Assembly (NCBI GenBank): GCA_944380415.1
Contig: CALWHN010000010.1
Coordinates: forward strand, 1-33,961
Direction of reading: 5' to 3'
DNA: 33,961 bases
Source: an uncultured Clostridia bacterium
GTDB lineage: Bacteria > Bacillota > Clostridia > Christensenellales > UBA1242
A program made the position numbers and the translations under genes. This document shows, piece by piece, positions 1 to 33,961 of the stretch (within the stretch, counting starts at the first letter, position 1; every line of letters starts with the position of its first letter). The notes under the pieces are model-generated. The model saw only the letters and a list, made by a program, of their open reading frames with translations, searched no databases and was not told the origin of the DNA.

Positions 1-509
1 CCGGTTCTAAGTCTTGCACTTTTTGTAAATGAAACGTCCTCCTCTGTGTGGGCAATGTTAAAATCTGAAACAACAATCAATTTTTTCCCTTCGCTCAAAA
101 TTTGTTTTATTTCATTTTTAAGATTTCTTAAAAATTCCATTTTATATTCCAACCTAGCGCCATTTGGAACGTAGACGTTGATTAAAACAAACTTTCCAAA
201 ATCACAAACTAAAACCCTGCCCTCTAAATCATAGCTCAAGCTTGGAAGCGAGCCTTTAACACATTTTAGTTCATATTTAAAACCTTTTTTAATCAAAACT
301 GCAACGCCGCTATATCCCGCGCGGTTCCCCGGATTGAAAAAAAGCTCATAATCTAAAAGAAAATTAAAAAGAACCTGCCTAAGCTGCTGTTCGCTTGCTC
401 TAACTTCTTGAAAGCAAACAATTTCCGGAGAGGTTTGAATAAGCCAGTTTTCAATCCCCTTTCTTCCGCTTGCTCTAATTCCATTTATGTTATATGTTAC
501 GACTCTCAT
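1..509 (-). CDS. xthA: Exonuclease III family AP endonuclease, 5' part only (runs off the window)
   Basis: Translation of the complement from the ATG at 509 gives an open frame to the window edge (about 169 codons; the C-terminal third is missing). It begins MRVVTYNINGIRA and carries CFQEV (metal-binding Glu near residue 35), a GYSGVAV segment, the NVYVPNG motif and VSDFNIAH, the order of motifs in the ExoIII/ExoA endonuclease-exonuclease-phosphatase fold. The family cuts DNA at abasic sites and has 3'-exonuclease activity in base-excision repair. There is no Shine-Dalgarno sequence; a TATAAT hexamer lies exactly 6 nt before the ATG, so the mRNA is probably leaderless. The gene diverges from the tRNA gene. 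Identity is seen in the motifs; the repair role is family knowledge. Confidence 0.9.
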   Translation of the reverse strand, partial: MRVVTYNINGIRASGRKGIENWLIQTSPEIVCFQEVRASEQQLRQVLFNFLLDYELFFNPGNRAGYSGVAVLIKKGFKYELKCVKGSLPSLSYDLEGRVLVCDFGKFVLINVYVPNGARLEYKMEFLRNLKNEIKQILSEGKKLIVVSDFNIAHTEEDVSFTKSARLRT

Positions 510-515
510 ATGTAG

Positions 516-543
516 ATTATATAATATATAACTTTATTTTCAA
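516..543 (-). promoter_or_regulatory. Leaderless promoter of the exonuclease III gene
   Basis: On the minus strand TTGAAA (538-543), a 16-bp spacer, then TATAAT (516-521), then six bases (ctacat) and the ATG at 509. A start site 7 nt after the -10 falls on the A of the ATG. Confidence 0.7.
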
Positions 544-570
544 AATTCGCCAAACTAAAAATTAATCTAA

Positions 571-599
571 TTGACATTAATTTTTTTTTGTGATATATT
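571..599 (+). promoter_or_regulatory. Sigma-A promoter of tRNA-Arg
   Basis: TTGACA (571-576), a 17-bp spacer and TATATT (594-599). The predicted start near 606 leaves a short 5' leader before the tRNA at 614, to be removed by RNase P. Confidence 0.8.
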
Positions 600-613
600 A
601 TCAACTAGTTAGC

Positions 614-689
614 GACCTCGTAGTAAAATCGGATATTACGGAGCCCTCCTAAGGCTTTGTTCTGGGTTCGAGTCCCGGCGGGGTCACCA
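614..689 (+). tRNA. tRNA-Arg (anticodon CCT), CCA encoded
   Basis: A full cloverleaf can be folded by hand. The acceptor GACCTCG pairs with CGGGGTC (7 bp, one G-T). The D stem is GTAA/TTAC with a 9-nt loop, and the anticodon stem GAGCC/GGCTT encloses loop CTCCTAA with anticodon CCT at 648-650. The variable loop is 4 nt, and T stem CTGGG/CCCGG encloses loop TTCGAGT. Discriminator A and an encoded CCA end the molecule. It reads AGG codons. Its own promoter and terminator make it a single-gene unit. Nothing integrase-like lies beside it, although tRNA-Arg genes are common attachment sites. Confidence 0.95.
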
Positions 690-691
690 AA

Positions 692-719
692 AAAGAGCAT
701 CTTATTGCTCTTTTTTTAT
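692..719 (+). terminator. Intrinsic terminator of tRNA-Arg
   Basis: AAAGAGCA (692-699), a 6-nt loop and TGCTCTTT (706-713) followed by a T run. It starts 2 nt after the CCA end. Confidence 0.9.
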
Positions 720-731
720 TTTTTTATTAAA

Positions 732-756
732 AAAAAGGAGTTTTTAACTCCTTTTT
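732..756 (-). terminator. Terminator of the adhesin-like gene, overlapping its stop codon
   Basis: AAAAAGGAGTT (732-742) and AACTCCTTTTT (746-756) form an 11-bp stem with a 3-nt loop. On the minus strand it is followed by a T run. The TAA stop of the upstream gene lies in the stem. Confidence 0.85.
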
Positions 757-2716
757 AACCAATTGTAACCGTTCCGGTTGTGTGGATATCATTAATTCCA
801 ATAAGCGTTCCAATTGTTATATTGCAATTAATTTTAACTTCCTCTTCGTTCTCTGTTGCCGCTTTTCCAGCGGTTATGTTTCCGTTGATATTTTCAAACG
901 AATAGTCACAATTTCTGCTGTCCTGTGAAATTTCAACATCTCCTTCAACAGAGGCAAACTTCTGCTGGCCATAGACATTGCTTAAATAAAGTTTTGAAGC
1001 CAAATCTGAAATTTTAATGTCGCCATAACTTGAATAGCTGTCTGTGGTTTCAATTCTGACATCGCCGTTTGATTCAATTGCAACGCCCTCTGGATTGAGG
1101 TTTAAATTCCCGCTAGATTTAATGTTGACAGAACTTGCCTTAATTGTTGTTGCAATTGAAGCAGAGCCAACTTCCAAATTAATTGCCCCAAGCGTTGAAA
1201 GCTCGGCATTGCTCGTGTTGAATGTTACATAACTTGTTATTCCAAGTGAGCCGGTTGTTTTGACGTTGAGCCCCGCAATTCCAAGAGAACTTGGCGTTAA
1301 GTTAGATTGGCTGTATTCATCTCCAATTGAAACACTTCCCTTTCCAGCGTCTATGTCATAATTGAAATCTTTTAACATGTTTTCTAGTGAGGTGTTTGGA
1401 AGTCTAACAATAATTTGGCTTGAATTTGATGTAACCCAAAAACCTTCTGGGATGTTTGCTGTAATTTCAAGAGTTTTTGTATCTCTATAATATTTGATAG
1501 TTGTCGATGAGGTTACAACGTCGCCGGTTGTGAAACCTGTTGTTTTGTTGTCAACAAAAACTCTCATATATCCGCTGTTTTCATCTGTTGGCGTTGCTCT
1601 AATAACTTGAACTGAATGGCTGTTTGAAACAACTTTAACTGTTTCAATGTCCAAGTCTGTTAGCTGGGTGTCAGTAACATATGAGTAATATCCCGCCTTC
1701 AATGTGAGCCCGCCGTTTGAAACCTGGCTTACATATCTTGGAATTTCAGAGTTGACATAATATGTCACAGTTAAATCTGTTCCAACTTCAACCCTATATG
1801 TCGTTGTTGAAGAACTTGTTTGCGCTTTAAGCGTGTATGCCCCAGCGGAAATAAATGTTAACTTGCCGTCGGACAAAGTTGCAATGGAAGAGGTGTCTGC
1901 AAAGCCATCAATTACAAAGTTTGTTATCCCTGTTGGCTCTGTTACAACTTTATAAACTTGTTGACCATGGTTTGTTAAAACAACTTTGTATGTGTCTTGT
2001 TCTCCCTCGGAAGTTATTCCGTTTAAAATGTAATCTCCTGTTGCAATTGGAGAGAAAATTCCATTTTCAAGAACATAAACTCCTGGGACTTCAATTCTCG
2101 TGATTGTTTGTTGTTCGTCGTTTGTTCTTCCATCTGCACCAGTTATCCATGTTCCGTCATACTCGTAATAACTATAACTTAAGTCCTCGTTTACTCTATA
2201 AAATCTTGTGTAATTTCTATCGAGAACTTCACCATAATATATGAAATAATCTCCAGGTGAATTGAAGGAAATTCTGTTGTCAGTGATTGTATAGCTTTCA
2301 TCCGGCGCGTTTATCAATGCGCCTTCAGAATAAAGTTCAATTTTTGTCGAGTGAAGATAGACGTTCTTTTCCTCTTCACGTTCAACAAATCTTGCTGTGT
2401 TTTCAACTTGGCTGCCGCCACTTTGATAAGTTAGATCAACAAACAAGTAGGAGCCTTGTTTGCCATTTTTTAAAGTGTAGTTAACAACCGTTGGGTTGAA
2501 ACTTCCGTTTTCTACTAGCCAAGAAATGTCTGAATTATATTCATAAACATCAGTATCTTGATAATCAACCGAGACATCTTGCTTAAAATATTTTAATCCA
2601 AAAATGCTTGTTCCTGGACTGAAAATTAAAATTACAACACAAATTAAAAAGGCCGCAAGCAAAATTCCCAAAAAGATGAAGAAATATGTTAAAAAGCCTC
2701 TATTAACCTTTTTCAT
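755..2716 (-). CDS. Membrane-anchored adhesin-like protein with a DUF4097-type beta-solenoid C-terminus
   Basis: A 653-aa protein with a short basic N-terminus, one hydrophobic segment (about residues 10-33) and then about 620 residues predicted outside the cell. The extracellular part is rich in Thr, Ser, Tyr and Val and resembles repeated beta-sandwich units up to about residue 420. The last ~170 residues (GSLGIT, INLEVGSASI, VNIKSSGNLNL, GDVRIE, GDIKIS) show the short in-register strands of a DUF4097/head-GIN adhesin-like beta-solenoid. Only two Cys are present outside the membrane segment, near the C-terminus. The start is supported by AGGAGG upstream. Binding partner and function are unknown; adhesion or envelope sensing is an inference from architecture. 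It has its own promoter and terminator. Confidence 0.6.
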   Translation of the reverse strand: MKKVNRGFLTYFFIFLGILLAAFLICVVILIFSPGTSIFGLKYFKQDVSVDYQDTDVYEYNSDISWLVENGSFNPTVVNYTLKNGKQGSYLFVDLTYQSGGSQVENTARFVEREEEKNVYLHSTKIELYSEGALINAPDESYTITDNRISFNSPGDYFIYYGEVLDRNYTRFYRVNEDLSYSYYEYDGTWITGADGRTNDEQQTITRIEVPGVYVLENGIFSPIATGDYILNGITSEGEQDTYKVVLTNHGQQVYKVVTEPTGITNFVIDGFADTSSIATLSDGKLTFISAGAYTLKAQTSSSTTTYRVEVGTDLTVTYYVNSEIPRYVSQVSNGGLTLKAGYYSYVTDTQLTDLDIETVKVVSNSHSVQVIRATPTDENSGYMRVFVDNKTTGFTTGDVVTSSTTIKYYRDTKTLEITANIPEGFWVTSNSSQIIVRLPNTSLENMLKDFNYDIDAGKGSVSIGDEYSQSNLTPSSLGIAGLNVKTTGSLGITSYVTFNTSNAELSTLGAINLEVGSASIATTIKASSVNIKSSGNLNLNPEGVAIESNGDVRIETTDSYSSYGDIKISDLASKLYLSNVYGQQKFASVEGDVEISQDSRNCDYSFENINGNITAGKAATENEEEVKINCNITIGTLIGINDIHTTGTVTIG

Positions 2717-2740
2717 CTAAAACCTCCTCTTATTGCTTAT

Positions 2741-2769
2741 ATATTAACACAAAATACACTATTTAGCAA
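2741..2769 (-). promoter_or_regulatory. Promoter of the adhesin-like gene
   Basis: On the minus strand TTGCTA (2764-2769), a 17-bp spacer and TAATAT (2741-2746), about 25 nt before the start codon, with AGGAGG between. Confidence 0.6.
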
Positions 2770-2788
2770 GACAAATTTAAAAAATCTA

Positions 2789-2817
2789 TTGATTTATTTA
2801 CTTTTTTAAGTTAAAAT
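2789..2817 (+). promoter_or_regulatory. Promoter of the 318-aa coiled-coil gene
   Basis: TTGATT (2789-2794), a 17-bp spacer and TAAAAT (2812-2817), about 28 nt before the ATG. It diverges from the adhesin-like gene promoter. Confidence 0.6.
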
Positions 2818-2845
2818 AAATTAGACAAATTTTTAGGAGGGTAAA

Positions 2846-3802
2846 ATGGATTTTGACAGCCCTTACAGCTACTATAACATGAGCCGAGGCGAACAGAAGC
2901 AATATGTTGACGAGGCCAGAAAAATTGCGCTTGAAATGCGAAAGGCAACTTCTAATGAAATTGCACTTTCCCTTGCTGCTGCAGCAAAGGAATATAAAAA
3001 ACTTTTAGCAAAATTCTATTCAACTAAAGATGGACAAGTTTCAAAGCTCAAGGCAAGGCTTGCAAAATTAAACGAACAAAAAAAACTTAAAATAAGCTAT
3101 GGAATTAGAAAAAGCCTTGAAGTAAATTGCTTCAAAGATTACATCAACATGTTGACCTATGATAATAGACACAATCTTGCAGAAATAATTGAAAAACATG
3201 TTGATGCCCTTTACCGCCGGGAGGACGCAATTAACAGAATGATTAACGACGGAGAGGTTGACAACTTGATAAGAGAAATTGTAATTCCTCCAAACTACCG
3301 AGTTAAAGCAAACACTCTTCAACTTTGCCAAACAGAAAGAGCAATTTGGGTTGAAGGAAAATATCCAATAAAAGGAATGTCAAAAGAAAAGGCCATGCGC
3401 TTTCTATCCTCCGCCAAAAAGCGTGCAAATGAAACAGGAACACTTTTGGCCAAGTTAGACCAAGAAATCTCTTCCGTAAGTGAGCAGCTTAAAGTTGCGC
3501 AAGCACAGGCCGCTTCAGAAGAAGCAAAAGAAGAGAGAAAGAAATTTAACGAAGCTTCAAAAAAATTTAGCGAAGAGCTAAACAATGAACTTGGCCAAAG
3601 AATTGAACTATTTTTAAAATCTGAAACGGACTCGCCTTTTAAAAGCCAAATTTCTAAAACTTTAAAAAATGCGCAAAAAACTCAAATTGAAAAAAAGAAA
3701 AAACCTTGTCCGTTAATTTGCCCCCAAACTCTGCTTTACTTAGTTCACAATGTAAACAACGGAAACATACAGCTTCCTCAGGAGCAAAGTCAACAAATTT
3801 AA
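2846..3802 (+). CDS. Uncharacterised Lys/Glu-rich helical protein
   Basis: A 318-aa protein I do not recognise. Start supported by AGGAGGG 7 nt upstream. No signal peptide or membrane segment is visible. Residues about 20-90 and 190-250 are rich in Ala, Lys and Glu and should be alpha-helical, the second stretch as coiled coil (KKRANETG... EQLKVAQAQAASEEAKEERKK). A middle part (about 110-185) with IVIPPNYRVK and TERAIWVEGKYPI looks globular. The last ~30 residues after a Lys-rich tract (KKKKPCPLICP...) differ in character from the rest, and the codons there follow two poly-A runs, so a slipped frame is possible. Single-gene unit with its own promoter and a strong terminator. No function proposed. 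Confidence 0.55.
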   Translation: MDFDSPYSYYNMSRGEQKQYVDEARKIALEMRKATSNEIALSLAAAAKEYKKLLAKFYSTKDGQVSKLKARLAKLNEQKKLKISYGIRKSLEVNCFKDYINMLTYDNRHNLAEIIEKHVDALYRREDAINRMINDGEVDNLIREIVIPPNYRVKANTLQLCQTERAIWVEGKYPIKGMSKEKAMRFLSSAKKRANETGTLLAKLDQEISSVSEQLKVAQAQAASEEAKEERKKFNEASKKFSEELNNELGQRIELFLKSETDSPFKSQISKTLKNAQKTQIEKKKKPCPLICPQTLLYLVHNVNNGNIQLPQEQSQQI

Positions 3803-3829
3803 ATTCAGCCAGCTTGGCTGAATTTTTTC
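3802..3829 (+). terminator. Intrinsic terminator of the 318-aa gene
   Basis: AATTCAGCCA (3802-3811), loop GCT and TGGCTGAATT (3815-3824), a perfect 10-bp stem followed by a T run to 3829. Confidence 0.9.
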
Positions 3830-3897
3830 TTTTATTTAACATTAACAACAAAAAACTTCATATAAATATATCGCAAAAATAAATTAAGGGGATTTTT

Positions 3898-4704
3898 ATG
3901 TTTTTGGGAATTTGCGGTATATTAGGGAAGATGGGAAGTTTGGTTTTTGAGTGCGCTAAGCAATCAAAAGATTTCACCGTCAATCTTGGTGTTGACAAAC
4001 GGGCAGAAGAACTTGTTAAAGGAATTTTTTTAACATATAAATTAAAAAATTTAAACTACAAAACAAACGTTTTAATTGATTTTTCAAGCCGCGAGATGAC
4101 ACAAGAGCTTTTAGAATATGCAGTTAGAACAAAAACTCCGCTTGTAATTGGAACAACAGGCCAAACAACGGAAGACTTAATTGCAATTCACAATGCGGCA
4201 AAAGAAATTCCAATTATGCTCTGTCCAAACACCTCTCTTGGCGCGGCCTACTTAATTAACTCTGCAAAGGAAGGTGCGCAATATTTCTTGGACTACAACT
4301 ATGAAATTGACATCTCGGAAACCCATCACTCCCAAAAAAAAGACGCCCCAAGCGGAACAGCTCTTGCAATTGCAAATGCAATTTTGTCGGTTGCGCCCTC
4401 TTTAAAACAAGTTACAAGCTTTGAAAACGGAAGGCAAAGCGGCGATCTTTCAATTTCATCGAGGCGCCTTGGCGGAGTTGTTGGCGAGCATGAGGTTTCC
4501 TTTGCAAGCCAAGGGGAAATAATAAGCATAAAACACAGAGTTTTAGACAAAAAGGTCTTTGCTCTTGGCTCGCTTGAATGTGCAAGGTTTATCGCCTTCA
4601 AGTCTCCTGGCCTATACACAATTTCAGATATGTTTGACTTTAAAAAAGCTCAAACGCCGCCTGGACATAACAATGTTGAACAAACAAATGGTTTTTCTAA
4701 ATAA
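3898..4704 (+). CDS. dapB: 4-hydroxy-tetrahydrodipicolinate reductase
   Basis: A 268-aa cytoplasmic enzyme that reduces 4-hydroxy-tetrahydrodipicolinate with NAD(P)H in lysine and meso-diaminopimelate synthesis. Seen: the nucleotide-binding loop GILGKMG (7-13), GTTG (85-88) and the signature ETHHSQKKDAPSGTA (141-155), containing the catalytic His pair 143-144 and Lys 147. The GEHEV motif (195-199) is also present. Length fits the family. Start chosen by AAGGGG about 7 nt upstream. It stands alone here, away from dapA, and its last 8 bases overlap the convergent engB. It supplies the DAP used by the DAP-type MurE encoded further along the window. Confidence 0.95.
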   Translation: MFLGICGILGKMGSLVFECAKQSKDFTVNLGVDKRAEELVKGIFLTYKLKNLNYKTNVLIDFSSREMTQELLEYAVRTKTPLVIGTTGQTTEDLIAIHNAAKEIPIMLCPNTSLGAAYLINSAKEGAQYFLDYNYEIDISETHHSQKKDAPSGTALAIANAILSVAPSLKQVTSFENGRQSGDLSISSRRLGGVVGEHEVSFASQGEIISIKHRVLDKKVFALGSLECARFIAFKSPGLYTISDMFDFKKAQTPPGHNNVEQTNGFSK

Positions 4705-5296
4705 AACTTAAATCTCTCTCAATTATTTCCAAAATTTCTTCCCTGCCCTGGCCAGTTTGAGAAGATGATTTAATCAAATTTTCCTTCCCAAGTTTTAATG
4801 TGGCCGTAATCAGCGGAAGATTTTTTGAAAGCTGAGCCTTTGAAAGTTTGTCAGCTTTAGTCAAAACAACGGAAAAAGGAATTTGGTTGTAATATAAAAA
4901 ATCGATAAGTTGCAAATCATTTTCTGTTGGCTTGTGGCGGCAATCAATTAAAACAAAAACCCGCCTCAAATTTTTTCCATTTAGCAAATAGCCCTCAATC
5001 AGCGGGCTCCAATTTTCGCTCTGCTCTTTACCTGCTTTAGAAAACCCATAGCCTGGAAGGTCAACCAAAACAAACATATTTTGCTTGTTCTTGTTAACTA
5101 TAAAATAGTTGACAAGTTTTGTGTGGCCAGGGGTTTGAGATGTTTTTGCAAGTTTTTTTCGCGAAGTTAGCATGTTGATTAAGGAACTTTTCCCACAGTT
5201 ACTTCTTCCAACAAATGCAAATTCAAGAGCACCAAGGTTTAAAAGATCCTCAAATTTGGAAACACTTTTAACAAATTCCGCACTGCTAATAACCAT
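4697..5296 (-). CDS. engB: Ribosome biogenesis GTPase EngB/YsxC
   Basis: A 199-aa TRAFAC GTPase of the YihA/YsxC family, needed for 50S subunit assembly. G1 GRSNCGKSS (30-38), G2 Thr near 55, G3 DLPG (79-82), G4 TKAD (146-149) and G5-like SSQTG (178-182) are all present. I start at the ATG at 5296 rather than the upstream in-frame ATG at 5311. The upstream ATG overlaps the -10 element (ATG TAT AAT) and would not be transcribed, whereas 5296 lies exactly 6 nt after TATAAT. No Shine-Dalgarno is present before either ATG. The 3' end overlaps the convergent dapB by 8 nt. It is often next to lon or clpX in other Bacillota, but not here. Confidence 0.93.
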   Translation of the reverse strand: MVISSAEFVKSVSKFEDLLNLGALEFAFVGRSNCGKSSLINMLTSRKKLAKTSQTPGHTKLVNYFIVNKNKQNMFVLVDLPGYGFSKAGKEQSENWSPLIEGYLLNGKNLRRVFVLIDCRHKPTENDLQLIDFLYYNQIPFSVVLTKADKLSKAQLSKNLPLITATLKLGKENLIKSSSQTGQGREEILEIIERDLSFI

Positions 5297-5302
5297 AAGC
5301 AA

Positions 5303-5332
5303 ATTATACATAATTTTTTAAACATATTGCAA
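5303..5332 (-). promoter_or_regulatory. Leaderless promoter of engB
   Basis: Minus strand TTGCAA (5327-5332), an 18-bp spacer, TATAAT (5303-5308), six bases, then ATG at 5296. The -35 hexamer is self-complementary and is also used by the divergent promoter. Confidence 0.7.
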
Positions 5333-5355
5333 ACTTTTTTTTAATATGCTATAAA
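5327..5355 (+). promoter_or_regulatory. Promoter of the 102-aa membrane protein gene
   Basis: TTGCAA (5327-5332), a 17-bp spacer and TATAAA (5350-5355). The predicted start near 5362 puts AAGGAGG (5362-5368) at the very 5' end of the mRNA. Confidence 0.6.
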
Positions 5356-5373
5356 TATATTAAGGAGGCTGTT

Positions 5374-5682
5374 ATGTTAAAAAGAATTTTAAATTGGGTT
5401 GTATCCATCGCGGGCTTTCTTCTTTTAATTGCTCTGCTTTTAATATCTTTAAACAATCATCTTCATTTTATGGACGAAGCAATTGCAAACGCACAGGGCT
5501 TGGTTGACTACCTTGTAAACTATGGCGCGCTTACGATTGTTGGCGCAATGGTTGTTGTTAATTTAATTGGAAAAAGTATTATAAAAATTGTTCTCCTGCT
5601 TATTTTCCTTGCAATGGCGTTTTTCTACATCTTCTCAAGCGTTTTTCCAGCGGATTTCGTTAAACTCTTTGGAATTGCATAA
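5374..5682 (+). CDS. Small multi-pass membrane protein, unknown
   Basis: A 102-aa hydrophobic protein with three likely membrane spans (about residues 8-26, 50-68 and 71-92), a Lys/Arg N-terminus (MLKRILNW) and no Cys. Start supported by AAGGAGG with 5-nt spacing. I do not recognise a family. It is divergent from engB, sharing the -35 region, and ends at a bidirectional terminator facing rpmF. Probably an inner-membrane protein; no function can be assigned. Confidence 0.65.
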   Translation: MLKRILNWVVSIAGFLLLIALLLISLNNHLHFMDEAIANAQGLVDYLVNYGALTIVGAMVVVNLIGKSIIKIVLLLIFLAMAFFYIFSSVFPADFVKLFGIA

Positions 5683-5710
5683 AAAACTGCAAATAAATTG
5701 CAAAAAAATA

Positions 5711-5737
5711 AAAGGCCAAATTATTGGGCCTTTTTTT
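5711..5737. terminator. Bidirectional terminator between the membrane protein gene and rpmF
   Basis: AAAGGCC (5711-5717) and GGCCTTT (5727-5733), with a T run on the plus side and an A run upstream that gives a T run on the minus strand. The rpmF stop codon lies in the loop. Confidence 0.8.
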
Positions 5738-5918
5738 CTTTCTTATCTTCAATAACTTTTTTGCCATCATAACTTCCACATTTTTTGCAAACTTTGTGTG
5801 GAACTTTAAGTTCGTGGCAAGTTGGACATTCAACTAATGTTGGCGCAGAAACTTTAAAATTTGCCGAATTTCTTGAATTCCTTCTAGCTTTTGAAACCTT
5901 ACCCTTTGGAACTGCCAT
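5721..5918 (-). CDS. rpmF: 50S ribosomal protein L32
   Basis: A 65-aa basic protein beginning MAVPKGKVSKARRNSRNS, the conserved L32 N-terminus. It has a zinc ribbon made by CPTC and CKKC (about residues 31-34 and 44-47) and a Lys-rich tail. It is a few residues longer than the usual 57-60 aa. AGGAGG upstream supports the start. It is transcribed downstream of ackA; the DUF177 gene that often precedes rpmF is not here. Confidence 0.95.
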   Translation of the reverse strand: MAVPKGKVSKARRNSRNSANFKVSAPTLVECPTCHELKVPHKVCKKCGSYDGKKVIEDKKEKKAQ

Positions 5919-5998
5919 CTTCTTTTCCTCCTAATAAATTTTTTAAAATCTTGCTTGGCTATTATATCACATAGCGCTTTTTTGTCAACTTTTTTTTG

Positions 5999-7195
5999 TT
6001 ATTTTATTAAATTTAGCGTGTCTCTTGCAATAACAAGTTCTTCGTCCGTTGGAATTCTAAAAACCTTAACGCGCGAGTTTGGCTTTGAAATTTCTTCAAC
6101 CGTTCCTCTTGGAAGGTTGTTGTTCTTTTCCTCGTCGAACTCAACGCCAAGATATTCCATGTTAGAAAGGCTCAGCTCTCTTAAATCCGCCTGGTTTTCG
6201 CCAATTCCGCCAGTGAAAACAATTGCATCAACTCCATTTAAAAGCGCAGCATATGCACCGATGTATTTCTTAATTCTGTGGGCCATCATTGGAACAACAA
6301 GTTTTGCGCGCTCATTTCCATTTTCAGAAGCTTCGTTTATGTCCATCATGTCGCTTGAAACGCCAGAAATTCCAAACGCCCCACATTTTTTGTTGAAATA
6401 TTGAGCAATTTCGTCGCCTCTTAAATCAAGCTTTTCTGCAATGAATGAAACAACAGAGGCGTCAACATCGCCGCTTCGCGTTCCCATAATTAACCCCTCT
6501 AACGGAGTGAAACCCATTGAAGTGTCAATGCTGTGGCCGCCACTAACCGCTGCAAAGCTTGAACCGTTCCCAAGGTGTACTGTTATAATTTTTGCGTCCT
6601 TTAAATCCTTTCCCAAAAGTTTTGCAGCTTCGCCAGAAACAAACTTGTGGCTTGTTCCATGGAAACCATATCTTCTAATTCTCCAATCTTCATATGCTTC
6701 ATATGGAATTGCATATAAAAACGCTTCTTTTGGCATATTTGCGTGAAAAGCCGTGTCGAAAACAGCAACTTGAGGCGCAGACGGAAGAATTTTTTGACAA
6801 GCGACAATCCCTGAAATATTTGCCGGCATGTGAAGCGGGCCAAGAGGCTTTAACAATTCAAGGTTTTTCATAACCTCGTCTGTTACTAAAACAGAGTCCT
6901 TATAAATTTCGCCGCCATGCAAAACCCTGTGGCCAACAGCTGAAATTTCGTTTAATGATTTGATAACGCCAAACTCGCCGCTTGTAAGCAAGCTTAAAAC
7001 TTTTTGCATTGCCTCATTGTGGTTTTTAAGCTCCATTTCAATCTTCGTTGAATTTGAGCCATATTTGTGAGTTATAAAAGAGCCTTTTATTCCAATTTTT
7101 TGGCAATTTCCCTTCGCCAAAACAGTTTCTTTTTCCATGTCGAAAAGTTGATATTTAAGTGAACTGCTTCCCGCATTTATAACTAAAATTTTCAT
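5999..7195 (-). CDS. ackA: Acetate kinase
   Basis: A 398-aa cytoplasmic enzyme interconverting acetyl phosphate plus ADP and acetate plus ATP, the final energy-yielding step of acetate fermentation. Seen: the N-terminal signature LVINAGSSSLKYQLF, HRVLHGGE, GFHGTSH, the phosphate-binding HLGNGSS segment, MGFTPLEGLIMGTRSGDVD, and FTGGIGEN near the C-terminus. Length is typical. AAGGAG precedes the ATG. The promoter is near-consensus and the mRNA should begin with a stable hairpin. No phosphotransacetylase gene is in the window. Points to a fermentative metabolism. Confidence 0.97.
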   Translation of the reverse strand: MKILVINAGSSSLKYQLFDMEKETVLAKGNCQKIGIKGSFITHKYGSNSTKIEMELKNHNEAMQKVLSLLTSGEFGVIKSLNEISAVGHRVLHGGEIYKDSVLVTDEVMKNLELLKPLGPLHMPANISGIVACQKILPSAPQVAVFDTAFHANMPKEAFLYAIPYEAYEDWRIRRYGFHGTSHKFVSGEAAKLLGKDLKDAKIITVHLGNGSSFAAVSGGHSIDTSMGFTPLEGLIMGTRSGDVDASVVSFIAEKLDLRGDEIAQYFNKKCGAFGISGVSSDMMDINEASENGNERAKLVVPMMAHRIKKYIGAYAALLNGVDAIVFTGGIGENQADLRELSLSNMEYLGVEFDEEKNNNLPRGTVEEISKPNSRVKVFRIPTDEELVIARDTLNLIK

Positions 7196-7214
7196 TTTTT
7201 TCTCCTTAAAAATA

Positions 7215-7243
7215 AAGTAAACTTGCCCGCGGCAAACTTACTT
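7215..7243 (-). promoter_or_regulatory. Hairpin at the predicted 5' end of the ackA mRNA
   Basis: AAGTAA (7215-7220) pairs with TTACTT (7238-7243), then a 2x2 internal loop, then TTGCC/GGCAA with a CGC loop. The predicted start site (7243) is the first base of the stem, so this is a candidate 5' mRNA stabiliser. Confidence 0.5.
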
Positions 7244-7249
7244 AAATAT

Positions 7250-7278
7250 AGAATACTAAATATATGAAAATATGTCAA
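7250..7278 (-). promoter_or_regulatory. Promoter of ackA
   Basis: Minus strand TTGACA (7273-7278), a 17-bp spacer and TATTCT (7250-7255). Confidence 0.75.
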
Positions 7279-7367
7279 GTGTTCTAAAAATTTTTACCAA
7301 TTGTTTTTTAATTTTTAATTTTTTTATTATAATAATTATGTTTAATTTACTTTTAAGGGGGAAAATT

Positions 7368-8150
7368 ATGAAAATTGCAATTGTAACTGGCGCATCATCT
7401 GGAATTGGAAGGGAATTTGCCAAACAAATAGACGGGCTTGGCTTTGATGAAATTTGGGGAATTGCGCTCGACAAGGAGGGGCTGGAGACTCTTTGTGAGG
7501 AAATGAAAACAAAGGTTGTTCCTCTTGCGCTGGATTTAACAAAGGAAGAAAGTTTTTTAGCCTATCAAAAAATGCTTGAAGAAAACAAGCCCGAAGTCAG
7601 CTTGCTAATCAACTGCAGCGGCTTTGGAAAGTTTGGGAGGTATGACGAAATTCCTCTTGAGCAATCGCTTAACATGATAGACCTAAACTGCAAGGGAACT
7701 GTTAGAATGACAGAACTAACACTTCCATACATTCCAAGGCTTGGAAGGATTGTTCAAATTGCCTCAATTTCAGCGTTTGCGCCAATTCCATATGTAAACG
7801 TCTATGCTGCAACCAAAGCATTTTTAAAAAGCTATTCCGTTTCTCTCGGCGAAGAGCTAATTCCAAGAAAAATTTCCGTAACTTGCGTTTGCCCATATTG
7901 GACAAAAACCCAATTCTTTAACCGCGCAAAATCAACTCAAAACGATGTTATAACCTACTATCAAGTTATGTATGACCCTAAAAAAGTCGTTAAATATGCT
8001 CTAAAATGCGCTAAAAAACGAAAAAGATTTTCTTTATATGGGATAACAACTAAATTTATGGCATTTTTAACTAGAATTATACCAACTGGCGTTTTTCTTT
8101 CTATTTGGCGCAAACAACAAAATTTTAAGAAAAAATATTGGAGAAAATAA
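7368..8150 (+). CDS. Short-chain dehydrogenase/reductase
   Basis: A 260-aa classical SDR: Rossmann motif TGASSGIG (about 7-14), NCSGFG in place of the usual NNAG, the catalytic Ser in IASISAF and YAATK (YxxxK active site). Start set at 7368 by AAGGGGG 7 nt upstream; the longer frame from 7272 would add 32 hydrophobic residues encoded by promoter-like AT-rich DNA. The C-terminus (FMAFLTRIIPTGVFLSIW then KKKYW) is hydrophobic then basic and may touch the membrane. Substrate cannot be told; similar SDRs act on lipids or sugars. Divergent from ackA, no partner gene. Confidence 0.88.
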   Translation: MKIAIVTGASSGIGREFAKQIDGLGFDEIWGIALDKEGLETLCEEMKTKVVPLALDLTKEESFLAYQKMLEENKPEVSLLINCSGFGKFGRYDEIPLEQSLNMIDLNCKGTVRMTELTLPYIPRLGRIVQIASISAFAPIPYVNVYAATKAFLKSYSVSLGEELIPRKISVTCVCPYWTKTQFFNRAKSTQNDVITYYQVMYDPKKVVKYALKCAKKRKRFSLYGITTKFMAFLTRIIPTGVFLSIWRKQQNFKKKYWRK

Positions 8151-8173
8151 AAAGTTGCATTAGCAACTTTTTT
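8148..8173. terminator. Bidirectional terminator between the SDR and GNAT genes
   Basis: AAAGTTGC (8151-8158), loop ATTA and GCAACTTT (8163-8170), flanked by A and T runs so it can work on both strands. Confidence 0.85.
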
Positions 8174-8178
8174 CTATT

Positions 8179-8793
8179 TTATAAAGCAAAATCTTCATTC
8201 TTTGTTTTTTTGTCTTCAGATTTTATTTCTACCTCACCAGTTTTTCTTTTTATATTTTTATGTTCTTTTTCTGGGCTCTTTTTTTTAACTTTTTCATTTA
8301 TATCAGCAATGTTTTTCAAAATTTCTGAAATTTCCCCAATCATACAATAATTATTTTCCCCATTTTTGCTTTTTATTGCTGATTTTTTCATTCCGATTTT
8401 TTCGTATAGTTTAATTGCTTTCTCATTTGTTGTCTCGACATCTAAAGTTAAAAATTTTATTGACTTGTCTTTTTTAACTAGCTGTTGCAAAGTTATTCCA
8501 ATTAAATTTGTTGCAATATTTCTTTTCCTATAGCTTTCTGCAACGCCCACATCAATTATATATATATCATCATTAAGATAATAGCCTTGATTGTATATAA
8601 TAAAACCAATAACAGAGTTTTCATAAAGAACAATATAACTTGTATAACTTTCACTTCGTAGAAAATACTTCATATCATTTTTATCAAATATTAAATCTAA
8701 ATAGCCTCCAGCAGATTGTTCTATTTCACAAATTTGTTTAAAATTTTCTTCTGAAAGACTATTATAATTTACTTTTTTTATTTTGAAATCCAT
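8179..8793 (-). CDS. GNAT family N-acetyltransferase with a charged C-terminal tail
   Basis: A 204-aa protein with the acetyl-CoA-binding motif A, VGVAESYRKRNIATNLI (about 82-98, fitting R/QxxGxA), followed by LTLDVETTNEKAIKLYEKIGM, typical of RimI-like GNATs. The last ~45 residues (VKKKSPEKEHKNIKRKTGEVEIKS...) are strongly charged and look disordered. The start at 8793 is exactly 6 nt after TATAAT; the upstream ATG at 8808 overlaps the -10 and would not be transcribed. No Shine-Dalgarno. The acetylated substrate is unknown; ribosomal or other protein N-termini are possible. Confidence 0.85.
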   Translation of the reverse strand: MDFKIKKVNYNSLSEENFKQICEIEQSAGGYLDLIFDKNDMKYFLRSESYTSYIVLYENSVIGFIIYNQGYYLNDDIYIIDVGVAESYRKRNIATNLIGITLQQLVKKDKSIKFLTLDVETTNEKAIKLYEKIGMKKSAIKSKNGENNYCMIGEISEILKNIADINEKVKKKSPEKEHKNIKRKTGEVEIKSEDKKTKNEDFAL

Positions 8794-8799
8794 GGCTAT

Positions 8800-8828
8800 A
8801 TTATACATGAATTTATTTAAACTTGCAA
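8800..8828 (-). promoter_or_regulatory. Leaderless promoter of the GNAT gene
   Basis: Minus strand TTGCAA (8823-8828), a 17-bp spacer, TATAAT (8800-8805), six bases, then ATG at 8793. Confidence 0.75.
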
Positions 8829-8830
8829 CA

Positions 8831-8864
8831 AAAAAAACCAGTCGTTCGGTTAACTGGTTTTTTT
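8831..8864 (-). terminator. Terminator of the str operon (after tuf)
   Basis: AAAAAAACCAGT (8831-8842) and ACTGGTTTTTTT (8853-8864) form a 12-bp stem around a 10-nt loop (cgttcggtta on the plus strand). On the minus strand the stem ends in a T run. Confidence 0.9.
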
Positions 8865-8868
8865 GTTT

Positions 8869-8890
8869 CCAAGCCGTTCGGTCTGCTTGG
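8869..8890 (-). other. Second hairpin between tuf and its terminator, with a near-identical loop
   Basis: CCAAGC (8869-8874) and GCTTGG (8885-8890) enclose a 10-nt loop, cgttcggtct. Eight of ten loop bases match the loop of the terminator hairpin at 8843-8852. It has no T run of its own and so is more likely a 3' UTR structure or processing site than a terminator. Confidence 0.6.
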
Positions 8891-8906
8891 GTTAGATTTT
8901 AAATAA

Positions 8907-10109
8907 TTATTTGATAATTTGTGCAACAACACCGCTTCCAACAGTTCTTCCGCCTTCACGGATAGCGAAGCGAAGACCTTGCTCGATAGCAATTGGTGAG
9001 ATCAATTTGATTGTCATGCTAACGTTGTCGCCAGGCATAACCATCTCAACTCCTTGTGGAAGTTCAATTGTTCCTGTAACGTCTGTTGTTCTGAAGTAGA
9101 ACTGAGGCCTATAACCATTGAAGAATGGTGTGTGGCGTCCGCCTTCTTCTTTCTTAAGGACGTAAACTTCTGCTGTAAACTCTGTGTGTGGGTGGATTGA
9201 ACCTGGTTTGCAGAGAACTTGTCCTCTTTCAATTTCTTGACGAGTGATACCACGAAGCAATACACCAATGTTATCTCCTGCTTGAGCTTCATCAAGAAGT
9301 TTTCTAAACATTTCAACGCCTGTAACAACAGTTTGTTTTTGTGCACCAAGGCCAACAATTTCAACTGTGTCACCAACTTTAACAACTCCTCTTTCTACTC
9401 TACCTGTTGCAACAGTTCCACGTCCTGTAATTGTAAAGACGTCTTCAACTGGCATCAAGAAAGGCTTGTCTGTTTCACGAACAGGGTCTGGAATGTAAGA
9501 GTCAATTGTGTCAAGAAGTTCTTGAATTGGCTTTAACCATTCGCTGTTGATGTCGTTTGCATCGCAAGCTTCGTTTGCTTTTAATGCAGAACCCTTAATG
9601 ATTGGAGTTGTGTCTCCTGGGAATCCATAAGCTGTTAAAAGATCACGAATTTCCATTTCAACAAGTTCCAAAAGTTCTGGATCGTCAACTTGGTCAACTT
9701 TGTTCATAAATACAACGATGTATGGAACGCCAACCTGACGAGCGAGCAAGATGTGCTCTCTTGTTTGAGGCATTGGGCCATCAGCTGCTGAAACAACCAA
9801 AATAGCTCCGTCCATTTGAGCAGCACCAGTGATCATGTTTTTAACATAGTCAGCGTGTCCTGGGCAGTCAACGTGTGCATAGTGGCGCTTTTTTGTTTTG
9901 TATTCAACGTGTGCAGTATTGATGGTAATACCTCTTGCTTTTTCTTCTGGTGCCTTATCAATTTCATCATATTTCATAGCATCAGCAAGACCAAGCATGT
10001 TGCTGTAACGGCAGATAGCAGCCGTAAGTGTGGTCTTTCCGTGGTCAACGTGGCCAATTGTTCCAATGTTAACGTGGGTTAAAGACCTGTCGAATTTTTC
10101 CTTTGCCAT
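8907..10109 (-). CDS. tuf: Elongation factor Tu
   Basis: A 400-aa translational GTPase that brings aminoacyl-tRNA to the ribosome. G1 GHVDHGKT (19-26), the effector region [14 protein letters not shown] (81-85) and NKVD (136-139) are present, followed by domains 2 and 3 ending in [12 protein letters not shown]. Length is typical. AAGGAG precedes the ATG. Last gene of the str operon, 86 nt after fusA; the gap is AT-rich and may hold a second promoter that I could not fix. Confidence 0.98.
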
Positions 10110-10195
10110 TTTTAATTCTCCTTATTAATATTTTGTATTTTGTTAATACGATTGCATGTTAACATATTTAAAAAATTTTTGCAAACGATTTTAAC

Positions 10196-12268
10196 CTATT
10201 TTTTAGCTCTTTCACCAACAATTTTGTCGGTAATTGACTTTGGAACTTCCTGATATTTAAGAGGTTCCATAACGAAAGTTCCACGTCCTTGAGTTTGAGA
10301 GCGCAAATCTGTTGCATAACCAAACATCTCTGCAAGAGGAACTTCTGCGTTGATTCTTTGAACGCCTGGAATTGTGTCGTTCCCAAGAAGGATTCCGCGG
10401 CGGCTTGTAAGGTTTCCCATAACCGTTCCAAGATATTCATCTGGAACTTCAACAGTAACTTTCATAATTGGCTCAAGCAGAACTGGGCTTGCTTTTGTTG
10501 CGCCATCTTTAAATGCCATTGAAGCAGCAATTTTGAAGGCCATTTCTGAGGAGTCAACCTCGTGGAAAGAACCGTCATAAACAGTAACTCTGAAGTCAAC
10601 AGTTTCATATCCTGCCAAAACTCCGCACATTTTTGCCTCTTTAATTCCGTTGTTGATTGGTTGGATATATTCTTTTGGAATTGAACCGCCAACTGTTTTG
10701 TCAACGAATTCATATCCAGCGCCTCTTTCAAGCGGCTCCATCTCAATCAAGCAGTGACCATATTGTCCCTTACCACCAGACTGACGGATATATTTTCCCT
10801 CTGCCTTAACTGGCCTTGTAATAGTTTCGCGGTAAGAAACCTGTGGTTGACCAACATTTGCCTCAACTTTAAACTCACGAAGCAAACGGTCAACGATAAT
10901 TTCAAGGTGCAACTCACCCATTCCGGCAATAAGTGTTTGCCCTGTTTCATTGTTTGTTGAAACTCTGAATGAAGGATCTTCACGGGAAAGCTTTGCAAGC
11001 GCAAGCGCCATTTTTTCCTGCATATCCTTTGTTTTTGGCTCGATTGCAAGCTGAATAACCGGCTCTGGGAAATTCATGCTTTCAAGTTGAATTGGGTGTT
11101 TTTCATCGCAAAGCGTGTGGCCAGTTATTGTATCTTTAAGGCCAACAATTGCTGCGATATCTCCTGCTCCAACTTCTTGAATTTCTGTTCTGTTGTTTGC
11201 GTGCATTCTGATAAGTCTTCCAACTCTTTCAGTTTTTCCGGTAATTGAGTTGTAAACATATGACCCTGCCTTCAAAACACCGCTGTAAACACGGAAGAAA
11301 GTCAATCCGCCAACGAATGGGTCTGTTGCAATTTTAAATGCAAGCCCTGCAAAAGGTGCGTTAACGTCTGCTTCTCTGGTTTCTTCTTTTCCAGTTTCTG
11401 GGTTAATTCCCTTAATTGCCTCAATGTCAAGAGGCGATGGAAGATATTCAACCATTGCGTCCAAAAGATTTTGAACGCCCTTGTTTTTATAGGAAGAACC
11501 GCAGAGCATTGGCGTTACTTTCTTTGAAATTGTTGCCGCACGAATTGCTTTGTTTAGTTCTTGAATTGAAATTTCCTCGCCCTCGAAATATTTTTCCAAG
11601 AGCGCATCATCTGTTTCAACAATTGTTTCAATAAGTTGATTTCTTCTCTTCTCTGCCTCTTCTCTATATTCCTCTGGAATTTCAACCTCGTCAATTATCT
11701 TTCCAAGATCGTCTTCTGGAATATATGCTTTCATCTTCAAAAGGTCGATAACACCTTTAAATGTTTCAGCCATTCCAATTGGCATTTGAAGAGGAAGCGG
11801 CGTTGTGTGAAGCCTGTCTCTAACGCTGTCAACACACTTGTCGAAATATGCATCATCTCTATCCATTTTGTTAACATAGATGATAACTGGAACTTTACAT
11901 TCGTTTGCCTGTCTCCAAACGGTTTCTGTTTGAGGTTGAACCTTATCTCTAGCGCTCAAAACCAAAACAGCACCGTCCAAAACCTTTAACGAACGCAAAA
12001 CTTCAATTGTAAAGTCAACGTGGCCTGGGGTGTCGATGATGTTGATTTTATGACCATTCCATTGGCATGTTGTGCAGGCAGAAGTAATTGTAATTCCTCT
12101 TTCCTGTTCTTGAGCCATCCAGTCCATCGTTGCTTGGCCGTCGTGAACTTCACCAATTTTGTGGCTCTTTCCGGTGTAGAAAAGAATTCTTTCTGTTGTT
12201 GTTGTCTTACCGGCATCGATGTGTGCCATGATTCCAACGTTTCTGGTCAAACGTAAATCTTCAGCCAT
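10196..12268 (-). CDS. fusA: Elongation factor G
   Basis: A 690-aa ribosomal translocase GTPase. P-loop [12 protein letters not shown] (about 15-26), switch region [16 protein letters not shown], and NKMD. The C-terminal domains IV-V include [24 protein letters not shown] and [11 protein letters not shown]. Length is standard. AAAGGAG upstream supports the start. It follows the orphan 97-aa ORF in the str operon. Confidence 0.98.
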
Positions 12269-12292
12269 TTTTTTCTCCTTTATAATTAATTT

Positions 12293-12586
12293 TTAAAGTT
12301 CAATTTGCCTTTCGGCAGAATTTGTTAGCTGGGCTTTATAATCCCCAAATTTTTCAGACATAAACTGCCTGTAAATCTTTTGAACGCCTTTTTCTTCCTT
12401 TTTTGAAAAATCGTTCTGACCAAAGCAATTAAAATCTGAAAATGTAAACTCAAAAATCTTTCCAAAAGCTTCGTCAAACCTGACATAAACGCTTTCGTCA
12501 AGCTTTTCAAATTCATCAACTTTCAAATTTATATAATCTTTGCCAAAAGTTTCTAAGTCTGTTCTTCCCAATTTTTCAACAAACAT
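12293..12586 (-). CDS. Orphan 97-aa protein inside the str operon
   Basis: A small acidic protein (MFVEKLGRTDLETFGKDYIN...) rich in Phe, Asp, Glu and Lys. One Cys, no signal peptide, no membrane segment. The ATG at 12586 is chosen because GGAGG sits 8 nt before it; a longer call from GTG at 12601 would start inside the ribosome-binding site. It ends 24 nt before fusA. Most Bacillota have nothing between rpsG and fusA, so both the gene and the 375-nt repeat-bearing gap before it are insertions relative to the usual order. I do not recognise a family. It is expected to be highly transcribed. Confidence 0.65.
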   Translation of the reverse strand: MFVEKLGRTDLETFGKDYINLKVDEFEKLDESVYVRFDEAFGKIFEFTFSDFNCFGQNDFSKKEEKGVQKIYRQFMSEKFGDYKAQLTNSAERQIEL

Positions 12587-12628
12587 ACTTAAAACCTCCA
12601 CTTAATCTCCAAAGCTTGGAAATTCATC

Positions 12629-12713
12629 TTAAAAGTTTGAAAAACCAAATTTCTTAGGCTAACACTATTAAAAATTTCTCATCTGCCTAAAATCTTTGCC
12701 TCAAAACTTTTAA
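12629..12713. repeat. Large imperfect hairpin element in the rpsG-fusA gap
   Basis: TTAAAAGTTTGA (12629-12640) pairs with TCAAAACTTTTAA (12701-12713), and TTAGGC (12654-12659) with GCCTAA (12685-12690), making a long interrupted stem. It differs in sequence from the two repeats beside it. Confidence 0.55.
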
Positions 12714-12720
12714 AACTCCT

Positions 12721-12831
12721 GGAACTTTCTTAAATTGTGTTTAAACCTAGAATTTCAAAGCCAATGTTTGTTACTAACCCACAAAAGCTCAAAGCTCGAA
12801 GCGACGCAGTGTAAACCAATTTAAGGAGTCC
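12721..12831. repeat. Palindromic-end repeat, copy 1
   Basis: About 111 bp. The left end AACTTTCTTAAATTGTGTTTA is repeated exactly in copy 2 at 12843. The right end CGAAGCGACGCAGTG then TAAACCAATTTAAGGA matches copy 2 except for one base. The two ends are imperfect inverted repeats of each other (CTTAAATTG...CAATTTAAG). The core between differs completely from that of copy 2. No ORF. Confidence 0.75.
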
Positions 12832-12842
12832 TTAGATTTTAA

Positions 12843-12961
12843 AACTTTCTTAAATTGTGTTTAGACAAGGAGCACAGGGTTTTTTGGACTGAAGTGTATG
12901 AATAATACATGAGAGTTCAAAAAAACCGAAGCGACGCAGTATAAACCAATTTAAGGAAGTT
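12843..12961. repeat. Palindromic-end repeat, copy 2
   Basis: About 119 bp, ending at the rpsG stop codon. Same ends as copy 1. Its core forms its own stem: GGTTTTTTGGACT pairs with AGTTCAAAAAAACC around a region containing GTGTATG/CATGAG. Between the two copies and across the rest of the 375-nt gap (12587-12961) there is no other gene. Confidence 0.75.
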
Positions 12962-13435
12962 TTACCAGCGGTAGTGAGCAAAAGCTTTGTTAGCCTCAGC
13001 CATACGATGCATCTCTTCCTTCCTCTTAACAGCAGCGCCAGTGTTGTTGTATGCATCAATTAATTCGCCAGCAAGCCTTTCCTCCATTGTTCTTTCGCCG
13101 TTGCGCTTTCTTGCAAAAGTTACAATCCAACGAATTGCAAGTGTTTGGCGGCGTTCTGGCCTTATTTCCATTGGAACTTGGTATGTTGCACCGCCAACTC
13201 TTCTTCCCTTTGTTTCAAGAAGAGGTTTTGTGTTTTCAAGCGCTTGGTTGAAAGCGTCAAGCGGTTCAAGACCAAGTTTTTCTTTAACTCTGTCAAATGC
13301 GCCATAAACAATTGATTGCGCTAAGCCCTTCTTGCCGTCTAACATAACTTGGTTGATAAGTTTTGTTACAAGTTTGCTGTTATACATTGGGTCTGGAAGA
13401 ACATCTCTTTTGACAGCACTATTTCTTCTTGGCAT
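12962..13435 (-). CDS. rpsG: 30S ribosomal protein S7
   Basis: A 157-aa basic protein opening [16 protein letters not shown], with [22 protein letters not shown] and the C-terminal [21 protein letters not shown]. It is a 16S rRNA-binding assembly protein of the small-subunit head. AAAAGGAG precedes the ATG. Second gene of the str operon, 23 nt after rpsL. Confidence 0.98.
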
Positions 13436-13458
13436 ATTTTTCTCCTTTTAATTAATTT

Positions 13459-13830
13459 CTATTTTGGGCGTTTAGCGCCATATTTTGAGCGGCTTTGATT
13501 TCTTTTTGCAACGCCTGCCGCGTCAAGTGTTCCACGAACTATGTGATATCTAACACCTGGAAGGTCTTTAACTCTTCCCCCCCTAACCAAAACAACACTG
13601 TGTTCTTGAAGGTTGTGGCCAATTCCTGGAATATAGACCGTTGCTTCACTTTTGTTAGAAAGCCTTACCCTTGCAATTTTTCTTAGCGCAGAGTTAGGTT
13701 TCTTTGGCGAAGTTGTTTTAACCGAAAGGCAAACACCGCGCTTTTGAGGACATTCGTCTAGAAGCGGAGATTTGCTCTTGTCGTCAAAGCTCTTCCTTCC
13801 TTTCCTAACAAGTTGGTTAATTGTTGGCAT
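13459..13830 (-). CDS. rpsL: 30S ribosomal protein S12
   Basis: A 123-aa protein with [11 protein letters not shown] at the start, [17 protein letters not shown] (the Lys associated with streptomycin resistance is wild type), [13 protein letters not shown] and [15 protein letters not shown]. It contributes to the decoding centre. AAAAGGAG upstream. First gene of the str operon, behind a 208-nt structured leader. Confidence 0.98.
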
Positions 13831-14038
13831 AACACTCTCCTTTTAAGGGCAAAGCCCAAACTCGCCTTTTGGCAACAAAAATGGCTTGCAACCTTGCAAG
13901 CCAAATAACGTCAAAAAAATTACTTTTAGGATTTCAGATTTGAATTCAGTCCGAAGACTCAACCTTAAAACCCCAAAGTCTTTCGACTTCCCACGGATAA
14001 TTTCCGCAGTTCAACTTGCAAACTTTTGCCAAATTGCT
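13831..14038 (-). promoter_or_regulatory. Structured 5' leader of the str operon
   Basis: Predicted mRNA leader with several strong hairpins. In order of transcription they are CGGA/TCCG (13994-14006), AAGTC-GAAA-GACTT (13976-13989, GNRA tetraloop) and AGTC-TTCG-GACT (13948-13959, UUCG tetraloop). A 9-bp terminator-like stem at 13883-13902 follows, and then GGGC/GCCC just before the Shine-Dalgarno. The gap holds no gene. I cannot match it to a named ribosomal-protein leader family by eye. Confidence 0.6.
13878..13902 (-). terminator. Attenuator-like hairpin in the rpsL leader
   Basis: GGCTTGCAA (13883-13891) and TTGCAAGCC (13894-13902), a 9-bp stem; on the minus strand it is followed by ATTTTTG (13876-13882). 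The short T tract suggests partial termination. Confidence 0.5.
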
Positions 14039-14044
14039 GGCGCA

Positions 14045-14073
14045 ATTGTACCACAAAAATTCCAAGTTGTCAA
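14045..14073 (-). promoter_or_regulatory. Promoter of the str operon
   Basis: Minus strand TTGACA (14068-14073), a 17-bp spacer and TACAAT (14045-14050). Predicted start near 14038. Confidence 0.85.
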
Positions 14074-14086
14074 CAATTTTAAAAAA

Positions 14087-14953
14087 CTAATTAGTTGTAA
14101 CAAAATCAACTGTAAGCGTGTATGTTTGGCCATTATATTCACAGCTAACTTCCGCCGTGTGATAGCCAAGCGAAACAACCGTGTCGTCCGTTGCATCCTG
14201 GCCGTCCAACTTTAAAAGCTGAAAGGAGCGACCTCCACTATATATAGTTTCCGGAATGTTTTGATAATCTGGATCTGGATCTGTTTTATCCAAAACAAAG
14301 GTAAGCCTGCTATCAAAAAAGCTTGAACGAATCTCCCCAAAAGTTTCTGTTCCGGTAAGGCCAGTGAAATAATATGATCTAGCAGCCATATCAGAGGCAA
14401 AAAAGCCGCTCAAAGGTTGGTCCGTTTCCGAAGGAACATAGCCGTCCTCAAAAAACCAGCCAAAGTCGTTGTAATGGGCAACGTGCTCGTAAATTTGAAA
14501 CTCCTCCATGAGACGTTCAACCTGTTCATAAACCTCGTTCTCTCCGTCTTCTTCGCTCCATTCCTGTTCAGCTGAAATTACCCCATCAACTGCCATATAA
14601 CTGTAGACTGACGTCGGTTGAAAAAGGTAGGCAATTTCGCCCTTTGTGTAAGTTGCGCCCATGGTCATTCCCATTGTTTGCGAACCCTCGGTCATTTCCA
14701 TTTCATATTTCAGCGTTCCGTCATCAAAAAGTTTTAGATCTTGGCTCACTAGATCATCAGCCGTGCCGCCGCCGGGGACGAACTCCGACCAATAATATTT
14801 AACAACCTGAGGGCCGCCTTCATAGGAAAGCTTTCCGCTTAAATTAAAGCTTTCGTTTGGCAAGGCAAAGACAAAGGCAGAAAGCCCAAGCGTTAGAACA
14901 AGGGCAAAGACCAAAACAACCCAAAACAACATTACTTTTAATTTTGTTCCCAT
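14087..14953 (-). CDS. Secreted or membrane-anchored protein, unknown
   Basis: A 288-aa protein with a signal-like N-terminus (basic MGTKLK, hydrophobic 8-29, possible cleavage after FVFA at 30) and an acidic mature part. The last ~40 residues (DDTVVSLGYHTAEVSCEYNGQTYTLTVDF) resemble the edge of a bacterial Ig-like beta sandwich. No lipobox Cys. AAAAGGAG precedes the ATG. It lies upstream of the str operon promoter in the same direction and is separated by a weak AACTAATTAGTT palindrome containing its stop codon. No family recognised; an extracytoplasmic role is inferred. Confidence 0.6.
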   Translation of the reverse strand: MGTKLKVMLFWVVLVFALVLTLGLSAFVFALPNESFNLSGKLSYEGGPQVVKYYWSEFVPGGGTADDLVSQDLKLFDDGTLKYEMEMTEGSQTMGMTMGATYTKGEIAYLFQPTSVYSYMAVDGVISAEQEWSEEDGENEVYEQVERLMEEFQIYEHVAHYNDFGWFFEDGYVPSETDQPLSGFFASDMAARSYYFTGLTGTETFGEIRSSFFDSRLTFVLDKTDPDPDYQNIPETIYSGGRSFQLLKLDGQDATDDTVVSLGYHTAEVSCEYNGQTYTLTVDFVTTN

Positions 14954-15085
14954 ATTTTCTCCTTTTTATTTTTCTTTTTTAAAATATTTTTATCCCACAT
15001 GCTTTTCTATATCTTTATTCATGTTCTTTCTTTTCTGCATTTTTTACATGTTTTTTAAAAATTTTTTCTAAAAATATTAAAATAA

Positions 15086-15094
15086 TGGTATTAT
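15086..15094 (+). promoter_or_regulatory. Extended -10 leaderless promoter of rsmD
   Basis: TGG then TATTAT (15089-15094), six bases (taagcc) and ATG at 15101. No clear -35, as is usual for TGn extended -10 promoters. Confidence 0.65.
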
Positions 15095-15100
15095 TAAGCC

Positions 15101-15670
15101 ATGAGAGTTATTTCTGGAAAATTTAAGGGAAAAAACCTTAGTTTTGTTTCAAACGAAGAGCTGAGGCCAACGGCAAACATGGTTCGCCAGGCGCTTTTTA
15201 CAAAACTTCAATTTGAAATTTCTGGCAAAAGGTTTTTAGACCTCTTTGCGGGAAGCGGTGCAATTGGAATTGAGGCGCTCTCTCGCGGCGCTGGGCGGGT
15301 TGTTTTTGTTGACAAAAGCCCGCTTGCAATTAAGATTATAAAACAAAACATTTCTAACACTATTACGGGCAACCGTCAATTTGAGGTTGTTCATGCGGAT
15401 TTTAGGCGCGCGCTTGAAACGCTTTTAGAAGAATTTGATTTCATTTTTTTAGACCCGCCATATAAAAGCAACTTTTATTTAGAGGCGGCAAACCTAATTT
15501 TAAAAAACAACCTCCTTTCAAATGGTGGAATGCTCATATGTGAACATGAGGCAAAAAGCCCATTTGAAATTTCGGGTTTTAAAGTTATTTCAAGAAAAAA
15601 ATATGGAACAAAGATGCTTTCATATTTTATGAAAGAAGAGGATAGCCAACTCCCTCCAAATTCCGATTAA
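15101..15670 (+). CDS. rsmD: 16S rRNA (guanine966-N2)-methyltransferase RsmD
   Basis: A 189-aa SAM-dependent methyltransferase that modifies 16S rRNA. N-terminal RVISGKFKGK, LRPTANMVRQALF, SAM-binding DLFAGSGAIG (47-56) and catalytic DPPY (118-121). No Shine-Dalgarno; ATG 6 nt after the -10. In other Bacillota coaD usually follows; here the next gene is a convergent subtilase whose 3' end overlaps the last 44 nt of rsmD in antisense. Confidence 0.93.
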   Translation: MRVISGKFKGKNLSFVSNEELRPTANMVRQALFTKLQFEISGKRFLDLFAGSGAIGIEALSRGAGRVVFVDKSPLAIKIIKQNISNTITGNRQFEVVHADFRRALETLLEEFDFIFLDPPYKSNFYLEAANLILKNNLLSNGGMLICEHEAKSPFEISGFKVISRKKYGTKMLSYFMKEEDSQLPPNSD

Positions 15671-16748
15671 AAGTTATTCCTCTTGAGAGGGACATAAGTT
15701 TAAACTTAACTTGGTCTGGCGAAAGGCTTGGCTCACTTTCTAAAATTAACGCGGCAAGGCCGGCAACCATTGGCGTTGCAACGCTTGTTCCGCTCATTGT
15801 TGTGTAAAGATTTTCCGCGCTGTTAGAGCAAGAAGTTATGTTAACGCTTGGGGCAACCAAATCTGGCTTAAATCGTCTAAACGCTGGGCCGCGCGAAGAA
15901 AAGGGCGCAATTTCAAACTGTTTTGGGCTAAAAGAGCCGGCCTTTCTGTTGTCCTTAAGCCCGCCAACAGTTATTATTCTTGGGCTAATTCCAGGGCTTT
16001 TAATTGTTTCAAACTCTGGCCCGCTGTTTCCCGCGGCGGCAACCATTGTTATTCCCCTGTTCCAAAGAACTTCTGCGCCTTTCATAATTGGGTCGCTTGC
16101 GCCAAGCGGCTCACTTCCAAAACTCATGCAAACAACTTTTATGTTATATTTTTTTTGATTATCGTAAATCCATTGCATTGCCTCCAAAATTCTAACAGCG
16201 TTTGCTTCGCCCTTTTCGTTTAGGGCTTTGATTGAAATTATATTGGACTGGGGCGCAATTCCCATAAATTTTTTCCCGCTTGCCGCCCCGTTTCCGCTTC
16301 CAACCCCGCTAACGAAAGTTCCATGGCCGTTGTCATCATAGAAATTTTTCCTTCCCGAAACAAGGTCAACAAAGGCGCAAATTCTTGGCTTTCCAAGAAG
16401 AAAGTCAACGTGGGGCGCAATTCCCGTGTCGATGTATGCAATTGTTACATCTCTTCCAAATCTTTCTCCCGCGCCCAAAATTTTTCTTGCAACATCCATA
16501 AGCGCCATAACGTTTGACTGCTTTGTTATTGTTTTAACCCAAGTTTTTTTTGTTGATTCCAAAAGCTTTTCGGTTTTTATTTTTAGCCCAACTGCGCCAA
16601 TAAAGGGAAGGGAGCAAACAAGCTCTCTTTCGGAAAAAAACTGTTTTGCCTTTTCAATGTTTGAAACATAGGCAATACACTCAATTTCTCTGTTAGAACA
16701 CGTTGAAACAACTTCCAATAAACTTTTGTCCAGTTTGTTATTTTTCAT
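15627..16748 (-). CDS. Subtilisin-family serine protease, probably intracellular
   Basis: A 373-aa S8 peptidase with the full triad: Asp107 (AYIDTGIAPH), His142 (NGHGTFVSG) and Ser322 (SGTSVATPMVAG), plus the oxyanion Asn241 (AAGNSGP). There is no signal peptide; residues 1-80 are an N-terminal extension without hydrophobic character. This fits AprX-like intracellular subtilases, which degrade cytoplasmic proteins. It lies 13 nt after the 93-aa gene and has only a weak ribosome-binding site, so it is probably translationally coupled. The last 44 nt overlap rsmD on the other strand. The target is unknown. Confidence 0.9.
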   Translation of the reverse strand: MKNNKLDKSLLEVVSTCSNREIECIAYVSNIEKAKQFFSERELVCSLPFIGAVGLKIKTEKLLESTKKTWVKTITKQSNVMALMDVARKILGAGERFGRDVTIAYIDTGIAPHVDFLLGKPRICAFVDLVSGRKNFYDDNGHGTFVSGVGSGNGAASGKKFMGIAPQSNIISIKALNEKGEANAVRILEAMQWIYDNQKKYNIKVVCMSFGSEPLGASDPIMKGAEVLWNRGITMVAAAGNSGPEFETIKSPGISPRIITVGGLKDNRKAGSFSPKQFEIAPFSSRGPAFRRFKPDLVAPSVNITSCSNSAENLYTTMSGTSVATPMVAGLAALILESEPSLSPDQVKFKLMSLSRGITFNRNLEGVGYPLLS

Positions 16749-16761
16749 ATGTAACCCGCTT

Positions 16762-17043
16762 TTATCTAATTTGATCTAGGAGTTTATCCAAATTTTTAAT
16801 TTGCTCGTCGGAGAGCATTGGCCTAATCGCCTCAATTTTTTCCGCAAGCTCGGAAAAGTTGAACGTTCCGTTTCTCTTTTGTTTTCCAACCTGGCTAAAA
16901 AGCTCGCCCATAAGTTCGCCCTCAGAAAGTTTTGAATATTTGTCAAACGTCTTTTTTAAATCTTCTTGGGAAGTTTGAGCCCCTGCCTCAACTTTTGGGC
17001 CTTCCCTCTTTTCGCCAGCAAATTCAAACAAACTCTTTCCCAC
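16762..17043 (-). CDS. Small charged protein co-transcribed with the subtilase
   Basis: 93 aa from a GTG start at 17043, chosen because GGAGG (17050-17054) lies 6 nt upstream. The ATG at 17091 would have no ribosome-binding site and would place the promoter -10 (TATAAT, 17077-17082) inside the gene. Mostly helical and charged (TSQEDLKKTFDKYSKLSEGE), ending in LSDEQIKNLDKLLDQIR. No Cys, no membrane segment. No family recognised. Its position directly before the protease suggests a partner, adaptor or substrate, which is inference only. Confidence 0.6.
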   Translation of the reverse strand: MGKSLFEFAGEKREGPKVEAGAQTSQEDLKKTFDKYSKLSEGELMGELFSQVGKQKRNGTFNFSELAEKIEAIRPMLSDEQIKNLDKLLDQIR

Positions 17044-17078
17044 CCTAAGCCTCCAAAAACTTTTTTTAACTAAATTAT

Positions 17079-17094
17079 TATATGAATTCATATA
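17079..17094. promoter_or_regulatory. Perfect 16-bp palindrome in the divergent promoter region
   Basis: TATATGAATTCATATA. It lies between the divergent 93-aa/subtilase operon and the Gln/Asn-rich protein gene and overlaps the minus-strand -10. Candidate operator, though AT-rich palindromes also arise by chance. Confidence 0.35.
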
Positions 17095-17120
17095 TATATA
17101 TTGTTATAAGGAAAATACAT

Positions 17121-17549
17121 ATGGATTTTAAAAATCTTTTGTCAAGCCTTGGCGCTTTGTCAAATCTTGTTTCAAACCAAAACAATCCTCAACCTGGCCA
17201 GAATTTTTCTGGCGTCCAAAACGCCCCGCCTTCTTCCGAGCAAAACCCCTCTGTTCGTTATTTCCCAGAGGACATAACAAGCGGGCCTGCGCAAACGGCT
17301 CAAACCCAAAACTTTCAAAGTTTCGGCGGGCAAAATCAAAATGTTCAAAACCAAAATTTCCAAGGTCAAAACCTCCTTTCAAACCTCTCCTCAATCCTCC
17401 CCCTTCTTGGCCTAATTTTTGGAAAGAACTCAAATCTTTCCAGTTTGATTTCAGGCAATTCAAACCTTGGCCAAATTCTTTCTCTTTTCTCAAAGCAAGA
17501 GGAGAAAAAAAGCCTTCCATCAATTGATAGTTATAAAAAAATTGAATAA
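17121..17549 (+). CDS. Gln/Asn-rich low-complexity protein
   Basis: 142 aa from ATG 17121 (AAGGA 8 nt upstream); a start at 17082 would lie in promoter DNA. Residues 18-85 are rich in Gln, Asn, Pro and Ser (QNQNVQNQNFQGQN); residues about 85-130 are Leu/Ser-rich amphipathic or hydrophobic (LLSNLSSILPLLGLIFGKN). No Cys. No family recognised. Such composition is seen in scaffold-like or aggregation-prone proteins and in some spore proteins, but nothing here decides. It precedes murG by 46 nt in the same direction. Confidence 0.6.
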   Translation: MDFKNLLSSLGALSNLVSNQNNPQPGQNFSGVQNAPPSSEQNPSVRYFPEDITSGPAQTAQTQNFQSFGGQNQNVQNQNFQGQNLLSNLSSILPLLGLIFGKNSNLSSLISGNSNLGQILSLFSKQEEKKSLPSIDSYKKIE

Positions 17550-17595
17550 TTTATAAAATAACAATTTTTGCACAAGATAGAAGGAAGAGGGATTA

Positions 17596-18648
17596 ATGAA
17601 ACAAAGCAAAACAATTGTTCTAACTGGCGGAGGAACGGCCGGCCACATAACACCAAACCTTGCGCTATGCAGCGAGCTTGAAAAACATTTTCAAAAAATT
17701 GTCTATGTTGGAAGCGGCGGAATGGAAAAACAGCTTGCAAAAGATTTTGGCCTTGAATTTAAAGAAATTCCCGCGGTTAAACTTGTTAGAAGCCTTTCTT
17801 TAAAAAACTTAAAAATTCCATTTTTGCTTTTAAAATCAATTAAGGCTGCAAAAATAGTTTTAAAGGAGATAAGTCCAAATGTCGTCTTCTCAAAGGGCGG
17901 CTATGTTTCAATTCCAGTTGCAATTGCGGCAAAGCGGCTTAACATTCCCGTTATAACCCACGAGTCCGACCTTTCGCTTGGCCTTGCAAACAAAATAATT
18001 TCCCACTACAGCGTTTTAACCTTAACCGCCTTTAGCAAAACCGCCGAAAACAAAAAAAATTTTCTCTATGTTGGAAGCCCAGTTAGGCAGCAAATTTTTA
18101 ACGGAAAAAAGAAAAATCTTCCGTTTAAACTAAACCCAAACAAAAAAACGGTTCTCTTCTTTGGCGGAAGCCTTGGCGCAAAGGCAATTAACCAATTTGT
18201 CTATGACAACGTTGAAATATTATCTAGGAAATACAATGTTCTCCATCTAACCGGAAAGGGAAAGGCAAAACAAATTTCCGCGCCAGATTATCATCAACAA
18301 GAGTTTTCAAACGAAATTGAAAATTATTTTGATGCAGCAAACTTTGTTGTTTGCCGCGCTGGCGCCAACAGCATTTTTGAACTTTTGGCAATCAAAAAGC
18401 CAATGCTTTTAATTCCTCTTTCAAAAGCAGAAAGCCGGGGCGACCAAATTGACAACGCAAATTATTTTAAAGAAAAAGGAATGTGCGAGGTTTTGTTGCA
18501 AGAAAATTTAAATTGCGAAAATTTATTTGAAAAATTAAAAATATTGAAAAAAGACGAAGAAAAAATTAAAAATAAAATTATTTCAGAAAATTTGTCAAAC
18601 CCAAATAAAAGAATTGTTGAAATTATTGTTAAAAATTCAAAAAATTAG
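17596..18648 (+). CDS. murG: Lipid II synthase (UDP-GlcNAc transferase) MurG
   Basis: A 350-aa peripheral membrane glycosyltransferase that adds GlcNAc to lipid I, giving lipid II. GGGTAGHITP (11-20), HESDLSLGLANK, FFGGSLGAKAINQ, the donor-binding CRAGANSIFELLAIKKPMLLIP and RGDQIDNA are all seen. AAGGAAGAGG precedes the ATG. Unusually it is on the strand opposite the other mur genes and converges on ftsW (20 nt between stops). The last ~40 codons are strongly A-rich. Confidence 0.96.
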   Translation: MKQSKTIVLTGGGTAGHITPNLALCSELEKHFQKIVYVGSGGMEKQLAKDFGLEFKEIPAVKLVRSLSLKNLKIPFLLLKSIKAAKIVLKEISPNVVFSKGGYVSIPVAIAAKRLNIPVITHESDLSLGLANKIISHYSVLTLTAFSKTAENKKNFLYVGSPVRQQIFNGKKKNLPFKLNPNKKTVLFFGGSLGAKAINQFVYDNVEILSRKYNVLHLTGKGKAKQISAPDYHQQEFSNEIENYFDAANFVVCRAGANSIFELLAIKKPMLLIPLSKAESRGDQIDNANYFKEKGMCEVLLQENLNCENLFEKLKILKKDEEKIKNKIISENLSNPNKRIVEIIVKNSKN

Positions 18649-18668
18649 TTAAAATTATTGTTTTTTTA

Positions 18669-19856
18669 TTAAAATTGTTTATTTCTTGAATTTTTATTGA
18701 CGTTTAAACAAACTCCAATTGCGCTCATAAAAACAATTATGGACGTGCTTCCTGCGCTTATAAACGGAAGCGGAAGACCTGTTGGCGGAATCATTCCCGT
18801 TACAACACAAAGGTTGATTATAACTTGAATTGCAATAACGCTTGCAATTCCAAGCGCCAAAAGCGCGCCAAACCTGTCGCGGCTGTTTTTTGCAACCTTA
18901 ACCAAAAGGAAAATTAAAACTGCAAAAACCAAAATTAGAACAGTTGCCCCAAAGAATCCAAGCTCTTCTCCAATTATTGAAAAAATAAAATCGCTTTCTG
19001 AAAATGGAAGAAACATATATTTCTGTCTTGAATTAAAAAGCCCAACTCCAAAGAGGTTTCCGCTTCCAAGAGAATAAAGCGACTGGATAAGCTGAAAGCC
19101 CTCGCCCTGAGGATTTGCCCACGGGTTTAAAAAGGCCATGAATCTTTGAATTCGATAGGGCTCAATTAAAATCAAAACGGGAACAGCGGCCGCCGCGGGA
19201 ACGCCAAGAATCATGAAATGTTTCATTCTTGCCCCGCCAACAAAGAGCATAAAGAGCATGATTAGCCCCATGCACATTGTAATGCTCATGTTCGGCTCTA
19301 AAATAATCAAAATGCAAAAGAGCGTTCCAACCGCCAAAACCGGAAGAAGTGTTTTAAACTTTCCAACTTTTTCATAGTTTTCGGAAAGATAGGCCGCGGC
19401 AAACAAGACAAAGGCAAATTTTGCAAATTCGCTCGGCTGAATTGTGAAAAACCCAAGGTTAATCCACCTTCTTGCGCCATAATTTTCAACGCCAACAACA
19501 GGAATGAAAACAAGGGCAAGCAATATTACTGAAATTATAACTCCCGCCCATTTAAATTTTTTAAGCTTTTGATAGTTTATTTTTGAAAAGACAAACATTG
19601 CAACTGCGCCAAGCGCTACGCCAACAATTTGCTTTGTCAAATAGAAATATGGGTTGCCGTAGCGATATTGAGCAACATAGCTGCTTGCGCTGTAAACCAT
19701 AATGCAGCCAAAAATTCCAAGCCCTAAAACAATTAAAAAAATTGCTAAATTAATTTTGTTGAAATTTTTTTCGCGAACAAATAAATTTTCTTTAAAATTA
19801 ATATTTTTTTTAAAATTTAACAGTAAATTTTTTGATTTTATGGAGTTTTTTTTCAT
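18669..19856 (-). CDS. ftsW: SEDS-family lipid II polymerase FtsW
   Basis: A 395-aa polytopic protein with about ten membrane spans after a basic 35-residue N-terminus. Motifs include YSASSY after the first span, RRWINLGFFTIQPSEFAK, the PFSESDFIFSIIGEELG loop and GLPLPFISAGSTS. The family polymerises glycan strands at the division septum with a class B PBP. Position at the end of murE-mraY-murD supports FtsW over RodA. Its ATG overlaps the murD stop by 4 nt. Confidence 0.93.
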   Translation of the reverse strand: MKKNSIKSKNLLLNFKKNINFKENLFVREKNFNKINLAIFLIVLGLGIFGCIMVYSASSYVAQYRYGNPYFYLTKQIVGVALGAVAMFVFSKINYQKLKKFKWAGVIISVILLALVFIPVVGVENYGARRWINLGFFTIQPSEFAKFAFVLFAAAYLSENYEKVGKFKTLLPVLAVGTLFCILIILEPNMSITMCMGLIMLFMLFVGGARMKHFMILGVPAAAAVPVLILIEPYRIQRFMAFLNPWANPQGEGFQLIQSLYSLGSGNLFGVGLFNSRQKYMFLPFSESDFIFSIIGEELGFFGATVLILVFAVLIFLLVKVAKNSRDRFGALLALGIASVIAIQVIINLCVVTGMIPPTGLPLPFISAGSTSIIVFMSAIGVCLNVNKNSRNKQF

Positions 19857-21184
19857 TTTAATTCCTCCATAACCAATTTTTTAAAATAATTTCCGCGATG
19901 CTCAAAATTTTTAAATTCATCAAAACTTGCGCATGCAGGAGAAAGAAGAAGATTTATTTCGCCGTCAAATTCCCTGCAAAATTTAATTCCAAGCGCTGTT
20001 GCCTCTTTTAAATTTTTTGCAAGAGAAAACTCTTCAAAGCCAGCTTCCTTTGCTGCGCAAACCATCTTCTCAGTTGTGGCCCCATAGATTATTGCACGCT
20101 TAACGGCGCCCTTTAAAGGCGAAAAAAGCCTTTTAAAGTCCTCTCCCTTGTCGCTTCCGCCAAGAAGAACAGCGATGTTTCCGCCCGTTGCGTTTATGTC
20201 TGAAAGTGCGCTTGCAATGTTTGTTGCCTTGCTGTCGTTAATGCAAGTTATCTTCCCCCTTTTTAAAACAATTTCAAGCCGGTTTGGAAGCGGAAGGAAA
20301 CTTGAAACCTTGGATGAAATTTTTTCGCCGCTGAGCCCACACAGGCTTGTAATTGTTATTGCGGCAAGGACGTTTTCAAGGTTTTTTTCTCCAACAAGTT
20401 TGATTTGAGATTTGTTCATTATATAAACATTGTAAAAATCCTCTTTAAAATAAATCTCCTCGCCGGAAAGATAGGCGCCTTTAAAATTTGGATTTGAAAG
20501 CTGATCAAATTTGGAAAAATAATATTTCTTTGCCACACACTTTTCTGAAAGAGCAAGAACCTCTTCTTCGTCATAGTTTAAAACACAATAGTCCTTTTCC
20601 GTTTGATTTTGAAAAATCTTTGCCTTGGAATTGCGATAGTTTTGATATGTTTTGTGCCTTGTCAAATGGTCGGGCGCAAGGTTTAAAATTGCAGAAATCT
20701 TTGGCCTAAACTGCTTGCAAGTTTCAAGCTGATAGGAACTGACCTCACAAACAATTATGCTTCTCGAATCTGTTTTCCCCGCGAGAGATGTAAGCGGAAT
20801 TCCAATGTTTCCCGCAAGAAAGGTGTTTTGCCCTTCTAAAATTTTGTAAACAAGCGAAACTGTTGTTGTCTTTCCGTTTGTTCCTGTAATTGCAATGTAA
20901 TTTCCGTTAACATTTAAATATCCAAGTTCAAGTTCGCCCAAAATTGGAACACCCGCCCTTTTAAGCTGGCAAACAAGTTCGCAGTCCAAGCTGATTCCCG
21001 GGCTTAAAACTGCAATTGAAAGCTTTTCAAAATTGATTTTTTTGTTCTTTTCGCCGTCAACAAAAGTTTGAGCTTTTGCACCACAAGACGAAAGAAAGGC
21101 CTTTGCCGCAAGCCCACTCTTGCCAAGGCCATAAACTAAAATTCGTTTTCCCTTATATGGATTATTTTTTGCAAAAAATCTCAA
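19853..21184 (-). CDS. murD: UDP-MurNAc-L-alanine:D-glutamate ligase
   Basis: A 443-aa cytoplasmic Mur ligase adding D-Glu to the stem peptide with ATP. N-terminal VYGLGKSGLAA, ATP loop TGTNGKTTT, LNLAPDHLTRH, the NDSKATN segment and the C-terminal LLSPACASFDEFKNFEHRG signature. Overlaps mraY upstream and ftsW downstream by 4 nt each, so it is translated by coupling. Confidence 0.96.
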   Translation of the reverse strand: MRFFAKNNPYKGKRILVYGLGKSGLAAKAFLSSCGAKAQTFVDGEKNKKINFEKLSIAVLSPGISLDCELVCQLKRAGVPILGELELGYLNVNGNYIAITGTNGKTTTVSLVYKILEGQNTFLAGNIGIPLTSLAGKTDSRSIIVCEVSSYQLETCKQFRPKISAILNLAPDHLTRHKTYQNYRNSKAKIFQNQTEKDYCVLNYDEEEVLALSEKCVAKKYYFSKFDQLSNPNFKGAYLSGEEIYFKEDFYNVYIMNKSQIKLVGEKNLENVLAAITITSLCGLSGEKISSKVSSFLPLPNRLEIVLKRGKITCINDSKATNIASALSDINATGGNIAVLLGGSDKGEDFKRLFSPLKGAVKRAIIYGATTEKMVCAAKEAGFEEFSLAKNLKEATALGIKFCREFDGEINLLLSPACASFDEFKNFEHRGNYFKKLVMEELK

Positions 21185-22179
21185 AATCCACCCGCATATA
21201 GAGTTATTGCAATTACCAATGCGCTCATGGTAACTGTTATAACTATATATACGAATGTAATTCTGTTTTCATGCACGCCCTTTTTCTCAAAATGGTGGTG
21301 AATTGGCGCCATAAGAAAGACTCTTTTTTTGGTTCGTTTAAAGTGGAAAACTTGAATACAAACAGAAAGTGCGGAGGCAACAAACATAATTCCAATTAAA
21401 GGAATTAAAAGAGTTGTTCTTGAAAAGACGGCAACGGAGGTTAAAAGGCCGCCAAGCGCAAGCGAACCGGTGTCTCCCATAAAAATTTTTGCCGGAAAAG
21501 CGTTAAAGCAAAGAAAGCCCAAAACAGCCCCAAGAGCGCAAAAACACAAAATTAAAAGGTTTTCAAATTCCCCGCTAATTGCTGGCGTCATTGCCGTTTG
21601 CTGATAGATGAGAAGAACTCCAATAAACCCAATTAAATATGCGCAAGAAACGCCGCCGGCAAGGCCGTCCAGGCCGTCCGTTAAATTAACACTGTTGACA
21701 ACTGCCAAATAAACAAAGATTATAAACGGAATGATAGCCCACCCAAGGTCAATTGTTAAATCTGTAAAGGGAACAAAAATTTTGCTTGAAACAAGGTTTG
21801 AATAATAGCAATAGAATGCAACAATTGTTGCAATTCCAAACTGGCCAATTATCTTTTGATATGGCCTAAGGCCAAGGTTTTGTTTAAATTTAATTTTGAT
21901 AAAATCGTCCAAAAAGCCCAAAACACCATAGGAAAGCATTACTGCAAGTGAAATCGTTGCAAGTTGGAAGTTTTTTGTAAAGAAACAAAAGGCAAAGCAA
22001 AGGGTTAAAATGAAGATGAGGCCGCCCATTGTTGGAGTTCCCTCCTTTCCCTTGTGGGCCTCAACATAGTGGAGAATTGTTTGAGAGGCCTTAAACCTTT
22101 TTGAGGCCTTGATGATAAATGGCGAAACGGCAACCGAAATCGCCAAACAAACAACGAAACAAAGAAGATAATATCTCAA
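21181..22179 (-). CDS. mraY: Phospho-MurNAc-pentapeptide transferase
   Basis: A 332-aa polytopic enzyme that moves phospho-MurNAc-pentapeptide to undecaprenyl phosphate, making lipid I. GTPTMGG (52-58), FLDDFIK, NLTDGLDGLAGG, MGDTGSLALGG and APIHHHFEKKG are the family motifs with the catalytic Asp residues. Length is slightly short of the typical 320-360 midpoint but complete. 4-nt overlaps on both sides. Confidence 0.96.
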   Translation of the reverse strand: MRYYLLCFVVCLAISVAVSPFIIKASKRFKASQTILHYVEAHKGKEGTPTMGGLIFILTLCFAFCFFTKNFQLATISLAVMLSYGVLGFLDDFIKIKFKQNLGLRPYQKIIGQFGIATIVAFYCYYSNLVSSKIFVPFTDLTIDLGWAIIPFIIFVYLAVVNSVNLTDGLDGLAGGVSCAYLIGFIGVLLIYQQTAMTPAISGEFENLLILCFCALGAVLGFLCFNAFPAKIFMGDTGSLALGGLLTSVAVFSRTTLLIPLIGIMFVASALSVCIQVFHFKRTKKRVFLMAPIHHHFEKKGVHENRITFVYIVITVTMSALVIAITLYAGGF

Positions 22180-23642
22180 ATTTTTCCTCCATTAACAATT
22201 TTCGAAACCGCCATCTCTTCGTTTTTTAAATGAACAACATCCAAATCGGAATATGGCGCTTTAACGCCGTTTATATCCTGATATTCTTCTGCCCCCTTGC
22301 CCAAAATTGCAACAACGTCACCATCTTTAGAGAGATCTAGCGCGTGGCAAACGGCAATTTCTCTGTTTACAATTCTAGTGTGCCCATTTTTTTTCATTCC
22401 ATGTTCAATATCGTCCAAAATTAATTCTGGATTTTCATATCTTGGATTGTCGCTTGTTAAAATAACAAAGTCGCTAAACTTTTCCGCAGCTCTTCCCATA
22501 AGTGGACGTTTTTTCTTGTCTCTGTTCCCGCCGCAGCCAAAGACTGTAATTATCCTTCTGAAAGGCATTTGTTTTAAAGTTGACAAAACTTTAACAATTC
22601 CGTCCGGCGTGTGAGCAAAATCAACAATTGCAGTTGCTCCGTTGCACAGCAAAAAGCTGTTTAACCTCCCCGGAACGGATTTAAGCGCCGCAAGGCCGCG
22701 AGAAACTTCTTCTGCCGAAATTCCAATTGCCGCCGCCGCGGACGACGCAGCAAGCGCGTTATAGATGTTATACTCTCCCAAAAGATTTATTTGGACTTTA
22801 AAGACATCGTCTAACAAATTCACAACAAACGAGGTTTTATTTGGCTTTTTAACAATGTCAACGGCAAAAACGTCGCACGGCGCCTTTAAGCCATATGTGA
22901 TTATTGGAATTTGAAGGCTTGAACTAAGCTGGTAGCCTACTGGGTCGTCAACATTTAAAACGGCCACCTTAACCTTTGAAAAAAGCTTTAACTTTGCCTG
23001 TTTATAGTTTTCCATTGTTTGAAAGTAATCCAAATGGTCCTGGGTAAAATTTGTAAATATTCCAATTTCAAATGTAATTGGATCCAACTTGTCCAAATAA
23101 AGCGCGTGGGCGCTAGCTTCCATAACGACATATTTCACACCACAATTTGCCATCTCTCTCAAAACTTTAAACAATGTTTCAGGGTCTGGCGTTGTCAAAT
23201 CTGTCTTTAAAAATTGCTCTCCAATATATGTTCCCTCTGTTCCAATAAGCCCAACCTTAAATCCCGCTTTTGAAATTATTGACGAGAGAAGGTAGGAAGT
23301 TGTTGTCTTTCCATTTGTTCCGGTAATTGCAATCATTTTAAGCTCGTTTTGAGGATTTGAATATAAATTTGCACAGATTTTTGAATAGGCCGCGCGCGAA
23401 TTTTTAACAACAATTTGTGGAACTGTAATTCCGTCCGTTTTCCTTTGGCAAACAATTGCCGCAGCCCCTCTTTCCTGGGCTTCTTTAACATAGTTGTGGC
23501 CGTCTGTGTTTTCTCCTACAAGGCAAATAAAAAGGCTTTTTGGAACAATCTTCCTGCTGTCATAGAAAATTCCCTCAATCTCCAAATCAAAGACCGCCTC
23601 TCCTTCAAAATCTATTTCAAAAAGCAAATCTCCAAGCTTCAT
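22176..23642 (-). CDS. murE: UDP-MurNAc-tripeptide synthetase, meso-DAP type
   Basis: A 488-aa Mur ligase adding the third stem residue. TGTNGKTTTSYLL for ATP, the TTPDPETLF segment, FTNFTQDHLDYF and the amino-acid specificity motif DNPR (in TSDNPRYENP). In characterised enzymes DNPR selects meso-diaminopimelate, whereas Lys-type enzymes have a different residue in place of the Arg. AAGGAGGGG lies before the ATG. First large gene of the murE-mraY-murD-ftsW operon; murF, usually next, is absent. A small ORF with a strong ribosome-binding site lies 29 nt upstream. Confidence 0.95.
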   Translation of the reverse strand: MKLGDLLFEIDFEGEAVFDLEIEGIFYDSRKIVPKSLFICLVGENTDGHNYVKEAQERGAAAIVCQRKTDGITVPQIVVKNSRAAYSKICANLYSNPQNELKMIAITGTNGKTTTSYLLSSIISKAGFKVGLIGTEGTYIGEQFLKTDLTTPDPETLFKVLREMANCGVKYVVMEASAHALYLDKLDPITFEIGIFTNFTQDHLDYFQTMENYKQAKLKLFSKVKVAVLNVDDPVGYQLSSSLQIPIITYGLKAPCDVFAVDIVKKPNKTSFVVNLLDDVFKVQINLLGEYNIYNALAASSAAAAIGISAEEVSRGLAALKSVPGRLNSFLLCNGATAIVDFAHTPDGIVKVLSTLKQMPFRRIITVFGCGGNRDKKKRPLMGRAAEKFSDFVILTSDNPRYENPELILDDIEHGMKKNGHTRIVNREIAVCHALDLSKDGDVVAILGKGAEEYQDINGVKAPYSDLDVVHLKNEEMAVSKIVNGGKI

Positions 23643-23671
23643 AAAAGCCCCTCCTTTGCCTAAATTCTACC

Positions 23672-23743
23672 TTAGCTTTTGCTCCAATTTTTGGCTTTTG
23701 CAAAAGTAGCAATAAAAACAAAAAAGTCGGCCAAATCTTCCAT
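23672..23743 (-). CDS. Small ORF upstream of murE (23 aa, or 34 aa from 23776)
   Basis: ATG at 23743 is preceded by AAGGAGG with 4-nt spacing, as good as any ribosome-binding site in the window. The peptide reads MEDLADFFVFIATFAKAKN and ends WSKS. An in-frame ATG at 23776 would add a very basic VFNPRQKRRK N-terminus. The core FFVFIATF is hydrophobic, so it may be a small membrane peptide. It ends 29 nt before murE. It could be a real small protein or a translated leader setting murE expression. Confidence 0.45.
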   Translation of the reverse strand: MEDLADFFVFIATFAKAKNWSKS

Positions 23744-23800
23744 TTTCCTCCTTTTTTGCCGCGGATTAAAAACCATCCTTAATCTATTGATATTTTAAGA

Positions 23801-23835
23801 TAAAAAAAATATAACCCGCTTTAGTGGGTTATATT
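23801..23835 (-). terminator. Terminator of recO
   Basis: AATATAACCC (23808-23817) and GGGTTATATT (23826-23835) form a 10-bp stem. The recO stop codon is in the loop, and an eight-base T run follows on the minus strand. The murE operon must therefore have its own promoter between 23672 and 23800, not resolved by eye. Confidence 0.88.
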
Positions 23836-24540
23836 TATCTTTCTGTCGAACTTATCCTCAAAATTCTTAGTCAAAATTGAAAGCGCTTCCTCAGCCGCCT
23901 GGGCTGGAAGTTTTAGCGAGGAAAGTTTGTCAAAATCTGTAATCTGGCAAAGGCGCATAACGCTGTGGACTTGCGGCGAAATTTCAACCGCGCCCGCCCC
24001 CTTGCAAGCAAGGCAAGTAACAACTCCGTCCGCGGGCGAAAAGAAGCGCTTTCCGCTAAAAGGCATTGAACACTTTCCACACCTATTTAGCGAAAGATCA
24101 TATCCAAGAGCCTCAAAAATTTTAATTAAAAATTTAATTAAAACAAGCTTTGGATCGGAACCTTTAAAGCCAATTGAATCAAGCGCCTTCAACGTTTCCA
24201 AAAACAAAATTTGGTTATTTTCGTTCTCGCGCCCAACAACTTTCAAAACTTCCAAAATATTGCAAGCGCCATAAAATTTTTCAAGGTCCTGGGAAAGGCA
24301 GAAGAAGGATTCAATTATATTTGCGCCTGTTACTGAGAAAAAATCCCCCTTGGAAACCAAATCAAACTGGGCAAAACAAAACAGCTCCTTTGCCGCCTTT
24401 AACTTTGCATTTGGCTTTTTAACTCCAGCAAGCTTTGCATAAACAATTCCCCTCTCAAGCGTGTAAATTGTTATAATTTTATCAGCTTCTTTAAAGTCTT
24501 TTGCGCCAATAACAATTCCGTTAACTCTAATTTCGCTCAT
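23821..24540 (-). CDS. recO: DNA repair protein RecO
   Basis: A 239-aa protein that helps load RecA on SSB-coated DNA in the RecFOR pathway. N-terminal OB-fold (GIVIGAKDFKEADKIITIYT, RGIVYAKLAGVKKPNAK) and a zinc-finger made by Cys154, Cys157, Cys176 and Cys179. Length fits. No Shine-Dalgarno; ATG 6 nt after TAAAAT. Single-gene unit between truA and murE. Confidence 0.93.
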   Translation of the reverse strand: MSEIRVNGIVIGAKDFKEADKIITIYTLERGIVYAKLAGVKKPNAKLKAAKELFCFAQFDLVSKGDFFSVTGANIIESFFCLSQDLEKFYGACNILEVLKVVGRENENNQILFLETLKALDSIGFKGSDPKLVLIKFLIKIFEALGYDLSLNRCGKCSMPFSGKRFFSPADGVVTCLACKGAGAVEISPQVHSVMRLCQITDFDKLSSLKLPAQAAEEALSILTKNFEDKFDRKINITH

Positions 24541-24546
24541 GGATAT

Positions 24547-24555
24547 ATTTTAGCA
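24547..24555 (-). promoter_or_regulatory. Extended -10 leaderless promoter of recO
   Basis: Minus strand TGC then TAAAAT (24547-24552), six bases (atatcc) and ATG at 24540. Confidence 0.65.
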
Positions 24556-24563
24556 CAATAAAA

Positions 24564-24585
24564 TAAAAAACCCAAGAAGGGTTTT
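24564..24585 (-). terminator. Terminator of truA
   Basis: AAAACCC (24567-24573) and GGGTTTT (24579-24585), 7 bp with a 5-nt loop, overlapping the truA stop and followed on the minus strand by a T-rich tract. Confidence 0.75.
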
Positions 24586-25357
24586 AATATTTAACTTTTT
24601 TAAGGTAAAGCCCAGAAGCTGGCGCAGTTTTTCCCGCCTTGGTTCTGTCCTTTGCGGCGAGAATTTCTTTAACATCGCCAGGCTTTATTTTCCCAATTCC
24701 AACTTCATAAAGCGTTCCAACAATTATCCTAACCATGTTATACAAAAAACCGTTTCCAGAAATTTCGAAGATAATTTGGTCTGCTTTTGTCATGTAAATT
24801 TTAATGTAGTTAACCGTTCTAACATAATCGGAAACCTCTGCTTTGGCGCTGCAAAAAGAAGAAAAGTCGTGCGTCCCAACAAGATGTTGCGCAGCCTCTT
24901 TCATAAGTTCCAAATCTGGCATCTGTTTAAACTCGCCAACAAGCCCCTCCAAAATTGGGCTTCTTCCAACTTGAAGATGATATTCATAAATCTTTTCTTT
25001 AACGGAATATCTTGCGTGAAAACTTTCAGAAACTTCTTTGGCAAAAGTTATGTGAATGTCCGAAGGAAGATAGGCGTTAATTGCGCTTACAAGTTTTGTT
25101 GAATTTAAACAGGGCTTTCGTGAGCCTTTACTTGTAAAATTAGAAAAGAATGAATTTGAAGTTGCCTCAAAAGTTGCCGTTTGGCCAAAGGCATGAACCC
25201 CGGCGTCTGTCCTTCCGCTTCCGGTCAGTTCAACATCTTCTCCAATTAATTTTGAAATTGCCTTTTCAATTGTTTCTTGAACGCTTGTTCCATTCTTTTG
25301 TCTTTGCCAGCCAACATAGCCGGTTCCTTTATAACTAATTGTAAGTAATATTTTCTT
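24584..25357 (-). CDS. truA: tRNA pseudouridine synthase TruA with no recognisable start codon
   Basis: The frame is open from a TAA at 25369 to the stop at 24584 and encodes a complete TruA. It reads KKILLTISYKGTGYVGWQRQ, the catalytic GRTDAGVHA with Asp51, SFHARYSVKEKIYEYH, a GNGFLYNMVRIIVGT segment and a normal C-terminus, 257 codons from 25357. The enzyme makes pseudouridine at positions 38-40 of tRNA anticodon arms. No ATG, GTG or TTG exists in frame before a TTG at 24952, which would remove the active site. The codon at 25357, where Met is expected by homology and by the leaderless spacing, is AAG. An ATG at 25365 is out of frame. Either one base is mutated or misread, or initiation is non-canonical. 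Confidence 0.85.
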   Translation of the reverse strand, partial: KKILLTISYKGTGYVGWQRQKNGTSVQETIEKAISKLIGEDVELTGSGRTDAGVHAFGQTATFEATSNSFFSNFTSKGSRKPCLNSTKLVSAINAYLPSDIHITFAKEVSESFHARYSVKEKIYEYHLQVGRSPILEGLVGEFKQMPDLELMKEAAQHLVGTHDFSSFCSAKAEVSDYVRTVNYIKIYMTKADQIIFEISGNGFLYNMVRIIVGTLYEVGIGKIKPGDVKEILAAKDRTKAGKTAPASGLYLKKVKY

Positions 25358-25363
25358 AGTTCC

Positions 25364-25372
25364 ATTTTACCA
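25364..25372 (-). promoter_or_regulatory. Extended -10 promoter of truA
   Basis: Minus strand TGG then TAAAAT (25364-25369), followed by six bases and the AAG codon at 25357. The geometry is the same as at rsmD and recO. Confidence 0.5.
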
Positions 25373-25382
25373 TAAATTTTAA

Positions 25383-25410
25383 AAATTAATTGTCGGAAAA
25401 CCGTTAATTT
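25383..25410 (-). terminator. Bulged hairpin with a T-rich tail upstream of truA
   Basis: AAATTAA (25383-25389) pairs with TTAATTT (25404-25410); after a 4-nt bulge, CGG/CCG close an AAAA loop. On the minus strand it runs into TTTTTAAAATTT. Candidate terminator of a short transcript. Confidence 0.4.
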
Positions 25411-25441
25411 AAAAGAATAATAAGCCTTCCCAATTAGAAAT

Positions 25442-25470
25442 ATTATAAGATATTTTTATTCCAGTGTCAA
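25442..25470 (-). promoter_or_regulatory. Perfect consensus sigma-A promoter facing truA
   Basis: Minus strand TTGACA (25465-25470), a 17-bp spacer and TATAAT (25442-25447): both hexamers match the consensus in full. Predicted start near 25435, about 78 nt before truA. Confidence 0.85.
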
Positions 25471-25584
25471 CAACTAAAAAAATTAATTTTATTGATGTTT
25501 TTGTTAAAAAATTTTCGAATTTTTCTAATAATTTTTCTTTTTTTTTAGATTTTGACTAATAAGTTATGTTTTTTTTAAATTTTT

Positions 25585-25593
25585 TGGTAAGAT
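25585..25593 (+). promoter_or_regulatory. Extended -10 promoter of the NifU-like/GGGtGRT operon
   Basis: TGG then TAAGAT (25588-25593), 18 nt before the ATG at 25612, with AAGGAG between. The -35 region is weak. Confidence 0.45.
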
Positions 25594-25611
25594 AATAAAA
25601 AGGAGAAAAAT

Positions 25612-26289
25612 ATGGAAGAAAATTTCTGTAAAGTAAAAAACTTAAATTCTTTTGGCCCTTCGCCAATCCCAGAGGAAGGAAAGTTTGTCAGTGCAAAAAA
25701 AATTGAGGACATAAGCGGCTTTTCCCACGGGGTTGGAACTTGCGCTCCCCAGCAGGGCGCTTGCAAGCTAACAGTAAATGTTAAAAACGGAATAATTAAG
25801 GAGGCGCTTGTTGAAACAATTGGTTGCAGTGGAATGACCCACTCCGCCGCAATGGCCGCCGAAATTTTAATTGGAAAAACTCTTTTAGAGGCACTCAACA
25901 CAGACCTTGTTTGCGACGCCATAAACGTTGCAATGAAGCAAGTTTTCCTTCAACTTGTCTATGGCCGAAGCCAGTCTGCTTTCAGCGAAGGCGGGCTTGA
26001 AATTGGCGCGGCAAGAGAAGACCTTGGAAAAACCAAGTCAAGCCAAGTTGGAACAGTTTATTCAAACGACCAAATTGGAACAAGATATTTAAATTTGGCA
26101 GAGGGATATATAACAAAACAAGGTTTGGACGAAAACGGAGAGATTATTGGCTATGAATACATCTCGCTTGGAACGCTTATGATGAACCTTCAAAACGGGA
26201 TGGAAATTCCAGAGGCAGTTTCTAAAAGCACAAAAACATATGGACGGTTCAGCGATGCAGTTAAAGTTATCAATCCAAGGAAGGAATAG
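25612..26289 (+). CDS. NifU-like (IscU-fold) protein paired with the GGGtGRT protein
   Basis: 225 aa. Residues about 45-135 match the IscU/NifU N-terminal fold: ACKLTVNVKNGIIKEALVETIGCSGMTHSAAMAAE, then LIGKTLLEALN. Cys72 (GCSG) and Cys101 (LVCDAIN) occupy places where scaffold proteins hold cluster ligands. Cys44 and Cys51 sit in a TCAPQQGAC segment, and the third canonical scaffold Cys is not obvious. The extra ~90 C-terminal residues (SNDQIGTRYLNLAEGYITKQGLDENGEIIGYEY) are not part of the classical scaffold. AAAAAGGAG precedes the ATG. It is 13 nt upstream of the GGGtGRT gene, the pairing known for that family. A role with a metal or Fe-S cofactor is inferred. Confidence 0.75.
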   Translation: MEENFCKVKNLNSFGPSPIPEEGKFVSAKKIEDISGFSHGVGTCAPQQGACKLTVNVKNGIIKEALVETIGCSGMTHSAAMAAEILIGKTLLEALNTDLVCDAINVAMKQVFLQLVYGRSQSAFSEGGLEIGAAREDLGKTKSSQVGTVYSNDQIGTRYLNLAEGYITKQGLDENGEIIGYEYISLGTLMMNLQNGMEIPEAVSKSTKTYGRFSDAVKVINPRKE

Positions 26290-26302
26290 TGGAGGGAGGA
26301 AT

Positions 26303-27283
26303 ATGAACAATAAAAGAAAACCGGCAATAGATGTTTGTTTAAAGAAATATGGAATAGAAAGTTTAGAAAAAGCTAAAGAAATTTGCAACTCAAAGGGAAT
26401 TGACGTTGAAGGAGTTGTTAAAGGAATTCAACCAATTGCTTTTGACAACGCTGTTTGGGCGTACACTCTTGGGGTTGCAATTGCAATTGCTAAAGGCGAA
26501 AGATCAATTGAATCCGTCTGCGACTCGATTGGAGAAGGCCTTCAAGCCTTCTGCGTTCCAGGCTCTGTTGCAGATCAACGAAAAATTGGAATTGGCCATG
26601 GAGAGCTTGCAAAAATGCTCCTTTCCGAGGAAACCAAGTGTTTTTGCTTTTTAGCTGGCCACGAAAGTTTTGCCGCGGCAGAGGGTGCAATGGGAATTGC
26701 AAGAAGAGCCAACGAGGTAAGAAAAACTCCCCTAAAAGTAATTCTAAACGGCCTTGGAAAGGACGCAGCATATATAATTGCAAGAATAAACGGGTTTACC
26801 TTTGTTGAAACAAAATACAATCAAGAAACAGATGAACTTAAAATTGTTGGCGAAAAGCGCTTCTCAAACGGAACCAGCGGAAATGTTAAAATTTACGGCG
26901 CCTATGATGTTAACGAAGGTGATGCAATTATGAAACATGAAAGTGTTGATGTTTCAATCACTGGCAATTCAACTAACCCAGTTAGATTTCAACATCCAGT
27001 TGCGGGAACATACAAAAAATGGTGCACGGAAAACGGAAAGAAATATTTCTCCGTTGCCTCCGGCGGTGGAACAGGAAGAACGCTTCATCCAGACAATGTT
27101 AAAGCCGGCCCAGCAAGCTATGGCCTTACAGACACCATGGGAAGAATGCACTGCGACGCCCAGTTTGCCGGAAGCAGCTCCGTTCCTGCCCATGTTGAAA
27201 TGATGGGATTTATTGGAATGGGAAACAATCCAATTGTTGGCGCAAGTGTTGCATTGGCAGTTTTAACAGTTAAGTGCATATAA
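26303..27283 (+). CDS. GGGtGRT family protein
   Basis: 326 aa from ATG 26303, chosen by GGAGGGAGG 5 nt upstream; the frame is open further but that DNA includes the end of the previous gene. The defining motif GGGTGRT is at 254-260, followed by the conserved YGLTDTMGRMHCDAQFAGSSS (about 273-293) and a Gly-rich C-terminus. Nine Cys are present, including KCFCF (113-115), VCDSIGEG (73), FCVPG (84) and HC (284). No signal peptide; the hydrophobic stretches are short. The family (Pfam GGGtGRT) has no established biochemical function and is found next to NifU-like proteins. Likely cytoplasmic; a metallocofactor or thiol chemistry is possible but unproven. Confidence 0.85.
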   Translation: MNNKRKPAIDVCLKKYGIESLEKAKEICNSKGIDVEGVVKGIQPIAFDNAVWAYTLGVAIAIAKGERSIESVCDSIGEGLQAFCVPGSVADQRKIGIGHGELAKMLLSEETKCFCFLAGHESFAAAEGAMGIARRANEVRKTPLKVILNGLGKDAAYIIARINGFTFVETKYNQETDELKIVGEKRFSNGTSGNVKIYGAYDVNEGDAIMKHESVDVSITGNSTNPVRFQHPVAGTYKKWCTENGKKYFSVASGGGTGRTLHPDNVKAGPASYGLTDTMGRMHCDAQFAGSSSVPAHVEMMGFIGMGNNPIVGASVALAVLTVKCI

Positions 27284-27383
27284 TATTAAGAGAAGCCTTG
27301 TTTGTAATGTAAATTAACAAAATAACAAACTTTGGTCAAAGATTACAAAGATTTCAAAATCCCAAAAAAATTGCCATTTTCTA

Positions 27384-27412
27384 TTTACAAATCGATTTCC
27401 AAAATGTATAAT
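27384..27412 (+). promoter_or_regulatory. Strong promoter of the 63-aa gene
   Basis: TTTACA (27384-27389), a 17-bp spacer and TATAAT (27407-27412). Predicted start near 27419, giving a 43-nt leader. Confidence 0.75.
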
Positions 27413-27461
27413 ATTAGTGTGAAAACATAGGATAAAGTTATCGAGGCAATTGGAGGTGAAC

Positions 27462-27653
27462 ATGCAACGCTATAAAAGCCCACAAGAAATGCCATTTAAC
27501 ATTACTCCTGCTGCAAAAGAGGGCTGGAACAACTTCATTAAAGAAACATTAAACGGAAACCCCAAAAGGGCAATTGCCGCATATCATGCCTACTCTGTTG
27601 CAAAAGAAAACGCCTTTTCAAAACAAAGTGGCGGCCAAGAAATGGATTTATAA
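27462..27653 (+). CDS. 63-aa small protein with strong expression signals
   Basis: Starts at ATG 27462 with GGAGGTGA 4 nt upstream, a near-perfect anti-16S match. Sequence MQRYKSPQEMPFNITPAAKEG..., with a helical AIAAYHAYSVAKENAF segment and a soluble, Gln/Ser/Gly tail. No Cys or membrane segment. The opening (YKSPQEMP) and helix weakly recall ChaB-like small proteins, but I would not assign that. Own promoter and a strong terminator make it a compact, probably abundant single-gene unit. Confidence 0.65.
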   Translation: MQRYKSPQEMPFNITPAAKEGWNNFIKETLNGNPKRAIAAYHAYSVAKENAFSKQSGGQEMDL

Positions 27654-27680
27654 AATCTCTTGATTTCAAGAGATTTTTTT
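27652..27680 (+). terminator. Terminator of the 63-aa gene
   Basis: AAAATCTCTTGA (27652-27663) and TCAAGAGATTTT (27666-27677) with a T run. The stop codon lies at the foot of the stem. Confidence 0.9.
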
Positions 27681-27697
27681 ATATTTAACAAATAAAA

Positions 27698-27719
27698 AAA
27701 AGCGGAAATTTCCGCTTTT
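27698..27719 (-). terminator. Terminator of rplM-rpsI
   Basis: AAAAGCGGAAA followed directly by TTTCCGCTTTT, a perfect palindrome, with a T run on the minus strand. Confidence 0.88.
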
Positions 27720-27720
27720 A

Positions 27721-28155
27721 TTATCTCTTACTAAATTGTGGAGCTTTTCTTGCCTTTTTAAGACCATATTTCTTTCTTTCTTTCATTCTGGAGTCTCTTG
27801 TTAAAAAGCCTGCTTTTTTAAGCTCTGGTTTAAGGTTCTCCTCTGAAAGAACAAGCGCTCTTGCAATTCCAAGACGAATTGCGCCTGCTTGGCCAGTGTA
27901 GCCTCCTCCGTCAACGTTTACAAAAATGTCAAATTTGGTTTGATTTTCTGTTAGTTCAAGTGGTTGACGAACGATGTATTTAAGAGTTTCATGGTCAAAA
28001 TATTCGTCTATGTCTTTCTTGTTGATTGTAATTGTTCCCTTTCCGTTTGGAACTAGGCGAACTCTTGCAATTGCCTTCTTTCTTCTTCCGGTTGCCCAAT
28101 ATGCGTTTGCTTTTGCCTTAACGCTTGGTTTTACCGCTTTTTTAGCTTCTGCCAT
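27721..28155 (-). CDS. rpsI: 30S ribosomal protein S9
   Basis: A 144-aa basic protein. After a ~15-residue Ala/Lys N-terminal extension come [63 protein letters not shown] with the C-terminal KR that reaches the P-site tRNA. The ATG overlaps the rplM stop by one base (TAATG); GGGAGG lies inside rplM. Confidence 0.97.
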
Positions 28156-28598
28156 TAATCTCTTCCTCCCTTAACTTTGATTGGCGTTGGATGTTGCGCC
28201 TCGTGTGGGTGGGTTGCACCTTTATAGATTTTAACTTTTCTTGCCATTGCTCTTCCAAGAGCATTCTTTGGAAGCATTCCTTTTATTGCACGAAGAAGTG
28301 CAACATCTGATTTCTCTTCCATCATCTTTTTAAATTGGGTTTCTTTAAGCCCGCCTTGATAGCCAGAATATGTTTTAAAATATTTTTGAGTTAACTTTTT
28401 TCCAGTTAAAACTGCTTTGTCCGAATTGATAACGATTACATAATCGCCAGTGTCTACATTAGGAGTAAACGTTGGCTTGTGTTTCCCGCGCAAAATGTGG
28501 GCAACTTGGCTTGCAAGCCTTCCAAATGGAACACCATCTGCATCAACAACGAACCATTCTTTTTGGGCAGTTTCTGGTTTTGCCATATAGGTTTTCAT
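28155..28598 (-). CDS. rplM: 50S ribosomal protein L13
   Basis: A 147-aa protein with [54 protein letters not shown] and [13 protein letters not shown]. It is an early-assembly protein of the large subunit. AAGGAG precedes the ATG. First gene of the rplM-rpsI operon. Confidence 0.97.
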
Positions 28599-28736
28599 TG
28601 ATTATTTCTCCTTAAAAAATTCTTATCGCTTTGAAAAATGTTCGCGCAAGTTTCAAAACTTTCCAAATTTTGTTGCAACATTTTTTTGCAGTTGGGGCTA
28701 GCAATGCAAGAAAAATATTGCCCAAGCAATTAGACA
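28599..28736 (-). promoter_or_regulatory. Leader of rplM-rpsI, candidate L13 autoregulatory element
   Basis: About 138 nt of untranslated RNA between the promoter and rplM. TTGGG...CCCAA and GCAAT/ATTGC pair in the first 45 nt, and CTTGC/GCAAG-type pairings follow. An L13 leader is known in this position in Bacillota; I infer identity from position and structure, not from an alignment. Confidence 0.4.
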
Positions 28737-28742
28737 TTGAAT

Positions 28743-28771
28743 AATATAGCCTAATTTAATTTTTTTGTCAA
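28743..28771 (-). promoter_or_regulatory. Promoter of rplM-rpsI
   Basis: Minus strand TTGACA (28766-28771), a 17-bp spacer and TATATT (28743-28748). Confidence 0.85.
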
Positions 28772-28790
28772 GGTTTTTTCAGAACTTTTC

Positions 28791-28819
28791 AAAAATAAAA
28801 GTGCGCAATTTCTGCACAC
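28791..28819 (-). terminator. Terminator of the 86-aa membrane protein gene
   Basis: GTGCGCA (28801-28807), a 5-nt loop and TGCACAC (28813-28819), 7 bp with one G-T pair; TTTTATTTTT follows on the minus strand. Confidence 0.8.
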
Positions 28820-28845
28820 CTTTTAAAGCAAATTTTCTTTGAATT

Positions 28846-29106
28846 CTATTCAAAAACAAGTATAATTAAAGCAACTAAAAGCATAACCAAGCCAACAGCT
28901 TTTAAAAGGATGTAAACTTTGTTGTCGTTTTCAACTGGCTTGTCTTTGTTCTCCTCCCTTCTTGCAACGCTTGCAATTCGCCTTGCCAGAAGAATTGTTG
29001 CAAAGCCCAAAACAGCCAAAATTAAGCCAACAATAACATGAGGTTTTTGAATTCTAGCAACAAAGTTTGTGAAATCAACTGCGGCCAACATAAAATTATT
29101 AATCAT
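28846..29106 (-). CDS. Small two-span membrane protein, unknown
   Basis: An 86-aa protein with two hydrophobic segments (about residues 22-41 and 66-85) joined by a basic/acidic cytoplasmic-type loop (ARRIASVARREENKDKPVEND). AAGGAAGGGG precedes the ATG. No family recognised. Divergent from comEC, single-gene unit. Confidence 0.65.
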   Translation of the reverse strand: MINNFMLAAVDFTNFVARIQKPHVIVGLILAVLGFATILLARRIASVARREENKDKPVENDNKVYILLKAVGLVMLLVALIILVFE

Positions 29107-29181
29107 AAATCCCCTTCCTTTTACTTTTAGTATTTTAACACAACATTAAAAAAAATACAATACCTTTTTGTTAAAAATTTG

Positions 29182-30711
29182 ATGCAAATGAAGAAAATTG
29201 TAAATTTTAGGCCATTATTCTACTGTTTTATCGCTCTATTTGGCGCGATTTTGTTTGCAAAATACATTTTTCTTAGCAATTGGCTGATAATTGCCCTGTT
29301 CATAATCTTAATTGGAACAATAACAACAATTGGAATTTTGAGAAAGGCTTTTAAAAGTACAATCTGCATTCTCTTGTTTATTGTTCTGGGAATTTTAAGT
29401 TACGCAGTTGAAATCAACGCATTTAACCCAAAATATTTCCCAGAAGACACCCTTGTTTCCGGCCGCGTTGGAAGCGGAAGTGCAACTTATGGAAACAGGC
29501 AATACATAATTTTAGAGGACGTTTCGGTTGAGGGAGAAGAGATTTCTCAACATGTCTACCTGGTTGTCTATGGCGCGCCATACCTAAGCGCTGGGGACAA
29601 AGTTCTTCTAACGGCAACTTTAACCCCAATTTCCGCTTTTGATGAAAACATGAGCGTTCAAGCCTCCTACTACAAAAACAACTGCTATTACTACTCTTCA
29701 AATGCCGAAGGAATTGTCGTTGTTGGAAGCGAGCAAAGTCTTTCAGATCAAATTCAGAACGCTGTCAAAGAAAAACTTTTGCAAAATATGACAGAAGACA
29801 ATGCAAACCTTGCCTTTGCAATGCTCTTCGGCGACCAGTCTGACGTTGACTCGCAAACAAAATATGACTACCGCGTAAGCGGAATTGTTCATGTTCTTTC
29901 CGTTTCTGGTTTGCATTTTGGAATTGTTGTTGGCTTTCTCTATTGGATTTTAAGAAAGCTAAAGGCTAAGAACTGGCTGTGCGTTGTCATAATTGTTCCA
30001 GTTTTAATCTTCTATGGCTATTTATGCGGCTTTGCCCCTTGCGTCGTAAGATCGATTATTATGAGCAGCTGCCTTCTAATTGCAACGACCTTTGGAAAGC
30101 GCTATGACAGCCTTAGCGCAATTGGTTTTGCCGGCCTCTTAATTCTTTTATTCAAACCTCTCTATGCCTTTGATGTTGGATTTCAGCTAAGTTTTGGTTG
30201 CGTTATTGGAATTGCAATTTTTTACAGAAGCGTTTACAAGGTTTTAAAAAAGAGAATTGGGAAATTTGTTCTTCCAGATTTCTTGGCAAAGCCTCTGGCA
30301 ACAACAATTGCCTCCCAATTTTTAATTTTGCCTGTTTTGATTTCAATTTTTGATGGGGTTTCCTTTCTCTCAATTTTCATCAACATAATTGTAATTCCAA
30401 TCTTTAACTTTGCATTCATTTTAACATTTATCTCTGCCCCGCTGATTTTTGTCTTTGGTTTTATGGGGAATGTTCTTTGGTTTTCAAGCTTGCTTTTGGA
30501 AGCAATTGGCGATATTGCAAACTTTGTTGCAAGCCAAACTTGGTCAATAATTCCAAACTTCGAACTTGTGTTTGCAGCTTTTGTTTGTTTCCTTGCCTTG
30601 ATGTTTGTTTCAAGCAGGCTTGTTTTAGTTAATAAGAAAACAAAGCTTTTGGCGTCATCTAGCCTAACACTTGCAACTTGTCTTATGTTTGGCTTGGTTT
30701 CTATTGTCTAA
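29182..30711 (+). CDS. comEC: ComEC/Rec2-type DNA-uptake channel lacking the metallo-beta-lactamase domain
   Basis: About 509 aa. Several N-terminal membrane spans, an extracellular DUF4131/OB-like part (TLVSGRVGSGSATYGNRQYIILEDV), then the competence domain: LAFAMLFGDQSDV, VSGIVHVLSVSGLHFGIVVG, CGFAPCVVRSIIM and AFDVGFQLSFGCVIGI. The family forms the inner-membrane channel for single-stranded DNA in transformation. The protein ends with membrane spans and no HxHxDH motif, so the C-terminal hydrolase-like domain of the ~780-aa Bacillus protein is absent. Start uncertain: ATG at 29182 or 29188, no Shine-Dalgarno seen. It lies directly before holA, the usual order. Confidence 0.88.
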   Translation: MQMKKIVNFRPLFYCFIALFGAILFAKYIFLSNWLIIALFIILIGTITTIGILRKAFKSTICILLFIVLGILSYAVEINAFNPKYFPEDTLVSGRVGSGSATYGNRQYIILEDVSVEGEEISQHVYLVVYGAPYLSAGDKVLLTATLTPISAFDENMSVQASYYKNNCYYYSSNAEGIVVVGSEQSLSDQIQNAVKEKLLQNMTEDNANLAFAMLFGDQSDVDSQTKYDYRVSGIVHVLSVSGLHFGIVVGFLYWILRKLKAKNWLCVVIIVPVLIFYGYLCGFAPCVVRSIIMSSCLLIATTFGKRYDSLSAIGFAGLLILLFKPLYAFDVGFQLSFGCVIGIAIFYRSVYKVLKKRIGKFVLPDFLAKPLATTIASQFLILPVLISIFDGVSFLSIFINIIVIPIFNFAFILTFISAPLIFVFGFMGNVLWFSSLLLEAIGDIANFVASQTWSIIPNFELVFAAFVCFLALMFVSSRLVLVNKKTKLLASSSLTLATCLMFGLVSIV

Positions 30712-30731
30712 ATTTTTAAAAGGGGTATAAT
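30704..30731 (+). promoter_or_regulatory. Leaderless promoter of holA
   Basis: TTGTCT (30704-30709), a 16-bp spacer, TATAAT (30726-30731), six bases, then ATG at 30738. The -35 lies across the comEC stop codon. Confidence 0.65.
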
Positions 30732-30737
30732 ATGAGT

Positions 30738-31688
30738 ATGAAATTTATTGATCTTCCACAAAGTTTAAAAAAGCAAGTTCTAAACCTTTACATAATTAAA
30801 GGCGAGGACGATTTTGTTGTAAAAAGCGCAATTAAGCACATTTCAAACGCCTGCGGAAATGAGATGAGCGACTTTAACAAAACAATTCTGACGGACGAAA
30901 ATTTCAGCGCAGAAAAGTTTTTAGAGGCCTGTGAAATGCTCCCAATTGGCAATGATAGAAAGTTTGTTTTAGTTAAAAGTGTTACAAAGATTCCTGAGGG
31001 CGACAAGCAAAAAATTGCAAGCGCGCTCTCTTCTCTTCCACCTTTGACGACAGTTGCAATAGAATATACCGACGCTTGGAAATTTTTGAAAGAGGGAGAA
31101 GTTGTTGACTGCAACAAACTTGGAAGCGACTTAATTTCAAAATATGTAAAGGTTGAAGTTTCCAAAAATAAAAAGAAAATTTCGGACAGCTCTGTTTTAA
31201 AGTTGATGGCCCAATGCAACTTCAACATGACAAAAATTTCCAGCGAACTAAAAAAACTTCTTTCCTACAGCGACGATGAAATTTTAGACGAAGACATTGA
31301 CGTTTTGCTGACAAAGGACAATGAATATCAAATTTTTGAATTAAGCGAAAACCTTGGAAAAAAGAACGCTCTTAAAAGCCTTCAAATCCTTTCCAGTTTC
31401 CTTGAAAAAAAAGAACCATTTCAAGTTCTTTTCAGTTTAATTTCTAATCATTTTAGGAGAATTGCCCACTCAAGCTTTTCAAACCTTTCAAACCAAGAGC
31501 TTGCAAACTTATTCTCAGTAAAAGAGTTTGCAATTGCAAAGGCAAGAGAACAATCAAAATTTTTCTCAAAGGCCCAGCTAAAGAGCATTTTGGAAATTTT
31601 GGAAGAAACAGACAGCCTTTTCAAAAACGGAAAGATGACCGCAGAAAACGCGCTTTACTATCTGACATTTAAAATTTTGTTCTGTTAA
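30738..31688 (+). CDS. holA: DNA polymerase III delta subunit
   Basis: 316 aa. Clamp-loader subunit that opens the sliding clamp. N-terminal LYIIKGEDDFVVKSAIKHI, the conserved FLEACEMLPIGNDRKFVLVK, a central MAQCNFNMTKISSELKKLLSYSDD and the C-terminal helical collar (MTAENALYYLTFKILFC) match the HolA family. I begin at 30738, the second ATG, because it is 6 nt after TATAAT; the ATG at 30732 directly abuts the -10. The stop overlaps the convergent patatin gene by 3-4 nt. Confidence 0.9.
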   Translation: MKFIDLPQSLKKQVLNLYIIKGEDDFVVKSAIKHISNACGNEMSDFNKTILTDENFSAEKFLEACEMLPIGNDRKFVLVKSVTKIPEGDKQKIASALSSLPPLTTVAIEYTDAWKFLKEGEVVDCNKLGSDLISKYVKVEVSKNKKKISDSSVLKLMAQCNFNMTKISSELKKLLSYSDDEILDEDIDVLLTKDNEYQIFELSENLGKKNALKSLQILSSFLEKKEPFQVLFSLISNHFRRIAHSSFSNLSNQELANLFSVKEFAIAKAREQSKFFSKAQLKSILEILEETDSLFKNGKMTAENALYYLTFKILFC

Positions 31689-32557
31689 ATTATGTCAACG
31701 TTGTGTTTAAACTTTTGCTTCGCTCTAACTGAAAGAGGTCTCCTGTTAAAAAGCGCAAGAATCTCCGGCATTTTATCAATTGTTGCACGATAGCCTTCTT
31801 CAATCATGTCCTCAAAGCCCTCCATCTTCGTCGATCTAAAGCGCCTTGTTTCAGGTTGAATTACAACATCGCCAAACTGATAGCCAATTTCGGCGTTTTT
31901 TTTCATCAAAATTCTGATGGTTGCGCCAAGGACATCGAAATATTTTGAGGACTTTGCCCCATAATTGCGCGATGGGTTGACGTCGACGGCAACGACATAG
32001 TCGCAATCAAAAAGTTTTGGAACGTTTGAAGGAAGGGTGTTTTGAAGGCCACCGTCGAATAAAAGACGGTCCTCAAATTTAACCGGCTGGAAAACAGCGG
32101 GAACGGCGCAGCTTCCAGCAACTGCCTTTGCAAGCTTTCCCTTTGTTATAACACATTCGTTGGTTGAAAGAATGTCAACGGCAACAACGGCAAGCGGAAG
32201 CTTGCACTCTGAAACGTCAATGTCGCCAAGATTTGTTTTAATAATCTCCTCAATTCCGTCTGTTGGCGAAGGCATTAGCGGAATTTTGGATTTCCTTATG
32301 TCCTTTTCCTTGAAGTTTTTTGAAAGTTCATACATCTCTTCAAAAGTCCAACCATTGCAATAAAAAGCGCCAACAAGCGAACCCGCGCTCGTTCCGGCAA
32401 CAAAGTCAAATTTAAGGCCATATTCCTCAAAGGCCTTAATTGCGCCAAGGTGGGCAAAGCCTCTTGCCCCTCCTCCGCCAAGCGCAAGGCCAATTTTAAC
32501 CCTTTTGTGCTTTATAAGAGAAATTCTATCTCCAAAGATTTTTGACATGTTAAACAT
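31685..32557 (-). CDS. Patatin-like phospholipase (RssA/YchK type)
   Basis: A 290-aa cytoplasmic-type lipid hydrolase. Oxyanion loop GLALGGGGARGFAHLGA, nucleophile Ser57 in GTSAG (55-59), and Asp168 in DGG of LLFDGGLQNTLP complete the Ser-Asp dyad. No signal peptide. ATG at 32557 is 6 nt after TATAAT, with no Shine-Dalgarno. Substrate unknown; family members cleave acyl groups from phospholipids. Convergent with holA, sharing 4 nt. Confidence 0.92.
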   Translation of the reverse strand: MFNMSKIFGDRISLIKHKRVKIGLALGGGGARGFAHLGAIKAFEEYGLKFDFVAGTSAGSLVGAFYCNGWTFEEMYELSKNFKEKDIRKSKIPLMPSPTDGIEEIIKTNLGDIDVSECKLPLAVVAVDILSTNECVITKGKLAKAVAGSCAVPAVFQPVKFEDRLLFDGGLQNTLPSNVPKLFDCDYVVAVDVNPSRNYGAKSSKYFDVLGATIRILMKKNAEIGYQFGDVVIQPETRRFRSTKMEGFEDMIEEGYRATIDKMPEILALFNRRPLSVRAKQKFKHNVDII

Positions 32558-32563
32558 ATTTAT

Positions 32564-32591
32564 ATTATATTCCCTTTTAAAAAATTTCCAA
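32564..32591 (-). promoter_or_regulatory. Leaderless promoter of the patatin gene
   Basis: Minus strand TTGGAA (32586-32591), a 16-bp spacer, TATAAT (32564-32569), six bases and ATG at 32557. Confidence 0.7.
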
Positions 32592-32594
32592 AAT

Positions 32595-32622
32595 TAAAAA
32601 AGCGGCAAAAGCGCCACTTTTT
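32595..32622 (-). terminator. Second hairpin after the coiled-coil gene
   Basis: AAAAAG-c-GGC (597-606) pairs with GCC-a-CTTTTT (613-622, all plus 32000), with one mismatch; a T run follows on the minus strand. Acts behind the first terminator. Confidence 0.6.
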
Positions 32623-32630
32623 AAAATATA

Positions 32631-32657
32631 AAAAGCCCATGAAATTCATGGGCTTTT
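32631..32657 (-). terminator. Terminator of the coiled-coil gene
   Basis: AAAAGCCCATGAA (32631-32643) and TTCATGGGCTTTT (32645-32657), a near-perfect 12-13 bp stem. Confidence 0.85.
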
Positions 32658-32667
32658 GTTAAAATGG

Positions 32668-33879
32668 TTATTCTTCTGAACCGTTTTCAACGTCAACTTC
32701 TTCTGTCTCTGCTTCTGCTTTAAGCTTTTCAATTGCTTCTTCAGTTGCTTTGATGTCCGCCTTTAAAGCTTCGTTGTTGTTCGTTAAAATGTTGTATGTG
32801 TTTTCCAAAATTGGATATCTGTCTTTATTAGCAGCCATAACTTCTTCGCAGTGTTGAACAGAAAGTTTAAGACCTTCAAGCAAGTCTAACTCCTCTGAAA
32901 GTTTCTTTGCTTTCTCTTCGTCGATGTCTGCAATATTGTTTACGCCATAGAGAACAACTTTTTGTTTAGCAACAATTGCTTCTTTTCTTCTAAGCTTTCT
33001 CTCATCGCTTTCAAGTGTTCTGTTAACTTTTCTAAGAGGAATGTATTCCTTCTTAACTTTTCTAAGTTCTTTTTCGTTTGCGGAAAGTCTTTCTTTAAGA
33101 GTTTCAAGCCTTGCCTCATACTCTTCAATTCCCATTGTTGGGCCAACTTCTGCTTTTGTTGCAAGTTCTTTTTCAAGCTCTTCGTTCTTTGCTTGAAGGC
33201 GAGCAATTTCTGCTGCAAATTGAGCTTTAAGGTCTTCAATTTCTGAACTGACAACCTCTTCTTCTTTTGCCTCTTCTTCCTCTGGCTCAACAACTTCAAC
33301 AGGCTCTTCAACCTCTTCAACTGCTGGCTCTTCCTCTTTTGGAGCTTCAAGTTCAATTTGTTCTTGGCCTTCAATTGGCTCATCTTCAAACACATTGATG
33401 TCTTCATCGTCGAAGAAGAATCCATTGTAATTTTCTTTTTCTTCCTCTTCTTTTTGTTTTTGTCTTTCCTCAATGTCCTTGAGCATGTTCTTCTTGAACT
33501 CTTCCTCAGCCATCTTTAGCTCGTCAACCTCTTCAGGTTCTTGCTCAGCTTGAACAGGCTCCTCTTTAACTTCTTCCTGTTTTTCAACTGGATGCTCAAT
33601 GACAACAGGTTTAACTTCGTCTGCTTTTACAAAAGCATCTTCGTCTGCATCTTCAAAGCTGAACTCCAATTCTTTTGGCTGTTCCTTTGTGTGTTCAATT
33701 TGTTTAACATCTTCCTCTTTTTCTTCTTTCTTTCTTCTTTGGCCAAAGCGAACATAGTTTGGATCTAAAATCGAAAGAACGATATCTCCCAAGAAGAAGA
33801 TAACAAAACCTCCAACGATTATGATTCCTATGATAGCCAAAACTTGTAAGAAAGCATCAACGAATCCTAAGAATACCAT
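32668..33879 (-). CDS. Membrane-anchored Glu-rich coiled-coil protein, unknown
   Basis: 403 aa. One N-terminal membrane span (about 10-37: VLAIIGIIIVGGFVIFFLGDIVLSIL) followed by a basic stop-transfer RRKK, so the body is cytoplasmic. Residues about 50-220 are very acidic and low in complexity (long runs of E with V, P, Q), probably disordered; residues about 220-400 form coiled coil (IEDLKAQFAAEIARLQAKNEELEKEL, RLSANEKELRKVKKEYIPLRKVNRTLESDERKLRRKE). The layout recalls division or envelope scaffolds such as EzrA, but no homology is visible. GAGGT lies before the ATG. It directly follows the tRNA-like gene at the window edge. Confidence 0.7.
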   Translation of the reverse strand: MVFLGFVDAFLQVLAIIGIIIVGGFVIFFLGDIVLSILDPNYVRFGQRRKKEEKEEDVKQIEHTKEQPKELEFSFEDADEDAFVKADEVKPVVIEHPVEKQEEVKEEPVQAEQEPEEVDELKMAEEEFKKNMLKDIEERQKQKEEEEKENYNGFFFDDEDINVFEDEPIEGQEQIELEAPKEEEPAVEEVEEPVEVVEPEEEEAKEEEVVSSEIEDLKAQFAAEIARLQAKNEELEKELATKAEVGPTMGIEEYEARLETLKERLSANEKELRKVKKEYIPLRKVNRTLESDERKLRRKEAIVAKQKVVLYGVNNIADIDEEKAKKLSEELDLLEGLKLSVQHCEEVMAANKDRYPILENTYNILTNNNEALKADIKATEEAIEKLKAEAETEEVDVENGSEE

Positions 33880-33940
33880 AAAATTACCTCTCTTTTAATT
33901 TTTGCCATTGCGGCTTTTTTTTTGCCTTTTGGCCAACTGT

Positions 33941-33961
33941 TTGAGACGGTGGGAATTGAAC
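33941..33961 (-). tRNA. 3' end of a tRNA or tmRNA, cut by the window edge
   Basis: Minus strand from the edge: T loop TTCAATT (33954-33960), T-stem 3' strand CCCAC, acceptor 3' strand CGTCTCA (33942-33948) and discriminator A. CCA is not encoded. The ending resembles that of tmRNA as well as a tRNA, and identity cannot be told from 21 nt. Confidence 0.55.

Follow-up and report, generated by a model that had tools for sequence, protein, structure and literature searches.

A single-base start-codon difference, real or miscalled, in a leaderless-type truA gene of an uncultured Clostridia bacterium

Leaderless genes and unusual start codons in bacteria

Bacterial leaderless genes, in which a -10 element (TANNNT) lies directly before the open reading frame (ORF), have been surveyed (PMC3160421) and described in Deinococcus-Thermus (PMC12340547). 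A non-canonical GTC start was reported for sigR of Streptomyces (PMC5472188). We analyzed a stretch of 33,961 nucleotides (hereafter the window), which is contig C10 of a fragmented genome assembly (G000; 851 kb, 40 contigs, 96% complete), and in which the gene for tRNA pseudouridine(38-40) synthase, truA, carries AAG in place of a start codon. The window truA resembles the bacterial leaderless genes in that an extended -10 ends 6 nt before its first codon and no Shine-Dalgarno sequence precedes it; it is unlike them in that the 5'-terminal codon would be AAG, and not AUG or GUG. The leaderless design is exactly present in truA of a sister species and in the neighboring recO.

The locus can also be set beside two other groups of known cases. 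Like start-loss mutations in bacteria, the window truA has a single start-codon substitution with promoter and frame intact, and a close relative carries a start codon at the AAG column between identical flanks; it differs only in the gene concerned, and the truA base may be real or miscalled. With the AUU start of infC and the GTC start of sigR (PMC5472188), truA shares a codon other than ATG, GTG or TTG at a conserved start position; those codons, however, are functional starts, whereas AAG occurs in this truA alone and no Shine-Dalgarno sequence precedes it. We conclude that a housekeeping gene of leaderless type differs here by start loss, either real or miscalled, which is no evidence of a new initiation mode.

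The truA frame, its promoter and its start column

The features discussed here are collected in Table 1. The truA frame comprises 257 codons counted from AAG, plus the stop codon, and its translation from AAG reads KKILLTISYKGTG...KKVKY*. On the upstream side a TAA at about 25372-25370 (minus strand) bounds the open frame, with the in-frame order TAA AAT GGA ACT AAG, and the whole open frame after this TAA translates as NGTKKILLTISYKGTG...KKVKY*. A preliminary description of the window had stated that the frame is intact and has no ATG, GTG or TTG for about 135 codons, and this was borne out: the frame is open to 24584, and the first such codon downstream of AAG is a TTG, 135 codons in. The predicted protein matched the NCBIfam profile TIGR00071 over its full length (residues 3-254) with 205.2 bits, passing the curated cut-off of 142.85, and it also matched PF01416. 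The motif with the catalytic Asp, GSGRTDAGVHA (GRTDAGVHA), is intact and conserved in the sister species. The ORF that begins at the TTG is the only standard-start ORF in truA, and it is a C-terminal piece without GSGRTDAGVHA; because it lacks the catalytic Asp region, it cannot stand in for full TruA. Translational coupling of truA to an upstream gene was considered and rejected, as the upstream neighbor (25612-26289) lies on the opposite strand.

Table 1. Features at the truA locus, in window coordinates
Feature	Position	Strand	Basis
AAG in place of truA start codon	25355..25357	-	ATG in sister, GTG in third species
truA, tRNA pseudouridine(38-40) synthase frame	24584..25357	-	profile matches, catalytic motif
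Extended -10 TGGTAAAAT, leaderless-type promoter	25364..25372	-	its sequence; spacing peak across the genome
Additional promoter-like site farther upstream, TTGACA-17-TATAAT, directed at truA	25442..25470	-	its sequence; putative role
First standard-start (TTG) ORF within truA, 122 aa	24584..24952	-	ORF list

The extended -10 TGGTAAAAT lies exactly 6 nt before AAG, as the preliminary description had it, and both the -10 and the 6-nt spacer are identical in the sister species. The best Shine-Dalgarno candidate before truA has 3/6 matches to AGGAGG and was counted as none. By the features that mark leaderless genes, the window truA thus has a -10 within the usual 6-7 nt or so of its first codon and no Shine-Dalgarno sequence, and lacks the 5'-terminal AUG or GUG, which the sister species has as ATG. 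The next gene, recO, has TGCTAAAAT, then 6 nt, then ATG, a design that matches the sister truA. That the ancestral truA of this lineage would have been transcribed leaderless from the extended -10 is well supported by this 6-nt spacing and by the genome-wide peak described below. About 85 nt upstream of truA stands a perfect consensus TTGACA-17-TATAAT, which in the sister species reads TTGACG-17-TATAAT. This site supplies no start codon to truA; it is possibly a second truA promoter or the source of a short RNA, and it might give a longer truA transcript, in which truA would again be preceded by no Shine-Dalgarno sequence. Neither a structured leader nor a known RNA element was detected at truA, with no Rfam match and a folding z-score of 0.06.

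The nearest relative in the collections is the sister species (G002, locus L034 on contig CASDUK010000001.1, 'uncultured Firmicutes bacterium'), whose TruA is 88% identical to that of the window. The sister gene has ATG at exactly the AAG column, and the ...TTTATGGTAAAATGGAACT before it and the AAAATATTACTTACAATTAG after it are as in the window; identity extends over 53 bases on the upstream side and over 53 counted from the start codon, one base excepted. Identical runs that long on both sides of the start occur in 26/649 genes, so the conservation around the truA start is not exceptional. A third species of the genus (L006) has GTG at the AAG column. In 51/51 relatives examined, one of the codons ATG, GTG and TTG stands at this column or close by, and none of these 51 has AAG there. 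A comparison with close relatives had been suggested in the preliminary description, which had placed AAG where the family has its first Met and had explained it by one T-to-A change. Both statements agree with the sister ATG and the GTG of L006, and the position of the change, 25356, is as given (T on the plus strand, A on the minus strand). The three-species comparison, with one genome per species, suggests that the change went from ATG to AAG in the window. In a pattern scan of 98 family genomes, only the window and the sister species matched, and no further strain was found in the viral contigs searched.

Start sites across two related genomes

To weigh the leaderless reading, nearly all of G000 was compared with G002, which gave 680 shared genes whose changes were in excess at third positions. 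Hexamers resembling a -10 and lying before the first shared ATG numbered 34 at a gap of 6 nt versus 1 to 13 at other gaps. When the hexamer was required in both genomes before the first conserved ATG, we found 23 at gap 6 versus 1 to 7 at other gaps (7 at gap 7), and for GTG starts with the hexamer in both genomes, 7 at gap 6 and 2 at gap 7. Shine-Dalgarno matches in the shared genes peaked at gaps of 4-7. The -10 peak at gap 6 together with the Shine-Dalgarno peak at 4-7 indicates that both initiation modes are used by the two species. Shared columns near ORF starts with a -10 at 6-7 nt comprised 36 ATG, 9 GTG and one GTG/ATG pair, and truA was the single AAG/ATG pair among them. The conserved ATG and GTG starts fit a review of leaderless translation, in which some species are reported to use GUG well (PMC9031893). 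As about 45 shared genes carry a -10 at a distance of 6-7 nt from ATG or GTG, leaderless starts, those at GTG among them, appear to be in regular if minor use in this lineage of small genomes.

A screen for displaced starts in 669 shared genes returned truA as the sole clean start loss by substitution: the ORF ends are equal, and the start is at codon 3 in the sister species, with none before codon 138 in the window, a result that goes beyond chance. Many entries among the 669 genes are ORF-extension differences, and the other discordant start columns were, by inspection, internal codons or upstream TTGs beside a shared ATG. Two positive controls were also picked out by the screen: infC, and prfB, which carries a +1 frameshift site. 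The irregularities of both genes are common to the two genomes, unlike that of truA. The infC frame (G000:C7 minus strand, reverse-strand offset 26307-26898) is conserved after AGGGAGG in both species, and infC probably starts at AUU in both, as judged from sequence. An AUU start after AGGGAGG is the classical IF3 arrangement, here in a lineage with leaderless starts as well.

Origin of the AAG codon and its consequences

Selection on truA was considered together with the age of the change. The dN/dS of truA against the sister species is 0.14, compared with a genome median of 0.08 (85th percentile). A tree built from 21 TruA proteins gave amino-acid branch lengths of 0.061 for the window protein and 0.068 for that of the sister species. 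Relative-rate counts against four outgroups did not differ beyond noise, and 1/51 strongly conserved columns is changed in the window protein (I to V). Pseudogene decay was rejected on the grounds of this dN/dS, a branch equal to that of the sister species and the intact motif. Since the frame has no decay, the start change should be very recent, or absent from the organism. The single-base difference, the conserved promoter and spacing, the intact frame and the uniqueness among shared genes are observed, whereas we infer that truA is transcribed leaderless, that its translation is lost and which way the base changed. The most probable explanation, to which we assign a probability of about 0.85, is that the window truA has a derived, non-functional single-base start change, present either as a real mutation or as a consensus miscall. 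The ancestral truA mRNA would begin at or beside AUG, and the middle base of this AUG would have been changed in the window sequence to give AAG. A leaderless mRNA with neither a 5' AUG or GUG nor a Shine-Dalgarno sequence is expected to be translated very poorly. Very little TruA should thus be made from an mRNA that begins with AAG and has no Shine-Dalgarno sequence, and the window sequence would most likely represent a near-null truA allele that leaves tRNA positions 38-40 largely unmodified. The start loss would be either a very recent mutation, still segregating or newly fixed, or a miscalled consensus base.

A real start-loss mutation and a consensus miscall are about equally probable. 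The miscall, in which this metagenome-assembled genome shows AAG through an error of the consensus or a base from a minority strain and the organism has ATG, is one of the two forms within the preferred explanation, weighed separately here since its consequences differ, and we rate it as slightly short of an even chance. It is favored by the fragmentation of G000 into 40 contigs, by the singleton AAG where every relative examined has a start codon, and by a truA without decay. G000 also has two other apparent single-base nonsense differences relative to the sister species, and in G002 no gene of comparable length appeared disrupted by inspection. These differences are in a RecD2-like helicase gene (L146; G000:C7 minus strand, stop at reverse-strand offset ~10434; AGA to TGA, codon 590/749) and a permease-like gene (L138; G000:C3:38232-38234 on the plus strand; GGA to TGA, with a 354-aa ORF in the sister species), both named by resemblance only. 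Two such extra changes would be expected under recent inactivation as well as under sporadic miscalls, and are compatible with both. However, radical derived residues are not in excess, at 97 in G000 versus 104 in the sister species over 132,211 residues, which is a mild argument against a generally error-rich consensus; overall rates are equal (700 versus 693), and no long gene was conspicuous for a frameshift-type disruption. Generally low base quality of G000 was rejected because of the missing radical-residue excess, and a low error rate is compatible with these counts.

TruA might still be made from the 5'-terminal AAG or from a near-cognate AUA (codon 3) or AUU (codon 7) just inside the leaderless mRNA, a reading we consider improbable. 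The purifying selection on the truA frame, which has no acceleration, is in line with such initiation, as are ATA and ATT near the predicted 5' end and the apparent use of AUU by G000 infC, as judged by its conserved frame and AGGGAGG. A recent change, however, accounts for the intact frame equally well, infC has a strong Shine-Dalgarno sequence whereas truA has 3/6 matches at best, and AAG is common to no relative. Furthermore, among the shared genes of the two genomes there was no conserved leaderless AAG start, the AAG/AAG rows being by inspection not start sites. The narrower version, in which a leaderless mRNA initiated at the 5'-terminal AAG, or at AUA two codons on, provides a functional or regulated low TruA level, seems a little less probable still. 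The preliminary description had raised, as a further alternative, a base lost in the AAAA run. The true start would then be ATG 25365 in a different frame, or a frameshift would connect the two frames. ATG 25365 is indeed one frame away, and the run is A-rich, although short. This alternative, the least probable of all, did not hold up and was excluded because the sister species aligns without gaps, has the same run length and has ATG at the AAG column; in addition, ATG 25365 overlaps the -10 and would be absent from a leaderless transcript, and in the sister species it meets TGA after three codons. A mini-ORF, ATG GAA CTA TGA, overlaps the sister's ATG, and its stop disappears with the base change that turns this ATG into AAG; we judged this to be a coincidence of ATGA.

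As mentioned above, we prefer a derived, non-functional start change in the window truA. In Vibrio cholerae, truA deletion mutants were grown and are viable, and a minimal-medium growth defect was cited for truA/hisT (PMC10117853). Given viable mutants, a null truA allele could persist for a while. Should AAG be a miscall, it reminds us that reads are needed before start loss is called in metagenome-assembled genomes. If it is real, the locus would be a natural experiment in a small genome of ~0.85 Mb, where a conserved enzyme of tRNA modification has lost its start codon to one base, the start codon being almost the sole initiation signal on a leaderless truA mRNA. It could then test how far leaderless ribosomes tolerate AAG and how far this lineage tolerates the loss of TruA.
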